This document shows, piece after piece, positions 1 through 64,000 of a stretch of 64,000 nt of DNA. The position numbers and the translations under genes were made by a program. The notes under the pieces were generated by a model. It was given only the letters and a program-made list of their open reading frames with translations. It ran no database searches and was not told the DNA's origin. Location: contig NZ_AP018828.1 in assembly GCF_003966695.1 (NCBI RefSeq), positions 588,001 through 652,000 of the forward strand. Reading direction: 5' to 3'. The first letter of the stretch is position 1. Each line of letters opens with the position of its first letter. Source of the stretch: Asticcacaulis excentricus. GTDB lineage: Bacteria > Pseudomonadota > Alphaproteobacteria > Caulobacterales > Caulobacteraceae.

Positions 1-53
1 CCGTCGGCAAGCGGCCACCCAATTCCGACGACGACAGCTTCCTGCCGCTTTAG
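1..53 (+). CDS. 3' end of an unidentified gene (partial)
   Basis: An open frame enters from the left edge (codons begin at position 3) and stops at a TAG at 51-53, giving a C-terminus ending DDDSFLPL. Third codon positions are mostly G or C, as in the real genes of this window. Too little is present to name a product. The stop codon lies at the edge of the two-hairpin repeat that follows, so the present C-terminus may have been set by arrival of the repeat. Confidence 0.4.
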   Translation, partial: VGKRPPNSDDDSFLPL

Positions 54-157
54 ATCGGGATGGTTTTAAAGGGGAGCCTGATCCCGATCTAAAATTTTGT
101 TTTGTCGCGATATTTTTGTCGAAAACCGCTCAAACTTTTCGACATATCGCTTTAGCG
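51..157. repeat. Two-hairpin dispersed repeat, copy A
   Basis: Hairpin 1 is a perfect 10-bp inverted repeat (AGATCGGGAT at 52-61, complement at 81-90). A T-rich linker containing TTTTGTCGCG follows, then hairpin 2 with an 8-bp stem (118-125 and 136-143). The same plan, with TTTTGTCGCGC in the linker and a CCGAAAAGTGCC stem, recurs at 28938-29050 and 50123-50238. Copy A is the most diverged of the three. It overlaps the stop codons of both flanking genes. Confidence 0.7.
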
Positions 158-385
158 CTTCCGGCCTTTGTAGTTTTCCGACCAGCTTATGATCGGCAGC
201 ACCGGAATCCCCCACAGTATGCCGGACAGGCCGTAATACAGCAGGTGCACCCAATCGTTGTCGGGCAGCCTTTCGCCAATGCTGGAAACGATCACCACAT
301 AGACGGCCAGAAACACCACAATGCCGATACAGGCGATGACGCGGCGCACCGGCAAGCTGAGACCCTTTGTCGCATCTTCGCTCAT
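152..385 (-). CDS. DUF2842 small membrane protein
   Basis: A 77-residue protein with two hydrophobic segments: one near residues 15-37 (ACIGIVVFLAVYVVIVSSI) and one near 46-65 ending in WGIPVLPIISW. Size, two-helix plan and the tryptophan/proline-rich second helix fit the alphaproteobacterial DUF2842 family. The function of that family is unknown; an inner-membrane location is inferred. It lies 13 bp downstream of the next small membrane gene on the same strand, so the two are probably cotranscribed. The stop codon falls inside dispersed repeat copy A. Confidence 0.7.
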   Translation of the reverse strand: MSEDATKGLSLPVRRVIACIGIVVFLAVYVVIVSSIGERLPDNDWVHLLYYGLSGILWGIPVLPIISWSENYKGRKR

Positions 386-398
386 TGATTGACCCGCC

Positions 399-668
399 TC
401 ACTTCTTGACGTTCACTTTTTCGATGGCGCGCGTCAGGTGAAACAGCGCCAGAAGACCGGCCGAGCCCGCGCCGGCGGCTCGGAGCGTTGTGTAGAAGCG
501 ATCCGGATAAATATCGAGAATATGGATGAAAAACGTCATCAGGATCGCCCCGAAAATGCCCACAAACATATTGATGATGGCGCTATAGCGGCTCCTGGTC
601 AGGTTGTTGGCGATCCAACCGACGATGAACCCCGTCATACCGGCCAGAATCCAGTCCTGAACACCCAT
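399..668 (-). CDS. Small membrane protein, GlsB/YeaQ/YmgE-like
   Basis: An 89-residue protein with three hydrophobic stretches (about residues 5-20, 32-50 and 62-80). The glycine-rich pattern (GMTGFIVGWIANNL, then MFVGIFGAILMTFF) resembles the transglycosylase-associated GlsB/YeaQ/YmgE family of small stress-linked membrane proteins. The match is by general pattern, not by a decisive motif, so this is a family-level guess. The gene is the first of an apparent two-gene unit with the DUF2842 gene and is divergent from ctaA. Confidence 0.5.
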   Translation of the reverse strand: MGVQDWILAGMTGFIVGWIANNLTRSRYSAIINMFVGIFGAILMTFFIHILDIYPDRFYTTLRAAGAGSAGLLALFHLTRAIEKVNVKK

Positions 669-830
669 TTGTGGAACCTTTCACATTTTTCCGTCGCGCA
701 TCGCTTGAATTTCACCCCTCCCTGTGGGCAAATCAAAACGCACGGCCAATGCCTATTACAGGTTATTTCGCCGCAGTTGAACAGGTCCGCCCGACGGAAC
801 CCAACAATTATTTTTCAGTGAGGCGTAACG

Positions 831-1880
831 GTGAGGCTTCCGCTCAAATCTCCTTCCGTGGCCATCTGGCTCTCTATCGTGGCCGCTATGGTCGTGCTGA
901 TCGTTATGGTCGGTGGCGCCACCCGCCTGACCGGCTCAGGCCTGTCGATCACCGAATGGAAGCCCATCCACGGCGTAGTGCCGCCGCTGAATGACGCCCA
1001 ATGGGCCGAAGAATTCACCAAGTACCAGCAGATACCGCAGTACAAGCAGGTGAATGCGAACATGTCCGTGGAGCAGTTCAAATTCATCTTCTGGTGGGAG
1101 TGGGGTCATCGCCTGCTGGGTCGCCTGATTGGTGCCGCGGTCCTGATCCCCTTTATTGTCTTCCTGTTTATGCAGGCCATTCCGCAGCGCCTGATCTGGC
1201 GCTGCGCCTTACTCGTCGGGCTGGTCGGCGTGCAGGGGACGATTGGCTGGTGGATGGTGCATTCGGGGCTGGCCAACCGCATCGACGTCGCCCCCGAACG
1301 CCTGATGACACACCTCAGTCTGGCCCTGGTCATTATGATCTTTGCCATATGGACGGCCAACGAAGCCCTTCACGGCCAATCGCGCGGGCATGGCGCGCCC
1401 GGTGGATGGGTCGCCGCCGTCGCCGGTCTCTTTGGCCTGACCTTCCTGCAATCCATGCTGGGCGCGCTGGTCGCCGGTAACGATGCCGGGCTGGTCTATA
1501 ATGACTGGCCGCTGATGGGCGGGCGCATCGTGCCCTTTGTCGATTACTCCAAAGGCCTGTGGCACGTGTTCGTCCACGATCAGGGCATGGTGCAGGTCCT
1601 GCACCGCTTCAATGCCTATATCCTGCTGCTCTACGCCACGGCTCTGGTCCTGTGGCTGTGGCGGCGCTGCCTCGATGACGGTATGCGCCTGATCGCCGCC
1701 GCCTTCGGTGTGCTGGTCTGGTGTCAGGCCGCCCTCGGCGTCGCGACCCTGTGGACCAATGTGCACATTGCCTTCGGCCTTCTGCATCAGTTGGGCGCCG
1801 TCGGGCTGCTCATTCTGGCCACCCTGCTGCTGTGGAAGGTCGCCCGCGCCGATCGCGACTTCCGCCGGCGGAATTTCTAG
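831..1880 (+). CDS. ctaA: Heme A synthase (COX15/CtaA)
   Basis: A 349-residue polytopic membrane protein. CtaA oxidises the C8 methyl of heme O to a formyl group, making heme A for aa3-type cytochrome oxidase. The N-terminal part has the family pattern GGATRLTGSGLSITEW followed by PPLNDAQW. There are about eight transmembrane segments and conserved histidines in WEWGHRLLGR (near residue 93), in the THLSLAL region, in QVLHRFNAY and in LHQLGA, which serve as heme ligands in the family. The start is GTG at 831. The gene stands alone and faces the PhoX-like gene, with three hairpins between them. Confidence 0.95.
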   Translation: MRLPLKSPSVAIWLSIVAAMVVLIVMVGGATRLTGSGLSITEWKPIHGVVPPLNDAQWAEEFTKYQQIPQYKQVNANMSVEQFKFIFWWEWGHRLLGRLIGAAVLIPFIVFLFMQAIPQRLIWRCALLVGLVGVQGTIGWWMVHSGLANRIDVAPERLMTHLSLALVIMIFAIWTANEALHGQSRGHGAPGGWVAAVAGLFGLTFLQSMLGALVAGNDAGLVYNDWPLMGGRIVPFVDYSKGLWHVFVHDQGMVQVLHRFNAYILLLYATALVLWLWRRCLDDGMRLIAAAFGVLVWCQAALGVATLWTNVHIAFGLLHQLGAVGLLILATLLLWKVARADRDFRRRNF

Positions 1881-1893
1881 GGTGAGTAAAGAC

Positions 1894-1914
1894 GCAGGGG
1901 CCACAGGCCCCTGC
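1894..1914 (-). terminator. Hairpin terminator of the PhoX-like gene
   Basis: A perfect 9-bp stem with a 3-nt loop (GCAGGGGCC, ACA, complement). Read on the minus strand the stem is followed by GTCTTTACTC, which suits termination of transcripts leaving the PhoX-like gene. The stem plus GTCTTT tail matches the tandem hairpins at 43586-43725 and a mirrored hairpin at 2041-2100. Confidence 0.5.
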
Positions 1915-1971
1915 ACCCCACACCTATCCGCGCTCAAACTGAGATACAGCGTGTGAGGGAAGGATTGTTTG

Positions 1972-1992
1972 GGGGCGAAGCCCCACCTTTTT
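1972..1992 (+). terminator. Terminator downstream of ctaA
   Basis: Stem GGGGC, loop GAA, stem GCCCC (1972-1984), followed by ACCTTTTTAA. It is short but has the expected T-run on the + strand, about 90 bp beyond the ctaA stop. Confidence 0.5.
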
Positions 1993-2040
1993 AACGTCAA
2001 ACACGCACCGATGTTCGCTGTTTAAACACCCAGTGATGGG

Positions 2041-2100
2041 GTGCGGGGGCTTTGAAGTGCGCTACCGCTTCGCTGTTTGAGCGCAGGCCCCACGTCTTTC
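2041..2100 (+). terminator. Second ctaA-side hairpin with GTCTTT tail
   Basis: A GGGGC arm near 2046-2050 pairs with GCCCC near 2087-2091 around a long inner loop, and is followed on the + strand by ACGTCTTTC just before the PhoX-like stop codon. It mirrors the hairpin at 1894-1914, so the convergent interval is bounded by two inward-facing members of one hairpin family. Confidence 0.35.
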
Positions 2101-3537
2101 TTACCTCTTGACGGCTTCCGTGCTGAACCGATCCCACGGGCCGGTGATGGCCAGCGTCCAGCCGGGGTTTTGCAGGTTGACGAACATGGTTGAGCCGTCG
2201 GGCGAGAAGCACACCCCGGCCCATTCTGAATTGGTCGGTTCGGCATTGCGGGCGAAGGTGGTGACCTTGCCCTCGCGGGTGATGATCTTCAGGTGGTTTT
2301 TCAGCGTGTCGGAATAGCGGTCTTCGCAGGCAAAGAGCTGACCGCGCGGCGAGACGACGATATTGTCCACATAGTCGAACAGCAGGTCGTTGTTCGGCTC
2401 GGCAAAGAGCTGGATACGGCCGGGGGCGCGGGCCTCCTGAGGCGTGCCTTCGTGGGGGCTGGGCACATAGCGCATGATCTGGCCGTTTTCACCGGGACCG
2501 CCGGAGGTGCAGGTGAAGTAAAGCTCGCCCTCGCCGAAGAAGATGCCTTCTTCGCGCGCGAACTGGGCCGCGCCCTTGGCGTGGGCGCGGGTGCGCAGAT
2601 CGTTATTGGGGCTTTCGACCTCGTCGAGATCGACCCATTCGCTTTCGAACCAGTCCCCCTGCTGCCAGAAGATGGCGGTCTTATTATCGGTCAGGGCGTG
2701 CGGCTTGCCCTTGATGACCAGCGCCTGCAACTTGCCGCCTTCCAGAAGCTTGCCCGGCACCTTGGGGATGAAGCGATAGAAGGCCGAGTCCCCAGCGTCT
2801 TCGGTCAGATAGACGATGCCGGTCTTGGGATCGACGGCCACGGCCTCGTGCTCGAAGCGGCCCATCGCCTTGATCGGTTCGGCCTTGACGAGGCCATCGG
2901 CGCGCGCCGGCACTTCGAAGACGTAGCCGTGGTCCTTGCCAACGCCGTTGGGGGCCTTTTGCGAGCTTTCCTCGCAGGTCAGCCACGAGCCCCAAGGCGT
3001 CGGGCCGCCCGCGCAGTTGGTCGAGGTGCCAACCAGCGACAGGTGATGGCTGACCAGCTTCTGTTCCTTGATATTATAGACCAGCGTGGTCGTGCCGCCG
3101 TGCAGCGGGCGACCGTCGGGGGCGAAGTCATAGACCTTGGCCGCCTCAACCTTGCCGAACAGTTCGTTCTGCGCGCCGAACGGGCCCATCTTGCTGAGGC
3201 TGTGCTTGATTTCGTGGTTACGCACCAGCAGCACCGTGTCCGGGCCGTGCGGGAAACAGGCCATGCCATCGTGCTTACCCGGCACGATCAGGCCGTCGCT
3301 CATGGTTTCGCCCTGACGCGAGAAGATGCGGTAGGAGAAGCCAGAGGGCAGGTCGGCGATACCGTTGGGGTCCTTCACCAGCGGGCCATAGCCTTCGATT
3401 TGATTGACATAGGTGTCGGGCGCATTTTCGGTCAGGCGGTGGGCCGCGGCGGCCTTGCTGATCCACAGCGCCATGCCGGTAAAGGCCGCAGAGGTGGCCA
3501 GAGACGAAGAGAGGAGGGTGCGGCGGGACAGCGACAT
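2101..3537 (-). CDS. Tat-exported PhoX-like (DUF839) protein
   Basis: A 478-residue protein starting at MSLSRRTLLSSS. I chose this start (3537) because an AAAGGTG ribosome site precedes it and the SRR tract begins a twin-arginine-type signal ending near AAAAH; a longer frame extends to 3609. The body has PhoX/DUF839 beta-propeller features: LPSGFSYRIFSRQGE, KHDGMACF, LLVRNHE, the GGPTPWGSWLTCEE block, HEAVAVDP and the C-terminal SPDGSTMFVNLQNPG. PhoX proteins are calcium/iron-dependent periplasmic alkaline phosphatases, but DUF839 also covers proteins of unknown activity, so the phosphatase role is inferred. No Pho box was recognised upstream. Confidence 0.8.
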   Translation of the reverse strand: MSLSRRTLLSSSLATSAAFTGMALWISKAAAAHRLTENAPDTYVNQIEGYGPLVKDPNGIADLPSGFSYRIFSRQGETMSDGLIVPGKHDGMACFPHGPDTVLLVRNHEIKHSLSKMGPFGAQNELFGKVEAAKVYDFAPDGRPLHGGTTTLVYNIKEQKLVSHHLSLVGTSTNCAGGPTPWGSWLTCEESSQKAPNGVGKDHGYVFEVPARADGLVKAEPIKAMGRFEHEAVAVDPKTGIVYLTEDAGDSAFYRFIPKVPGKLLEGGKLQALVIKGKPHALTDNKTAIFWQQGDWFESEWVDLDEVESPNNDLRTRAHAKGAAQFAREEGIFFGEGELYFTCTSGGPGENGQIMRYVPSPHEGTPQEARAPGRIQLFAEPNNDLLFDYVDNIVVSPRGQLFACEDRYSDTLKNHLKIITREGKVTTFARNAEPTNSEWAGVCFSPDGSTMFVNLQNPGWTLAITGPWDRFSTEAVKR

Positions 3538-3702
3538 GGAAACACCTTTGCGCGTAAGGGACAATACCGTTTGGAATCGGATGGGGCTTATGTAAAGACA
3601 AGCGAGCACAGAATTATGACGATTTGATACGGTAATTTGATACCCAATTCAAAAACCCCAATAAAAACAATTGTCTGTCTCAATTTTTGTCAAAAATAAC
3701 TG

Positions 3703-3731
3703 TTGACGCGGCCATTTGCCTCGTCTATACG
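3703..3731 (+). promoter_or_regulatory. Promoter of rplM-rpsI
   Basis: TTGACG at 3703-3708 and TATACG at 3726-3731 are separated by 17 bp, a housekeeping sigma-70 type arrangement. The interval lies about 80 bp upstream of the rplM start, in DNA that is otherwise AT-rich. Confidence 0.6.
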
Positions 3732-3811
3732 CTCCCGACTTTTCCGGCGGTGGCGTCTGTCACGGCGGGAAGCACCCGTTTCAAACCCGGATTTCACCAA
3801 AGGAATCTCCC

Positions 3812-4288
3812 ATGCTTACCTCTGCGACCGCGGCGCTCAAGCCCGCCAATGTCGAGAAGAAGTGGATCGTGATTGACGCCCAGGACGCCGTTGTCGGCCG
3901 TCTGGCTTCCTTCATCGCCATGCGTCTTCGCGGCAAACACAAGCCGGACTATACGCCGCACGTCGATTCCGGCGACTACGTCATCGTCATCAATGCCGAC
4001 AAGGTGCACTACACCGGCAAGAAGCTGACGGACAAGATCTTCTACTGGCACACCGGTCACCCCGGCGGCGTCAAGCAGCGCACCATGGGTCAGATCCTCA
4101 GCGGCAAGTACCCTGAGCGCGTCCTGACCAAGGCGGTTGAGCGTATGCTGCCCAAGGAATCGCCGCTGGCCCGCGCCCAAATGACCCACCTGCGTGTCTA
4201 CGCCGGTTCGGAGCACCCCCACGAAGCTCAATCGCCGGAAGTCATCGACTTCAAGGCCCTGAGCCGCAAGAACGTCCGGAGCGTCTAA
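3812..4288 (+). CDS. rplM: 50S ribosomal protein L13
   Basis: A 158-residue protein with the L13 core: [18 protein letters not shown], the [12 protein letters not shown] block, [27 protein letters not shown] and [18 protein letters not shown]13 binds 23S rRNA early in large-subunit assembly. The start at 3812 (MLTSAT) follows an AAAGGAA ribosome site; the frame is open further upstream, but that part crosses the promoter. The gap to rpsI is 2 bp, the usual L13-S9 operon. Confidence 0.97.
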
Positions 4289-4290
4289 GA

Positions 4291-4773
4291 ATGTCTGAAG
4301 TTCAAGCTCAAGGCCTCGAAGCCCTCGCTTCCCTGTCGTCGAACCCTGAAAATGCGCCGGTTGAGCGCGTTCAGCAACTCGACAAGTACGGCCGCGCCTA
4401 TGCCACCGGCAAGCGTAAGAACGCCGTCGCCCGCGTCTGGATCAAGCCGGGTTCGGGCAAGTGGATCATCAATGACCGCGCGCAGGAAGTCTATTTCGCG
4501 CGTCCGGTTCTGCGCATGATGATCGCTCAGCCGCTGAACCTGACCGACCGTGCGTCGCAATTCGACGTCATCGTCTCGGTCCACGGTTCGGGTCTGTCGG
4601 GTCAGGCCGGCGCCATCCGTCACGGCCTGTCGAAGGCTCTGACCTATTATGAGCCCGCCCTGCGCCCGGCGCTGAAGGCGGCTGGCTTCCTGACGCGCGA
4701 CTCGCGTGTCGTCGAGCGTAAGAAGTACGGCCGCGCCAAGGCTCGTCGTTCCTTCCAGTTCTCGAAGCGTTAA
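4291..4773 (+). CDS. rpsI: 30S ribosomal protein S9
   Basis: A 160-residue protein with an alphaproteobacterial N-terminal extension of about 30 residues before the S9 core ([20 protein letters not shown], then [21 protein letters not shown]). The basic tail [17 protein letters not shown] reaches the P-site tRNA in known structures. It begins 2 bp after rplM and is followed by two strong hairpins. Confidence 0.97.
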
Positions 4774-4780
4774 TCGAGGT

Positions 4781-4807
4781 CTTGGGGGAAACGTCGTTTC
4801 CCCCAAG
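4781..4807 (+). terminator. Hairpin after rpsI
   Basis: A perfect 12-bp inverted repeat (CTTGGGGGAAAC and its complement) around a 3-nt loop begins 8 bp after the rpsI stop. There is no T-run, so it may protect the 3' end or work with the next hairpin rather than act alone. Confidence 0.5.
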
Positions 4808-4831
4808 TGCCCCCTTCCGGAATACGGAGAA

Positions 4832-4866
4832 AAACACCCTCGGGGCAGCCCGACGGGTGTTTTTTG
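4832..4866 (+). terminator. Rho-independent terminator of rplM-rpsI
   Basis: AAAACACCC pairs with GGGTGTTTTTT around an inner CGGG/CCCG stem. It has a U-run on the + strand and an A-run on the other side, so it could act in both directions. Confidence 0.8.
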
Positions 4867-4908
4867 CTTTTTTCAGGGCTGTTTTCCCAATAAGACGCTC
4901 TGACTTCA

Positions 4909-4978
4909 TACCTCCCCAACGTGTTGGGGAGGGGACCGCACGAGCTTGCGAAGCAAGCGAGATGTGGGGGTGGGGTAT
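4909..4978. repeat. Palindromic CCTCCCCA repeat element
   Basis: A roughly 70-bp unit with nested symmetry. Its outer ends are ATACC and GGTAT. Inside are a perfect 10-bp inverted repeat (CCTCCCCAAC at 4911-4920 and its complement at 4923-4932) and a 6-bp stem (GCTTGC/GCAAGC at 4944-4958). Elements with CCTCCCC...GGGGAGG followed by a GCTTGCGAAGC-type hairpin are scattered in many alphaproteobacterial genomes. It sits in the leader region of argC. Confidence 0.55.
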
Positions 4979-5006
4979 CTTTCGTCCGCTGACCAAGGAG
5001 CGTATC

Positions 5007-5939
5007 ATGTCCCATAAGGTTTTCATCGACGGCGAAGCCGGCACCACCGGTCTGCAAATCCGCGAGCGGCTGGAAAAGCGCCCGGAGATCGACCTGATCC
5101 GCCTGAGCGATGATCGCCGCAAGGACACCGAGGCCCGTCGCGAAGCGCTCAATGCCGCCGATGCCGTCATCCTCTGTCTGCCCGATGAGGCCGCTAAAGA
5201 AGCTGTCGCCCTGATCGAAAACCCGGACGTGGTGGTGATTGACGCTTCGACGGCGCACCGCGTCGCTGAGGGCTGGACCTACGGCTTCCCCGAAATGACC
5301 GAGGATCAGCGCGATCTGATCCGGGCTTCAAAGCGCATCAGCAATCCCGGCTGCCACGCCACCGGCTTCATTGCCCTGACGCGGCCTCTGGTCGAGCTGG
5401 GCGTCCTGCCGCCCTTCTTTCCGATGGTGGCCACGTCGCTGACCGGCTATAGCGGCGGCGGTAAGGCGATGATTGCGGAGTTCGAAAGCGGGCAGGGGCG
5501 CGAACGCATCTATGCCACCGGCCTGACGCACAAGCACCTGCCGGAAATGCAGCTCTATGCCGGGCTGGAAACCGCGCCGATCTTTTCGCCGACCGTCGCC
5601 AATTTTGCGCAAGGCCTGATTGTCGAGGTGCCGCTGCACCTGTGGGCCCTGCCGGATGCGCCTGACCTGCCCACCATCTACAACATCCTCAGCGCCCACT
5701 ATGCCGGTGAACCCTTTGTGCGCGTCGCTTCGCCCGAAGAGACCGCGGCGGCGACGTCCGTCAATGGCGATGCCTTACGCGACACCAATCAGTTGCTGAT
5801 CCACGTCTTTGGTCAGGAAGACGGCGATACGGCCAATCTGGTGGCGGTGTTCGACAATCTGGGCAAAGGGGCGTCGGGCTCGGCGGTGCAGAATCTCAAC
5901 CTCGTCCTCGGCCTCGAAGAAACCGCCGGACTGCTTTGA
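5007..5939 (+). CDS. argC: N-acetyl-gamma-glutamyl-phosphate reductase
   Basis: A 310-residue protein. It reduces N-acetylglutamyl-5-phosphate with NADPH to the semialdehyde in arginine synthesis. The N-terminal nucleotide-binding stretch is VFIDGEAGTTGLQIRERL. The catalytic cysteine is in RISNPGCHATGF (near residue 116), and the TSLTGYSGGGKAM and HKHLPEMQ blocks follow. The short length and the GEAGTTG motif place it with the type 2 ArgC proteins. The start at 5007 has an AAGGAG ribosome site. The next gene begins 1 bp after the stop, which suggests co-transcription with two small membrane protein genes. Confidence 0.95.
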   Translation: MSHKVFIDGEAGTTGLQIRERLEKRPEIDLIRLSDDRRKDTEARREALNAADAVILCLPDEAAKEAVALIENPDVVVIDASTAHRVAEGWTYGFPEMTEDQRDLIRASKRISNPGCHATGFIALTRPLVELGVLPPFFPMVATSLTGYSGGGKAMIAEFESGQGRERIYATGLTHKHLPEMQLYAGLETAPIFSPTVANFAQGLIVEVPLHLWALPDAPDLPTIYNILSAHYAGEPFVRVASPEETAAATSVNGDALRDTNQLLIHVFGQEDGDTANLVAVFDNLGKGASGSAVQNLNLVLGLEETAGLL

Positions 5940-5940
5940 T

Positions 5941-6180
5941 ATGAAAGCCGTTTGGCTCGCTCTGGCCCTCACGGTTGCGCCGGTTTTTGTCCAGTCCGCG
6001 CCAGCGTCTCCTGTCGCTTCGGTGGCACCGGTGGCGGAAAAGGCTGAAACCTCTGAATATAAGGGCGGCTTTCCTTGGGTGACCTTTATCCTCCTGTTTG
6101 TGGTGTTTGGCGGCTTGACGATGTTCCGCAAAAAGGACCAATCTTCCCCCGATGTGACGGATAAGGACAAGGCGTCGTAA
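5941..6180 (+). CDS. Small exported or membrane protein, unknown
   Basis: A 79-residue protein. A signal-like N-terminus (MKAVWLALALTVAPVFVQSAPAS) is followed by a short linker, a second hydrophobic helix (PWVTFILLFVVFGGLTMF, about residues 43-60) and a charged tail. No family was recognised. The start at 5941 was chosen because it is the first ATG after the argC stop and gives a complete signal-like sequence. The stop overlaps the next start by one base, so the two small membrane proteins are probably made together. Confidence 0.65.
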   Translation: MKAVWLALALTVAPVFVQSAPASPVASVAPVAEKAETSEYKGGFPWVTFILLFVVFGGLTMFRKKDQSSPDVTDKDKAS

Positions 6181-6437
6181 TGGGACCTCTGACCAGCATT
6201 GCCATTCTTCTGATGATCTGGTGGGTGACTCTGTTTGCCATTCTGCCGTTTGGCAATGTGAGCCATCACGAAGCCGGTATCGAGACGAAGGACGGCGGCG
6301 ACCCCGGCGCGCCGGTCTTCCACAATCTCAAAAAGAAGCTGCTGATCAACACGGTCGTGGCCGTGGTGGTGTGGGCCATTGTTATGGTCATCGTGCAGTT
6401 TGGCCTCATTCCGCTGCCGGAAATCCCTGCGGCCTGA
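6180..6437 (+). CDS. DUF1467 family membrane protein
   Basis: An 85-residue protein with two hydrophobic segments (residues 1-24 and about 56-76). The segments are linked by NVSHHEAGIETKDGGDPGAPVFHNLKKK, the loop pattern of the DUF1467 family, which in many alphaproteobacteria lies just upstream of proS, as here. The function is unknown. Its start overlaps the stop of the preceding small membrane gene. Confidence 0.8.
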   Translation: MGPLTSIAILLMIWWVTLFAILPFGNVSHHEAGIETKDGGDPGAPVFHNLKKKLLINTVVAVVVWAIVMVIVQFGLIPLPEIPAA

Positions 6438-6533
6438 TCGGCCCGTCCTATTTCCGCCTTTTTAGCATTGATCAATGACGGCGAAGCTGGCTAGTACAGG
6501 GCCAGTTTGCCGCAATCCCAAGGTTCCCTGCCC

Positions 6534-7853
6534 ATGCGCCTGTCGCGCTATTTGCTTCCGCTGCTTAAGGAAAATCCTTCCGAAGCCCAGATCGTCTCGC
6601 ACCGTCTCATGCTGCGTACCGGCATGATCCGTCAGGAGGCCGCCGGTATCTATGCCTGGCTGCCGCTGGGTCTGCGGGTGCTGCGCAAGATCGAAAAGAT
6701 CGTGCACGAGGAAATGCAGCGCGCCGGTGCGGTTGAGCTTCTGATGCCGACCCTGCAACTGGCCGATCTGTGGCGCGAGTCGGGTCGCTATGACGACTAC
6801 GGTCAGGAAATGCTGCGCATCAAGGACCGTCATGAACGCGAAATGCTCTACGGCCCGACCAATGAGGAAATGATCACGGAAATCTTCCGTGGCACGGTCA
6901 AGTCCTACAAGGACCTGCCGATGAACCTCTACCACATCCAGTGGAAGTTCCGCGACGAACAGCGCCCGCGCTTCGGCGTGATGCGCGGCCGTGAGTTCCT
7001 GATGAAGGACGCCTATTCGTTCGACATCGACGAGGCCTCGGCGCGCAAGGCCTATAACCGCATGTTCATCGCCTATCTCAACACCTTCAGCCGTCTGGGC
7101 CTGAAGGCGGTGCCGATGCGCGCCGACACCGGCCCGATCGGCGGCGACCTTAGCCACGAATTCATCATCCTTGCCGACACCGGTGAAAGCGCGGTCTTCT
7201 GCCATAAGGATCTGGTCGATATGCCGGCTCCTGGTGCCGATGTGGACTGGGACGATCTGCAAGGGCTGGTCGATCAGCGCACGTCGCTTTACGCCGCAAC
7301 CGAGGAAATGCACGACGAGGCGGCCTTTAATGCCGTTCCGGCGGACAAGCAGTTGTCGGCGCGCGGCATCGAAGTCGGCCACATCTTCTATTTCGGTGAG
7401 AAATACTCCGCACCGATGGGGGCCAAGGTCTCCGGTCCCGACGGCGCGCAGGTCAATGTGCACATGGGCTCTTACGGCGTCGGCGTGTCGCGCCTGATCG
7501 GCGGCATTATCGAAGCCAGCCACGACGAGGCGGGCATCATCTGGCCCGAAAGCGTCGCGCCGTTCGATGTGGCCCTGATCAATCTGCGCGTGGGCGACGA
7601 AGCCTGCGATGCGGCCTGCGACAAGGCCTATAAGGCGCTGACGGCCGCCGGGCGCGATGTGCTTTATCACGATACGGACGACCGTCCGGGGGCTAAGTTC
7701 GCCTCGATGGACCTGATCGGTATTCCGTGGCAACTGATCATCGGGCCCAAGGGCATTGCCGAAGGTCAGGTTGAAATCAAGCACCGCGCCACGGGCGAAC
7801 GTCACACGGCGGCCTTCGATGCCGTCCTTGACCAACTGACCAAGGCAAAATGA
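6534..7853 (+). CDS. proS: Prolyl-tRNA synthetase (short alphaproteobacterial type)
   Basis: A 439-residue class II aminoacyl-tRNA synthetase that charges tRNA-Pro. The family start [28 protein letters not shown] supports position 6534 rather than an in-frame ATG at 6507. Motif 2 is in the [21 protein letters not shown] region and motif 3 is [14 protein letters not shown]. An anticodon-binding domain occupies the last 90 or so residues. The editing insertion domain of the longer bacterial form is absent, as expected for alphaproteobacteria. It overlaps lolC by 4 bp. Confidence 0.95.
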
Positions 7854-9136
7854 TGAAGGGGCTGTTGTCGCTGTTTTCTTTCTCCGCGTGGGAAACCGAT
7901 CTGGCGCTCAGATATCTGCGCACCAAGCGCAAGGACGGCGGCATCGCCCTCATCGCCATCATCAGCTTTATCGGCATCACGCTGGCCGTGGGCGTGCTGA
8001 TCACCGTCATGTCGGTGATGAACGGCTTTCGCGACGAGTTGATGTCGCGCGTGCTGGCCTTTAATGGCCATCAGTTTGTGGCCGGTGAACCCCTGACAGA
8101 CTGGAACGGCCGCGACGCCATGCTTAAGCGTCTGCGCGCCATTCCGGGCGTCATCGAAGCTTCGCCCTACGTGGAATCGCCGGGTCTGGCGCAAGGGCCG
8201 TTTTCGCAGGCGGGTCTGGCCTATATGCGCGGCGTCGATGTGGCCGCATTGAAAAACACACCGATCATCCGCGACAATATCAAGTCCGGCTCGCTGGATG
8301 GATTTGGCGTGGGCGAATATGGCGGTGACGTTATTCTCATCGGGGAAGGTCTGGCCAGCCAGATGAATGTCCGCGTCGGGGACGAACTGACGCTGTTGTC
8401 GCCATCGGGCAGCACCGCCTTCGGGGCCATGCCGCGCCGTAAGCCCTATGTGGTGGGCGGCATCTTCAAAAGCGGTGTGTCGGAGCTGGACGCGGCCTTT
8501 GTTTTCATGCCGTTACCGCAGGCGCAACTCTTCTTCGACCGCGAAGACGAGTGGGACGCCGTCGAAATCAAGGTGAAAGACCCCTACAATATCAAAGACT
8601 ACTACCCGGCTTTTCGCAAGGCCGCGGGGGATAAGGCTGTTCTGCTCGACTGGACGCAGCGCAATGCGCCCTTGTGGAACGCGCTTCAGGTCGAACGCAA
8701 CGTGATGCGCCTGATCCTGATGCTGATCGTGCTGATTGCCGCCATGAACATTATTTCCGGCATCGTCATGCTGGTGAAGAACAAGACGCGCGATATCGCC
8801 ATCATGCGCACCTTAGGCGCGGATCGTACGTCGATTACCAAGATATTCTTCCTGTCGGGGGCTATTATCGGGGCCACCGGCACGGTGCTGGGCGTCGCCA
8901 TCGGCACTCTGTTCTGCATCTTTATCCGGCCGATTCAGCAGATCGTCGAAGCCCTCTTCAATGTGAAGGTCTTCAATGAACAGGTCTATTACCTGGCCTA
9001 TATACCGGCCAAGGTCGAACCGACCGAAGTGTTGATTATCGTTGGCTTTTCGATGATCGCCACCTGCGTGGCCACCCTGTTCCCGGCCCTGTGGGCGTCC
9101 AAGCTCGAACCCGTGGAGGCCCTGAGATATGAATAA
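7850..9136 (+). CDS. lolC: Lipoprotein-releasing ABC transporter permease (LolC/E)
   Basis: A 428-residue inner-membrane permease. It works with LolD to extract outer-membrane lipoproteins and pass them to LolA. The N-terminal [33 protein letters not shown] helix is typical, followed by a large periplasmic domain (about residues 55-270) and three C-terminal helices. The MRTLGAD loop near residue 320 contacts the ATPase. Only one permease gene is present, so a homodimer (LolF-like) is likely. Gene overlaps proS and lolD by 4 and 8 bp. Confidence 0.9.
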
Positions 9137-9842
9137 TGGGCTTATGAATGATGTGGTTCTGTCCCTGCGCGGCCTGGTGCGCGCCTATCCCATCGCCGAT
9201 GGTCGCACGCTGGACGTGCTCAAAGGCGTCGATCTCGACCTGCGCGCCGGTGAGGTGGTCGGGCTGATCGGGCCCTCCGGCTCCGGTAAGTCGTCGCTGT
9301 TGCATTGTATCGGTTTGCTGGAATCCTCCGAAGAGGCGCAACTGACCATCGACGGCGAAGACTTTACCCGCGCCAGCGAGGCCGCCCGGACCCGCGCGCG
9401 CCTGCACAAGATCGGCTTTGTCTATCAGTTCCATCACCTGCTGCCGGAATTTACGGCCCTGGGCAATGTCGCCCTGCCGCAGCGCGTGCTGGGTCTGCCG
9501 CTCAAACAGGCGGAAACGCGGGCGAGGGGGCTTCTGGAGCAGTTGGGGCTCGGCGAACGCCTTGATCACCAGCCGGCGCAACTGTCGGGTGGTGAGCAAC
9601 AGCGCGTGGCCATTGCGCGCGCTCTGGTCAATGGTCCGCGCCTGCTGCTGGCCGATGAGCCGACGGGCAATCTCGATCCCCAGACCTCTCAACAGGTATT
9701 CAACGCCCTGAGGACGATCGTCAAGGCGCAGGGGGTCGCGGCCTTGATTGCCACCCACAATCTGGAACTGGCCGGGCATATGGACCGCGTGGTCAGCCTC
9801 AAAGACGGCCGTCTGGTGGAAACCGTTCCAGGAAGCCTGTAA
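9129..9842 (+). CDS. lolD: Lipoprotein-releasing ABC transporter ATPase LolD
   Basis: A 237-residue ATPase subunit that powers lipoprotein release. Walker A is GPSGSGKSS, the Q-loop is [18 protein letters not shown] (the LolD/MacB-type LLPEFTA stretch), the signature is [15 protein letters not shown], Walker B is [12 protein letters not shown], and the switch histidine is in IATHN. The start at 9129 (MNNGLMND) overlaps the permease gene. A second ATG five codons on is also possible. Confidence 0.95.
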
Positions 9843-9902
9843 AATTATATCGTTTTAAATCAACAACATACATGATTTGTTCACGCTGTTGATAAAAGGG
9901 TG

Positions 9903-9943
9903 TTGACGGGGAACAAAATAAGAATGTAGAACAAAGCATGAAT
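9903..9943 (+). promoter_or_regulatory. Promoter with SOS-like operator half-sites
   Basis: TTGACG (9903-9908) and TAGAAC (9927-9932) form a plausible promoter with an 18-bp spacer. Overlapping it are two GAAC-N7-GAAT units (9911-9925 and 9929-9943), 18 bp apart. The alphaproteobacterial LexA box is GAAC-N7-GAAC, so each unit differs by one base; the spacing fits but the match is imperfect. The two exact boxes near lexA in this window make LexA control plausible. Confidence 0.45.
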
Positions 9944-9972
9944 TGATCATCTGTTCTTTCAGGGGACAAACC

Positions 9973-10059
9973 ATGCTGGCTATCCATAACGTATTGTCTT
10001 TCGCCGCCGTTGCCGCTTTTGTGGCGCTTGTCTGTCAGGCGGCTATGCTGATCGGGTGA
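9973..10059 (+). CDS. 28-residue hydrophobic microprotein (SidA-like candidate)
   Basis: A 28-codon frame starting MLAIHNVLSFAAV and ending CQAAMLIG, almost entirely one hydrophobic helix. A purine-rich AGGGGAC lies 5 nt before the ATG, and the promoter with SOS-like half-sites is 30-70 bp upstream. In Caulobacter, SidA is a 29-residue inner-membrane peptide under LexA control that blocks division through FtsW/FtsN; from memory its gene lies beside dnaE. Size, membrane character, promoter and position fit, but I cannot confirm sequence similarity, so the name is not assigned. A plain leader peptide or chance frame remains possible. Confidence 0.45.
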   Translation: MLAIHNVLSFAAVAAFVALVCQAAMLIG

Positions 10060-10107
10060 ATCGTCCGACAGTAGCCGCCCTGTGAACCGTACGGAGAGGC
10101 TTTTGAG

Positions 10108-13100
10108 ATGAGCGACGGTTTTGTCCATCTGCGGGTACGATCGGCCTATTCCCTTCTGGAAGGTGCGATCAAGGCCTATGATATGGGCAAGCTGGCGGCC
10201 AAAGCAAAGATGCCGGCCATCGCCATCTGCGACCGCGGTAACCTGTTTGGCGCGCTCGAGTTTTCTCAGGTGTGCAAGGATACGGGCGTGCAGCCCATTA
10301 TCGCCTGCGCCCTGCCGGTCAAGGGTATAGGCGGTGCCCTCAACGACCGCTGGGCGAAGATACCGACCATTGTCCTGATCGTTCAGAACGAGCAGGGCTA
10401 TCTCAACCTCACAGAGCTGTCGTCTAAAGCCTATCTCGATATTGAGGCGACGGACGAGCCGCATGTCTTGTGGGAAGAGGTGGTCAAACGCGCCGAGGGC
10501 CTGATCCTGCTCTCGGGTGGTCCCGACGGTCCGATCAACCCGCTGTTCAGGCAAAATCAACCCGACGAAGCCAATGCCGCACTAAAAGACATGCACGCGG
10601 CCTTCGGGGACCGCTTCTATATCGAGCTTCAGCGGCACGACGGGTCGCCGCACGGCGGTATCCGCGGCGATTCGGCGGAAAGCGGTCTGGTGCAATTCGC
10701 CTATGCGCATGACGTGCCGCTGGTGGCGACCAATGACGCCTATTTTGCCGACCGTGACATGTTCAAGGCGCATGAGGCGCTGCTGTGTATTTCCGACAGC
10801 ACCTTTATGGGCGTGGCCGATCGGCGCAAGGTGACCAAGGATCACTGGCTGAAGCCGCCGCTGCTGATGCGCGAGGTGTTTTCGGACCTGCCCGAAGCCT
10901 GTGACAATACGCTGGAAATCGCGCGCCGCTGCGCTTTTCTGGTTAGTAAGCGCGATCCGATTTTGCCGCGCTTCGATACCGGCGCCGGGCGCTCGGAAGA
11001 CGAAGAACTGGCCTTTCAGGCGCGCGAAGGCCTGAAAATGCGTCTGCAACAGGTCGAGCCGGCCTTCCCCGAAGAGGAATACTGGGCCCGTCTCGACCGG
11101 GAGGTGGGCGTCATCCAGAAGATGGGCTTCCCCGGTTACTTCCTGATCGTTTCGGACTTCATTAAATGGGCCAAGGCGCACGACATCCCCGTCGGGCCGG
11201 GCCGGGGGTCGGGGGCCGGTTCGCTGGTTGCGTGGGCACTGACCATCACCGACCTTGATCCGCTGCGCTTTGGTCTGCTGTTCGAACGCTTCCTCAATCC
11301 GGAGCGGGTCTCCATGCCCGACTTCGATATCGACTTCTGTCAGGAACGCCGCGAAGAAGTCATTACCTACGTTCAGGAAAAATACGGCCGCGAGCGGGTG
11401 GCACAGATCATCACCTTCGGTACGCTTCAGGCGCGCGCCGTGCTGCGTGATACCGGACGGGTGATGCAGTTGCCGCTGGGGCAGGTGGACCGTCTGTGCA
11501 AGATGGTGCCGAACAACCCGGCCAACCCGACCACCCTGGCTCAGGCCGTCGAAATCGAACCTCGCCTGCGCGAAGCCCGCGACGAGGAAGAGTCCGTTGC
11601 CAAGCTGCTGGATACAGCACTGAAACTCGAAGGCCTGTATCGCAACGCCTCGACCCACGCCGCGGGCATAGTGATCGGCGACCGGCCGCTGACCGAACTG
11701 GTGCCGCTATATCGCGATCCGCGCTCCGACATTCCGGCGACGCAGTTCAATATGAAATGGGTTGAAAGCGCCGGTCTGGTCAAGTTCGACTTTCTGGGTC
11801 TGAAAACGCTGACCACGCTGAACCGCGCCTGGCACTATCTGAAAAAGCGCGGGCTGGAGGTCGATTTCTCCACCCTGCCGCTGGATGACAAGACCACCTA
11901 TGAGTTGCTGGCGTCGGGTCAGTCGATCGGCGTGTTCCAGCTTGAAAGTCAGGGGATGCGCGACACCCTGCGCAAGATGCGCTGCGGCTCCATCGAGGAA
12001 ATCACCGCGCTGATTTCGCTCTATCGTCCGGGTCCGATGGACAATATCGACACCTATGTCGATCGGAAGTTCGGGCGCGCCGAAATCGACATGCTCCATC
12101 CCTCTCTGGAGCCGGTTCTGCGGGAAACCTACGGCGTCATCATCTATCAGGAACAGGTGATGCAGATCGCCCAGATCCTTTCAGGTTATAGCCTCGGCGA
12201 AGCCGACCTGTTGCGCCGGGCCATGGGTAAAAAGAAGAAAGAGGAAATGGACTTGCAAAAAGCAAGATTTATTTCCGGTGCCAAGGAGAAGGGGGTTCCC
12301 GAAAAGCAGTCGGACTCGATCTTCGAACTGGTGAACAAGTTTGCCGGCTACGGCTTCAACAAATCACACGCCGCCGCCTATGCCTTTATTTCGTACCAGA
12401 CGGGCTGGCTGAAGGCCAATCATCCGGTCGAATTCTTCGCCGCCAACATGAGCCTCGATATTACCAATACCGACAAGCTGGCGGTATTTTATCAGGATGC
12501 GCGGCAGTTCGGGGTGACCATTCGACCACCCGATATCAACCGCTCCAAGGCGGATTTCGACGTAGAAAATGGTGAAGTGCTGTACGCGCTTGGGGCCATC
12601 CGCAACGTCGGTCTCGAAGCCATGCACAGCGTTGTGGCGGTGCGCGAGGCGGGCGGACCGTTCAAGGATATTTTCGACTTCCTCGAACGCATCGACCCCA
12701 AGGCGGTCAACAAGCGCGCCATTGAAAATCTGGCGCGGGCCGGGGCTTTTGACTCGATCCACCCCAACCGGGCGCAGATCATCCAGAGCGCCGATCTGCT
12801 GATCGCCCACGCTCAGAGCATGGCCGCCGAGCGCGCCTCGGCGCAGGTCAGCCTGTTCGGCACCAATGATTCGTCGCGCCCGCGCCTGCCCAATATTCCC
12901 AGGGCCTCCGGGCCGGATGCGCTGGACGAAGAACTATCCGCCGTCGGCTTCTATCTGTCCGGGCACCCGTTGCAAGACATGGTTGATGTGTTCAAGCGCC
13001 GCAATGTGACCCTGTACGCCGAAGCGCTGGCGCTCGCTCAGGAAGGGCGCGAAGCCTTCCGCATGGCGGGGGTGGTGCGCCGTCGTCAGGAACGCGCCTC

Positions 13101-13536
13101 GGCCCGCACCGGGGAAAAATTCGCCTTCGTCAACCTCTCAGACCCCAGCGGCGAATATGAGGTGATGTTCCAACCGGAAGCCCTGCGTAAATACCGTGAG
13201 CATCTGGAACCCGGTCAGTCGATCCTGCTCAAGGTGCGCTGCAAGGGCTCGGACGGCGAAGTGCGTATGTTTGGCGAGTCCGCCGAACCTATGGCCGGAG
13301 CCCTGAAAACGGACGATATGGGTTTGCGCCTGACCGTATCCCCGCGCGGCTTTGATGTGGATGCTTTTAAAATGCAATTGGATGCCGCGCGCGGGCAGGG
13401 CGGCGAAATCACGCTCCTTAGCGAGATCGACGGACATGAGGTCGAACTGAAAATGCCGCACCGCTATCGTCTGGACGCCAGCCTGCGCGGTGCCTTGAAG
13501 ACGATGAATGGCGTCCTATATTGTGAAGACGTATAG
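10108..13536 (+). CDS. dnaE: DNA polymerase III alpha subunit (DnaE1)
   Basis: A 1142-residue replicative polymerase. It has an N-terminal PHP domain ([18 protein letters not shown]), polymerase blocks with [16 protein letters not shown] and the catalytic aspartates in [15 protein letters not shown] (near residue 408). Later come the [10 protein letters not shown] and [20 protein letters not shown] blocks, a helix-hairpin-helix region and a C-terminal OB domain. In the PHP motif an arginine replaces the second histidine of the usual HxH pair, so the PHP site is probably not active and proofreading would fall to a separate DnaQ. It starts 48 bp after the microprotein stop and may share its promoter. 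Confidence 0.97.
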
Positions 13537-13599
13537 GAGGAGCGAAAACGGCCTGATCGCCGTGCTTATCTCTTCGGGCGCAATTTTCCTTAAAATCTC

Positions 13600-13628
13600 T
13601 TGATTTTTTTGTCGATTGTGCCTAGTTG
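13600..13628 (+). promoter_or_regulatory. Possible rpsB promoter
   Basis: TTGATT (13600-13605) and TAGTTG (13623-13628) are 17 bp apart in the AT-rich stretch after dnaE. The leader to rpsB would be about 155 nt, long enough to carry an autoregulatory structure for S2, but I recognise no known leader motif. Confidence 0.35.
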
Positions 13629-13788
13629 CGCACCATCTCACACGCGGATACGCGGGGGGATGTTGTCCGTGCCTTTGAATTTCAATGATTTTCAAAGTCT
13701 CCGGCTTCATCCGACCGTTCCGAGGTTTCGGCTTGCCGACACTTTTTTCGTCCGCGGAGGTCTATCGGAATGAAAAGGAAATCTACTC

Positions 13789-14556
13789 ATGGCTATGCCT
13801 GAACTGTCTATGCGCGCCCTGCTCGAAGCCGGTGCGCACTTTGGTCACCAGACCCACCGCTGGAACCCGAAGATGGAGCGTTACCTCTTCGGTTCGCGTT
13901 CCAACATCCACATCATCGACCTGTCGCAAACCCTGCCGCTGCTGCATCAGGCCCTGCTGAAGGTGCGCGAAGTCGCCGCCAACGGCGGTCGCGTCCTGTT
14001 CGTCGGCACCAAGCGTCAGGCCGCCGGTCCGGTTGCCGTCGCGGCCAAGCGTTCGGCGCAGTATTACGTCAACCACCGCTGGCTTGGCGGTACGCTGACC
14101 AACTGGCGCACCATTTCGGGTTCGATCGCGCGCCTGCGTGAACTGGAACAGGTCATGGAAAACCCGGTTGGCCGTTCCAAGAAGGAACTGCTGACCCTGA
14201 CGCGCGAGCGTGACAAGCTGGAACTGTCGCTGGGCGGTATCAAGGACATGGGTGGTATCCCCGACCTGATGTTCGTGATCGACACCAACAAGGAAGCGAT
14301 CGCCATTCAGGAAGCCCGCAAGCTGAACATCCCGGTGATCGGCATCCTCGACTCGAACTCCGATCCGGATGGCATCACCTTCCCGGTTCCGGGCAATGAC
14401 GACGCCGCGCGCGCCCTGCAACTGTATTGCGACCTGATCGCTGACGCCGTGCTCGACGGTCTGGCCGCGGGTCAGTCGGCTTCGGGTATCGACCTCGGCG
14501 CTTCGGAAGCCCCGATCGAGCCCGCGCTCATCGCCGAAGACGCTGGCGAAGCTTAA
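13789..14556 (+). CDS. rpsB: 30S ribosomal protein S2
   Basis: A 255-residue protein with the S2 core: [22 protein letters not shown], then [56 protein letters not shown] and [17 protein letters not shown]2 joins the small subunit late, near the 3' end of 16S rRNA. AAGGAAA precedes the ATG at 13789; a second ATG two codons later is an alternative start. It opens the rpsB-tsf-pyrH-frr block. Confidence 0.97.
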
Positions 14557-14629
14557 TCTGCTCAGGATTACCGGCAACGGGGTCTGACCGCTGGATTTGC
14601 GGAGGCAAATTCAGGTCTTGATGAAAGAT

Positions 14630-14653
14630 CCCGCTTCAACCGTTTGAAGCGGG
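14630..14653 (+). terminator. Hairpin after rpsB
   Basis: A 10-bp perfect stem (CCCGCTTCAA and its complement) with a 4-nt loop, flanked by further pairing (GGTCTGACC with GGTCAGG). No T-run follows, so RNA processing or protection is as likely as termination. Confidence 0.4.
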
Positions 14654-14683
14654 GGTCAGGCTCCGTTGTTACGTATTTGTCAT

Positions 14684-14720
14684 ACCCTCGGGCTATTGAG
14701 CCGCCGAGGGTTAACTTTTT
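14684..14720 (+). terminator. Attenuator-like terminator before tsf
   Basis: ACCCTCGG pairs with CCGAGGGT around an inner GGCT/AGCC stem, followed by TAACTTTTT, ending 21 bp before the tsf start. This looks like a partial terminator that lowers tsf relative to rpsB. Confidence 0.6.
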
Positions 14721-14741
14721 AGAGATTTATGGAGGAATTCC

Positions 14742-15644
14742 ATGGCTGAGATCACCGCCGCTCTCGTTAAGGAACTGCGCGAAAAGTCCGGCGCCGGCAT
14801 GATGGACTGCAAGAAGGCTCTGTCGGAAAACGACGGCAACGTTGAAGCCTCGATGGACTGGCTGCGCACCAAGGGCCTGTCGAAGGCTGCCAAGAAGGCC
14901 GACCGCGTCGCCGCCGAAGGTCTGGTGGCCGTGGCCTCTTCGGGCACCACCGCTGTGGCCGTCGAAGTCAACGCCGAAACCGACTTCGTGTCGCGCAATG
15001 AGCTGTTCCAGAACCTGGCCCGCAATGCGGCTCAGGCCGGTCTGGCCGCGGCTGACATCGAAGGCGTGCAAGCGGCTATCAACGACGAAATCACCAACCT
15101 GATCGCCAATATCGGTGAAAACATGGTGGCCCGTCGCATGGCCAAGCACAGCGTTTCGCAAGGCGTGGTGTCGTCCTACATCCACAACGCGATTGCCCCG
15201 AACCTGGGCCGTATCGCCGTTCTGGTGGCCGTTGAGTCCGCTGGCGACGCCGAAGCCCTGAACGACATGGGCCGCAAGATCGCCATGCACATCGCTGCCA
15301 CCCAGCCGCTGTCGCTGTCGTCTGACGACCTCGACCCGGCCGCCGTGGAGCGTGAGCGCACCGTTCTGACCGAAAAGGCGCGCGAAGAAGGTAAGCCGGA
15401 AGCTATGATCGCCAAGATCGTTGACGGCCAGATCTCGAAGTTCCAGCGCGAAGTCGTGCTGCTTGAGCAGCCCTTCGTCATGAACCCGGATCAGACCGTG
15501 AAGCAACTGATCGCCGACACGGCCAAGGCGCTCGGCACTGACGTCACCGTGACCGGCTTCACCCGTCTCGCCCTCGGCGAGGGCGTGGAAAAGAAGGTCG
15601 ATGACTTCGCCGCCGAAGTCGCCTCGATGATGAATCAAGGCTAA
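14742..15644 (+). CDS. tsf: Elongation factor Ts
   Basis: A 300-residue guanine-nucleotide exchange factor for EF-Tu. The N-terminal domain has [20 protein letters not shown]. The core has [18 protein letters not shown], the TDFV region that contacts EF-Tu, and later [12 protein letters not shown] strong GGAGGAATT ribosome site precedes the ATG. It follows rpsB in the standard order. Confidence 0.97.
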
Positions 15645-15698
15645 TCCGAAAAATGGGAACTCGGCCCGTGGCTTGATTCCCCGACCTATGCACGGTTT

Positions 15699-15731
15699 AA
15701 GGGCGCAGCATCGCAAGGTGTCTGCGCCCTT
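15699..15731 (+). terminator. Terminator between tsf and pyrH
   Basis: A perfect 10-bp stem (AAGGGCGCAG and its complement) with a 13-nt loop, followed only by a short TTT. It lies 55 bp after the tsf stop, so pyrH probably has its own promoter in the remaining 80 bp. Confidence 0.5.
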
Positions 15732-15813
15732 TGACTGTTCAAAGAGAGAAATCTCGGCTAGAGCAGGCGGCACTACGCCATTACCCCGATCTGATTCATC
15801 CGAAGGGCCTTCC

Positions 15814-16545
15814 ATGTCTTCGTCCGACGTCCCCACCTATAAACGCATTCTCCTCAAGATCTCCGGTGAGGTCCTGATGGGCGAGCAGGGGTTCGGCATC
15901 GACATGAACACCGTCAAGGCGGTGGCCGAAGAGGTCGCCGAGGTGGCCAGTATGGGTGTCGAACTGTGTCTGGTTATCGGCGGCGGCAATATCTTCCGGG
16001 GTCTGTCCAAGGCGGCCGTGGGTATGGAACGCTCCTCGGCGGACTATATGGGGATGCTGGCCACAGTGATGAACGCCCTGGCCATGCAGAATGCGCTGGA
16101 AAAGCTGGGCGTCAGCACGCGCGTCCAGTCGGCCATCCAAATGAATGCCGTCTGTGAACCCTTTGTGCACCGCCGGGCGCAACGCCATCTGGAAAAAGGT
16201 CGTGTGGTGATCTTTGCCGCCGGTCTGGGGGCGCCCTATTTCACCACCGATACGGCGGCGGCCCTGCGCGCGGCAGAAATGCGCTGCGACGCCCTGTTCA
16301 AGGGCACGTCGGTCGATGGCGTCTATACGGCGGATCCCAAAAAGGACGCTTCGGCGACACGCTACGACTCGCTGGACTATATGGAGGTTCTGTCGAAGGA
16401 CCTGCGCGTCATGGATGCCTCGGCGGTGTCGCTGATGCGCGAAAATGGCATTCCGATCGTTGTCTTCTCGATCCGTGAACCGGGCGGCCTGCGTAAGGTC
16501 ATCACGGGGCAGGGGGTGCATACGGTCATTTCCGGGCAGGCCTGA
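15814..16545 (+). CDS. pyrH: UMP kinase
   Basis: A 243-residue amino-acid-kinase-fold enzyme that phosphorylates UMP to UDP. Motifs are [13 protein letters not shown] at the N-terminus, [11 protein letters not shown] (near residue 55), the [30 protein letters not shown] block and [18 protein letters not shown]. The start at 15814 ([13 protein letters not shown]) matches the family's N-terminus; the frame is open further upstream but crosses the terminator. Confidence 0.96.
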
Positions 16546-16628
16546 ACGCCTGTATAATAGTGTTCTAACGCGCGTCTTTCCGACGGGACCCACCCTACCG
16601 GAGAGCGCTCCAATACAGAGATACCAAG

Positions 16629-17186
16629 ATGAGCAAGCCTGATCTCAATAAGTACAAGGACCGCATGGACAAGTCCGTGACGGCGCTCAAGGACGATTTC
16701 GGCGGTCTGCGTACCGGCCGTGCCTCGGCGGGACTGCTGGAAGGCATTACGGTCGATGCCTATGGCTCCGCCATGTCGATCCTGTCTTGCGCCGCCATTT
16801 CGGTGCCGGAACCGCGCATGATCAGCGTCAATGTCTGGGACAAGGGGCTGGTCGTATCGGTCGAAAAGGCCATCCGCAATGCCGGTCTGGGGCTGAACCC
16901 GGTCACCGACGGTCAAACCCTGCGCGTGCCGATCCCGCCGCTCACCGAGGAACGCCGTAAGGAACTGGCCAAGATCGCCGGCAAGTACGCGGAAGAAAAG
17001 CGTGTGGCCGTGCGCAACGTGCGCCGCGACGCCAATGACGAGCTGAAGAAGGCCGAAAAGGACTCGGCGATCTCCGAAGACGAACAGAAAAAAATGACCA
17101 CCGAGGTCCAGAAGTTCACCGATGAGGCCATCAAGCGCATCGACGAGATGCTGAAGGTCAAGGAAGCGGAGATCATGCAGGTCTAA
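16629..17186 (+). CDS. frr: Ribosome recycling factor
   Basis: A 185-residue tRNA-mimic that, with EF-G, splits post-termination ribosomes. It has [41 protein letters not shown] and the coiled-coil stretch [33 protein letters not shown], all as in RRF. A TATAAT at 16553-16558 in the 83-bp gap after pyrH hints at an extra promoter, though its -35 is poor. Confidence 0.97.
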
Positions 17187-17197
17187 GGACCTGCGCC

Positions 17198-17226
17198 GCG
17201 CCCGGCGCCTAAAGCCGGGCGCTTTT
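17198..17226 (+). terminator. Terminator after frr
   Basis: A perfect 9-bp stem (GCGCCCGGC and its complement) with a 7-nt loop followed by TTTT, 11 bp after the frr stop. It separates frr from uppS. Confidence 0.75.
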
Positions 17227-17268
17227 GTGTGTATTGCCCCTTCTGTCATTTTCAGGAAAGCGTCCTTT

Positions 17269-18027
17269 ATGCCCTCAGGGCCGGATCATATCGGTACAGG
17301 TGCCGCTCCGGTGCCGCTGCACGTCGCCATCATCATGGATGGCAACGGGCGTTGGGCCAAGGCGCGCCGTCAGATACGCACCTTCGGCCACAAGGCGGGT
17401 GTGGAGGCGTTGCGCAAGACGATCACGGCCGCGCCGCATCTGGGCGTAACGCATATGACGGTGTTCGCCTTTTCAACGGAGAACTGGCGGCGACCGGCGA
17501 CTGAGGTGTCCGACCTGATGGGGCTGCTCAAGGCCTTTATCCGTTCCGATCTTGACCGTCTGGCGCGCGAAGGGGTGTGCGTTCGCATTATCGGCGACAG
17601 GGCGGGGCTGCCGGTCGATATACGTGAGTGTGTGGACGAGGCGCATCAGCGCACCCAACACAATAACCGTTTCTTCCTGCAGGTGGCCCTGAATTACGGC
17701 GCGCAGGCGGACATTCTTGAAGCGGTCAAAACCTTTGCCCGGCAAGTGAAGGCGGGGGAAGCGGCGCTTGAGGACCTGACGGCGGAACGCTTTGGCGGGC
17801 TTTTGTCCACCTCAGGCCTGCCGCCGCTGGATTTGCTGATCCGCACGTCCGGAGAACACCGGCTGTCGAACTTCCTGCTGTGGGAAGCGGCCTACGCCGA
17901 ATTTGTGTTTCAGGACGTGTTGTGGCCGGACTATGACGGCGAGGCGCTGAAGGCGGCGCTGGAAGAATTCCGTCGGCGCGAGCGTCGCTTCGGCGCGGTT
18001 GAGGCCAGTGATGTCGCTTCCGTCTGA
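17269..18027 (+). CDS. uppS: Undecaprenyl diphosphate synthase
   Basis: A 252-residue cis-prenyltransferase that builds the C55 lipid carrier for peptidoglycan and surface polysaccharides. The catalytic aspartate is in HVAIIMDGNGRWAK. Later motifs are TVFAFSTENWRRP, LNYGAQADIL and RTSGEHRLSNFLLWEAAYAEFVF. I chose ATG 17269, which has AGGAAAG 9 nt upstream; an in-frame GTG at 17227 lies directly on the frr terminator. It overlaps cdsA by 17 bp. Confidence 0.95.
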   Translation: MPSGPDHIGTGAAPVPLHVAIIMDGNGRWAKARRQIRTFGHKAGVEALRKTITAAPHLGVTHMTVFAFSTENWRRPATEVSDLMGLLKAFIRSDLDRLAREGVCVRIIGDRAGLPVDIRECVDEAHQRTQHNNRFFLQVALNYGAQADILEAVKTFARQVKAGEAALEDLTAERFGGLLSTSGLPPLDLLIRTSGEHRLSNFLLWEAAYAEFVFQDVLWPDYDGEALKAALEEFRRRERRFGAVEASDVASV

Positions 18028-18841
18028 CGCGAAACCGAAAAAATCCTCACGTGAACTGCTGTTTCGCATCGCTTCGGCGGCGGTGTTGATCCCGATTGTG
18101 TTGTTGATTATCGCCTATGGCAACTGGGCCTTTCTGCTGCTGCTCAGCGTCGGGGTGGCGTTGCTGGCGATTGAATGGGGCGCGATGGCGGCCCCTCAGT
18201 TGTCGAGCCGCATGGCCGTCGCCATCAGTCTGGCCATTCTGGGCGGGGTGTTTACCGTCTATCTGTTCAACATGCTGGCGGGGTTGGCGGTACTGGCCTT
18301 GGGCGCCATCTGTGCGGGCTTTTATTTCCGCTACCTGAAAGGACCGCACCTCGATGCCGCCTACGGGGCCCTTTACATAGGCTGGCCGGCTCTGGTGCTG
18401 ATCTGGCTGCGTGAGACGCATAACGGCGTCTATTGGGTCTTTTTCGCCTTTCTGATCGCCTGGGCGGCGGACAGTGCGGCCTATCTGGTCGGTAAGCTGG
18501 TGGGCGGACCCAAGCTGTGGCGCAAATATTCGCCCAACAAGACCTGGTCAGGCTTTGCGGGCGGGATGATCGCCGGGATGCTGACCGCCGGGACGCTGGC
18601 CGACATTACCAAGCTCTTTCAGTCGAGTACGGCGGCCCTGATCGTCGGTTTGTTGGTGGCCTTCGCCACCATGGGCGGCGATTTGTGGGAGTCCATGCTC
18701 AAACGTCGCTATGGCGTCAAGGATTCCGGCACGCTGATCCCCGGCCACGGCGGCTTGCTGGATCGGGTGGACGGGCTGATGTTTGCGATCGTCGCCATCG
18801 GCGGTATCCGCTGGCTGGTCATGCTGGGGACCAAGCTATGA
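18011..18841 (+). CDS. cdsA: Phosphatidate cytidylyltransferase
   Basis: A 276-residue membrane enzyme that makes CDP-diacylglycerol from phosphatidate and CTP. About seven hydrophobic helices precede the C-terminal signature: WAADSAAYLVGKLVGGPKLWRKYSPNKTWSG, then MGGDLWESMLKRRYGVKDSGTLIPGHGGLLDRVDGL. The ATG at 18011 is used; TTG and GTG starts 3-4 codons upstream are possible. It overlaps uppS and dxr, so the three are translationally coupled. Confidence 0.95.
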   Translation: MSLPSDAKPKKSSRELLFRIASAAVLIPIVLLIIAYGNWAFLLLLSVGVALLAIEWGAMAAPQLSSRMAVAISLAILGGVFTVYLFNMLAGLAVLALGAICAGFYFRYLKGPHLDAAYGALYIGWPALVLIWLRETHNGVYWVFFAFLIAWAADSAAYLVGKLVGGPKLWRKYSPNKTWSGFAGGMIAGMLTAGTLADITKLFQSSTAALIVGLLVAFATMGGDLWESMLKRRYGVKDSGTLIPGHGGLLDRVDGLMFAIVAIGGIRWLVMLGTKL

Positions 18842-20061
18842 GGCGTATCTCCATCCTCGGTTCGACCGGCTCCATCGGTGTGTCAACGCTGAACCTGATC
18901 GAAGAAACCCTGACGCCCGGCGAAGACTACGAACTGGAAGCCCTGTGCGCCGGACGTAATGCGGCGTTACTGGCCGAGCAGGCGTTGAAATTCCGGCCGC
19001 GTCTGGCGGTCCTGTCCGATGCCTCGCAATGGGCCGATTTCAGCGAACGCATGAAGGGCTCCGGTATCGAGATCGCCTGCGGTCCTGAGGCCGTCGAAGC
19101 GGCTGCGGCGCGTCCGGTCGATTGGGTGATGGCCGCCATCGTCGGCATTGCGGGTCTGCGTCCGGTCTGGGCGGCAGCCGGGACGGGGGCCACGGTGGCT
19201 TTGGCCAATAAGGAAAGCCTTGTCTGTTGTGGCCGCTCGCTGATCCTGCGCGCTGAGGCGGCGGGCGGGCGCATTCTGCCCGTCGATTCGGAACACAATG
19301 CCATTTTTCAGGTCTTTGAAGAGGCCGAGCGCGCGCGCATTCGCCGCCTGATCCTCACCGCGTCGGGCGGGCCGTTCCGGGGGCGCCAGCGCGAAGACCT
19401 GGCCCACGTCACCCGCGAACAGGCGCTAAAGCATCCCAACTGGTCGATGGGGGCCAAGATCACCATCGACAGCGCCTCTCTGGCCAATAAGGGTCTGGAG
19501 CTGATTGAGGCGGCCTATCTGTTCGACATGCCGTCCGCTCAGATCGACGTCCTGATCCATCCGCAATCCGTCGTACACAGCCTTGTCGAATATAGCGACG
19601 GTTCGACCTTGGCTCAGATGGGGCCGCCGGATATGCGCGTGCCGATTTCCTACTGCCTCGGCTGGCCGCAGCGCCATAGCTGGTCTGCGCCGCCGCTCGA
19701 TCTGTGCGCCCTTTCGACCCTGACCTTTGAGCGGCCCGATACCGAGGCCTTCCCCATGCTCAGGCTGGCGCGCGAGGCACTGGAGGCCGGCGGGCTGATG
19801 CCGGTCGTCTATAATGCCGCTAACGAGGTGATGGTGCAGGCCTTCCTTGAAGGCCGCATCGCATTCCTCGACATTCCGGCAACGGTCGAAGCCGCCATGA
19901 TGCGGGCGCAATCGCTGTCTATGGCTTTCGGTAATGATTTGCGCCATGATGTCACGCACATCGAGCGGGTGGATGCCGAAACGCGGGCGCAACTGGCCGC
20001 TTCTGGTGAGGCTGCCCGTCGGGCAGCGGGAACACAGGGGCAGGCCTTTTCGCAGGCATGA
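18838..20061 (+). CDS. dxr: 1-deoxy-D-xylulose 5-phosphate reductoisomerase
   Basis: A 407-residue NADPH-dependent enzyme of the MEP isoprenoid pathway. The N-terminal ISILGSTGSIGVSTL binds NADPH. LANKESLVCCG and ILPVDSEHNAIFQ hold metal and substrate residues, and ASGGPFRGR, NWSMGAKITIDSASLANKGLELIEA and HPQSVVHSLVEYSDGS follow. The ATG at 18838 overlaps the cdsA stop by 4 bp; the frame is open much further back, inside cdsA, and is not used. ispDF at 48.7 kb supplies later steps of the pathway. Confidence 0.96.
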   Translation: MRRISILGSTGSIGVSTLNLIEETLTPGEDYELEALCAGRNAALLAEQALKFRPRLAVLSDASQWADFSERMKGSGIEIACGPEAVEAAAARPVDWVMAAIVGIAGLRPVWAAAGTGATVALANKESLVCCGRSLILRAEAAGGRILPVDSEHNAIFQVFEEAERARIRRLILTASGGPFRGRQREDLAHVTREQALKHPNWSMGAKITIDSASLANKGLELIEAAYLFDMPSAQIDVLIHPQSVVHSLVEYSDGSTLAQMGPPDMRVPISYCLGWPQRHSWSAPPLDLCALSTLTFERPDTEAFPMLRLAREALEAGGLMPVVYNAANEVMVQAFLEGRIAFLDIPATVEAAMMRAQSLSMAFGNDLRHDVTHIERVDAETRAQLAASGEAARRAAGTQGQAFSQA

Positions 20062-20082
20062 CGGGATAAAGTACGGACGATA

Positions 20083-21285
20083 ATGATCTTTTATATTCTG
20101 GCCATACCTCTTTTTCTGCTGGTGATCTCGTTGATCGTGACCTTTCACGAACTGGGACATTTCAGCGTCGCCCGCCTGTTTAAAACCAAGATCGAACGCT
20201 TCTCCGTCGGATTCGGTCCCGTCATCTGGTCGAAACGCGACAAGAATGGCGTGCTGTGGTGTCTGAGCGCCCTGCCTTTGGGCGGTTATGTCAAGTTTTC
20301 GGGCGACGAACATGTGTCTTCCATGTCACCCGACGCCGAAGAATTGGAAAAGGCCCGCCGCGCCATCCGTGAGCGCGAAGGGCCGGGCGCGGAAATGGCC
20401 TATTTTCATTTCAAGCCGGTGTGGCAGCGCTTTCTGATCGTGCTGGCCGGGCCGGTGGCCAATTTTGTGCTGGCTATCATCATTTTTGCAGCGGTCTTCA
20501 TGATCGTGGGCAAGGGCATGGCTCCTGGAACCGTCATGGGCTTTTCCGAGCCCAACGGCCCCGGTGCGCGCTCAGGCCTCAAGGTCGGCGATCAGTTCGT
20601 CCGTATTGACGGCCGTGAGGTCAAGACCTCAGAAGACGTGATCATGCTGGTGCGGATGCGCGGCAATGAGTCCGTGCCGGTCGAGGTGCGTCGCGACGGG
20701 CAGATCGTGCGCCTGACGGTTACGCCGGAGCGCCGTCTGATTGCGGAGGTATCGCAGCACGTACCGACCTATGCCGGCGTGCTGGCCGTCAGGATCGGCG
20801 ATGGGGAGCCCCGCACCCCGTGGCCCCACGAAGCCCTGTGGCTGGGGACGCAGAAAACGATCGGCGTGCTTGACACGACCCTGACCTATATTGGCCGTAT
20901 TTTCACCGGAAAAGAAAACGGAGATCAGCTTTCGGGCATTATCGGCATGACCAAGGCGACGGGCGACCTGACCGCCCAGGTCGCCAGCGTCAAATCGACG
21001 CCGGGGCAGATGGCCTTTAACCTTCTGCTGACCCTTTTGCAGATGGCGGCCTTCGTCTCGGTCGGCATCGGGTTTGTGAACCTGTTGCCGATCCCGGTGC
21101 TCGATGGCGGGCATCTCGTCTTTTATACCTATGAGGCCATTGCGCGGCGGCCGCTTAGCGCCACCGTGCAGGGCCTTGGATACAGATTTGGACTTGTGGC
21201 CTTGTTAGGTTTGATGTTGTTCGCTACATGGAATGACATTAACCGTACCGGGCTCATCAAGTTTTTCGGGGGGCTGTTTTCATGA
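20083..21285 (+). CDS. rseP: Site-2 protease RseP
   Basis: A 400-residue intramembrane zinc metalloprotease. The zinc site is HELGH (TFHELGHFSVAR, near residue 24), and the third ligand is in NLLPIPVLDGGHL near residue 347. A PDZ domain lies at about residues 140-225 (GPGARSGLKVGDQFVRIDGREV). In other bacteria RseP cleaves an anti-sigma factor during envelope stress, and its place just before bamA fits that role. The gene is 21 bp after dxr. Confidence 0.95.
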   Translation: MIFYILAIPLFLLVISLIVTFHELGHFSVARLFKTKIERFSVGFGPVIWSKRDKNGVLWCLSALPLGGYVKFSGDEHVSSMSPDAEELEKARRAIREREGPGAEMAYFHFKPVWQRFLIVLAGPVANFVLAIIIFAAVFMIVGKGMAPGTVMGFSEPNGPGARSGLKVGDQFVRIDGREVKTSEDVIMLVRMRGNESVPVEVRRDGQIVRLTVTPERRLIAEVSQHVPTYAGVLAVRIGDGEPRTPWPHEALWLGTQKTIGVLDTTLTYIGRIFTGKENGDQLSGIIGMTKATGDLTAQVASVKSTPGQMAFNLLLTLLQMAAFVSVGIGFVNLLPIPVLDGGHLVFYTYEAIARRPLSATVQGLGYRFGLVALLGLMLFATWNDINRTGLIKFFGGLFS

Positions 21286-21365
21286 CCGGCGCAGATCGGG
21301 AGACATCTCCCGTCCTTTGCCTCCGTTCGTGACGGCCATACATATAAGCGGAACGAAACCTTTCC

Positions 21366-23759
21366 ATGAATAGTCCTGCCTCCACCACTTCCAAGACACA
21401 TGCTTGGACCGTCAGCGTCAGCCTGCTGGCGCTTCTGGCGGCCTCCGCTCCCGCTCTGGCGCAGGAAGCCCCGGCAAGCCCGGCCGCTCAGGCGGCGCCC
21501 GCCCCACAGGTCGCTGTGATCGGGCGAATCAAGGTGGAAGGTAACGAACGTATCGATGCCGCCACCATCATCTCCTACCTGCCGGTGCAGGTGGGGCAAA
21601 CGGTCAACGACCTGCTGATCGACCAGTCGGTGAAGACGCTTTACCGCACGGAACTGTTCTCCGACGTGCAGATCGTCATGAGCGGTAACGAAATGGTCAT
21701 CAGCGTCGTCGAGGCGCCGATCATCAATCAGGTGGTGTTCGAAGGTAACAGCGCCCTGTCCAAGGACAAGCTGCGCGACGAAGTGACGATCCGCCCGCGT
21801 GGCGTTTTCACCAAGGCCAAGGTGCAGGCCGATGTGCAGCGCATTATCGAACTGTACCGTCGCTCAGGCCGTATCTCGGCTACGGTGACGCCGAAGATCG
21901 TCGAACTGCCGCAAAAGCGCGTCGATCTGATCTTTGAAATCGACGAAGGCGTGAAAACCGGCGTCGAAAACGTCAACTTTGTCGGCAACAAGGCCTTCTC
22001 GGATAACGAACTGGCCGGCGTCGTCGTCACCAAGAAGTCGCTGTGGTGGAAGTTCTTCTCGTCGAACGACAACTACGATCCGGATCGTATGGATTACGAC
22101 CGCGAGCAGTTGAAGAAGTTCTACACCAACCGCGGCTATTACGATTTCCGCGTTGTCTCGGCGGTGGCGGAACTGACGCCGGACCGTAAGGACTTTGTCA
22201 TCACCTACACGCTGGACGAAGGCGAAAAGTACAATTTCGGCCGTGTCGTGGTGAAGACCGAAAACGAGAAGCTGAACGGCGAAAACCTGCAACGCATGTT
22301 GCCGATCCAGCCGGGCCAGCTCTATGAAAGCGACCTGATCGAAAAGTCGGTGGATGCCCTGACCTATGCGGCCGGGCAGGCGGGCTTCGCCTTTGTGGAC
22401 GTGCGTCCGCGCGACGAAGGCAATCCGGAAACCAAGACGGTCGATGTGACCTTCAACGTGCGCGAAGGCGCGCGCGTCTATATCGACAAGATCGACATTG
22501 TCGGCAATGCCCGCACACTCGATCGCGTCGTGCGCCGTGAAATGCTCGTTTCAGAAGGCGACGCCTATAACAAGGCCCTGATCGAACGTTCCAAGATGTT
22601 CGTCAATGCGCTGGGCTTCTTCAAGGACGTCGAAATCAAGGAAACGCCGGGTTCGGCCCCTGACCGCACCAATATCCAGGTACAGGTGACCGAGCAGCCA
22701 ACCGGCGAACTGAGTTTCGGGGCGGGCTTCTCCTCCTACGAAAAGTTCATCCTCGACGTCGGCATCACCGAACGCAACTTCCGCGGCCGGGGTCAGAACG
22801 TGCGGGCGCGCGTTTCGCTGGGTTCGATCCAGAAGAATGTCGATCTGTCCTTCACCGAACCGCGCTTTATGGGCCGTGACGTCTCGGCGGGTATCGACCT
22901 CTTCTCAAGCTCGTACAACTATTCGGGCGTCAGCTATTCGTCGAAGACGAACGGTGCGGGCCTGCGTCTGGGCTACAGCCTGAATGGCTATTCCATCCTG
23001 CGCCTGCGCTATAACCTGCGCAGCGACGAACTGACCTATTCGGGTTCGTCGGAATGTGACGCCCTGCAATATAGCTGCGGCAACGGCGTGACCTCCAGCG
23101 TCGGCTACACCCTGTCGTTCGACCGCCGTAACGACTACGTGCTGGCGACGCGCGGCTGGCAGGCCATCCTGCGTCAGGATTTCGCCGGATTGGGCGGTGA
23201 CACGCGCTATGTTCGCTCCGAGCTTGAAGGCCATTGGTATCATGGCTTCCGCAAGGATATGGTCCTGCATCTGCAAGGTATCGCCGGCAACATCACGCCC
23301 GTGGGCGGCGACGCCGTTCGCATCAACGACCGTTTCTTTAAGGGGGGCACCACATTCCGCGGCTTCGAAAATGCCGGTATTGGCCCGCGCGACACCAATT
23401 CGACCTACGCGCTGGGCGGTGAAACCTACGCCATTGGCACCGTCGAACTGGGCATTCCCAACGGCCTGCCCGAACAGTACGGCCTCAAAACCGCTCTGTT
23501 TGTCGATTTCGGTACGCTCGGTGGCATCGATGACCGTCTGAAATATTGCAGCGCCGCTCAGGCGACGCTCGGTAACTGTACGGCCGGTACACGTCTGGAC
23601 TATATCAAGGATGACATGTCGCTGCGCGCTTCGGCGGGGGTGACCATCCGCTGGAAGTCGCCCATGGGGCCGATCCAGTTCGATATCAGCCAGATCCTGT
23701 CGCGCGAAGACTACGATAAGACCGAGACCTTCCGTTTCTCACAATCTACACAGTTTTAA
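21366..23759 (+). CDS. bamA: Outer-membrane assembly factor BamA
   Basis: A 797-residue protein. It has a signal peptide (cleavage near APALAQ, residue 33), an alanine/proline linker, five POTRA domains (about residues 50-440; the first starts at IGRIKVEGNERIDAATI) and a C-terminal beta-barrel. Barrel signatures include LSFGAGFSSYEKFILDVGITERNFRG, RFFKGGTTFRGFENAGIGPRD and ASAGVTIRWKSPMGPIQFDIS, ending in a C-terminal phenylalanine. BamA inserts barrel proteins into the outer membrane. A 7-bp hairpin (21297-21312) lies in the gap after rseP. Confidence 0.97.
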   Translation: MNSPASTTSKTHAWTVSVSLLALLAASAPALAQEAPASPAAQAAPAPQVAVIGRIKVEGNERIDAATIISYLPVQVGQTVNDLLIDQSVKTLYRTELFSDVQIVMSGNEMVISVVEAPIINQVVFEGNSALSKDKLRDEVTIRPRGVFTKAKVQADVQRIIELYRRSGRISATVTPKIVELPQKRVDLIFEIDEGVKTGVENVNFVGNKAFSDNELAGVVVTKKSLWWKFFSSNDNYDPDRMDYDREQLKKFYTNRGYYDFRVVSAVAELTPDRKDFVITYTLDEGEKYNFGRVVVKTENEKLNGENLQRMLPIQPGQLYESDLIEKSVDALTYAAGQAGFAFVDVRPRDEGNPETKTVDVTFNVREGARVYIDKIDIVGNARTLDRVVRREMLVSEGDAYNKALIERSKMFVNALGFFKDVEIKETPGSAPDRTNIQVQVTEQPTGELSFGAGFSSYEKFILDVGITERNFRGRGQNVRARVSLGSIQKNVDLSFTEPRFMGRDVSAGIDLFSSSYNYSGVSYSSKTNGAGLRLGYSLNGYSILRLRYNLRSDELTYSGSSECDALQYSCGNGVTSSVGYTLSFDRRNDYVLATRGWQAILRQDFAGLGGDTRYVRSELEGHWYHGFRKDMVLHLQGIAGNITPVGGDAVRINDRFFKGGTTFRGFENAGIGPRDTNSTYALGGETYAIGTVELGIPNGLPEQYGLKTALFVDFGTLGGIDDRLKYCSAAQATLGNCTAGTRLDYIKDDMSLRASAGVTIRWKSPMGPIQFDISQILSREDYDKTETFRFSQSTQF

Positions 23760-23799
23760 TTTATTCTCCCACAAGACCCACCGAACGAGTTTCCACGCT

Positions 23800-24465
23800 A
23801 TGAAAAAGCAAATCCTTCTCACCGTCGCCGCCCTGTCGGCCACCGCCCTGACTTCGGTCGCTGTTGCCCAGACGCCGGCGCCCGCCGCGGCCCCGGCTCC
23901 GGCGCAGCCCCAAACCAAGCCGGGCCCGGTTATCGCCGGCGTCTGCGTCTATTCGAACGAAGCCGTGATGGCCAATGCCGCTGTCTCCAAGGCCGCCGCT
24001 CAGCGCCTGCAACAGATCAACCAGCAGGCCGAGGCCGAGCTGGAGCCCGATGCGCAGGCGCTGGAAAAAGAGCGTGCCGGTCTCGCCGCTCAGCAAAAGA
24101 CCCTGACCAAGGACAAGTTCGACCCGCTGGCTCAGGCCTTCATGGGTAAGGTCAAGGCCTTCCAGGACAAGGCGTTCATCGTCAATCAGGAACTGGGCCG
24201 TACCGAACAGGACGCCAATGTGAAGGTGGCGCAACTGGTGGCTCCGGCGCTGTCGGCAACTTACGAAAGCAAGAACTGCGGTATGCTGGTTGACCGCAAG
24301 GCGGTTTTGTTCGCCAACCCGGCCATGGACATCACCGCCGACGTGATCAAGAAGCTTGACGATTCGAAGGCCGCGGTTGACATCAAGCGCGTCGTTCTGC
24401 CGGAAGCTGACCGCCAGAAGCTGCTGAAGGCCAAGGCTGAGCAGGAAGCGCAGCAAGGCGGTTAA
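23800..24465 (+). CDS. ompH: OmpH/Skp-family periplasmic chaperone
   Basis: A 221-residue protein with a clear signal peptide (MKKQILLTVAALSATALTSVAVAQ) and a proline/alanine-rich linker. A VCVYSNEAVMANAAVSKAAAQRL start leads into a long helical, coiled-coil segment (about residues 65-150). This is the OmpH/Skp plan, a chaperone that holds unfolded outer-membrane proteins for BamA. It lies 40 bp after bamA and is followed by a strong terminator. Confidence 0.85.
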   Translation: MKKQILLTVAALSATALTSVAVAQTPAPAAAPAPAQPQTKPGPVIAGVCVYSNEAVMANAAVSKAAAQRLQQINQQAEAELEPDAQALEKERAGLAAQQKTLTKDKFDPLAQAFMGKVKAFQDKAFIVNQELGRTEQDANVKVAQLVAPALSATYESKNCGMLVDRKAVLFANPAMDITADVIKKLDDSKAAVDIKRVVLPEADRQKLLKAKAEQEAQQGG

Positions 24466-24513
24466 GTTTTAGGGCCGGTCTGGCTGGCCTTGAAAACTTT
24501 GTAAACATTGAGT

Positions 24514-24568
24514 GAGCCTTGTCCGGCGAAATGTGCGTATGCATAGCTGGACAAGGCTCTGTTTTTTT
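24514..24568 (+). terminator. Strong terminator between ompH and lpxD
   Basis: An 11-bp perfect stem (GAGCCTTGTCC and its complement) with a 24-nt loop, then TGTTTTTTT. It should stop most transcripts leaving bamA-ompH, so lpxD-lpxB probably uses a promoter in the 60 bp that follow. Confidence 0.8.
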
Positions 24569-24627
24569 GAGCTATATGCGACTTTTCGTACTTTTGCTGT
24601 CGTTTGGGTGAGGAGGATTTGCAGGGC

Positions 24628-25641
24628 ATGCCCGATCAAAGATTCTTTGATGTTGCTTCCGAAATCGCCCTTGATGACGTTCTCGGTCTGGCCTTTGCCA
24701 CCGTGTCGTCGGGTGCAGACCTGACGGCGCTTCGTGTGAACGGCTGCGCCCCCCTGTCGGTGGCGGGGCAGGGCGATGCCGCCTATTTCAGCGACCGTCG
24801 CTATCTCGAAAATCTACGTCGCACGCGCGCCGGTTTTGCCTTTGTCCACGAAGCCGATATCGACCATGTGCCTGAGCAAACCGTGGCACTTGTCACCCGC
24901 TCACCGCAGGCGTCGTGGTCACGACTGGCGGCGAAGCTGTACAGTCCGCGTCGCCATGAAGGGCCTCAGGCCATTCACCCCACAGCCCAAATCGAAGAGG
25001 GCGTGACATTGGGGGTAGGGGTCATTGTCGGGCAGGGGGCGGAGATCGGGTGCGGGTCGCACATCGAAGCCTATACCGTCATTGGTCCGGGCTGTCAGAT
25101 CGGACGTAACTGTTACATCGGCGCACACGCGACCATCTATTGCGCTCTGATCGGCGATGGCGTGCATCTGGCGTCGGGTGTGCGAATCGGCGAGGCTGGT
25201 TTTGGTGTTTCGGGCGATCACGAAGGCCTGATTGATGTGCCGCAACTGGGGCGTGTCATCCTTCAGGATCATGTCTCGATCGGAGCGGGAACCTGCGTTG
25301 ATCGCGGGGCCTATGACGACACGGTCATCGGTGAGGCTTCAAAGATCGACAATATGGTTCAGATCGCCCATAACGTTAAACTTGGACGTAACGTCATCGT
25401 CGCGGCCCATTCCGGGCTTTCTGGTTCCGTTCAGGTGGGGGATGGAGCCATGTTCGGGGGCCGCGCGGGCGTGATCGACCATATTGATATCGGGGCCGGG
25501 GCCAAGGTGGCTGCGGGTGCGGTTGTGTTTAAAGACGTCCCTGCGGGACAGATGTGGTCGGGCTTCCCCGCCAGGCCGTCGCGGCAGTTTCTGCGCGAGA
25601 CGGCCTGGCTGAGCAAGGCCGCCACCAAGTATAAGGGCTAA
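24628..25641 (+). CDS. lpxD: UDP-3-O-acylglucosamine N-acyltransferase
   Basis: A 337-residue left-handed beta-helix acyltransferase that adds the second 3-hydroxyacyl chain in lipid A synthesis. An N-terminal uridine-binding domain (about residues 1-110; GQGDAAYFSDRRYLENL) precedes hexapeptide repeats. The catalytic histidine is in VQIAHNVKLGRNVIVAAHSGLSGSV. The ATG at 24628 follows a GGAGG-containing stretch 12-18 nt upstream; an in-frame upstream start at 24604 is less likely. Confidence 0.95.
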   Translation: MPDQRFFDVASEIALDDVLGLAFATVSSGADLTALRVNGCAPLSVAGQGDAAYFSDRRYLENLRRTRAGFAFVHEADIDHVPEQTVALVTRSPQASWSRLAAKLYSPRRHEGPQAIHPTAQIEEGVTLGVGVIVGQGAEIGCGSHIEAYTVIGPGCQIGRNCYIGAHATIYCALIGDGVHLASGVRIGEAGFGVSGDHEGLIDVPQLGRVILQDHVSIGAGTCVDRGAYDDTVIGEASKIDNMVQIAHNVKLGRNVIVAAHSGLSGSVQVGDGAMFGGRAGVIDHIDIGAGAKVAAGAVVFKDVPAGQMWSGFPARPSRQFLRETAWLSKAATKYKG

Positions 25642-25648
25642 GAACAGA

Positions 25649-26146
25649 ATGACCACGGATCAAGGCAGCGAGATGCCGGAAGGCGGGGCACCCGAAACCG
25701 GTATCGACATCAGCTATCAGGAAGTGATGAAGCGGATTCCGCATCGCTATCCGTTCCTTTTGATTGATCGCGGTGAAAACTGGATCAAAAACAAGAGCAT
25801 GGTCGGCATCAAGAACGTCACGTTCAATGAGCCCTTCTTCAACGGCCATTTCCCTGAAAACCCGGTCATGCCGGGCGTTCTGATCATCGAGGCGCTGGGC
25901 CAGACCGGGGCTGTGCTGATGTCGAAGTCGCTGGATGTTTCTGTCGAAGGCAAGACCATTTTCTTCATGGGCGTCGATGGCGTGAAGTTCCGCAGCCCTG
26001 TGCGTCCCGGCGATCAGTTGCGTATGCACGTCGAGGTAACACGTCACCGCGGGGATGTGTTCAAGTTCCGTGGCGAAGCTTTTGTGAACAAAAAAATCGT
26101 TTGCGAATGTGAGTTCGCGGCCATGGTGGTCGAGACGCCGCAATGA
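25649..26146 (+). CDS. fabZ: 3-hydroxyacyl-ACP dehydratase FabZ
   Basis: A 165-residue hot-dog-fold dehydratase of fatty acid synthesis. The catalytic histidine is in [26 protein letters not shown], preceded by [14 protein letters not shown]. An N-terminal extension of about 25 residues is longer than in E. coli. It lies 7 bp after lpxD and overlaps lpxA by 4 bp, which links fatty acid and lipid A synthesis in one transcript. Confidence 0.96.
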
Positions 26147-26928
26147 GCATCCACCCGACGGCTATTATCCATGAAGGGGCGCAACTGGGCGAAGGCGTCA
26201 GCGTTGGCCCGTGGTGCATTGTCGGCCCGCAAGCCGTGCTGGGCGACCGCGTAACCCTGCAAGCCAGTGTCGTCATCGAAGGCCATACGGAAATCGGCGC
26301 CGACTGTTACGTACATCCCTTTGCGGTTCTGGGCGGCTCGCCGCAGCATCTGGCGCACAAGGGCGAAGATACCCGCCTTGTCGTCGGTGAACGCAATCAG
26401 ATCCGCGAACACGTCACCATGCATACCGGCACGGTGAAGGGTGGAGGCGTGACAAAGGTCGGCAATGACTGTCTGTTTATGGTCGGCAGCCACGTGGCCC
26501 ACGACTGCGTCGTCGGCAATAATGTGGTGTTGGCCAACAATGCCTCTCTGGGCGGGCACGTAAAGGTCGGTGATTTCGTGTTTCTGGGGGGCCTGTGCGG
26601 CGTGCACCAGTTCGCGCGCATCGGCCGCTACAGCTTTGTCGGCGGCGCGGCCATGGTGACCAAGGACGTCATCCCCTACGGTTCGGTGTGGGGCAATCAC
26701 GCGCGTCTGGAAGGCCTCAATCTGGTGGGGCTGAAGCGTCGCGGTTTCTCGCGCGACCTGATCCTGTCGCTGCGCACGGCCTATCGCATGATGTTCGCAC
26801 CGGAAGGCACGTTTCAGGAGCGTCTGGACGACGTGCTGGAAAACTTCAGCGACATTCCGCAGGTGGTTGAAATCGTTCAGTTCATCCGCGAAGACTCCAA
26901 CCGTCCCATCTGCCTGCCGGTCGAGTGA
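26143..26928 (+). CDS. lpxA: UDP-N-acetylglucosamine acyltransferase
   Basis: A 261-residue left-handed beta-helix enzyme, the first step of lipid A synthesis. It has hexapeptide repeats from residue 1 ([27 protein letters not shown]), the [14 protein letters not shown] loop, catalytic histidine region [10 protein letters not shown], and the C-terminal helical domain from about residue 185 ([26 protein letters not shown]). Confidence 0.97.
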
Positions 26929-27773
26929 TGGACAAGCTCGGCCTTATTGCCGGCGGCGGGCTGGTGCCGGTCGAAATCGCTCGTTACCTCAAACGCAGCG
27001 GGCGACCCTATTGCGTCATCCGACTGGAAGGGCTGGCGGACACTGAACTGGCGGACCATCCCGGTCACGATATTGACGTTGGCCATTTCCAGAAGATCTT
27101 TGTCGCCCTGGCGCAGGAAGGCTGCCGTGCCGTCTGCATGGTTGGATACGTCAAGCGCCCGGACTTCGATGCCATGCAACGCGACGAGGGCGGGGCGGCG
27201 CACCTGCCAGGCATTCAGGCGGCCGGACGCGGCGGCGACGACTCGCTCCTGCGGCAAGTTGCCCGAGTGTTTGAAAGTCAGGGCTATGCCATAGAGGGGG
27301 CGCACGAGGCCAATCCGGAACTGTGCCTCGAAGAGGGGCTTCAGGCCGGTGAGGCGCCGTCTCCGGAAGCCCGTGAGGATGTGGAAGAGGCCTTTCGCGT
27401 CGCGCACGCGCTTGGGGCGCTGGATATTGGTCAGGCGGCGGTCGTCGCCGGACGAATCACGCTGGCGGTCGAGGCACAGGAAGGCACGGACGCGCTTCTG
27501 AAGCGTGTGGCGACCCTGTCGCCGGTACTTATCGGCACGCAGGACCGGCGCAAGGGTGTGCTGGCCAAGGTGCCCAAACCGATACAGGATTTGCGGCTCG
27601 ACATGCCGACCATCGGCGTGCAGACGGTCGAGGCGGCAGCGGCGGCGGGTCTTTGTGGAATTGTCGGGCAGGCGGGGGCGCTGCTCGTCGTGGACAAGGC
27701 GCGCGTCTATGCCCGCGCCGCCGAACTGGGACTTTTCATCTATGGACACGCCGCCCCCGCTCAAACCGACTAA
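26928..27773 (+). CDS. lpxI: UDP-2,3-diacylglucosamine pyrophosphatase LpxI
   Basis: A 281-residue protein starting [28 protein letters not shown], the LpxI (DUF1009) N-terminal pattern. The C-terminal domain has the hydrolase residues in ARVFESQGYAIEGAH, LDIGQAAVVAGR and PKPIQDLRLDMPTIGVQTVEAAAAAG. LpxI replaces LpxH in many alphaproteobacteria, forming lipid X from UDP-2,3-diacylglucosamine. Its start overlaps the lpxA stop and its end overlaps lpxB by 32 bp. Confidence 0.95.
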   Translation: MDKLGLIAGGGLVPVEIARYLKRSGRPYCVIRLEGLADTELADHPGHDIDVGHFQKIFVALAQEGCRAVCMVGYVKRPDFDAMQRDEGGAAHLPGIQAAGRGGDDSLLRQVARVFESQGYAIEGAHEANPELCLEEGLQAGEAPSPEAREDVEEAFRVAHALGALDIGQAAVVAGRITLAVEAQEGTDALLKRVATLSPVLIGTQDRRKGVLAKVPKPIQDLRLDMPTIGVQTVEAAAAAGLCGIVGQAGALLVVDKARVYARAAELGLFIYGHAAPAQTD

Positions 27774-28923
27774 GCTGATGCTGGTCGCCGCCGAAGCCTC
27801 CGGCGACATGCTGGGGGCCGGGCTGATGCGTGAATTGCAAAGGCAATCACCCGTTCCACTCACCTTTTGCGGCGTCGGTGGGCAGCGTATGGCCGAACTG
27901 GGCGTCAAGAGCCCGTTCGATATCTCAGAACTTTCGATTCTGGGCCTGATCGAAGGGCTGAAGGCCTATAGGCGCGTCAAGCTGCGTGTCGCGGATACGG
28001 TGGCGCAGGCGCTCAGGGAAAAGCCTGACGCTGTTGTGCTGATCGATTCGTGGGGTTTTACGCTGCGTGTGGCGCACGGCATCCGCGCCGTCCTGCCTGA
28101 CGTGCCATTGATTAAATATGTTGGGCCGCAGGTGTGGGCCACCCGTCCGGGGCGTGCCAAAACACTGGCGCAAAGCGTTGATCTGCTGCTGGCCCTGCAC
28201 CCGATGGACGCCCCCTATTTTGAAAAAGAGGGGCTAAAGACCGTCGTTGTGGGCAATCCGGCCCTGAATGTCGATTTCGGCACTGCCGATCCCGACGGTC
28301 TGCGCGGGCAACTGGACATAGGCGAGGCGCCTCTGCTGCTGGTCCTGCCGGGCAGCCGCCCCTCCGAAATCAAACGCCTGATGCCGGTCTTCCGTGAGAC
28401 CATCGAGACCCTGTCGCGGCAGCGTCCCGAACTGATCTTCGTCGTGCCCGTGGCCGATACGGTGCGCGATCAGGTGCGCGACGGTCTGGCGGGCGTGCAG
28501 GCCCCGCTGCACCTGATCGACAACGAAACGGATAAACTTTCGGCCATGCGTGCGGCGACCGTGGCGCTCGCCTGTTCGGGCACGGTGACGACCGAACTGG
28601 CTTTGGCCGGCTGTCCGATGATCGTGGCCTATAAGGTCGAACCCCTGACCTATTTCCTGTTCAAACACATGTCGCCGCTTACCCACGTCACCCTGTTCAA
28701 CATCATGGCAGGGAAGGGGGTGGCCCCTGAATTTATCCAGCACGACTGTACAACGGCCAATCTGGTCGCTGCGCTCAGCCACAGACTGGACGATCCGGCC
28801 TTCCGCGCTACCCAGATCGAGGCGCAATACGCCGCCCTCGACCTGATGGGCCGCGGACAACCGGCCCCGGCCATCCGCGCCGCCGAAGCCGTATTGCAGC
28901 ACCTGAGCCTGACACAGATGTGA
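27742..28923 (+). CDS. lpxB: Lipid A disaccharide synthase
   Basis: A 393-residue GT-B glycosyltransferase that joins lipid X to UDP-2,3-diacylglucosamine. It has LMLVAAEASGDMLGAGLMREL, IKYVGPQVWATRPGR, VVGNPAL, LLVLPGSRPSEIKRLMPVF and CSGTVTTELALAGCPMIVAYK. I chose ATG 27742 (MDTPPPLKPTK); the next ATG at 27778 would still keep the core. The open frame extends further back but only as a shadow of lpxI. Confidence 0.96.
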   Translation: MDTPPPLKPTKLMLVAAEASGDMLGAGLMRELQRQSPVPLTFCGVGGQRMAELGVKSPFDISELSILGLIEGLKAYRRVKLRVADTVAQALREKPDAVVLIDSWGFTLRVAHGIRAVLPDVPLIKYVGPQVWATRPGRAKTLAQSVDLLLALHPMDAPYFEKEGLKTVVVGNPALNVDFGTADPDGLRGQLDIGEAPLLLVLPGSRPSEIKRLMPVFRETIETLSRQRPELIFVVPVADTVRDQVRDGLAGVQAPLHLIDNETDKLSAMRAATVALACSGTVTTELALAGCPMIVAYKVEPLTYFLFKHMSPLTHVTLFNIMAGKGVAPEFIQHDCTTANLVAALSHRLDDPAFRATQIEAQYAALDLMGRGQPAPAIRAAEAVLQHLSLTQM

Positions 28924-28937
28924 GGAGAGGGGTGCCC

Positions 28938-29050
28938 AGAGCGGTATGGTTTTAGGTAGAAGCATCATCCCGCTCTAAACTTCTGTTTTGTCGCGCAATT
29001 TTTCCGAAAAGTGCCAAGACGATTTCATGGCACTTTATCGGATTGCGCTC
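28938..29050. repeat. Two-hairpin dispersed repeat, copy B
   Basis: Hairpin 1 runs from AGAGCGG (28938) to CCGCTCT (28975). A linker with TTTTGTCGCGCAATTTTT follows, then hairpin 2 with arms CCGAAAAGTGCCA (29004-29016) and the near-complement at 29028-29041, ending GATTGCGCTC. It lies between lpxB and the serine hydrolase gene and matches copy C closely over hairpin 2. Confidence 0.8.
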
Positions 29051-29135
29051 GAGATACCCCTTTCCCCATACCGATTCTCGCCCAATTCTGCGTCTATAGC
29101 GTCCCGTTCTGATATTCCCGTGATCCGTTTGGGCG

Positions 29136-29150
29136 TTAACTCAGGCTTAA
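29136..29150 (+). promoter_or_regulatory. Possible CtrA box
   Basis: TTAA-N7-TTAA with a C after the first half (TTAACTCAGGCTTAA), 25 bp upstream of the serine hydrolase start. The Caulobacter CtrA consensus is TTAA-N7-TTAAC; the final base here is G. Such a short motif can arise by chance. Confidence 0.3.
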
Positions 29151-29174
29151 GATGTCGGTAGCACATCCTTTACC

Positions 29175-30398
29175 ATGATCCGATTTTCGTATCCTTTGGG
29201 GGGTATGACGCGCCGTGCGGCGGTGGCCTTGAGTCTGGCGGCTCTGGGCGGCAGCGTCTTGCGCCCTCAGCCGTCTATGCAGGGCGCGTCCGGCGGTATG
29301 GGGCCCGACGCACCTGCGCTGAAAGACTGGCCCACGCTGGACGCACTGGCGCAGGCCATGATCGACACCCGCCTGACGCCGGGACTGAGCCTGAGCATCA
29401 TGCACAAGGGCGTCATGCTCTATTCCAGGGGGTTCGGGCAGTCGGATATCGACAGTGCGGTCTCTATCACGCCGCAAACGAGCCTGCGCATCGCCTCGAT
29501 CACCAAGCAGTTCACCGCTGTGGCCATTTTGCTGCTGGCCGAACAGGGACAACTCAATGTCCATGATCCGCTATCGAAATTCCTGCCGGATTTTCCGCGC
29601 GCCGCTGAGGTCAGCCTGCACCAATTGATGAGCCACACCTCCGGCATGGGCGATTATATCAACCGTCAGGACCACAGCATTCTGGACGCGGCGCGTACCC
29701 GCGATTACAGCACAGACGACGTTCTCAAACTGATCCGTGCGGGCAAGCCGCTCTATCGCTTTGCACCGGGCATGGGATGGGCCTATTCCAATTCCGGCTA
29801 TACCCTGCTGTCGTCGATCGTTGAGCGTTTATCGGGTCAGAGCTTTGCCGATTTTTGCCGCAAGCATCTGTTTGAGCGCGCGGGCATGGCCAATACGACC
29901 ATCGACCAGAGCTGTGAGGTCACCAATGCCGTGACACGTGGCTATACGCCGACCAGAGGGGGCTTCCTGCCCAACCTGCCCGTATCGCCCACCTTCCTGC
30001 GCGGGGCCGGGGCCATCCGTTCGACAACCGAAGACCTGTGTCGCTGGCACGCGGCCCTGCTCAATCATCAGATCATCAAGCCCTACAGCCTTGAGGCCAT
30101 GATGACACCGGCCCTGCTGAAAAACGGCAAACCCGCGTGGGAGCGCCAGGGCTATGAGCCCCTGAACTACGGCTTCGGTGTCGGGTTGGGCGTCACCGAA
30201 GACAGCCGCCGTTACTGCACACACGGCGGGCGGATCAACGGCTTCACGGGCCATCTGCGCAGTTTTATCGCCGAGCAGGTGACGCTGGCCATCCTCTATA
30301 ATTGCGATGGCGGCGGGTCGGCGCAGTTCAGCGCCGCCCAGAAGGCGCTGAGGCAGGAGGCGTCGCGTCTGGGGCTCGAGGCCGCCAGCCAGACCTGA
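29175..30398 (+). CDS. Serine hydrolase, class C beta-lactamase/DD-peptidase fold
   Basis: A 407-residue protein. A signal-like N-terminus (GGMTRRAAVALSLAALGGS, possibly Tat) is followed by the penicillin-recognising fold. The SxxK nucleophile motif is ASITKQFT (near residue 107), the YxN motif is WAYSNSGY, and the third motif is THGGRINGF rather than KTG. LMSHTSGMGDY is typical of this family. It could be an esterase, D-aminopeptidase-like enzyme or beta-lactamase-related protein; the substrate cannot be read from sequence. It is a single gene, closed by the terminator shared with gltA. Confidence 0.85.
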   Translation: MIRFSYPLGGMTRRAAVALSLAALGGSVLRPQPSMQGASGGMGPDAPALKDWPTLDALAQAMIDTRLTPGLSLSIMHKGVMLYSRGFGQSDIDSAVSITPQTSLRIASITKQFTAVAILLLAEQGQLNVHDPLSKFLPDFPRAAEVSLHQLMSHTSGMGDYINRQDHSILDAARTRDYSTDDVLKLIRAGKPLYRFAPGMGWAYSNSGYTLLSSIVERLSGQSFADFCRKHLFERAGMANTTIDQSCEVTNAVTRGYTPTRGGFLPNLPVSPTFLRGAGAIRSTTEDLCRWHAALLNHQIIKPYSLEAMMTPALLKNGKPAWERQGYEPLNYGFGVGLGVTEDSRRYCTHGGRINGFTGHLRSFIAEQVTLAILYNCDGGGSAQFSAAQKALRQEASRLGLEAASQT

Positions 30399-30444
30399 CG
30401 AGTGTGGTGCCTTTGTCCCGCTCAGCCCTCTGATTAAACACAAA

Positions 30445-30472
30445 AAAAGCCCGCCGTTTCCGGCGGGCTTTT
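30445..30472. terminator. Bidirectional terminator
   Basis: A perfect 12-bp stem (AAAAGCCCGCCG and its complement) with loop TTTC and T/A runs on both sides. It lies between the convergent serine hydrolase gene and gltA and suits both. Confidence 0.9.
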
Positions 30473-30490
30473 CTGTTTTAAATGAGGGAT

Positions 30491-31780
30491 TTAGCCGCGT
30501 TGCGACAGCGGCACGAAGTCGCGTTGCGTTGCACCCGTATAGAGCTGACGCGGGCGGCCGATCTTCTGGCCCGGATCTTCGATCATTTCCTTCCACTGGG
30601 CGATCCAGCCCACGGTGCGCGCCAGAGCGAACAGCACGGTGAACATGGTGGTCGGGAAGCCCATGGCCGACAGGGTGATGCCGGAATAGAAATCGACGTT
30701 CGGGAACAGCTTGCGCTCGATGAAGAAGTCGTCCTTCAGGGCGACGGCTTCCAGTTCCTTGGCGACCTGGAACAGAGGGTCGTTTTCACGGCCCGTGGCG
30801 GCCAGAACTTCGTAGGCCGAGGTCTGCATGACCTTGGCGCGCGGATCGTAGTTCTTATAGACGCGGTGACCAAAGCCCATCAGCTTGTAGCGACGGTCCT
30901 TCACCCCGGCGATGAATTCCGGGATCTTTTCCGGCGTGCCGATTTCACGCAGCATGTTCAGCGCTTCTTCGTTGGCCCCACCGTGCGACGGGCCCCACAG
31001 GCAGGCGATGCCGGCGGCGATACAGGCGAACGGGTTGGCACCCGACGACCCGGCCAGACGAACCGTCGAGGTCGAGGCGTTCTGTTCGTGATCGGCGTGC
31101 AGGATGAAGATGCGGTCCATAGCGCGCACCAGCGCCGGATCGACCACATAGTCTTCTGCCGGAACAGCGAAGCACATACGCAGGAAGTTTTCGGCGTAGG
31201 AGAGGTTGTTCTTCGGATGCACGAAGGGCTGACCGACGCTGTATTTGAAGGCGCGCGCGGCGATGGTCGGCATCTTGGCGATCAGGCGGTGCGCCGAGAT
31301 TTCGCGCTGCTGAGCGTCATGGATGTCGAGGCTGTCGTGATAGAAGGCCGACAGGGCGCCGACCGCGCCGGTCATGATGGCCATCGGGTGCGCATCGCGG
31401 CGGAAACCGTCAAAGAACCGGTCGAACTGCGCGTGCAGCATGGTGTGACGGGTGATGGTGCTTTCGAACTTTTCGTACTCAGCGGCCGACGGCAGTTCGC
31501 CGTGCAGCAGCAGGTAGCAGGTTTCGAGGAAGTTCGACTGCGAGGCCAGTTGATCAATCGGGTAGCCGCGGTGCAGCAGCACGCCCTGATCACCGTCAAT
31601 ATAGGTGATCTTCGACTCGCACGACGCCGTGGAGGTAAAACCCGGATCGTAGGTGAAGGCATCGGACTGCGCATAGAGCTTACGAATGTCGATCACGTCC
31701 GGGCCGAGCGAGCCCTTCAGGATCGGCAGATCTATGACCTTGTCGCCTACGGTGACTTTGGCGGGAGGTGTCTGGGTCAT
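30491..31780 (-). CDS. gltA: Citrate synthase (type II)
   Basis: A 429-residue hexameric-type citrate synthase, which condenses oxaloacetate and acetyl-CoA. It has [65 protein letters not shown] and the [13 protein letters not shown] active-site loop, with the catalytic aspartate in the DFYSGI region. The start at 31780 (MTQTPPAKV) has a GAGGTAAG ribosome site; the frame is open 14 codons further. Upstream DNA has a cluster of TGCAA half-sites. Confidence 0.97.
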
Positions 31781-32195
31781 GACGTGCTTACCTCTTATCT
31801 TTGTGTGCAATGCAAACGGCATTTTCGTTGCACCTGCTATATAAAGTGCAAACCTAAATGAAAAGAGCCTCTTTCATCAGTCCGTGCGCGACTGTGAGGC
31901 ACCAAGGCGCCGGGTGGCATGGATTGACGCTTTCGTTAGCCTTTTGAAGGGGGGGGGCGGGGCTCGGATTCAGATTAAAAACTGAAATATATATATGATG
32001 TTAAACGCATTTTTTATGTGTATGCCGAGGTCACTCAGAGTTACAACTTGTCTGACTTAACAATTTTTTGTGAACCCTGACACCATGCGATTTTAGCCGT
32101 AGTGTCTCTTCCCTCCGCAGCATTTTATCGCTAGTGAAAATTATTTTCATAAATGGAGGCGAATTTCACGCCTCTCTTGCCTCCCGCGCAAGGGC
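31781..32195. other. Divergent intergenic region, gltA / comEC
   Basis: No gene seen in 415 bp. The gltA side carries TGCAA or its complement four times (31806, 31811, 31828, 31847) around an AT-rich TATATA stretch. Further on there are a run of nine G's near 31950, an ATATATATAT tract near 31988, a 7-bp palindrome TGAAAATTATTTTCA (32135-32149) and a GAGGCG/CGCCTC hairpin (32156-32174) just upstream of comEC. It must hold promoters for both flanking genes. Confidence 0.5.
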
Positions 32196-34379
32196 ATGTT
32201 TTGTAAGTCAGGGATGTGTTCAGCAGAGGTGACGGGGGTAGGGGGATTGCAGCGGCTTCGCGTCTGGCTTTCGCACATCCGGGCCATTGATTGGGCGCAG
32301 TCTCTGCGGCAATCGCTTGCCCAGCAGGCCGGCCGTCTGGTGCTTTGGCTGCCTGTGGCCCTGGGCGCGGGATGCGCCGTTTATTTGAGCCTGCGTTTTG
32401 AGCCGCCCTGGCTGTGGATTTTACCTGTCATGGGTGTCGCGGGGGGTATCTATGCCCTGTCCTTGTGGCGGCAATGGCCGTCTGTCGTTCGCCACGGCCT
32501 TCTGTTCATCGTGATGTTCACGCTGGGGGTGGGCTTATGCAAACTGCGCACCGAGCGCGTAGAGGCCCCGGTGCTGGTGTCCCAGCAGACGCAATTCCAT
32601 CTCGATGCGGTGATTATGGATATAGTCGGCACCGACAGTTCGGAACCTAAACTTTTGCTGGCGCCGCTGAGACTGTCGGGCGTCGCGCCGGAACAGACGC
32701 CTATCCGCGTGCGTCTCAGCCTGCGCACTTTGCCGCCGGATCTGACCCCCGGTCAGGCCATCTCTGTCTTTGCCATCCTCCACCCACCGGCGGGGCCGAG
32801 TATTCCAGGCGGATACGACTATGCACGCACGGCTTGGTTCGATGCGGTGGGGGCCGTGGGGTTTGCGCCCGGCCGCATTCGAACCATCGACACCCCCCCG
32901 CTACCGGCACGGCTGCAAAGGATCGTAGCGCTCAATCACCTGCGTTGGGAGGTGACTCAGCGTCTGATGGCGCAGATTCCGGATACGCGCATGGGCGGGT
33001 TTGCCGCCGCCATGGTGACGGGGCATCAGGCTTTTCTGGCCCCTGAACTGGTTGAAGACATGCGCGATTCGGGGCTGGCGCATATTCTGTCCATCTCCGG
33101 TCTGCATATGGCGATTGTCGGCGGCTTTGCCTTCTTCGCCTGCCGGGGCGCGCTGGCCCTGAGCCCACCGATCGCGCTGAGATATCCGATCAAGAAATGG
33201 GCCGCCGCATTGGGGATGATCGCCTTGGCGCTTTATCTGGCCCTTTCGGGCGCCCCGGCCCCGGCGATCCGCGCCGCCGTGGTCGCGTGGGTAGCCTTTG
33301 GGGCCATTCTGTTTGACCGTCGGGCATTGAGTTTGCGCGCTCTCGCCATAGCCGCCCTCATCGTGTTGCTGCTGATGCCCGAAGCCGTACTGGAACCGGG
33401 GTTTCAGATGTCGTTTTGCGCCACGGCGGCGCTTCTGGCACTGGCCGAAGTGTCGCGTAACCCGGTGCGCGAACTGGATGTGCCGTGGTGGGTGCGCAGT
33501 TGGCAGGGCCTGTGGCACGGACTGAAGGTCTCGGTGCTGGCTTCGACGGTGGCCGGGTTGGCCACCACCCCCTTCGGTGTCTTCTATTTCAGCCGCGCCC
33601 AGATGTATGGTCTGTTAAGCAATCTGCTCGAAGCCCCGATCACCGGCTTTATCGTTATGCCGGCGCTGGCGCTGGGCACCGTGATGAGTGGCACGCCTTT
33701 CGGGGCCCCTATCCTGTGGGTGGCGCAGCAGGGGCTGTCTGTGATCGCGGCCATCGCGGGCTTTGTGGCCGATTTACCCGGCGCGGTGTTGACGGTGGCG
33801 GCCCCGCCCAATCTGGCTTTGGCCCTGTCCACCGCCGGAGTCTTGTGGATGTGTCTGATCCGCGGGCGGGTGCGCTGGGTCGGGCTATTAGCGGCTCTGG
33901 CGGTGATCTACTGGCCGCGTGAGACAGCACCGGATATCTGGCTGGAGGCCGAAGGTAGCAATGCGGCGCTCCGCGTTGATGGCACGGCCTATAGCCTGCG
34001 TCCCACTGTGCGCCAGTATGGCTATCAGTTGTGGTTGAAACACTATGCGCTGAACGATGCCCCTCAGAGGGGCCCGCAGGACTATGTGTGCAAAAGCTAT
34101 GTCTGCCTACCCACGGCCACCGCACCTTACCGCGTCGGTTTCGCGTTCGGCCGCAAAGTCCCCAAGCCTGAACAGATAGTGGCCCTGTGCCAATCCGCTG
34201 ATCTGATCGTGCTGCGATCTCAGGTGGCCGAATGGCCCGCCAACTGTGCCGGTGTCAACCGCATTACCGCCTCAGACTTCGAGCGGTTGGGGGCCATGGA
34301 ACTGACGCGATCAGGTTCGAAACACTGGCACATCCACGCCGCTAAACCTTTGAGAGGTCAGAGGCCATGGGTACATTAA
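32196..34379 (+). CDS. comEC: ComEC/Rec2 family DNA-uptake channel protein
   Basis: A 727-residue polytopic membrane protein. It has an N-terminal DUF4131-type segment and soluble OB-like region (about residues 120-260), then the Competence domain with HILSISGLHMAIVGG (near 290) and a series of helices (LALYLALSGAPAPAIRAAVVA, PEAVLEPGFQMSFCATAALLALAE). The C-terminal region resembles the metallo-beta-lactamase part of ComEC but lacks its HxHxD ligands, as far as I can see. The start is uncertain: ATG 32196 or 32217. Its 3' end overlaps the opposite membrane-protein gene by 69 bp. Confidence 0.85.
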   Translation: MFCKSGMCSAEVTGVGGLQRLRVWLSHIRAIDWAQSLRQSLAQQAGRLVLWLPVALGAGCAVYLSLRFEPPWLWILPVMGVAGGIYALSLWRQWPSVVRHGLLFIVMFTLGVGLCKLRTERVEAPVLVSQQTQFHLDAVIMDIVGTDSSEPKLLLAPLRLSGVAPEQTPIRVRLSLRTLPPDLTPGQAISVFAILHPPAGPSIPGGYDYARTAWFDAVGAVGFAPGRIRTIDTPPLPARLQRIVALNHLRWEVTQRLMAQIPDTRMGGFAAAMVTGHQAFLAPELVEDMRDSGLAHILSISGLHMAIVGGFAFFACRGALALSPPIALRYPIKKWAAALGMIALALYLALSGAPAPAIRAAVVAWVAFGAILFDRRALSLRALAIAALIVLLLMPEAVLEPGFQMSFCATAALLALAEVSRNPVRELDVPWWVRSWQGLWHGLKVSVLASTVAGLATTPFGVFYFSRAQMYGLLSNLLEAPITGFIVMPALALGTVMSGTPFGAPILWVAQQGLSVIAAIAGFVADLPGAVLTVAAPPNLALALSTAGVLWMCLIRGRVRWVGLLAALAVIYWPRETAPDIWLEAEGSNAALRVDGTAYSLRPTVRQYGYQLWLKHYALNDAPQRGPQDYVCKSYVCLPTATAPYRVGFAFGRKVPKPEQIVALCQSADLIVLRSQVAEWPANCAGVNRITASDFERLGAMELTRSGSKHWHIHAAKPLRGQRPWVH

Positions 34380-34817
34380 GCCCGCCGTTCGGCCTTCCGC
34401 ATCTGTCTTATCTGATCCCGCCTTACGTGACGGTCTGGACCTGTGCTGACGGGCGCCTTTTATAGCCAGACGCAAAGGCCGGGCGATCCTATGGTTTATC
34501 CAAAGTCTAACCCGGTGCGGAAAGTCTCTGATGTGGCTGAAAACCTGGCTCAGCGTGAGAATGGCCGCAATTTCGGCATAGACGGCGGTATCTGCGGCGA
34601 CCAGAAACACCACCTCAGCCGGAAACGCCGGGGCGAACGAGACCACCGTGGCGACAAAGGCCGCAGCAAACACCACTTTCGACCATGTAAGCGTGTTAAG
34701 TCCCTTCGCCAGACGGTCGATCAGAAGGCCTTTAAGGCGGTGACCTATCCGGGTTTCCGGAAATAAAACGGCAACGCCATAGGCCATGAGTATCGCATAA
34801 AGAACAGAAAACCCCAT
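34311..34817 (-). CDS. Membrane protein of unknown function
   Basis: A 168-residue protein with three hydrophobic segments (about residues 4-20, 49-66 and 70-90) and a long basic C-terminus (RHRSRPSRKAGSDK). I chose the start at 34817 (MGFSVLYAILMAYG), which has GGAGG 6 nt upstream; the frame is open 14 codons further. No family was recognised. The last 23 codons lie antisense to the end of comEC, so the C-terminal tail may be poorly constrained. Confidence 0.55.
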   Translation of the reverse strand: MGFSVLYAILMAYGVAVLFPETRIGHRLKGLLIDRLAKGLNTLTWSKVVFAAAFVATVVSFAPAFPAEVVFLVAADTAVYAEIAAILTLSQVFSHIRDFPHRVRLWINHRIARPLRLAIKGARQHRSRPSRKAGSDKTDAEGRTAGLMYPWPLTSQRFSGVDVPVFRT

Positions 34818-34871
34818 ATCAGCCTCCACGAGAGCGATATGGGGTGCAGCGGTCGCCAAACAAGACGCGAT

Positions 34872-35579
34872 TTAATGATACCGGCGCATCAGACCGACCA
34901 GCTTGCCCTGAACGGCCACTTCGTCAGCATTGTAGATTCGGGTCTTGTAGGCCGGGTTGGCCGCCTCAAGGGCAATCGAGGCCCCTTTTTTGCGGAGGCG
35001 TTTCAAGGTGGCGGTGTCGCCATCGACCAGCGCCACGACGATTTCGCCCGACTGCGCCGAGTCCGACTTCTTGATAATCACATAATCGCCGTCAAGAATA
35101 CCGGCATTGATCATCGAATCACCTTCGATTTCCAACAGATAGTGCTCGCCCGAGCCGACGAAGATTTCAGGCACGCGGATACGGTCGCGTTCGGCCCCCA
35201 GCGCTTCGATGGGGACACCCGCCGCAATCTTGCCCAGCAGAGGCAGTTCGCGGCCTTCGTCATTGGCGGGTTTGGACGCCGGGGCCGGGGCAGTGGGGCG
35301 CGTACCCTCGACCACCTGCGGCACAAAGGCCTGACGACCACGCGGCGGAGCGGCGGTCGTGGCCTGATCCGGCAGCTTGATGACTTCCAGAGCGCGGGCC
35401 CGGTGCGCAAGGCGGCGGATGAAGCCGCGTTCTTCAAGGGCGGTAATCAGTCGATGAATCCCCGACTTCGACGCCAGATCCAGCGCCTCCTTCATCTCAT
35501 CAAAGGACGGAGACACCCCCGTTTCCTTGATGCGTTCATGAATGAACATCAGAAGTTCGCGTTGTTTGGTCGTCAGCAT
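34872..35579 (-). CDS. lexA: SOS repressor LexA
   Basis: A 235-residue repressor. The winged-helix DNA-binding domain is at residues 1-65 ([32 protein letters not shown]). A linker leads to the self-cleavage Ala-Gly bond in [11 protein letters not shown], the catalytic serine in [10 protein letters not shown] and the lysine in [10 protein letters not shown]. RecA-stimulated autocleavage induces the SOS genes. Two exact alphaproteobacterial LexA boxes lie 60-100 bp upstream, so it is autoregulated. Confidence 0.97.
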
Positions 35580-35638
35580 AGGTCCACTCGCTGCAAAAGT
35601 TTGTCCCCGGACATGGCAATATTTAGCGCATGAATGGT

Positions 35639-35679
35639 GAACAAGTCATGAACTTGTGCAAAGTGTTCTGTATGCGTTC
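35639..35679. promoter_or_regulatory. Two LexA operator boxes
   Basis: GAAC-N7-GAAC at 35639-35653 and GTTC-N7-GTTC at 35665-35679, both exact matches to the alphaproteobacterial SOS box (direct repeat of GTTC with a 7-nt gap). They lie in the 110-bp gap between trpC and lexA, placed for lexA autoregulation. Confidence 0.85.
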
Positions 35680-35689
35680 TTGAGCCTTG

Positions 35690-36484
35690 TCAAGCGGGCG
35701 TGAGCAGATTCTTCGCCGCCTGAGTGACGTCGCCCTGCCGCATCAGGCTTTCGCCGACCAGCATGGCCGTGGCCCCGGTTTTTTCGAGACGCGCCACGTC
35801 CTGCGGCGTGAAGATACCGCTTTCGGCCACCAGAACGTGCTGCGGTCCGACCATGGCCGACAACTCTTCAGTCGTTTTCAGATCGACGTCAAAAGTTCTT
35901 AAGTTTCGGTTGTTTATACCGATCAGCGGAGAGGCAAGCTTAAGCGCGCGCTCCATCTCAGGCGCGTCGTGTACTTCGACCAGGGCATCCATGCCATAGG
36001 CATGGGCCGCCGCGATCAGATCGGCGGCGAGGGCGTCGTCGATCATGGCCATAATCACCAGAATGGCGTCGGCCCCAAGGCTGCGTGACTCGGCGACCTG
36101 CCACACATCGACAAGAAATTCCTTGCGGATGCAGGGCAGGGTGACGGCGTTGCGGGCCGCCACAAAGTGCGATTCGTGCCCCATAAAGCTGGGCGCATCG
36201 GTCAGGATCGACAGACAAGACGCTCCGCCGGCCTGATAGGCCGCCGCCAATTCAGCCGGTTCGAAATCCTCACGAATCAGACCTTTGGAGGGGCTGGCCT
36301 TTTTGACCTCGGCGATCAGAGACAGGCTGCGCGGCTGTTTATGGGCCGCCAGCGCGCGTTGAAAGCCGCGTGGTGCACTAACGTCCTTGATGCGCGCCTC
36401 CAGAATCGCCAGAGACGCCGCAGGCTTGCGTTCGGCGACTTCCGTGCGCTTGTAGGTGGCGATCTTTTCCAGAATATCGGACAT
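35690..36484 (-). CDS. trpC: Indole-3-glycerol-phosphate synthase
   Basis: A 264-residue TIM-barrel enzyme of tryptophan synthesis. It has [82 protein letters not shown] and [13 protein letters not shown]. It begins 3 bp after trpD. It lies immediately upstream of the LexA boxes and lexA, without the moaC-moeA genes found there in many rhizobia. Confidence 0.97.
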
Positions 36485-36487
36485 GTC

Positions 36488-37501
36488 TTAGCTGTTCGTT
36501 AGGGTGACGAGTTGGTCGAGCGCGGCCAGGGCCTTGCCGTTATCGAGGCTGGCGGCGGCGTGATCCAGCCCGTCTCGCAGAGTCTCCACCGCCCCGCCGA
36601 CCAGGAAGGCCGCCGCGGCATTGAGCATGACGATATCGCGATAGGGGCCTTTTTCGCCCTCAAGCAGGCGACGCAGGGCCGTGGCATTGTGCTCGGGTGC
36701 GCCGCCCGTGATGTCAGCCAGCGCCGCGCGTGGCAGGCCCACGGCTTCGGGGGTGATGGTGAACAGGCGCAACTTGCCGTCCCTCCATTCCGCCACCTCG
36801 GTTTCGCCCGTGGTGGTCAGTTCATCCAGACCGGAACCGTGCACAACCCAGGCATGAACGGCCTCAAGCTGACCCAAGGCCTTGCCAATCGGCTCGATAA
36901 AGCGCGGGGAGGGCACGCCCACCACCTGACGGCGCGCACCGGCGGGATTGGTAAGGGGACCCAGCAGGTTGAAAATGGTGCGGAAACCGAGCTGCTGACG
37001 GATCGGGGAGACGTGTTTCATCGCCCCATGATGCGCTACGGCGAACAGGAAGCAGATACCGGCTTCGTCCAGCGCCTTGCGCTGCTGCTCCGGCGTGGCG
37101 TCGATATTGACGCCCAGCGCCGCGAGAACATCGGCCGTGCCGGATTTTGAGGTGATGGCGCGGTTGCCGTGCTTGGCGACCTTGAGCCCGCCGCCGGCCG
37201 CCACAAAGCCCACGGCTGTGGATATGTTGAGCGTGTGCAGGCCGTCACCACCTGTGCCGCAGACATCCACCGTGTCATAGGGATGGTCGAGCGTTTTGGC
37301 GGCGGCCCGCATGGCGCGGGCGCAGGCAGCGATTTCACCGACGGTTTCACCGCGCAGGCGGATGGCGGTCACGGCGGCGGCCACCTGAGCCGGGGTCGGT
37401 TCGCCGCGCAGACAAGCAGAAAAGAAGATTTCGGCGTCGGCGTCGGACAGGGTCTGACCGTCCGCCAGCTTGGCCAGCAAGGGTTTGAAGGCGTCAGACA
37501 T
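36488..37501 (-). CDS. trpD: Anthranilate phosphoribosyltransferase
   Basis: A 337-residue enzyme transferring phosphoribose to anthranilate. Signature segments are [52 protein letters not shown] and [38 protein letters not shown]. Separate from trpG (not fused), with an 8-bp overlap that suggests coupled translation. Confidence 0.97.
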
Positions 37502-38087
37502 AGAGGTTGTGGCTCTCGATACCGGCCAGTCGCAGGAAGTTGGCCAGAATCTGATGACCGCCTTCGGTGGCGATGGATTCCGGGTGGAACTGCACGCCGT
37601 GTATGGGTCGCGTGCGGTGCTGAACGCCCATGATTTCGCCGTCTTCGGTCCAGGCGGTGACGATCAGATCGTCCGGCAGGGTTTCGCGCTTGATGGCCAG
37701 CGAGTGATAGCGCGTCGCTGTGAACGGATTGGGCAGGTCCTTGAACAGGCCGATGTCTTTGTGATGGATCTGGCTGGTCTTACCATGCATCAGCGTCTTG
37801 GCGCGGATAACGTCGCCACCATAGGCCTGACCGATCGACTGATGCCCCAGGCAGACGCCAAAGATCGGCAGGTCTTCGGGCGCAGCGCGCAGCAACGGCA
37901 GGCAGATGCCGGCCTGATCCGGCGCGCATGGTCCGGGCGACAGCAGAACCGCCTTGGGCTTTAGCGCCAGCGCGTCCTGAACGCTCAGCGCGTCGTTGCG
38001 GTACACCTGCGTTTCCGCGCCCAGTTCCGCCAGATAGTGCACCAGATTATAGGTGAAGCTGTCGTAATTATCGATGACAAGGATCAT
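37494..38087 (-). CDS. trpG: Anthranilate synthase glutamine amidotransferase component
   Basis: A 197-residue class I glutaminase subunit that supplies ammonia to TrpE. The catalytic cysteine is in [16 protein letters not shown] (near residue 81), and the His/Glu pair is in [14 protein letters not shown]. The N-terminus [15 protein letters not shown] supports the start at 38087, which has a GGGAG ribosome site. trpE is not in the neighbourhood visible here. First gene of trpG-trpD-trpC. Confidence 0.96.
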
Positions 38088-38264
38088 GGCCAACTCCCAT
38101 GCAAGCGATATAGGCAAAGGCGGCGCAAAAACCAAACGGAAATGGCTCAACGCCCGGACGTTTCAACGGTTTCACGTCTGAGCACGCCTAAATTTCCCAT
38201 AAGATTTATTATGCGGAATTTGACTCATGATAGGATGGGCAGGCTCTTAGGCCCGCCTTCCGAT

Positions 38265-40694
38265 CTATTTCAGCGTCAGTTCGTATTCGGGCGTCAGTCG
38301 GATCGCGTCGATGCGCGCCACCTGACCCTCTGCGAATTGCGGCTTCACACTGGCGTCGAAATAGACTTTTGAATCTTCGCGCAACGGCATGACGCTGAGC
38401 GTCAGCGGCTGCGTCAGCTTGTCGGCATAACGCTTGAGCCCAATACGCCATGTCCGCCCGATATAGTATTCGTCGTCGAGCATCTGCGGCCCTGAAAACA
38501 GCCTTGCCACATCGCCCTGATAATCGACGTCCAGATAGACGTCGGATACCCCTTTCAGTGCGTCCTTGGGCACCTTCACAGTCCACGCCGCCGAAGCCCC
38601 GAAGCTCTCCGGTTCAGGTACGATGGGTGTGTTTCTTGGCCCCCAGGTCTTCAGCGGCGGCGCCTTGCCGGCCGGGCGCAGAAGCTGCCATTCAGCGGTG
38701 AGTTTGACCTCTGGCGCCGTGGCTGACCAGCTTTGAAACAGGCCCTTTGATTCTTCACGTTTTAGTTTCAGATTTGCAGAAAAATTATCTGATAAATATG
38801 GATAAATCGCAAATTTAAATTGAGGGTCGGTTTGCCGGAACGTCGCGCCACCCTCCGCGTTGCCAAAGACGTGCGCCGCACTCAAAATCAGATGCGGACG
38901 GCCCTGCACGGTAACGGTAGTCAGGCTCTGCGCCTGAGCTTCGCTGAGCAAAAGCAGGCGTGCGGTCTTGCCGTTTGTGCCGGTGACCGTAACGATGCGC
39001 CCCGTGTCGGGCAGCACCCGTATCTGCGCCCCCTGCTGGGTCTTTTTCGCCCCCGCAACGGTACGCACGGCATTCGTTTCAAAGACAAATTCCGGCTCGA
39101 TCTGACCCGTCGCGGCGAACACATAGAGATCGCCCTTCCCGTCATCGAACTTGGTCACCGGCTGGGCCGTCGCCCAAAGGAGATTGATGCCGGACAGGTC
39201 GAAATGGACGGGCCAGATGAAGGCGGCCCCTTCTTCGACTGTCACGCCTTTCGACGGCAAGGTTACGCTTTTATCGCTAAGTTTAACCTCAAAGCGCGTA
39301 TCCGGATGCGCGGGCGTGGCGTACTGGCGCACGTGATTATTGACGAAGACAAAACCCGACCGACCATCGCCTCGAAACGCCCAGCGCAGGGTTGTCAGAT
39401 CATCGGCGGCTGCCGGTTTTATCTCCGGCGCATAGACGGCCATTGGGGCCAGACGATCCCCGAAGGTCTGAAGGAAGGCGTGAATGGGTTTGAGTTTGTT
39501 CAGGACCGGGTGCGCCTGACCATATTGGCCCAGAGGCGCCTGAAAATCGTAGCCGAACTTAGGCACATCGTTATACCCGCCGCTGGCCATGCTTTCGTCG
39601 CGTGACGGCGAGCCCGACGGGTTCTGCCCGCCCTGAAACATATAATAGCCCAGAAGATTGACACCTGAGCCGACCTTGGTGATCACCATATCGGCGATAT
39701 CGTCGGGGCTGATTAAAGGACGGCGACGATACATTTGCGGCACACCGCCACCATATTCCGCGCCAAAGAAGGGCGTGATGTCGCTGTCGCGCGCACCGTC
39801 ATCCTGTGTTGAGGTGCGCCCCTGCGCCCCCAGACCCTTCTCATTACGCACGCCAAACTGAAACAGATAGCTCGACTTGGGCGGCAGTAGGCCCGATGAG
39901 GCCGACCATGGTTCATCGACATAAGAGCCGAACACCGGGATCACCTCGCCACGCGGAAAGACCGCATTGTCCCAGCCGGTCACCGTGTACAGCGGCACAT
40001 CAAAACCATGCGCGCGCAACATCTCCTTCAATCGGGAAATATGATCGCGCCCCTGAAGCGGCCCTGTGCGGTTATATTCGTTTTCGATCTGGATGCCGAT
40101 AACGGGGCCGCCGTCCTTCCACAAAAGCCCCCTCGCCTGTTCGGCAACCTGTCCGAAAAAGGCATCGACATAGCCAAGATAGGTCGGGTCATTGCCGCGC
40201 GTCGGGACGGAATCGACCACCCAGTCCGGAATGCCGCCAAAGCGCACTTCCGCATGGGCCCAAGGGCCGGGACGCAGATAGACATACAAGCCGTGTTTCT
40301 GCGCTAACTGTATGAATTTACGAAGGTTTCGGTTGCCGCTCCAGTCGAAGCTGCCAGGGCGCTCCTCATGGTGTTGCCAGATGACATAGGTGGCGACGAC
40401 AGTAACACCCGCCGCCTTCATCTTGAGGAGCTGTTCTTCCCAGTATTGTTCCGGAAAACGTGTATAATGAAATTCCCCCATAACCGGCAAAACGGGTTTG
40501 CCAGCAAGCGTCAGATAGCGATCATTGACGCTGATGACCTGCCCCGAAGGCGACAGGCCGGTCCCCATTTTCAACAGACCTTCACGCGGCGCCGGAGGCG
40601 CCATCTGCGCATCGACCCGCACGGTTTCCGCCGAGGCGAGCCCGCATAGCAGGCTCAGCACAGCCGTCGAGGCGGCCAGAAGATTTCCGTTCAT
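38265..40694 (-). CDS. Glycoside hydrolase family 35 beta-galactosidase
   Basis: An 809-residue secreted enzyme: signal peptide to about residue 22 (ending GLASAE), then the GH35 catalytic barrel with GEFHYTRFPEQYWEEQLLKMKAAGVTVVATYVIW. The acid/base glutamate is in PVIGIQIENEYN (near residue 200) and the likely nucleophile in FFGAEYGGG (near 312). Beta-sandwich domains follow. Family members release terminal beta-galactose from plant or other polysaccharides. ATG 40694 has GAGGG 8 nt upstream and is preferred over 40700. It is a single gene; the GH5 enzyme at 56.8 kb is the other carbohydrate enzyme here. Confidence 0.9.
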   Translation of the reverse strand: MNGNLLAASTAVLSLLCGLASAETVRVDAQMAPPAPREGLLKMGTGLSPSGQVISVNDRYLTLAGKPVLPVMGEFHYTRFPEQYWEEQLLKMKAAGVTVVATYVIWQHHEERPGSFDWSGNRNLRKFIQLAQKHGLYVYLRPGPWAHAEVRFGGIPDWVVDSVPTRGNDPTYLGYVDAFFGQVAEQARGLLWKDGGPVIGIQIENEYNRTGPLQGRDHISRLKEMLRAHGFDVPLYTVTGWDNAVFPRGEVIPVFGSYVDEPWSASSGLLPPKSSYLFQFGVRNEKGLGAQGRTSTQDDGARDSDITPFFGAEYGGGVPQMYRRRPLISPDDIADMVITKVGSGVNLLGYYMFQGGQNPSGSPSRDESMASGGYNDVPKFGYDFQAPLGQYGQAHPVLNKLKPIHAFLQTFGDRLAPMAVYAPEIKPAAADDLTTLRWAFRGDGRSGFVFVNNHVRQYATPAHPDTRFEVKLSDKSVTLPSKGVTVEEGAAFIWPVHFDLSGINLLWATAQPVTKFDDGKGDLYVFAATGQIEPEFVFETNAVRTVAGAKKTQQGAQIRVLPDTGRIVTVTGTNGKTARLLLLSEAQAQSLTTVTVQGRPHLILSAAHVFGNAEGGATFRQTDPQFKFAIYPYLSDNFSANLKLKREESKGLFQSWSATAPEVKLTAEWQLLRPAGKAPPLKTWGPRNTPIVPEPESFGASAAWTVKVPKDALKGVSDVYLDVDYQGDVARLFSGPQMLDDEYYIGRTWRIGLKRYADKLTQPLTLSVMPLREDSKVYFDASVKPQFAEGQVARIDAIRLTPEYELTLK

Positions 40695-40770
40695 TGGCAT
40701 TTCCCTCTTTTTTTGATTGGGAAATTTGTACGACAATAAGCAGTGCCCGCCAAGCGCTATATCTAAAAAT

Positions 40771-42117
40771 CTATGCCCGACCCGTCATCTGCTCATAGCG
40801 GCCCAGAGCCTGATCGCTCAGCTTGACCTTTAGGTGGATATGACCGGTTTCGTCATCAAACCGATCCAGCACGCGGCCCTGAGTGTACAGAAAGGCCAGA
40901 AGCTGCCCGTCCTGGGGCGCCAGCTCGACGTCGATTTCGGTGCCTGCCTCATCCACCTTGAGCGCGATGTCGCTGAGGAGCTTTTCGATCCCCTCGCCCG
41001 TGATGGCCGACACCATGATCGGCTTGTTCATGGCGCGATCCAATACGGCGCGGCTATAGAGGATGTCGCGGGCTTCTTCGTCCAGCAGGTCGATCTTGTT
41101 CCATACCTCGATCAGACGTGATTTATCGAGGTCTGGATGGATATGGGTCAGCACCTGCATCACGTCCTGCGCCTGCGCGTCGCTTTCCGGATTCGACATG
41201 TCGCGCACGTGCAGGATCAGATCGGCTTCCAACACCTCTTCCAGCGTGGCGCGGAAGGCGGCAACCAGTTCGTGCGGCAGGTCGGAGATAAAGCCCACCG
41301 TATCGGAAATAATAGCCGCCCGCCCCCCCGGCAACTTCAGTGTGCGCAACGTTGTGTCAAGCGTGGCGAACAGCATGTCCTTGGCCAGCACTTCGGCGCG
41401 CGTCAGGTGATTGAACAGGGTCGATTTGCCGGCATTGGTATAGCCGACCAGTGCCACAATCGGGTACGGCACCTTTTTGCGCGCGCTGCGGTGCAGGCTG
41501 CGGGTGCGGCGCACCTCGTCCAGTTCGCCCTTGAGCAGCTTGATCTTGTCGGCGATCATACGGCGGTCCAGTTCGATCTGGGTTTCGCCGGGCCCGCCGG
41601 TCGTACCGGTGGCGCGCTGACGCTCAAGGTGGGTCCAGGTCCGCACCAGCCGCGAGCGCTCGTATTCCAGCCGTGCCAGTTCGACCTGAAGCTTGCCTTC
41701 GCGTGTGCGGGCGCGACGACCGAAGATTTCGAGGATCAGGCCGGTGCGGTCGATGACCTTGCGTTCCCAGGCCTTTTCGAGATTGCGCTGCTGGATCGGC
41801 GTCAGGGTGGTGTTGACGATGACGAGATCGGCTTCAACCTCTTCGCACAGCGTCACAATCTCCTCGACCTTGCCGGAACCGAACAGGGTGGCCGGGTTGG
41901 GCTTGCGCACCCGTGCGGTGTCGGCGGCGACGATCTCAAGATCGAGGGCGATGGCCAGACCGGCGGCTTCGTCCAGACGTGACTCATCATAGCGCCGCGC
42001 CGCGGGTACACCCTGAGGTTGACGCGGCGAAGACGGCGCGTGCGGGGCGGCCATGTCGGGGTCGATAATGACCGCACGCTGGGTTTCCGGCGTGCGGTTT
42101 ACAAATTTGGTGGTCAA
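40771..42117 (-). CDS. hflX: Ribosome-associated GTPase HflX
   Basis: A 448-residue translational GTPase that splits stalled or heat-damaged 70S ribosomes. The N-terminal HflX domain has NPATLFGSGKVEEI and VIDRTGLILEIFGRRARTREGKLQVELARLEYERSRL. A coiled coil with GGPGETQIELDRR follows, then the G domain: G1 GYTNAGKSTLFN, G3 DTVGFI and G4 NKID. I prefer the TTG start at 42117, which has AAAGGA 6 nt upstream; a GTG at 42144 lies inside a strong hairpin. It follows hfq, the usual pair. Confidence 0.93.
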   Translation of the reverse strand: MTTKFVNRTPETQRAVIIDPDMAAPHAPSSPRQPQGVPAARRYDESRLDEAAGLAIALDLEIVAADTARVRKPNPATLFGSGKVEEIVTLCEEVEADLVIVNTTLTPIQQRNLEKAWERKVIDRTGLILEIFGRRARTREGKLQVELARLEYERSRLVRTWTHLERQRATGTTGGPGETQIELDRRMIADKIKLLKGELDEVRRTRSLHRSARKKVPYPIVALVGYTNAGKSTLFNHLTRAEVLAKDMLFATLDTTLRTLKLPGGRAAIISDTVGFISDLPHELVAAFRATLEEVLEADLILHVRDMSNPESDAQAQDVMQVLTHIHPDLDKSRLIEVWNKIDLLDEEARDILYSRAVLDRAMNKPIMVSAITGEGIEKLLSDIALKVDEAGTEIDVELAPQDGQLLAFLYTQGRVLDRFDDETGHIHLKVKLSDQALGRYEQMTGRA

Positions 42118-42137
42118 AAGAGTCCTTTGGACGACAA

Positions 42138-42185
42138 GACGCACATCCCAAAAAGTGTAAGCGGTTTTTGGATGAGATGTGCGTC
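42138..42185. promoter_or_regulatory. Long hairpin between hfq and hflX
   Basis: A 17-bp inverted repeat (42138-42154 with 42165-42185) with a 10-nt loop and a 4-nt bulge (ATGA). It ends 20 bp upstream of the hflX TTG start. It could be an RNA processing site, a partial terminator, or a translation control element for hflX. A smaller 7-bp hairpin (42209-42225) follows the hfq stop. Confidence 0.5.
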
Positions 42186-42232
42186 AAAGCGAAAAGATTA
42201 AGGCGTGATCCGATCTGTGATCGGAGCGCGAC

Positions 42233-42481
42233 TTAATCGTCCGAGTCTTCTTCCTGCTCATACAACTGCACCGGCGCAGCGGGCATGATGGTCGAGATCG
42301 CGTGCTTATAGACCAGCTGCGACTGACCGTCGCGGCGCAGCAGCACGCAGAAATTATCGAACCAGCTAACGATGCCCTGAAGCTTGACGCCGTTGATCAG
42401 GAAGATGGTGAGAGGCGTTTTGGATTTACGAACGCTGTTGAGGAACGTGTCCTGCAGGTTTTGTTTCTTTTCGTGGGACAT
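42233..42481 (-). CDS. hfq: RNA chaperone Hfq
   Basis: An 82-residue Sm-like protein that pairs small RNAs with mRNAs. The Sm1 motif is [41 protein letters not shown] and Sm2 is [11 protein letters not shown]. The acidic tail EQEEDSDD matches the short C-terminal extension of alphaproteobacterial Hfq. It is upstream of hflX. Confidence 0.97.
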
Positions 42482-42662
42482 TTAGTCGCCCTTCTTGTTA
42501 GACATTGCGAGCCCAAAGCGGGCTTCACACACAGACATAAGCAAAAGTCACGAAATCACAACGCACAGGCGTACATAATTTCGTGAAGTATCATAGGCGA
42601 CAATCGGGGAACAATTCAACCGAACACGACATAACATAATATTTCGTTGGAATTCCAAACCT

Positions 42663-43535
42663 TTATAGGTCAATACCAGCGGAACGCCGCGCCCGCTGGA
42701 TATAGGCCTCACGCAGCCTCAGCGACAATTCGCCCGGCACGCCATCGCCGATCTGCGAATCGTCGATCTGCACGATGGGCATAACGAAGGTCGAGGCCGC
42801 CGACAGGAAGGCCTCCTTGGCGCGTTTGGCTTCCTCCAGCGTAAACGCGCCTTCGGAGACATCCACACCCTCTGCCCGCAGGATGTCGAGCAGGCTGATG
42901 CGCGTCACGCCCGGCAGGATATTGGCGCGCAGGCTGCGCGTCTTCACCTCGCCCTCGGTTGTGACGATATAGACATTGGCCGACCCGCCTTCGGTCACAA
43001 AACCTTCCGCATCGACAAAGATCACATCGGAAGCCCCCGCCTCACGCGCCGCCTGTTTGGCCAGCACATTGGGTAAAAGCCCGACCGTCTTGATATCGCA
43101 GCGGCCCCAGCGGTTATCGGGGGCCGAGATCACACGGATGCCCTTGCGCGCCTTCACTTCGGCCGCCTGACGATCCACAGGCTTGGCGGTTATAATCAAA
43201 GCCGGTTTGACCGGCTCCGTCGGGAAGAAATGGTCGCGCGGGGCCACGCCGCGGCTCACCTGAAGATAGACCAGCCCCTCACCGATGCGATTGCGACGAA
43301 TGACCTCGTTCAGCACCACCACCAGAGCGGCGCGCGGCATCGGCATGGCGATATGCAGTTCGCGCAAACTCCGCTCGAGCCGGTTGAGATGCCCCGCCAG
43401 ATCGGCCAGTTGCCCGCCAAACACCGACCACACCTCATAGACGGCGTCGGCAAACTGATAGCCGCGATCCTCAATAGGCACGGCAGCATCGGCATGGCGC
43501 ACATAGGCACCGTTCACATAGGCAATACGGGACAT
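42663..43535 (-). CDS. dat: D-amino acid aminotransferase (class IV)
   Basis: A 290-residue PLP enzyme, fold type IV. It has AYVNGAYVRHADAAVPIEDRGYQFADAVYEVW, the PLP lysine in RCDIKTVGLLPNVLAKQAA (near residue 150), and VTEGGSANVYIV with RANILPGVTR for phosphate binding. D-alanine transaminase is the best fit; a branched-chain aminotransferase role cannot be excluded. The start at 43535 (MSRIAYVNG) matches the family. The tandem hairpin array lies directly upstream. Confidence 0.85.
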   Translation of the reverse strand: MSRIAYVNGAYVRHADAAVPIEDRGYQFADAVYEVWSVFGGQLADLAGHLNRLERSLRELHIAMPMPRAALVVVLNEVIRRNRIGEGLVYLQVSRGVAPRDHFFPTEPVKPALIITAKPVDRQAAEVKARKGIRVISAPDNRWGRCDIKTVGLLPNVLAKQAAREAGASDVIFVDAEGFVTEGGSANVYIVTTEGEVKTRSLRANILPGVTRISLLDILRAEGVDVSEGAFTLEEAKRAKEAFLSAASTFVMPIVQIDDSQIGDGVPGELSLRLREAYIQRARRSAGIDL

Positions 43536-43585
43536 GGTAATCTCAATAAACCGGAACGCCTCAAAGAGACTCAGGCTCGCAAAAG

Positions 43586-43725
43586 ACAAAAGACTCAAGG
43601 GGCCGCAGGCCCCCCAAAAAACACAAAAGACTCAAGGGGCTGCAGGCCCCCAAAAAACACAAAAGACTCAAGGGGCTGCAGGCCCCCAAAAAACACAAAA
43701 GACTCAAGGGGCCGCAGGCCCCTTG
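43586..43725 (-). repeat. Four tandem terminator-like hairpin repeats
   Basis: Four near-identical units with a period of 37, 36 and 36 bp. Each contains AAAAGACTCAAGGGG, a 3-nt variable centre (CCG or CTG context) and GGCCCC, so each forms a GGGGCC/GGCCCC-type hairpin. Read on the minus strand, each hairpin is followed by a TTGAGTCTTTTGTG tail and T-rich DNA, so the array looks like serial terminators after ntrX. The last unit (43705-43725) has a perfect 9-bp stem. Confidence 0.85.
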
Positions 43726-43791
43726 ACCCCCTTAACGGTTCAGCCACGAACGTCAAGGCTGAGCACAAGCTTAGGGCACGCGCCCCTCGCC

Positions 43792-45195
43792 TTACACCTC
43801 TTCGTCTTCGACACCTCGAATATGGGCCAGCCCCAGTGACTTCAGCTTGCGGTGCAGGGCCGAGCGTTCCATGCCGATAAAGTTTGCGGTCCGCGAAATA
43901 TTGCCGCCGAAGCGCACGATTTGCGACGACAGATATTCACGCTCAAACACTTCACGGGCATCACGCAGCGGCAGAGCGATGATGCGCTCCGGGCGGATGG
44001 CCCCGGCCACGGCCGATTCCACCACCTCAGCCGGCAGCATCTGCGCCGTGATCGGCTCGGACGGATCGCCGGAGGCTAGGATCAGCAGGCGCTCGATATT
44101 GTTGCGCAGTTGACGAACATTGCCCGGCCATTCGTGCACCTGAAGCGTTGCCATGGCGTCTTCGGACAGGGTGCGCTTGGGCAGGCCTTGAGCACGCGAG
44201 ATACGCTCGATGAAGTAGTTGACCAGTTCGGCAATATCGCTGCGGCGTTCGGACAGGCCGGGTACGCGCACCGGCACCACATTGAGGCGGTGGAAGAGGT
44301 CTTCGCGGAAACGCCCGGCGGCGATTTCCTGCGTCAGATCCTTGGAGGTCGAGGAAATGACGCGCACATCGACCTGCACGTCATTGACGCCGCCAACGCG
44401 CACGAAGCGCTGTTCGACCAGCACCCGCAGGATGCGGCTTTGCGACTCCATCGGCATGTCGGCCACTTCGTCGAGGAACAGGGTGCCGCCGTGCGCGCGC
44501 TCAAACACGCCGATCTTGCGCGGGCGGCCCTCTTCGCCCTCTTCGCCGAACAGTTCGACGTCGAGACGCTCCGGGGTGACCCCGGCGGACGAGATGGGCA
44601 CAAATTCGCAGCGCGCGCGCGGGCTGGCTTCATGGATCATGCGCGCCACCAGTTCCTTTCCCGACCCGGCGGGCCCGGAGATCATGATGCGCGAATTGGC
44701 CGGCGCGACCTTGGCGATGGTGGTGCGCAGAAGCTGCGCCGCCGCCGAATTGCCGATCAGCCCATCCGGCACCACGGCCTGACCGCGCAGGCGACGATTT
44801 TCACGGCGCAGGGACGCCAGTTCAAGCGCTCTCTGAACCACCATGATCAAGCGTTCGGTTTTAAACGGCTTTTCGATAAAGTCGTAAGCGCCGCGTTTGA
44901 TGGCCGAAACGGCGGTTTCGATGGTACCGTGGCCCGAAATCATGATGGCCGGGATATCCGGGTCCAGTTCGCGAATGACATCGAGCAGTTCCAGCCCGTC
45001 CAGCCCACCGCCCTGCATCCAGATATCGAGCACGCACAAGGACGGCTTGCGCGCCTTGATCGCCCGCAACGCCGCACCGGAATCGGCGGCCGTTCTGACC
45101 GAGTAGCCTTCGTCTTCGAGGATGCCCGCGATCAGTTCGCGGATATCGGCCTCGTCATCGACCACCAGAATATCTACGCCAGATGATACCTTCAT
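43792..45195 (-). CDS. ntrX: Response regulator NtrX
   Basis: A 467-residue regulator. The receiver domain has the phosphorylated aspartate in LCVLDIWMQ (near residue 57). An AAA+ domain follows with Walker A GPAGSGKE and Walker B GGTLFLDEVADM, then a Fis-type DNA-binding end (ISRTANFIGMERSALHRKLKSLG). The GAFTGA loop that contacts sigma-54 is missing; the region reads ELFGEEGEEGRPRKIGVFERAHGG, as I recall for several alphaproteobacterial NtrX proteins. It overlaps ntrY by one base (TGATG). Confidence 0.95.
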   Translation of the reverse strand: MKVSSGVDILVVDDEADIRELIAGILEDEGYSVRTAADSGAALRAIKARKPSLCVLDIWMQGGGLDGLELLDVIRELDPDIPAIMISGHGTIETAVSAIKRGAYDFIEKPFKTERLIMVVQRALELASLRRENRRLRGQAVVPDGLIGNSAAAQLLRTTIAKVAPANSRIMISGPAGSGKELVARMIHEASPRARCEFVPISSAGVTPERLDVELFGEEGEEGRPRKIGVFERAHGGTLFLDEVADMPMESQSRILRVLVEQRFVRVGGVNDVQVDVRVISSTSKDLTQEIAAGRFREDLFHRLNVVPVRVPGLSERRSDIAELVNYFIERISRAQGLPKRTLSEDAMATLQVHEWPGNVRQLRNNIERLLILASGDPSEPITAQMLPAEVVESAVAGAIRPERIIALPLRDAREVFEREYLSSQIVRFGGNISRTANFIGMERSALHRKLKSLGLAHIRGVEDEEV

Positions 45196-47513
45196 CACAC
45201 CCTCATCAGTCTTGCCCCGCTATCGGGAGCTTCATTGGTTTGAGCCGGAGCCTGGGTCTTGGGTAACCGCAATATGGCCCGTGCCCCGCTCAGATGGACG
45301 GCGTCCGCCAGATAGAATTCGCCGCCATGATCTTCGAGAATACGCTTGACGATGGCGAGGCCGAGCCCCGTCCCCTTTTCGCGCGTGGTTACATAGGGTT
45401 CGGTCAGACGGTCGCGGTCCTTGTCCGGCAAACCGATACCGTCATCCTCTATTTCGATCGTCAGGAACCCGTCACTCAGATGCATTTCAACCCGCATCTG
45501 ACCGCCTTCCCCGCCGCCATTGACCATATGGCGCGAGACGATGGCCTCTCCGCCATTTTTGAGCACATTGCCCAGCGCCTGCGACAGAAGGCGACCGTCG
45601 CAGACGACGGTGACCTCCGGCAAAGGCTCGACAATGTCGATCTGCACATCCGGCTTGGCCACGCGCTGCGAAAAGACCATCTGGCGCACAAGTTCCGCCG
45701 CGTCTTCTTCAGCAAAGTTCGGCACCGGCATCCGCGCAAAAGCCGAAAACTCATCGACCATGCGGCCTATATCGCCCACCTGCCGTACAATCGTGTCGGT
45801 CAGGCGATCGAAGGTTTCGCCATCGGTTTCGATCTGTGAACGGTATTTGCGTTTCAGGCGTTCCGCCGACAACTGGATCGGGGTCAGGGGATTTTTGATT
45901 TCATGCGCGATGCGGCGCGCCACATCCTTCCAGGCGGCGTTACGCTGGGCGGCCACAAGGCGTGTAATATCGTCGAAGGTCAGAACCGCGCCGCCTGTAT
46001 CCAGCGATGAGGCGCGCACGCGCACGCGGCGCGTATCGCCCTTACGCACCAGATCGACCTCGGCCTCCTCGACCTTGTGCGGCGTTACCTTATCGAGAAG
46101 CTCGCAGATTTCCGGGGCCAGTTCGCGGATATGCTGTCCGAACGACTCTTCGGTGGGGATCGACAGAAAGTGAGCGGCGTGCCGGTTGATAGCCGAAATC
46201 TGCTCGTCTTCGTCGATACCGATAATCCCCGCCGAAATTTCCGACAGCACGGTTTCGATGAAGCGGCGGCGTTCTTCGGCCTCTTCATTGGCCGATTTCA
46301 GAGCTGCCTGCTGGCTTTGCAGGTCGCTGGTCATGCGGTTGAAGGCGCGCGACAGAATGGCGATGTCTTCGGACTGCTTGTCGGTCAAGACGCGCGCATT
46401 GAGGTCGCCCGACGCCACCTTGTCCGCCGCCTGCACCAGCCGGGCGACGGGCACGGCGATGGAGTCCGCCGCCGAGGTGCCGACCCAGATGGCGCCGATC
46501 AGGACGAGCAGCACGGTTTCCATATAGGCCAGCGCAAACACGCCCTGAACGCGGACCGAATTGCGGGCGGATTCCCGAAGCGCATCAATGGCTTCCTTGG
46601 CGCTTTGCACCTTGGGCACGATGCCGGGCGTCAGGGTTTTGACCGCATAAAGCTTGGCCCCGTTGTAGCCCTGTAGCGGATAGATCATGCGGATCGTGTC
46701 CGGTGCCGCAAACAGACCGCCACCGATATCGCCTTCATTGGCTGTATCTATGGCCACCTGATTGGGCGCCAGATAGGGCGGCGCGCCGGGGTTTTCCGCC
46801 CGCGCCAGCACCTGCCCGCTGTCGTCGATAATATAGACGGCCGCCAGTTCCCCGCGGATCGAAATCAGTTCACGCAGGGCCTGCGAAAAGCTGAGGCGTT
46901 CCGAAAACATGCGGATCAGTTCAGGGCGTTGCAGATCACGCGCGATGTCGGTCAGCGTATCGCGCGCCGTATTGGTCTGGGTTTCGATAAAGGCGGCCCC
47001 GATGTCGGCGCTGTTTTCCACCGACGACTGCACCCGCGCTGAAAACCACGTTTCCACGCCGCGATTGACCAGCACACCGAAGAAGAGAGCCACGACGAAG
47101 GCCGGCGTTACCGCCGCCAGAGCGAACAGGGTCACAAAGCGCACATGCAGGCGCGTCCCTGCATCCTTGGCCCGTGAGCGCGCCAGTTGCAGCACCCGTC
47201 GCAATACGAAGAAGCTCAGGCCTAGCAGCAGCGCCAGGTTCAGACACACAAGGCTGAACAGAAAGACGCTCGATGGCCCCAGCGGCCCGGCACCCGGCGC
47301 CGCAATGATGATCCAGATGATGAAGGCCGTCATCAGGGCCGACAGGCCATAGGCACTGACCATAGCCAGACGGCCACGGCTGGCATTTTTCAGCCCCCGC
47401 GTCATTCGGGCCCATGATAGGCCGAAGCGCCGCTTGATACCTGTGTCTTTCAAAACCCGGCTTTCCATATGCCACAATGGAGCGCAATCCGAATGGATAA
47501 ATTGCGCGTTCAA
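45195..47513 (-). CDS. ntrY: Sensor histidine kinase NtrY
   Basis: A 772-residue membrane kinase paired with NtrX. Four hydrophobic helices (about 50-70, 83-107, 125-148 and 320-345) flank a large periplasmic domain. HAMP (PVARLVQAADKVASGDLNARV), PAS and HisKA (ARRIAHEIKNPLTPIQLSAERL) domains follow, then an HATPase domain with NVLKNGGEA, DDGIGLPD and TTREKGTGLGLAI. The TTG at 47513 has GAGG 5 nt upstream and is preferred; an ATG at 47468 is the alternative. It follows dusB directly, without ntrBC. Confidence 0.93.
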   Translation of the reverse strand: MNAQFIHSDCAPLWHMESRVLKDTGIKRRFGLSWARMTRGLKNASRGRLAMVSAYGLSALMTAFIIWIIIAAPGAGPLGPSSVFLFSLVCLNLALLLGLSFFVLRRVLQLARSRAKDAGTRLHVRFVTLFALAAVTPAFVVALFFGVLVNRGVETWFSARVQSSVENSADIGAAFIETQTNTARDTLTDIARDLQRPELIRMFSERLSFSQALRELISIRGELAAVYIIDDSGQVLARAENPGAPPYLAPNQVAIDTANEGDIGGGLFAAPDTIRMIYPLQGYNGAKLYAVKTLTPGIVPKVQSAKEAIDALRESARNSVRVQGVFALAYMETVLLVLIGAIWVGTSAADSIAVPVARLVQAADKVASGDLNARVLTDKQSEDIAILSRAFNRMTSDLQSQQAALKSANEEAEERRRFIETVLSEISAGIIGIDEDEQISAINRHAAHFLSIPTEESFGQHIRELAPEICELLDKVTPHKVEEAEVDLVRKGDTRRVRVRASSLDTGGAVLTFDDITRLVAAQRNAAWKDVARRIAHEIKNPLTPIQLSAERLKRKYRSQIETDGETFDRLTDTIVRQVGDIGRMVDEFSAFARMPVPNFAEEDAAELVRQMVFSQRVAKPDVQIDIVEPLPEVTVVCDGRLLSQALGNVLKNGGEAIVSRHMVNGGGEGGQMRVEMHLSDGFLTIEIEDDGIGLPDKDRDRLTEPYVTTREKGTGLGLAIVKRILEDHGGEFYLADAVHLSGARAILRLPKTQAPAQTNEAPDSGARLMRV

Positions 47514-47520
47514 ACAAACC

Positions 47521-47562
47521 TCAGAGCGTACTGAGTTTGTGTGCTAACGCAGTACGCTCTGA
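47521..47562 (-). promoter_or_regulatory. Perfect 13-bp hairpin at the ntrY start
   Basis: TCAGAGCGTACTG (47521-47533) and its exact complement (47550-47562) around a 16-nt loop. On the minus strand the descending arm ends ...CTCTGA and runs directly into the GAGG ribosome site of ntrY, so folding could mask it. The AGAGCG...CGCTCT ends also recall hairpin 1 of the dispersed repeat, so it may be a solo relative. Confidence 0.55.
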
Positions 47563-47673
47563 GGGTGGCATTTGTGCACTACTGTGTCTAAATATCAACA
47601 TCTATGTTGCATGAATGCGGCGAATTTGCCGATGCGCGATCACGAAATGTTTTCAGATTCCCCTAAACGGGTA

Positions 47674-48660
47674 TCACTCAAACAGGGCTCTCAACTCACG
47701 CTCGATAAGAGCAGGATCGTCAAGGCGGCATAGCCGCGCCTTGTCCTGACGTCGGGTCGGCGGGTCCTCGCTGTAATCGCCAGCTTCAATATACCAGCCC
47801 AGATGCTTCTTGAACATTTTGAGGCCCAGACCGTCGCCATAGAAGCCAAGACTGTCGTGCATATGTTCGAGGATCAGCTCCAGACGCGCCGATCCGGTTG
47901 GCTCAGGCTGATTTTCGCCGCTCAACGCCGCATCGAGTTGCGCCGCCAGCCACGGACGGCCATAGACGCCGCGCCCGATCATCAGGCCATCGGCCCCGGA
48001 TAGGGTCAGGGCCTCGCGCGCCGTGTCACCATCGGTAATGTCGCCATTGACGATGACGGGGATGGAGACCGCGGCCTTGACCTGCCGCACAAAGGCCCAG
48101 TCGGCCTCCCCTTTGTAAAACTGCTGGCGCGTGCGACCATGCACGGTCACCGCCTGCACCCCGATGGCCTCAGCCCGGCGGGCCAGTTCCGGGGCATTAC
48201 GGCTGTGGTCGTCCCAGCCCATCCGCATCTTGACCGTCACCGGTCGCGAGGTCGCGCTGACGGCCGCCTCCATCAGGCGACTGGCGGCATCGAGGTCGCG
48301 CATCAAGGCTGATCCGCACAGCACGCCCGTCACCTCCTTGGCCGGGCAGCCGAAGTTGAGATCGACAATATGCGCGCCCGACGCTTCGGCCAGAGCCGCG
48401 CCGCGTGCGATAAAGTCCGGGTCCTTGCCGATCAGTTGCACGATCTTCAGGCCGGCATGTTCCCCCAAGGCGAATTTACGTACCACGTCCGGACGCCCGC
48501 GCTCCAGTTCGGCGCAGGCCACCATCTCGGTGGCCGCATAGGCAGCCCCCAGCTTCGACGCCATGCGGCGGAACGGCAGATCAGACACGCCGGTCATAGG
48601 CGCGATCAGGGCGCGCCCGGCAATCTTCACATCTCCGATCCTAAGACTGTGCGTCATCAT
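47674..48660 (-). CDS. dusB: tRNA dihydrouridine synthase DusB
   Basis: A 328-residue FMN-dependent enzyme that reduces uridines in tRNA (NifR3 family). It has [55 protein letters not shown] with the active-site cysteine, [29 protein letters not shown] and [10 protein letters not shown]. It is divergent from ispDF with a 62-bp gap, and upstream of ntrY. Confidence 0.95.
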
Positions 48661-48722
48661 GGGCGCGAAATAACCGCGAAGCCCTCTTTACGCAATGGGC
48701 GACGTCCGATTAAGACAAGACC

Positions 48723-49868
48723 ATGAGTTTCAATGCCATCATCGTTGCCGGCGGTTCGGGTCAGAGATCAGGCGGCAAAAAGCAATGGATGCCGTTGCGC
48801 GGCAAGCCTGTCCTCAACTGGTCAATCGAAGCGTTTTCCAGCGCCGGAGCCGCCGACATAGCGGTGGTGGTACCGCGTGACGACCTCGATCACGCCACGT
48901 GTACGCTTCAGGGGCTGGAGCGGGTGCGCGTCGTGCCGGGCGGTGCCACGCGCGCCCTGTCGGTGCAAAGCGGCCTCAACGCCCTGCACGAAACCGCTGC
49001 GCCGGATGATCTCGTGCTGATCCACGATGCGGCGCGGCCCCTGCTGAGCGTCGATCTGATTGAAGCGCTACTGAGGCGCCTGCATACGGCGCGCGCCGCC
49101 ATTCTGGCCGTACCCGTCACCGACTCGCTGAAGCGCGCCGAAGATGGCCGCATCATTGACGCGCCGTCCCGTAACGGCCTGTGGCGCGCCCAGACCCCTC
49201 AGGCCTTCCGCCTGAAAGACATCGCCGACGCCTATGCTCAGTGGACGGGTGACGTCGAGGCCACTGATGAGGCCATGGTGGCCGCCGCCGCGGGGATCAG
49301 GGTTGAGATCGTCGAAGGGGCGCAGCGGCTTCAAAAACTTACCTATCCCGAAGATTTTGCTGTTCTGGAGGCCTTCATGCCCGCTCAACAGATGCGTATC
49401 GGTCAGGGCTTTGACGCCCACCGCTGGGGACCTGGCGAAAGCGTGTGGCTGTGCGGCGTGGAAATCACCCACGATCAGACCCTGATCGGCCATTCGGATG
49501 CCGATGCGGGCCTGCACGCCCTGACCGATGCCCTGCTGGGGGCAGCGGGATTGGGTGATATCGGCGATCACTTCCCGCCCACCGACCCGCAATGGAAGGG
49601 CGCGCCGTCTGACCTGTTTCTGCGTCATGCGGCCGAACTGATCCGCCAGCGCGGGGGTGAAATCGTCAATGTCGATGTTACGCTGATTTGCGAGCGCCCA
49701 AAGATCAAGCCGTATCGGGAGGCCATGCGTCAGAGGATGGCCGACATTCTCACGCTTGATGTGGCGCGTGTCAGCATCAAGGCCACAACCACTGAAAAAA
49801 TGGGCTTCACCGGCCGCGAAGAAGGACTGGCCGCACAGGCGGTGTGTCTGATCACGCTGCCATCCTAA
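48723..49868 (+). CDS. ispDF: Bifunctional IspD/IspF (MEP pathway)
   Basis: A 381-residue fusion. Residues 1-220 are IspD, the CTP:2-C-methylerythritol 4-phosphate cytidylyltransferase (IIVAGGSGQRSGGKKQWMPLRGKPVL, then LIHDAARPLLS and WRAQTPQAF). From about residue 222 comes IspF, the cyclodiphosphate synthase (MRIGQGFDAHRWGPGESVWLCGVEI, HSDADAGLHALTDALLGA, ATTTEKMGFTGR). The fusion is common in alphaproteobacteria. Together with dxr it covers three MEP steps in this window. Confidence 0.96.
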   Translation: MSFNAIIVAGGSGQRSGGKKQWMPLRGKPVLNWSIEAFSSAGAADIAVVVPRDDLDHATCTLQGLERVRVVPGGATRALSVQSGLNALHETAAPDDLVLIHDAARPLLSVDLIEALLRRLHTARAAILAVPVTDSLKRAEDGRIIDAPSRNGLWRAQTPQAFRLKDIADAYAQWTGDVEATDEAMVAAAAGIRVEIVEGAQRLQKLTYPEDFAVLEAFMPAQQMRIGQGFDAHRWGPGESVWLCGVEITHDQTLIGHSDADAGLHALTDALLGAAGLGDIGDHFPPTDPQWKGAPSDLFLRHAAELIRQRGGEIVNVDVTLICERPKIKPYREAMRQRMADILTLDVARVSIKATTTEKMGFTGREEGLAAQAVCLITLPS

Positions 49869-50234
49869 TGCGGTGCACAATCACGAATGTTTAAACATTG
49901 TAACAAGCGATGCATTTTTATTATAATTAACAATCATTTACCTAGAAATTTACATTAAGTGTAGCCAATGCTGCTACGCAAAATTTCAAATGACAACGCT
50001 CTGTAAATATGATGAATTGAAAACGTTCGGGGTGGGTTTGTTTTTAAAACCCATAATTTTATTTAATTTTTTAAGTCGTTCTTTTTTGCGTTCCAACCTT
50101 CCCCACCCCGAACAGGCTTCTTAGAGCATTCGTTGGCTCAGTTGAGCCACCAAATGGCTCTAAGTTTTTGCTTGGTCGCGCAATTTCTCCGAAAAGTGCC
50201 AAGACACTTTCATGGCACTTTGTCGGATTGCGCT
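49869..50234. other. AT-rich convergent intergenic region
   Basis: No gene is seen in 366 bp between ispDF and the MBL hydrolase gene. The interval is strikingly AT-rich compared with its neighbours. A perfect 12-bp inverted repeat (GTTCGGGGTGGG at 50025-50036, complement at 50102-50113) flanks a 65-nt T/A-rich centre. The last 110 bp are repeat copy C. A small RNA or a decayed insertion could be hidden here. Confidence 0.5.
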
Positions 50235-50238
50235 CTAA
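50123..50238. repeat. Two-hairpin dispersed repeat, copy C
   Basis: Hairpin 1 runs from AGAGCATT (50123) to AATGGCTCT (50161) with an inner TGGCTCA/TGAGCCA stem. The linker has TTGGTCGCGCAATTTCT. Hairpin 2 has arms CCGAAAAGTGCCA (50189-50201) and its near-complement (50213-50226), then GATTGCGCTCTAAA. It closely matches copy B. Its far end supplies the TAG stop of the MBL hydrolase gene. Confidence 0.8.
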
Positions 50239-51044
50239 AACTCCGTATCGATCATCATCTGATCATAGGCAGGGACGACACCGTGCGGTAGTTTCGTCCG
50301 CAATTCTTCGTAATCCATTTCCTGATGCAGATTGGTCAGCACGGCCAACTCAGGCTTGACGCGGGCGATCCATTCCAGCGCCAGATCGAGATGCGCGTGG
50401 GTCGGGTGTGGCGCATAGCGCAGGGCATCCACAATCCAGACCTTCAGCCCGTAAAGCTGCGCAAAGCTGTCGTCCGGCAGGTCGCTGATGTCGCTGGAAT
50501 AGGCCACGTCCCCGATACGATAGCCGACGGAGCGAATAGGGCCGTGGATCTGATCGAAGGTGACGACCGGCACCTCGCCGCCCTCACCCGTCAGATGGAA
50601 CCTCTCCCCGAAGGACGGCAAGGCCATCGGCGCACAGATCGGCGGATAGCCGAACTTACCTGTAAAAATATAGTCAAACCGGCTGAGCAGGGTCTGACGG
50701 GTCGCTTCATCCATATAGCCCGGCACCTGCATTTTGCGCAAAAGCGCAAAGGCCCGCATGTCGTCTATGCCGTGCGTCTGGTCGGCATGATCGTGCGTCC
50801 ACAGCACGGCATCCAGATGATCAATACCCGTCTGCATAATCTGGGTGCGAAAATCCGGAGACGTATCGACCACCAGATTGGTCGTCTGATCCGGGGAAGA
50901 CGGATCGAAGGCCTGAAACAGGGCCGAACAGCGGCTGCGGCGGTTTTTCGGATTGTGCGGATCACAGCGCCCCCAATAGCCATCCGCACGCGGCACGCCG
51001 GTCGAACAGCCTGAGCCCAGTATGGTGGTCCTCAGCCGTCTCAT
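50235..51044 (-). CDS. MBL-fold metallo-hydrolase (PhnP-like)
   Basis: A 269-residue metallo-beta-lactamase-fold protein. It has TILGSGCSTGVPRADGYWGRCD at the N-terminus, the metal motif THDHADQTHGIDD (near residue 84), and later histidines in IHGPIRSVGYR and APHPTHAHLDLAL. The GSGxSxGVP start is shared with PhnP/ElaC-like phosphodiesterases. The substrate is unknown. It overlaps tatD by 4 bp, in the tmk-holB-tatD-MBL operon order seen in many alphaproteobacteria. The stop codon is provided by repeat copy C. Confidence 0.85.
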   Translation of the reverse strand: MRRLRTTILGSGCSTGVPRADGYWGRCDPHNPKNRRSRCSALFQAFDPSSPDQTTNLVVDTSPDFRTQIMQTGIDHLDAVLWTHDHADQTHGIDDMRAFALLRKMQVPGYMDEATRQTLLSRFDYIFTGKFGYPPICAPMALPSFGERFHLTGEGGEVPVVTFDQIHGPIRSVGYRIGDVAYSSDISDLPDDSFAQLYGLKVWIVDALRYAPHPTHAHLDLALEWIARVKPELAVLTNLHQEMDYEELRTKLPHGVVPAYDQMMIDTEF

Positions 51045-51817
51045 GCGCGCGGGATCCGCTTGAACAGGGCGTAGAAGGCGTCAGTCGTCCGCGCAATCGT
51101 GTCTTCGCGCGTCCAGCCACGGATTTCCGCCAGCTTGTCATAGACATGCGTCACATAGGCCGGTTCGTTGCGCCGCCCGCGCATGGGAATGGGCGCCAGA
51201 TAGGGGCAGTCGGTTTCGACAATGATGCGATCGGCTGGCATGTCCGCAATAATGTCGCGCACATCCTGCGCCGCCTTGAAGGTGGCAATGCCTGACACCG
51301 AGAAATAGGCCCCGATCCCGGCCGCCTTCTTCGCCAGCTCCGCCCCGGAGGTGTAGCAGTGCAGCAGAAAGGTGAACGGCCCCTTGCCGTGTTCGTCGGA
51401 AAGGATCTCCCACATTTCGGCGTCGGCTTCGCGCGTGTGGACCACCAGCGGCAGGCCACTTTGCCGCGCCGCGTGGACATGGGTGCGAAACACGGCCGCC
51501 TGAATATCGCGCGGGCTGTAGTCATAGTGAAAGTCCAGCCCGCATTCGCCGATACCGACCACCTTGGGCCGTTGCGCCAGTGTCAGCAGGTCGGCGACGT
51601 TGAGGTCCGGATTTTCCTTGGCCTCGTGCGGGTGCGTGCCCACCGTGGCCCAGATGTCCTGATGCGCCGTCAAACCATAGCAGGCTTCGAAATTCGACAC
51701 CCGGTCGCAGATATTAAGCATCAGCCCCACCCCGGCCTCACGCGCCCGGTCGATCACCGCGTCACGGTCTTCGTCATATTGCGGGGCGTGCAGATTGACG
51801 TGACTGTCGATAAGCAT
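51041..51817 (-). CDS. tatD: TatD-family deoxyribonuclease
   Basis: A 258-residue metal-dependent hydrolase with TIM-barrel fold. It has GTHPHEAKENP, VVGIGECGLDFHYDYSPRDIQ, LPLVVHTREADAEM, LLHCYTSGAELAKKA and IIVETDCPYLAPIPMRGRRNEPAYV. The N-terminal motif is DSHVNLHAPQYDEDRD, lacking the second histidine of the usual DSHCHLD but close to the DIGVNL form of E. coli TatD. It lies between holB and the MBL gene. Confidence 0.93.
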   Translation of the reverse strand: MLIDSHVNLHAPQYDEDRDAVIDRAREAGVGLMLNICDRVSNFEACYGLTAHQDIWATVGTHPHEAKENPDLNVADLLTLAQRPKVVGIGECGLDFHYDYSPRDIQAAVFRTHVHAARQSGLPLVVHTREADAEMWEILSDEHGKGPFTFLLHCYTSGAELAKKAAGIGAYFSVSGIATFKAAQDVRDIIADMPADRIIVETDCPYLAPIPMRGRRNEPAYVTHVYDKLAEIRGWTREDTIARTTDAFYALFKRIPRA

Positions 51818-51818
51818 A

Positions 51819-52829
51819 TTACCTTAAAGCCTTGATATCATTCATGATGGACCAGAAGTATTCGCCGCGATCCAGGTTAACGCCTTCGGTTTCGGCGACG
51901 ACCGTGCTGAGCCTGACCCACAGCTCTGACCATTGCCGTCCGCGCGCCGGCGCATCGGCGCTGAGCGCCCGCTCCTGCACGCGGTCACTGAGCGCGGCGA
52001 TAAACTGCGCGAATTTTTTGGGGCCGTCGATCTTCGAGGAGTTCGTCTTGAACATCGTCATCAGCGGCAGCAGATCAAAACGCGCGGGTGGCGTATCCGA
52101 CAACAGCCGTGCCGCCAGTTCGTCCATCTCCAGCGCCCCTTCTTCCCACAGCCGTAACCCCTTGCCGGGTGAGCCCTTGGCCATCACCACCAGCCGTTCA
52201 AGCTGTTCGGGGCCAAGGTCGGCGCGCGCCGCGATAAAGCGCTGAACCGCCTCATCGTCCCACGGCGAAAAGCCCAGACGTCGGCAGCGAGATCGGATGG
52301 TGGCCAGCAGCTTGCCCGGCGAATGCGAGATGAGGAACAGCAAACCTCGTTCAGGTGGTTCCTCAAGAATCTTCAGCAAGGCATTGGCTGAATTGATATT
52401 CAGGTCATCGACGGCATCAACGATACAGACGCGATAGGCCGAACGCGACGGCGCCTTGGAAAAGAACTCTCCCACTTCGCGCACCGCATCGACGGTGATG
52501 TTCTTGCGCGTCTTGCCGTCCTTCTGCTCGCGTTCCAGCACCAGCAGGTCCGGATGCGACTGCGCCACGATCAGGCGCGCATCCGGGTCCTCTTCGGACA
52601 TACCCAGAATACCGAAGCCCCGGTCGCGCTGATGCCCTATCAGATAGCGCGCCGCGCGGTAGGCAAAGGTCGCCTTGCCCACGCCTTCGGGCCCGCACAG
52701 CAGCCAAGCGTGATGCAGCCGCCCGCGCGAAAGGGCGTCAAGAAAAGCCGTCTCCTGCGCCTCACCCTGAATGAAATCAAAGACCTGACGCGGATGGGCG
52801 ACGGCGCTATCGTCTTCGGTCACCGCCAT
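51819..52829 (-). CDS. holB: DNA polymerase III delta' subunit
   Basis: A 336-residue clamp-loader subunit of the AAA+ class. It has HHAWLLCGPEGVGKATFAYRAARYL (P-loop), ARLIVAQSHPDLLVLEREQ, ITVDAVREVGEFFSKAPSRSAYRVCIVDAVDDLNINSANALLKILEEPPERGLLFLISHSPGKLLATIRSRCRRL with the SRC arginine-finger motif. The zinc-binding cysteines of E. coli delta' are not seen. It is 1 bp downstream of tmk, a common pairing. Confidence 0.93.
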   Translation of the reverse strand: MAVTEDDSAVAHPRQVFDFIQGEAQETAFLDALSRGRLHHAWLLCGPEGVGKATFAYRAARYLIGHQRDRGFGILGMSEEDPDARLIVAQSHPDLLVLEREQKDGKTRKNITVDAVREVGEFFSKAPSRSAYRVCIVDAVDDLNINSANALLKILEEPPERGLLFLISHSPGKLLATIRSRCRRLGFSPWDDEAVQRFIAARADLGPEQLERLVVMAKGSPGKGLRLWEEGALEMDELAARLLSDTPPARFDLLPLMTMFKTNSSKIDGPKKFAQFIAALSDRVQERALSADAPARGRQWSELWVRLSTVVAETEGVNLDRGEYFWSIMNDIKALR

Positions 52830-52830
52830 C

Positions 52831-53469
52831 TCAGCTTCCCTTCAGTTCGGCAAAGCGATCCGACACCACGCGCCAGATATCGGCCCTGATGTCTTCAATC
52901 GCGCGGTCAGCGTCGATCAGGCGATAACGCTCAGGATGCGCGCCTGCGCGCCTGCGGAAGCCCTCACGCAGGCGCTCATGAAAGGCCAGCCCTTTGGACT
53001 CAAAACGGTTTTCGGCATCGCCGCGCGCCAGCGCCCGCTTCAAGCCCGTTTCCGGCGGCATATCCATCACGATGACCAGATCGGGCTGGGTGTCCCCCAC
53101 CACGGCGGCGTCGATGCTTTCGATCAACTCCGGCGTCACGCCACCGCCCGCCCCCTGATAGGCGCGGGTGGAATCGGAAAAGCGGTCGCAGACGATCCAC
53201 GCCCCGCGTTCCAGCGCCGGCCGGATCACCTGCTCCAGATGGTTGGCGCGCGCCGCATACATCATCAGGGTTTCGGACATCGGCGACCAGCGCCCGGCCT
53301 CACCGGTCACCAGCAGGTCGCGCAGCGCCTCCGCGCCGCTGGAACCACCCGGTTCGCGCGTCTGCACCACCTCAAGCCCCAGTTCACGCAGATGCGCCAC
53401 CAGCGCCTTCACCTGGGTGGATTTTCCGGCCCCCTCGCCGCCTTCGAATGTAATGAATCTACCGGTCAT
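52831..53469 (-). CDS. tmk: Thymidylate kinase
   Basis: A 212-residue kinase that phosphorylates dTMP. It has RFITFEGGEGAGKSTQVKAL (P-loop), the DRFSDSTRAYQGAGGG motif, and VQTREPGGSSGAEALRDLL. The start at 53469 (MTGRFITFEG) fits the family; an in-frame TTG seven codons upstream is possible. It heads the tmk-holB-tatD-MBL group. Confidence 0.95.
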   Translation of the reverse strand: MTGRFITFEGGEGAGKSTQVKALVAHLRELGLEVVQTREPGGSSGAEALRDLLVTGEAGRWSPMSETLMMYAARANHLEQVIRPALERGAWIVCDRFSDSTRAYQGAGGGVTPELIESIDAAVVGDTQPDLVIVMDMPPETGLKRALARGDAENRFESKGLAFHERLREGFRRRAGAHPERYRLIDADRAIEDIRADIWRVVSDRFAELKGS

Positions 53470-53531
53470 GTCTGCCGATACATCGGCCAAGCGCCGGTCT
53501 AAGACAAGGCTAAAATCAAAACCCGCCCAAA

Positions 53532-54299
53532 TTACTCGTCGCGCGTCAGAATGGCGTCAAAATAGCCCGCCGCCAGCACCTTTTGCCGATAAAGCTCGGC
53601 CTTTTGCGCCCCCTCGAACGGCCCCAGCGTCACGACATAGAGCCCGCGCCGCTCATCGACCCGTGCGCGCAACTGGTCGCTGACCCGCTCAGCATTGGCG
53701 CGCTCGGAAAAGGCCCCGACCTGCACGCGATACCTTTGGCGATCCCCGTCCGAGGGATCAGGCGATGCCGCGGCATAGGTTGGCCGCGCCCCCAGTTCCG
53801 CCGGACCCAGAAACTTGATGCGCACCCGTGCCGTGCCGGTCTGATGCACGCCCAAGGCCTTGGCGGCTCCTTTCGACAGATCGAGCAAGCGCCCATCGAC
53901 GAACGGCCCACGATCATTGAGCCTCAGCCGCAGGGTGCGGCCATTGTCGAGATTGGTCACCTCGATCACCGAGGGCAGCGGCCAGGTCTTATGCGCCGCC
54001 GACAAGGCATTGGGGTCAAAACGCTCGCCCGTCGCCGTCAGGCTGCCCGACTCGTGGCCGTACCAACTCGCTGTCCCTGTGAGCGTGTCGCCAATATCGG
54101 GCACATAGGGGCGATAGGTGTCGCCGCGCACCTTATAAGGCCGCAGGTTGGCGGCGCGATACTGCCCGTTCTTCACCACTTCCGGCCCATCGCGCGTGCT
54201 CAGCTTCGGCCCGCCCGCACAGGCGGCCAGAAGCCAGATGCTTGCCAGAACAAGCATTTGTACTGATCTCTTCGCAATCAGGTTCAATTGGGTGGACAT
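53532..54299 (-). CDS. rlpA: RlpA-family septal lipoprotein
   Basis: A 255-residue lipoprotein. The lipobox is LLAAC (cysteine near residue 27). A double-psi beta-barrel follows (GTASWYGHESGSLTATGERFDPNALSAAHKTWPLPSVIEVTNLDNGRTLRLRLNDRGPF). The C-terminal SPOR domain, from about residue 185 (YRVQVGAFSERANAERVSDQLR), binds denuded septal glycan. RlpA proteins act in cell division and some are lytic transglycosylases. The aspartate in NDRGPF matches the usual catalytic region. Confidence 0.92.
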   Translation of the reverse strand: MSTQLNLIAKRSVQMLVLASIWLLAACAGGPKLSTRDGPEVVKNGQYRAANLRPYKVRGDTYRPYVPDIGDTLTGTASWYGHESGSLTATGERFDPNALSAAHKTWPLPSVIEVTNLDNGRTLRLRLNDRGPFVDGRLLDLSKGAAKALGVHQTGTARVRIKFLGPAELGARPTYAAASPDPSDGDRQRYRVQVGAFSERANAERVSDQLRARVDERRGLYVVTLGPFEGAQKAELYRQKVLAAGYFDAILTRDE

Positions 54300-54370
54300 G
54301 GGACGCCCCGCTCAACACATTCTGTGCCCAAACAGGGTAAAAAGAAATGGAAAAGGCTTGGTTAACCTGC

Positions 54371-54724
54371 CTAAAGATTAAGCCCCAGCGCGATCAGGGC
54401 CAGTGCCGCAGGAAGGGCTTGAATAAACAGAATCTTGCGGCTGGCCGTCGCCGCGCCATAGACCCCGGCCACCACGACGCAGATCAGAAAAAAGACCTTG
54501 AAGGCCTCAGCGTGCGGTCCCGGCATCAGCCCATAGATCAGACCGGCGGCCAGAAACCCGTTATAAAGCCCCTGATTGGCCGCCAGAGTCTTGGTCTGCG
54601 CTGCAAATTCGCGGCTAAGCCCAAAGGCCTTCAACCCCGCCGGTTTCTGCCACAGAAACATCTCAAGGATCAGGATATAGATATGGATCAGCGCAACCAG
54701 CGCGGTCAGAACGGTAGCGATCAT
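54371..54724 (-). CDS. DUF1304 family membrane protein
   Basis: A 117-residue protein with four hydrophobic helices (near residues 3-22, 50-66, 76-92 and 98-116). HIYILILEMFLWQKPAG, NQGLYNGFLAAGL and FFLICVVVAGVYGAATA match the DUF1304 pattern of small polytopic proteins. The function is unknown. It is 71 bp upstream of the rlpA gene on the same strand. Confidence 0.8.
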   Translation of the reverse strand: MIATVLTALVALIHIYILILEMFLWQKPAGLKAFGLSREFAAQTKTLAANQGLYNGFLAAGLIYGLMPGPHAEAFKVFFLICVVVAGVYGAATASRKILFIQALPAALALIALGLNL

Positions 54725-55029
54725 GGGGGTGTTTCCCTGTGTTTACGCGTTTAAGCTATGCGAGGTCACGACAGGTGACAACATGAAGGCTTAAGACGTG
54801 ACGAGTGCAGTGTTTCCGATGACGCCCTGCCGAGCTATAGCCGGTGAGTTGCTCGTAAATCAAACCGACTCAGTTCGGGGGGGCTCCTTTCTCCGCCCGC
54901 AACCGAGCCTTAGCGCGAATCCCCTGACGGGAAACCCTGCCTCGGCAGGGGTGCTTTGCTTTTGACCTACGCTGTAGGCCCCGATGGGGCGGCTACAGTC
55001 GCGAAGTCGGTGCCTATGCTTACCCACAC
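54725..55029. other. Intergenic region at the island edge
   Basis: No gene seen in 305 bp. It holds a CCCTGC/GCAGGG hairpin (54935-54950) followed by a T-rich stretch, and a longer hairpin (54972-54998: CTGTAG, GCCCC, GAT, GGGGC, CTACAG). No copy of the tRNA-Ser 3' end was found on this side. GC-rich DNA gives way here to the AT-richer DUF6602 island. Confidence 0.5.
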
Positions 55030-55587
55030 TCAATATTCGTAATCATCACCCGTAAGGCTCTCCATTGCGATTACATAGAGTTCGCCATTTATGTTTAGTT
55101 CAGCACAATGGACGAGGCTTCGGACACTCAACGAAACACCGCCGCCCTCCAATGGAACAATGGTTGGTTTGATTTCATGGAGCCCAGGTAGATTTTCCGG
55201 ATTATACAAATAGACGTCTCTATCGAGATATGGATAATCGTCCATCCCCATAGGCAAAGTCCCTAAACGTTTTAGGAGTGTTTCGCGGTATTTCAGTGGC
55301 CCAGCCGCCTTAGACCAATCAACAATCCTATCGATGCTCGATTCCTTAAGGTGAGCCAACTTTCCTGTTCCACCATCGTTTGCCAGTTGGTTCTCCATTC
55401 CCCTGCCATGGACAACATATTTTCCAATTTGAAGCGGCGGATCGTAATAGTGTGTTAGTTCTGCAGGGCCGAGCTTCATCCGAGAGCATATGTCATGAAG
55501 TGCACAGTAAAATTTGAAAAGACTATCCTCTTTGAATTGTATGCCAATAGGCCAAGACGCTTTTGTTATATTTTCGCTATCTAAGCA
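55030..55587 (-). pseudogene. C-terminal part of the interrupted DUF6602 gene
   Basis: In the same frame as the DUF6602 gene, directly after its TAA stop, 185 codons stay open. The first 36 (CLDSENITK...FKFYCALHDICSR) have no ATG, GTG or TTG start; the first start is ATG 55479 (MKLGPAELTHYYD). The lack of a start near the 5' end, and the protein-like composition upstream of that ATG, suggest this was once the C-terminal half of a single protein of 386 residues. An independent 149-residue product from 55479 is possible. The function of this half is unknown. Codon use is AT-richer than in neighbours. Confidence 0.6.
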
Positions 55588-56190
55588 TTACTCGAACACT
55601 TTACCATTATGGTAAATTGTTCCAACTTCCAACACGCACACATAATTCGGCCAAAACTCGGGCGGCGTACTGCTTTCCCATTCCTTGAGATTCTCAACCA
55701 ACGAGTCGAGCGAGTTACCAGCTAGTCCGTACGCGAACACCATTCCAAAGGGACGAGACCTCGGAGCCAATGACGTATAACCGCCACCCAAAGAAGTTGA
55801 CACTTTTCCGGCTGGAGACATCCTTTTAAAGGCTTTGATTTTATCCAATGAATCTATAAACTCAACCTTTGATAGAGACGACTTAACTTCAATGATAACG
55901 TACACGCAGTCAACAGGGAATACTTGAATACTATCGTCCGACAAGAGTGAAATCCCATCAATTCGGTCATAAACAATAACATCGCATTGCCTAGAAGTAT
56001 CTCTTACGCGACCGACTATTTCTCCCGCTCCAAGTCCATACTTGTCTGGCAATCTGTTTTCAGAGAGAAATTTTCTGAGTTGATTTTCCCTAACCGTACC
56101 TTTTGAAACCGCATGATTTATCTGCGCGGATATTTCAAAATCAGTACGCATCTTCTGACTTATCTTTTGAAAAAGCGTTCTGGTATCCAT
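55588..56190 (-). CDS. DUF6602 protein, possibly a truncated PD-(D/E)XK nuclease
   Basis: A 200-residue protein starting MDTRTLFQKISQKMRTDFEIS. The segment HAVSKGTVRENQLRKFLSENRLPDKYGLGAGEIVGRV...SRQCDVIVYD fits the DUF6602 family. E57, D70 and the EVK at 101-103 have the order and spacing of a PD-(D/E)XK nuclease site, so nuclease activity is an inference. The frame ends at TAA 55588-55590 but continues open afterwards, so the protein is probably truncated. It lies in an AT-richer island beside tRNA-Ser, a sign of transfer. The start has GGGAAAG upstream. Confidence 0.65.
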   Translation of the reverse strand: MDTRTLFQKISQKMRTDFEISAQINHAVSKGTVRENQLRKFLSENRLPDKYGLGAGEIVGRVRDTSRQCDVIVYDRIDGISLLSDDSIQVFPVDCVYVIIEVKSSLSKVEFIDSLDKIKAFKRMSPAGKVSTSLGGGYTSLAPRSRPFGMVFAYGLAGNSLDSLVENLKEWESSTPPEFWPNYVCVLEVGTIYHNGKVFE

Positions 56191-56386
56191 GGCTTTCCCA
56201 GTTCGTGAAGCATTATATCCATAATTGCGAGAGTTACGTAATCACAACCAAATGGCAAGGAAGGTCTGTGGAAGCTCCCAACGCGTAGCTAGCTATTTGC
56301 TAGAAACGGCAAAATTACACGGTAATTTATGCCTCGGCCCGCAAAGCTCGGTGGTATCTCTATTATACTGTATTTGATGAGAAAAT

Positions 56387-56405
56387 TGGCGGACAGGGTG
56401 GGATT
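56387..56405 (-). repeat. Copy of the tRNA-Ser 3' end (possible att site)
   Basis: TGGCGGACAGGGTGGGATT at 56387-56405 is identical to 56536-56554, the last 19 nt of the tRNA-Ser gene including CCA, in the same orientation. A direct repeat of a tRNA 3' end is the usual scar of integrase-mediated insertion. Only 130 bp separate the copies, so any element between them has been lost or the copy marks the near edge of the island. Confidence 0.65.
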
Positions 56406-56489
56406 GGCTCCGCTGCGCTCCGCCGAACCTTCGCTTCGCTTCGGTTACGAACCCCATCTCCCCGTGGGTTCAAGTCCCCACCCCCGACG

Positions 56490-56536
56490 ATCATACACAA
56501 AGACCGGCCCTTTTGGGGCCGGTCTTTGTGTATGAT
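56490..56536. terminator. Perfect 21-bp hairpin downstream of tRNA-Ser
   Basis: A perfect 21-bp inverted repeat (56490-56510 and 56516-56536) with a 5-nt loop, its last base touching the tRNA CCA end. It contains GGTCTTTGTG on both strands. It is the likely terminator and 3' processing signal of the tRNA; the stem is unusually long. Confidence 0.7.
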
Positions 56537-56625
56537 GGCGGACAGGGTGGGATTCGAACCCACGGTAGGCTTCCACCTACGGCGGTTTTCAAGACCGCTG
56601 CCTTAAACCACTCGGCCACCTGTCC
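56536..56625 (-). tRNA. tRNA-Ser (UGA anticodon)
   Basis: A 90-nt gene with encoded CCA. The acceptor stem is GGACAGG... paired with ...CCTGTCC, then a G discriminator and CCA. The anticodon arm is GCGGT-CTTGAAA-ACCGC, giving anticodon TGA. A long variable arm (GTAGG...CCTAC) typical of serine tRNA precedes the T arm GTGGG-TTCGAAT-CCCAC. Confidence 0.97.
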
Positions 56626-56794
56626 TTGCCTTTGAGCGGAATGCGCTTCTATCGTGACACTTGGCGATTGCCAAGAGCCTGTGGGGATAAATCCTCAGCC
56701 GTCAGCTAAAAACGTTCGTTCATCGATTAAATATTTCAAAAATAATTATTACAGGTTAAGTTGCGTCCACCAAAAACAAACAGGAAGGATTCCC

Positions 56795-58138
56795 ATGCCC
56801 GCGTCCCTTTCCCGCCGCAGCGCCCTGCTGGCTTCGCTCAGTCTCGGTGCCCTGACCATGGTCAGCCATGCCTCGGCCGCCACCCCGACCGGTGATTTCG
56901 TCACCGTTCAGGGCCCGCATTTCAAACTCAAAGGCGAAACCTATCGCTTCGTCGGGGCCAATATCTGGTACGGTGCCTATCTGGGGGCTGATGCCGCCTT
57001 TGGTGATCGCAAGCGTCTTCAGAAGGAACTGGACGATCTCAAGGCGCTGGGGGTCACCAATCTGCGCGTTCTGGCCTCGTCTGAGCTGTCGCCGCTGAAA
57101 AACTCGCTCGATCCGGCCTTCCGCACGCGCGAAAACGGCAAATACAACGAAGACCTGCTGGTTGGTCTGGATTACCTGCTGGTCGAAATGCACAAGCGCG
57201 GCATGAAGGCCGTACTGTACCTGACCAACTTCTGGGAATGGTCGGGCGGCATGATGGCCTATCTCGACTACACGACGGGCCACTATATCAATAATGGCGA
57301 TCCCGCCCACCCGTGGCCGGAATTTGCCGATGTCGGCTCGCGCTTCTATGCCAATGAAAAGGCCGTGGCCATGTACCACGACTATGTGCAGTTCCTGCTC
57401 AAGCGCACCAATTCGCTGACGAAAAAGCCGTATCGCGACGACGCCACCATTATGGCCTGGCAGCTCAGCAACGAGCCGCGCCCCGGTGGCGGGCCTGAGA
57501 TCGCCGCGCAACACATGCCGGCCTATCTGGCGTGGATTTCATCGACGGCCAAACTGATCCGTTCGCTGGCGCCGCATCATCTGGTGTCGCTGGGTCATGA
57601 AGGTCTGATGGGCGTCGTCGGCAATGAAACATTCCTGATCGATGCGCATAAGGAGATCGACTACCTGACGGCGCACATCTGGCCGCAGAACTGGAGCTGG
57701 GTCGATGGCAAGGACCTGCCCGGCACCTTCGATGCCGGCGCGGCCAAGGTACAAAAATATATCGACGACCATATCCGCATCGCAACGGCGATGAACAAGC
57801 CGCTGGTCTTCGAAGAATTCGGTTTCCCCAGAGATGAAGTGAAGTATGAGCCGGGCACGCCAACCGTCTGGAAAGACAAGTTTTATGGCATGATCTATAA
57901 GGCGGTCGAAGACGCGGTGAAAACCGGCGGTCCGGTGTCGGGGTCGAACTTCTGGGCCTGGGGCGGTGCGGGCCGTGCCCTGCATAAGGATTACTGGATG
58001 CTGCGGGGTGAAACCGCCTATGTCGGCGATCCGCCGCACGAGCCGCAGGGCTGGTACAGCGTCTTCAATACCGACACTTCGACGCAAGGCCTGATCCGTC
58101 AGCACGCCGAGCGGATCAAAAAGCTCAAAGTCTCCTAA
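56795..58138 (+). CDS. Glycoside hydrolase family 5, probable secreted beta-mannanase
   Basis: A 447-residue protein with a Tat-like signal (SLSRRSALLASLSLGALTMVSHASAA). GH5 barrel motifs are FRFVGANIWYG-like YRFVGANIWYGAYLGA, NLRVLASSE, VLYLTNFWEWSGGM, the acid/base glutamate in WQLSNEPRPGGG (near residue 235), HIWPQNWSW and the nucleophile in LVFEEFGFPRD (near 345). The pattern is closest to the mannan-acting GH5 subfamily 7; the substrate is inferred. AGGAAGG lies 6 nt before the ATG. Single gene, closed by a terminator. Confidence 0.88.
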   Translation: MPASLSRRSALLASLSLGALTMVSHASAATPTGDFVTVQGPHFKLKGETYRFVGANIWYGAYLGADAAFGDRKRLQKELDDLKALGVTNLRVLASSELSPLKNSLDPAFRTRENGKYNEDLLVGLDYLLVEMHKRGMKAVLYLTNFWEWSGGMMAYLDYTTGHYINNGDPAHPWPEFADVGSRFYANEKAVAMYHDYVQFLLKRTNSLTKKPYRDDATIMAWQLSNEPRPGGGPEIAAQHMPAYLAWISSTAKLIRSLAPHHLVSLGHEGLMGVVGNETFLIDAHKEIDYLTAHIWPQNWSWVDGKDLPGTFDAGAAKVQKYIDDHIRIATAMNKPLVFEEFGFPRDEVKYEPGTPTVWKDKFYGMIYKAVEDAVKTGGPVSGSNFWAWGGAGRALHKDYWMLRGETAYVGDPPHEPQGWYSVFNTDTSTQGLIRQHAERIKKLKVS

Positions 58139-58149
58139 TGTGTTTTATG

Positions 58150-58177
58150 AAAAGGCCGGGTTAACCCCCGGCCTTTT
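58150..58177. terminator. Bidirectional terminator
   Basis: An 11-bp perfect stem (AAAAGGCCGGG and its complement) with a 6-nt loop and a T-run. It serves the GH5 gene and the convergent secreted-protein gene, whose stop codon starts at 58178. Confidence 0.9.
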
Positions 58178-58792
58178 TTATGGTTTTACGGGATTAACCG
58201 AAGGGCCCGCCGGTGCCGTCGCACCGCCCAAACCCGGCAAAACCGCCGTCTGGTAATCCGGCGGAATGACGAACCATTTGGCATCCTGAGCCCCCCTGGC
58301 ATAGGCCACGACCTGAAACAGCGGGGCATTGCGCCCCTTCTGTGTCATCTGCATCAGGATGCCGTCGCTATTGGCACAGGCCATCCCCGACTGATTAAGA
58401 TAGCCGCTGAATTCCAGCGTGCGGCACGGCTGTCCGGCCATCAGGCTTGAGCCCACCGGACGCACCGTCGCCCGCGCTTCCAGCGTCGCCAGATCAAGCG
58501 GCAGAGGCAGCAGGGCCGCTTCACGGTTCAAGGGGAACAGCAGCGCGATGCGTTTGCCGCCCGCCGACGTCAGATGGATCAAAACCCCCTTGTCGCGGTC
58601 GGCAATATAGGTCTGAGATACCCCGCCGCTCAGCATATCCAGCCGCATTTTTGCGCCTGTGCGGCGCACCTCCACCGGCGTCTCAAACCCGGCCATGCGG
58701 ACACGGGCGAAGAAATCCGGCTCGGAGGACACCTGCGCGTTGGCGACCGGCGTCAGGGCCATCAGTGACAACAGAACGATCAGCCAGCGCAT
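58178..58792 (-). CDS. Secreted protein of unknown function
   Basis: A 204-residue protein with a clear signal peptide (MRWLIVLLSLMALTPVANAQ). The mature part has FFARVRMAGFETPVEVRRTGAKMRLDML and TYIADRDKGVLIHL. These recall small periplasmic proteins of the DUF4412 type, but I do not regard that as a firm match. Two cysteines (QPCRTLEF and GMACANSD) could form a disulfide. Its stop lies against the shared terminator. Confidence 0.6.
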   Translation of the reverse strand: MRWLIVLLSLMALTPVANAQVSSEPDFFARVRMAGFETPVEVRRTGAKMRLDMLSGGVSQTYIADRDKGVLIHLTSAGGKRIALLFPLNREAALLPLPLDLATLEARATVRPVGSSLMAGQPCRTLEFSGYLNQSGMACANSDGILMQMTQKGRNAPLFQVVAYARGAQDAKWFVIPPDYQTAVLPGLGGATAPAGPSVNPVKP

Positions 58793-58881
58793 GGGGCGAC
58801 TCCTCTATCCCGCTTGCATTTGCGCGGATTCGGCGGCATTGACCAAGCCTTCTGCATGGGAAAGGCATTTTTGAGACCTCT

Positions 58882-59115
58882 GTGACCCCGACCGAGCCGC
58901 CTGCCCTGCTGATCGACGCCCGTGGCCATCGCTGCCCGGTACCGACCCTGCGTCTCCGCAAGGCCCTGTCCGAGCATCCTGACGCCGTCATCACGCTCCT
59001 GGCCGATGATCCGATGGCCCAGATCGACGTGCCGCACTTCTGCCAGCAGAACGGATTTCGCCTGATCGCCTCCGTCGCCGAAGACGCCCACAGGCGCTTT
59101 GTCGTCAGCGGCTAA
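58882..59115 (+). CDS. TusA-family sulfur carrier protein
   Basis: A 77-residue protein with LLIDARGHRCPVPTLRLRKAL, the CPxP motif whose cysteine carries persulfide sulfur in TusA/SirA proteins, followed by LLADDPMAQIDVPHFCQQNGF. It could act in tRNA thiolation, molybdenum cofactor synthesis or another sulfur relay. The start is GTG 58882. It is divergent from the secreted-protein gene. Confidence 0.88.
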   Translation: MTPTEPPALLIDARGHRCPVPTLRLRKALSEHPDAVITLLADDPMAQIDVPHFCQQNGFRLIASVAEDAHRRFVVSG

Positions 59116-59227
59116 ACCTTTCCGGCGCGTTTACCTTTTGGCGAGACGAATCGTTTAGGCCTTTTCTACCGCTTGTCTGGCGGCCGGATATCCTGCGTGT
59201 CAGGGCCTGTATCTCAGGGAGTTTGAG

Positions 59228-60562
59228 TTGAATATTCAGGCGCGCGTCTTGCTGCTGGCGAAGGATCAGCAATGGCCTGAGCGGCTGGGGGCTGAGCTTG
59301 ACCGGCTGGGCTGGCGCACCATTACGGCCTATCGCCCCGACGCGGCACTGGCCTGTATCGGGGATCTTCAGATCGAGGCGGTTCTGGTCGATGCGGCCCA
59401 TCCGGAGTGTTCGGCAAAGCTGGTGACCCAGTTGCGCGAGGCGTGCGCGCCGCGCCGCCTGCCCATTGTGCAGGTTACGAGTAATGGCCAGTACGACATC
59501 CCCGAAGGCTGGGACATGGTCTATGACCGCGACGCCCACCCGCAGCAAATCCTCCTTGGCCTTGAGCACATGGTGCGCGCCAATGTCGCAGAAGAAGAAT
59601 ACGAACTGCGGCGCGACACCCTGAACGCGCTGGGGCTGGACATACCGTCGCGCGACGATGACAAGCCGCTGGCCATACTTTCGGTAGGGCCGGCCGACCC
59701 GGATTTTCTGGCCCTTAGCCATACCCTGCGCGCGCGGGGTGTGGACCTCTATGCCGCCTTCACCAGCTACTCAGCCTTTGATTATCTTCATGATAAGACG
59801 TTCGACGCCGTCGTCCTGTGGGGACGTGAGTCCGTCGCGGAGGCCCTGTCGATTGCATCGGGTATGCGGCGTAATACCCGGCTCTACCACACGCCGGTCT
59901 TCCTGCGTTTGCAGAAATCCGTCGAGCTCGATCTGGGTGATGCCTTCCTGCGTGGCGTCAACGATGTCTCCGGGCCGGGGGCCACCGAGGCCGAAATCGC
60001 CGACCGGGTGCTGCGTCTGGCCCGCGCCTATCGGCGCCAGAGTAATACGCGGCAGGCGCTGGAGGCCGTCAACCACAGCCCGTATATGGACAAGGGTACG
60101 GGGCTGTTTACCCGCGACCTGTTTGCCGCCCATCTGGCGCGTCTGGCCAAGGCGTCCAGCCAACGCAACCGCCCTTTGAGCGTCTGCGTGCTTAAAATTT
60201 CCGAAAATCCAGAAATTGCACAGGCCCGGATGCGCAAATCGCTTGAGCGTGCCATGCCTCAGATCGGGTCGATGATCTCGCGGCTGGTGCGCGCCGAAGA
60301 CACGGCGGGCCGTTTGTCGGAAGAGGTGTTTGCCCTCGCCCTGCCCGCCACGCCCGAAGCCGCCGCTCGCCTCGTCGGGGAGCGGATCGGAGCCGTCATA
60401 AGCTGCACGGCGTTTGAATCAGGTAACGGCCGCTCGCCCTTTGTGGTCGAATTTGATGTCGGCGTGGCGGAACTGATCGACGGCGAACCCGTGGCCGAAG
60501 CCCTGACGCGCGCCGCCCAACAGATTCGCCCGTCTTCCGGGGATATGGATCAGGCGATTTAG
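59228..60562 (+). CDS. popA: PopA-like c-di-GMP effector (receiver-receiver-degenerate GGDEF)
   Basis: A 444-residue protein: two receiver-like domains (about 1-130 and 145-275) and a GGDEF domain (about 285-440). The GGDEF signature is degenerate (SEEVF in RLSEEVFALALP), so no cyclase activity is expected, but the inhibitory-site RxxD (RAED, five residues before SEEVF) is intact for c-di-GMP binding. This is the hallmark of Caulobacter PopA, which binds c-di-GMP and recruits RcdA for CtrA degradation by ClpXP. The start is TTG 59228 with AGGGAG upstream. It ends 4 bp into mfd on the opposite strand. Confidence 0.8.
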   Translation: MNIQARVLLLAKDQQWPERLGAELDRLGWRTITAYRPDAALACIGDLQIEAVLVDAAHPECSAKLVTQLREACAPRRLPIVQVTSNGQYDIPEGWDMVYDRDAHPQQILLGLEHMVRANVAEEEYELRRDTLNALGLDIPSRDDDKPLAILSVGPADPDFLALSHTLRARGVDLYAAFTSYSAFDYLHDKTFDAVVLWGRESVAEALSIASGMRRNTRLYHTPVFLRLQKSVELDLGDAFLRGVNDVSGPGATEAEIADRVLRLARAYRRQSNTRQALEAVNHSPYMDKGTGLFTRDLFAAHLARLAKASSQRNRPLSVCVLKISENPEIAQARMRKSLERAMPQIGSMISRLVRAEDTAGRLSEEVFALALPATPEAAARLVGERIGAVISCTAFESGNGRSPFVVEFDVGVAELIDGEPVAEALTRAAQQIRPSSGDMDQAI

Positions 60563-63500
60563 CTTGCGGCTATGGCCGCCAGCCGCGTCATGATCTTTTC
60601 CGCCGCGGCCAGACGCCCGGCCGCTTCCGGCCATTCACCCCGCACCAGCAGCTTCTGATCCGGACGCAGCTTGCAATCCTGCGGATGCGCCTGAATGAGG
60701 CCAATCAGCCCCACCGGATTGCTGAACTGATCATTGCGAAAGCTGATGACTGCGCCCTTCGGGCCGACATCAATCTTGGCGACATTGGCTTCGCGGCACA
60801 GGCCCTTGATGCCGACCACCTTCAGCAGTTGCTCTGCTTCTTCCGGAATCGGTCCGAAGCGGTCGATCAGTTCGGCAGCCAGCGCTTCGCGATCTTCGCG
60901 CTTTTCGGCCTCCGACACGCGGCGGTACAGGGACAGGCGGATATTGAGGTCGGGAATATAGTCTTCCGGGATCATGACGGCGGCGCCGGCATTGATCTGG
61001 GGTGACCAGCCCCGGTGATCCGTGGCCGGTTCATCGGCACGGCTGCGCAACTCATTCACGGCGTCTTCCAGCATCTGCTGATACAGCTCGACGCCGATTT
61101 CACGGATATGGCCAGACTGCTCATTGCCCAGCAAATTGCCGCCGCCGCGGATATCCAGATCATGGCTGGCGAGTTGGAACCCAGCCCCCAGATTATCCAG
61201 AGATTGCAAGACCTTCAGACGCTTTTCTGAGGCTTCACTTAAAATCTGGTGCGGCTGAGTCGTCAGATAGGCGAAGGCGCGCGTCTTGGAGCGCCCGACG
61301 CGCCCGCGGATCTGATAAAGCTGCGCCAGACCAAACATGTCGGCGCGGTGGACGATCAGCGTATTGGCCGTCGGCACGTCCAGTCCGGACTCGACGATAG
61401 TGGTCGCCAGCAGCACGTCGTACTGACCATCATAGAAGGCGGTCATGACTTCTTCGAGCTGGGTCGGGGTCATCTGACCGTGGCCGACGATGAACTTCAC
61501 CTCCGGCACCTGCTCACGCAGGAAGCGTTCGAGGTCTGGCAGGTCTTTCAGGCGCGGCACCACATAATAGGCCTGTCCGCCGCGATATTTTTCGCGCAGC
61601 AGGGCCTCGCGTATGCTGACGGCATCGAACGGCAGGACATAGGTGCGTACCGCCAGGCGATCCACCGGGGGCGTGGCGATGATGGACATTTCCCGAATTC
61701 CGGAAAGCGCCATCTGCAAGGTACGCGGGATCGGCGTCGCCGACAGGGTCAGCATATGCACGTCGGCACGGAAGGCCTTGAGCTTTTCCTTATGCTTGAC
61801 GCCGAAATGCTGCTCCTCATCGACGATAACAAGGCCCAGATCTTTGAACCCCACCTGCTCGGACAGCAGGGCGTGCGTGCCGATCACCACCTCGACTTCG
61901 CCGTTTTTCAGGCCGTCGCGGGTCTCGTCCGCCTCCTTGCGCGTCACCATGCGTGACAGATGGCGCACGCGGATCGGCCAGCCCTGAAAGCGTTGACTGA
62001 AGGTCTTGAAATGCTGGCGTGCCAGAAGCGTCGTCGGGCAGATAATGGCCACCTGCTGACCCGACATGGCCACCACAAAAGCCGCGCGCAAGGCCACCTC
62101 GGTCTTGCCAAAGCCGACATCGCCGCAGATGAGACGATCCATCGGATGCCCCTTCGACAGGTCGTCGAGCACGTCGTGGATGGCGTTGAGCTGGTCTTCG
62201 GTTTCTTCGTAGGGGAATTGCGCGCAGAATTCGTCATAAAGCCCGGACGGCGGATCGATCTGCTGACCCACCTTAAGGGCACGCGCCGCCGCGAGCTGGA
62301 TCAGGCCGTCGGCCATCTCACGCAGCTTTTCTTTGGCCTTCGCTTTGCGCGCCTGCCAGCTTGCCGAGCCCAGACGATCCAGTTGCGCCGTGTCGGAATC
62401 CGCCCCATAGCGCGTCAGCAGGTCGATATTTTCGACCGGCAGGTACAGCTTGGCTTCGGCGGCGTATTGCAGTTCGAGGCAGGCGTGCGGCGCGTCGTTG
62501 ACGCTCAGCGTTTTCAAGCCCTCATAGCGCCCGATGCCGTGTTCGATATGCACGACCAGATCGCCCTGGGACAGGGAGGAGGCTTCGGCCAGAAAATTGT
62601 TGGCACGCCGACGCTTACGCGGGCGGGCTAATCTATCACCTAAGATATCGGTTTCCGAAATAACCGCCAGAGTCTCGGTCTCGAACCCCTGATCAAGCGG
62701 CAGAACGGCGCGCTGGATCGGCTTGGCCTTGGTGCCGGCGACCCCGAAGCTCAGCGCATCAGCATAGTCCTTGGCCAGCCGCGTCTTGTCGAGGCCGTGG
62801 TCGGAGAGCATGGCCCCCAGTCGATCGGACGAGCCTTCGGTCCAAGAGGCAAACAGCACCCGCTTCCCGGCCTTCGACAGGGTCTTGGCGTGGTCGGCCA
62901 CGGCTGTAAACAGGTTGACGCTATCCTGATGGCGTTCCGGTGCAAAACTGCGGCCTGGCCGCGCCCCCAGATCAATGGCCGAAGCCTCATCGCGCTGAAA
63001 GGTCTCGAACTGACGCACGCGGCCCTTTTGCAGACCGCTCTGCCATTCGCTGTCGTCGAGATAGAGGCGACCGGGTGGCAGGGCGCGATAGCCGCTGTCC
63101 AGTTTGACAGCGCCCTTGGCCATGACGCGGGCATCGCCCGACCCTTTGCGCGACTCATAGGCATCGAGCACGGAGTCGCGCCATTCGCCGAAGGCCTGCT
63201 CGGCCAGACCGTCCAGCAGGATCAGGGTCTGCGGCGGCAGGTAATCGAACACGCTGTCGAGGCGCTCATAAAACAGAGGCAGCAGGGTTTCGACGCCTTG
63301 CCGGCGGATACCGGAAGACACGGCCGCATAGATCGGGTCATCGCCGGGCGCGCCGAAGTTTTCCAGATAGCCCTGACGGAAACGGCTGATGCTTTGTTCG
63401 TCCAGCAGGATTTCGCTCACCGCCATGAAGTCAATCGCCGCAATCTGTTTCAGCGAGCGTTGGGTTTCCGGATCGAAGGTACGGATGGATTCGAGCTGAT

Positions 63501-64000
63501 CGCCGAAGAAGTCGAGCCGCACCGGCTCGTCCTGACTGGGCGAAAAGACGTCGATAATGCCGCCGCGCACGGCGAATTCGCCGCGTTCGGAAACGGTCGA
63601 GACGCGGTTATAGCCGTTGCGCGAAAAATAGGCCTCAAGCTCGCGCGTTTCGATGCTCTGACCGGGTTTGAGCGACAACAGGCTGCCGCCCATGGCATCG
63701 CGCGGCGGCACCTTCTGCGACAAGGCGGCCGAGGTGGTGAGGATCAGCACAGGCTTAGCCGGTTTCCCATTCAGCGCCTGAAGCCGCGTCAGGCCGCTCA
63801 TGCGCTGGGCAATCAGGGCGGTCGTCGGGCTCACCCGGTCATAGGGCAGGCAGTCCCAGGCTGGAAAGCGAATCACATCCAGTTCCGGCGCATAGAAGGC
63901 CAGTTCTTCGGCGATGGCGTTCATGCGACCATGATCACGCGCCACGAACAACGCTAATCCTTCGGCGCGCGTCAGGTCCGACGCCACCAGACTGTCGTAA
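60559..64000 (-). CDS. mfd: Transcription-repair coupling factor Mfd (partial, 5' end outside the window)
   Basis: At least 1147 residues, running off the right edge. Mfd removes stalled RNA polymerase and recruits UvrA. It has an N-terminal UvrB-like region ([35 protein letters not shown]), the RNA polymerase-interaction region ([17 protein letters not shown]) and RecG-like translocase motifs: [59 protein letters not shown] and [9 protein letters not shown]. A C-terminal UvrA-binding inhibitory domain ends it. The first codons visible (YDSLVASDL) show that the true start lies beyond 64000. Confidence 0.97.
   Translation of the reverse strand, partial: [1146 protein letters not shown]

Follow-up and report, generated by a model that had tools for sequence, protein, structure and literature searches.

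The window, that is the whole stretch of 64,000 nucleotides analysed here (C2:588001-652000 of a genome of 3.79 Mb in 3 contigs), carries a short open reading frame directly upstream of dnaE, preceded by a promoter region with two LexA-type boxes (Table 1). By dnaE similarity, the closest named relatives of the window among the best 80 of at least 593 stretches belong to Asticcacaulis, with A. currens at 99%. The genes 5' of the frame were read by eye and are presumably proS, lolC and lolD. The frame itself comprises 28 codons and can be read directly from an ATG at 9973 to a stop codon at 10057-10059. The encoded peptide, MLAIHNVLSFAAVAAFVALVCQAAMLIG, is of the size and type of SidA (about 29 residues, one hydrophobic helix), with 28 residues and one hydrophobic stretch; the best 17-residue hydropathy mean, obtained for the identical peptide of two relatives (L002 and L003), is 2.4. 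A longer version of the frame with a TTG start at 9943 (38 residues) was set aside, because the ATG at 9973 has a ribosome-binding site and agrees with the starts in relatives. The earlier note had described a short frame with a ribosome-binding site before dnaE, and two GAAC-N7-GAAT units that overlap its promoter; all of these elements are in place. A scan of the gap between the frame and dnaE (10060-10107) revealed no terminator-like site, the only one nearby (10008-10026) lying inside the frame; induction of the frame in an SOS response may therefore also raise the dnaE transcript.

Table 1 Features of the locus and of the lexA region in the window.
Feature	Position	Strand	Basis or remark
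lolD-type ABC ATPase, upstream neighbour	9129..9842	+	named by eye
-35 hexamer TTGACG	9903..9908	+	sequence
LexA-type box 1 GAACAAAATAAGAAT	9911..9925	+	fills the -35/-10 spacer; last T can be the first base of the -10
-10 region TGTAGAAC	9925..9932	+	putative hexamer TGTAGA at 16-bp or TAGAAC at 18-bp spacing
LexA-type box 2 GAACAAAGCATGAAT	9929..9943	+	first GAAC inside the -10 region
ribosome-binding site AGGGGA	9961..9966	+	by eye, plausible
sidA orthologue (very probable), 28 aa, MLAIHNVLSFAAVAAFVALVCQAAMLIG	9973..10059	+	conservation, profile A3, NF033228 below cut-off, pN/pS
dnaE	10108..13536	+	same strand, starts 48 bp 3' of the sidA frame
lexA, presumed repressor of the sidA promoter	34872..35579	-	TIGR00498 176.8 bits, above cut-off
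two GAAC-N7-GAAC boxes	35639-35653, 35665-35679	+, -	about 60 bp 5' of lexA, 11 bp apart

Conservation of the frame upstream of dnaE

A like hydrophobic frame of 28-31 codons was present 5' of dnaE in 80/80 loci kept, with profile scores of 21.4-55.9 bits. These loci are the best by dnaE similarity of at least 593 confirmed stretches and are mostly titled Asticcacaulis, Caulobacter, Brevundimonas or Phenylobacterium, along with some metagenome-assembled genomes (MAGs) under broader or odd titles (L016 and L032 are one MAG). The profile used for scoring was seeded from some of the same 80 loci, the starts of three frames were corrected by eye, and scans without the seed already recovered such frames in most of the 80. 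The frame was also found in 25/25 Asticcacaulis genomes, followed in each by the N-terminus of dnaE. A search of relatives for the frame, proposed as a check by the earlier note, thus turned it up at all 80 loci kept and in all 25 genus genomes.

In order to judge whether the frame is coding, substitutions were compared among 10 Asticcacaulis sequences, some of them identical. Pooled pN/pS was 0.40 in the sidA frame vs 1.13 and 1.50 in the other two frames, and variability was highest at the third codon position (0.47 vs 0.30 and 0.15). This pattern indicates that the frame is under purifying selection, and we regard it as a real gene because it is conserved before dnaE in all 80 loci, shows this selection and follows a double box that occurs once in the genome. 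It is hardly credible that a chance hydrophobic frame lies here beside LexA boxes serving dnaE alone; hydrophobic frames of small size are frequent and a single box is found as often as chance predicts, but the conservation at 80/80 loci, the selection pattern and the match to a profile built without the genus (below) all speak against chance. Lying 48 bp 5' of dnaE in the same orientation, with no terminator-like site in between, the frame could also be read as a leader peptide through which dnaE expression is adjusted at the level of transcription or translation, and not as a free-standing protein. We consider this very improbable, as the stop codon and the dnaE match lie anywhere from 21 to 440 bp apart across the loci, selection acts on the amino acids, the related peptides of other genera are scored as SidA, and the frame has a promoter and operators of its own.

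Relationship to SidA and distribution in the family

As checkpoint proteins go, SidA is very small. In C. crescentus, it is described as an inner-membrane protein of 29 residues with LexA-controlled induction that interacts with FtsW and FtsN (PMC4211646). The SidA model NF033228 was the only NCBIfam model matching the window peptide at E <= 1 (E 0.0017, 18.3 bits), a score that misses the curated cut-off of 35 bits. Scored singly against this model, 7 Asticcacaulis peptides reached 13.4-26.5 bits and the Brevundimonas-type peptide of L017 26.9 bits, all below the cut-off; it was passed by C. segnis (L043, 57.5 bits) and by a Caulobacter peptide (L040, 57.8 bits). In a genome-wide search with NF033228, the window frame was the sole match at E <= 1, with E 0.07, a result that proves nothing alone because the model also gives matches at that level in 7/14 controls, among them the genomes of E. 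coli and B. subtilis. A Pfam match of the peptide to PsaJ (E 0.034, 15 bits vs a cut-off of 22.4) was rejected as a chance likeness of short hydrophobic helices.

Firmer than this genome-wide match are the tests with a profile from which the genus was excluded. Three profiles were used, namely A1 (37 of 81 SidA sequences, 8 of them of the genus), A2 (9 of 10 genus sequences) and A3 (19 of 71 others, none from Asticcacaulis). With A3, the sidA frame ranked first genome-wide (E 0.0045; next match 1.25) as well as within the window (E 3e-5; next match 0.8), and hhalign aligned A2 with A3 over the full length (97.5%, pairwise E 6e-12). The 28-residue frame is thus very probably a SidA orthologue; we place the orthology on these genus-excluding comparisons together with gene position, and do not claim the curated equivalog label of NF033228. 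We take sidA to lie beside dnaE also in C. crescentus, a neighbourhood that the earlier note had named; it is indeed seen in C. segnis, where the SidA frame of L043 lies 44 bp 5' of the dnaE match. The note's reading of the gene as a diverged SidA is borne out by homology, by the place before dnaE and by the SOS-type operator. Its remark that annotation usually overlooks such a gene on account of its length is borne out in part: an NCBI model for SidA exists, but the 7 Asticcacaulis peptides scored singly fall under the cut-off of that model.

Using profile A1, whose rows include the 8 Asticcacaulis sequences, we obtained matches at E <= 0.001 in 287/299 Caulobacteraceae genomes drawn, among them 25/25 of the genus, so SidA looks near-universal in the family. 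The remaining 12 genomes of the draw, in which A1 found nothing at this level, are G299, G309, G310, G314, G320, G328, G329, G333, G359, G362, G520 and G521, of which 7 fall among the 267 good-quality ones; these are possible losses of sidA or assembly gaps. Two genera, g65 and g66, gave no match in this draw. From the order, 299 genomes were drawn and 67 matched at E <= 0.01, 61 of them in the family; the 232 that gave no match are presumably all outside it. The 6 matches outside the family were weak (E 0.0035-0.0075) and 4 of them sit inside frames of 433-1000 residues, and SidA was thus not convincingly found outside the family in this draw of 299 order genomes. One genome (G017) has a second SidA-like frame (C3:315102-315185, E 3.9e-7) beside its strong copy, possibly a paralogue.

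LexA-type boxes and the promoter

Both boxes upstream of the frame differ in one base from the known LexA consensus GTTC-N7-GTTC (PMC12700426; a longer form is given in PMC13384398) in that they end in GAAT. A single GAAC-N7-GAAY box is nothing unusual in the window (5 observed vs 4.05 expected), and the exact GAAC-N7-GAAC form shows a modest excess in the genome, with 73 sites vs 50 for a reversed control, so that most of the 73 must be chance. The double unit, by comparison, occurs once in 3.79 Mb, and its reversed control pattern 0 times. Standard boxes also stand upstream of lexA (Table 1) and of recA, which has one GAAC-N7-GAAC at C2:322128-322142 (recA match from C2:322280); we take these as real because of their place, and the pair before lexA is likely a self-repression operator. 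A scan for E. coli-consensus promoters gave no site at the sidA promoter and only a weak one nearby, at 9817-9845.

Within the genus, units like box 1 and box 2, each ending in GAAT, are present in 25/25 genomes, and a third box follows 18-19 bp further on in 6/25. A third LexA-type box with about the same period as boxes 1 and 2 was likewise noted 5' of sidA in L006, L009, L203, L204, L206, L207, L218 and L219.

The spacing between box 1 and the -35 element was compared across the window and the 80 loci, 81 sequences in all, by searching for a TTG 5-13 bp before box 1 and taking the one nearest to 8. Such a TTG lies 7-12 bp 5' of the box in 78 of them; L014, L023 and L059 have no box pair with TTG and stand outside the spacing counts. 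With the TTG starting 7 bp 5' of the box, box 1 ends in C in 23/23 sequences; with a start 8-12 bp 5' of it, 49/55 end in T (4 C, 2 A). When Asticcacaulis and the records with Brevundimonas in their title are set aside, we count C in 6/6 at 7 bp and T in 37/41 at 8-12 bp; as Brevundimonas was assigned by record title, the Brevundimonas-like peptides L017, L021 and L047 count as others and make up 3 of these six, so that kinship is not removed from the C count. At a distance of 9 bp, a hexamer whose first base is the final one of box 1 (mostly TATAGA, TAAGAA or TAGGAA) stands at 17-bp spacing, and at 7 bp it is TAGAAC, two bases further on, that does so. In the window, the TTG starts 8 bp 5' of box 1, and TGTAGA is the hexamer. 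The two closest relatives (L002 and L003) have TATAGA where the window has TGTAGA (9925-9930), and this G for A may weaken the promoter in the strain.

Taken as a pattern of spacing and base, these counts suggest that the final base of box 1 is probably common to the operator and the -10, and box 1 ends in T and not in C probably because the same base begins the -10. The earlier note had called the boxes one base off the LexA box; this holds for both, which end in GAAT, and in the case of box 1 the overlap accounts in part for the deviation. Box 2 ends in GAAT in 10/10 Asticcacaulis sequences, 0/21 of Brevundimonas and 0/47 others, and promoter overlap does not account for this ending. Since operator and promoter have bases in common, the strength of the LexA site would be tied to that of the promoter.

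Proposed function and divergence in Asticcacaulis

Overproduction of C. crescentus SidA is reported to block division, and the model favoured by the authors is that SidA holds an FtsW/I/N complex inactive (PMC4211646); a lexA deletion leads to filaments because of sidA (PMC12700426). We hold with high confidence that the locus is the sidA of Asticcacaulis, the SOS-induced division inhibitor of the Caulobacteraceae. What we observe is the gene, its conservation and homology to SidA, its two boxes, and the presence of lexA and recA, both preceded by the standard box type; from C. crescentus we infer LexA binding, induction, membrane insertion, FtsW as target and the block of division. The predicted course is as follows. 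LexA would occupy the two end-to-end boxes over the sidA promoter, box 1 taking up the spacer between the two promoter hexamers and box 2 extending over the -10 and the start site. After DNA damage, RecA would trigger self-cleavage of LexA and the sidA promoter would open. The 28-residue, single-helix peptide would then enter the inner membrane and keep the FtsW/FtsI/FtsN complex inactive, so that cells elongate until repair is finished.

The Asticcacaulis gene is a diverged member of the known SidA kind. Like the Caulobacter protein (NF033228), it encodes a peptide of nearly the same length (28 vs 29 residues) with one hydrophobic stretch, alignable in full, and lies just before dnaE with paired LexA-type boxes over its promoter. 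Unlike it, the Asticcacaulis form scores under the curated cut-off and both of its boxes end in GAAT (25/25). It also lacks Arg, Lys, Asp and Glu and has a His near the N-terminus in 25/25 sequences of the genus (17 distinct), and replaces Trp19, which is retained in 5/25, by V, A, F or T in the other 20/25. Outside the genus, Trp19 is found in 70/71 loci and Arg6 in 69/71 (one row, L031, by eye), and both in 15/15 other-genus genomes, hand-picked from 8 genera; neither residue is present in the window peptide. Among other inhibitors, DidA of C. crescentus is likewise a small membrane protein acting on the same FtsW/I/N complex, but is reported to have 71 residues, to be SOS-independent, induced by DriD and not by LexA, and to bind FtsN (PMC4211646). 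YneA of Bacillus, SosA of Staphylococcus (PMC6851548) and SulA of E. coli are SOS-induced division inhibitors as well, and YneA is reported to interact with FtsW (PMC13396833); sulA homologues and yneA, though not SosA, are named alongside sidA as genes unrelated to it in a passage of PMC4211646. No description of an Asticcacaulis SidA or of the shared operator base was found in the titles and abstract openings searched, which covered few subscription papers.

In C. crescentus, the FtsW substitution A31K is described to suppress SidA but not DidA (PMC4211646). We compared FtsW of 24 Asticcacaulis and 15 other genomes, leaving out G390 with its single weaker FtsW-family match; the numbering was verified by A31, F145 and A246 in three other-genus FtsW of 390 residues with script-chosen starts. 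Position 31 is A, G or V in 15/15 other genomes and F, L, M or S in 24/24 Asticcacaulis, and the other two suppressor sites compared, F145 and A246, are invariant in all 24 + 15. Residues at position 31 vary in 9 FtsW of the order taken from outside the family (A 3, L 3, and I, T and V once each). This coincidence is weak, as residues are disjoint between the two groups in 38/390 columns, 5/21 of those taken as the first helix among them, and the changes in SidA and FtsW give no statistic because they split one branch from the rest and count as one event. A swap in size between SidA residue 19 and FtsW residue 31 was not seen within the genus, where Trp19 goes with Met31 in 4 genomes and with Phe31 in one. 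The residue changes are therefore suggestive, at most, of a rebuilt SidA-FtsW contact.

The same changes could mean that the Asticcacaulis homologue, although still induced in the SOS response, has lost its inhibition of division or has a different target in the divisome or the envelope, given the uncharged peptides, the rarity of Trp19 and an FtsW position 31 that is never Ala in the genus. We regard this as unlikely, since purifying selection, retention in 25/25 genomes and preservation of the double operator point to a function that is still maintained, and FtsW position 31 is just one of many group-disjoint columns. Under the preferred reading of a SidA that still inhibits division, it is conceivable, and we put it forward tentatively, that the protein has been re-tuned in Asticcacaulis into an uncharged, purely helical inhibitor with a rebuilt FtsW contact, with operator and promoter strengths tied to each other and dnaE possibly raised in the SOS response.

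For the annotation of the family, our results mean that genes of a kind apparently present in 287/299 of its genomes can fall below the cut-off of a curated model. The overlap with the -10 offers a reason for the T in place of C that is often seen in one LexA half-site at this promoter. A SidA without a charged N-terminus and mostly without Trp19, yet kept in 25/25 genomes of the genus, shows which residues are free to vary, and SidA and FtsW of the two lineages are a ready pair for mapping their contact by swaps.
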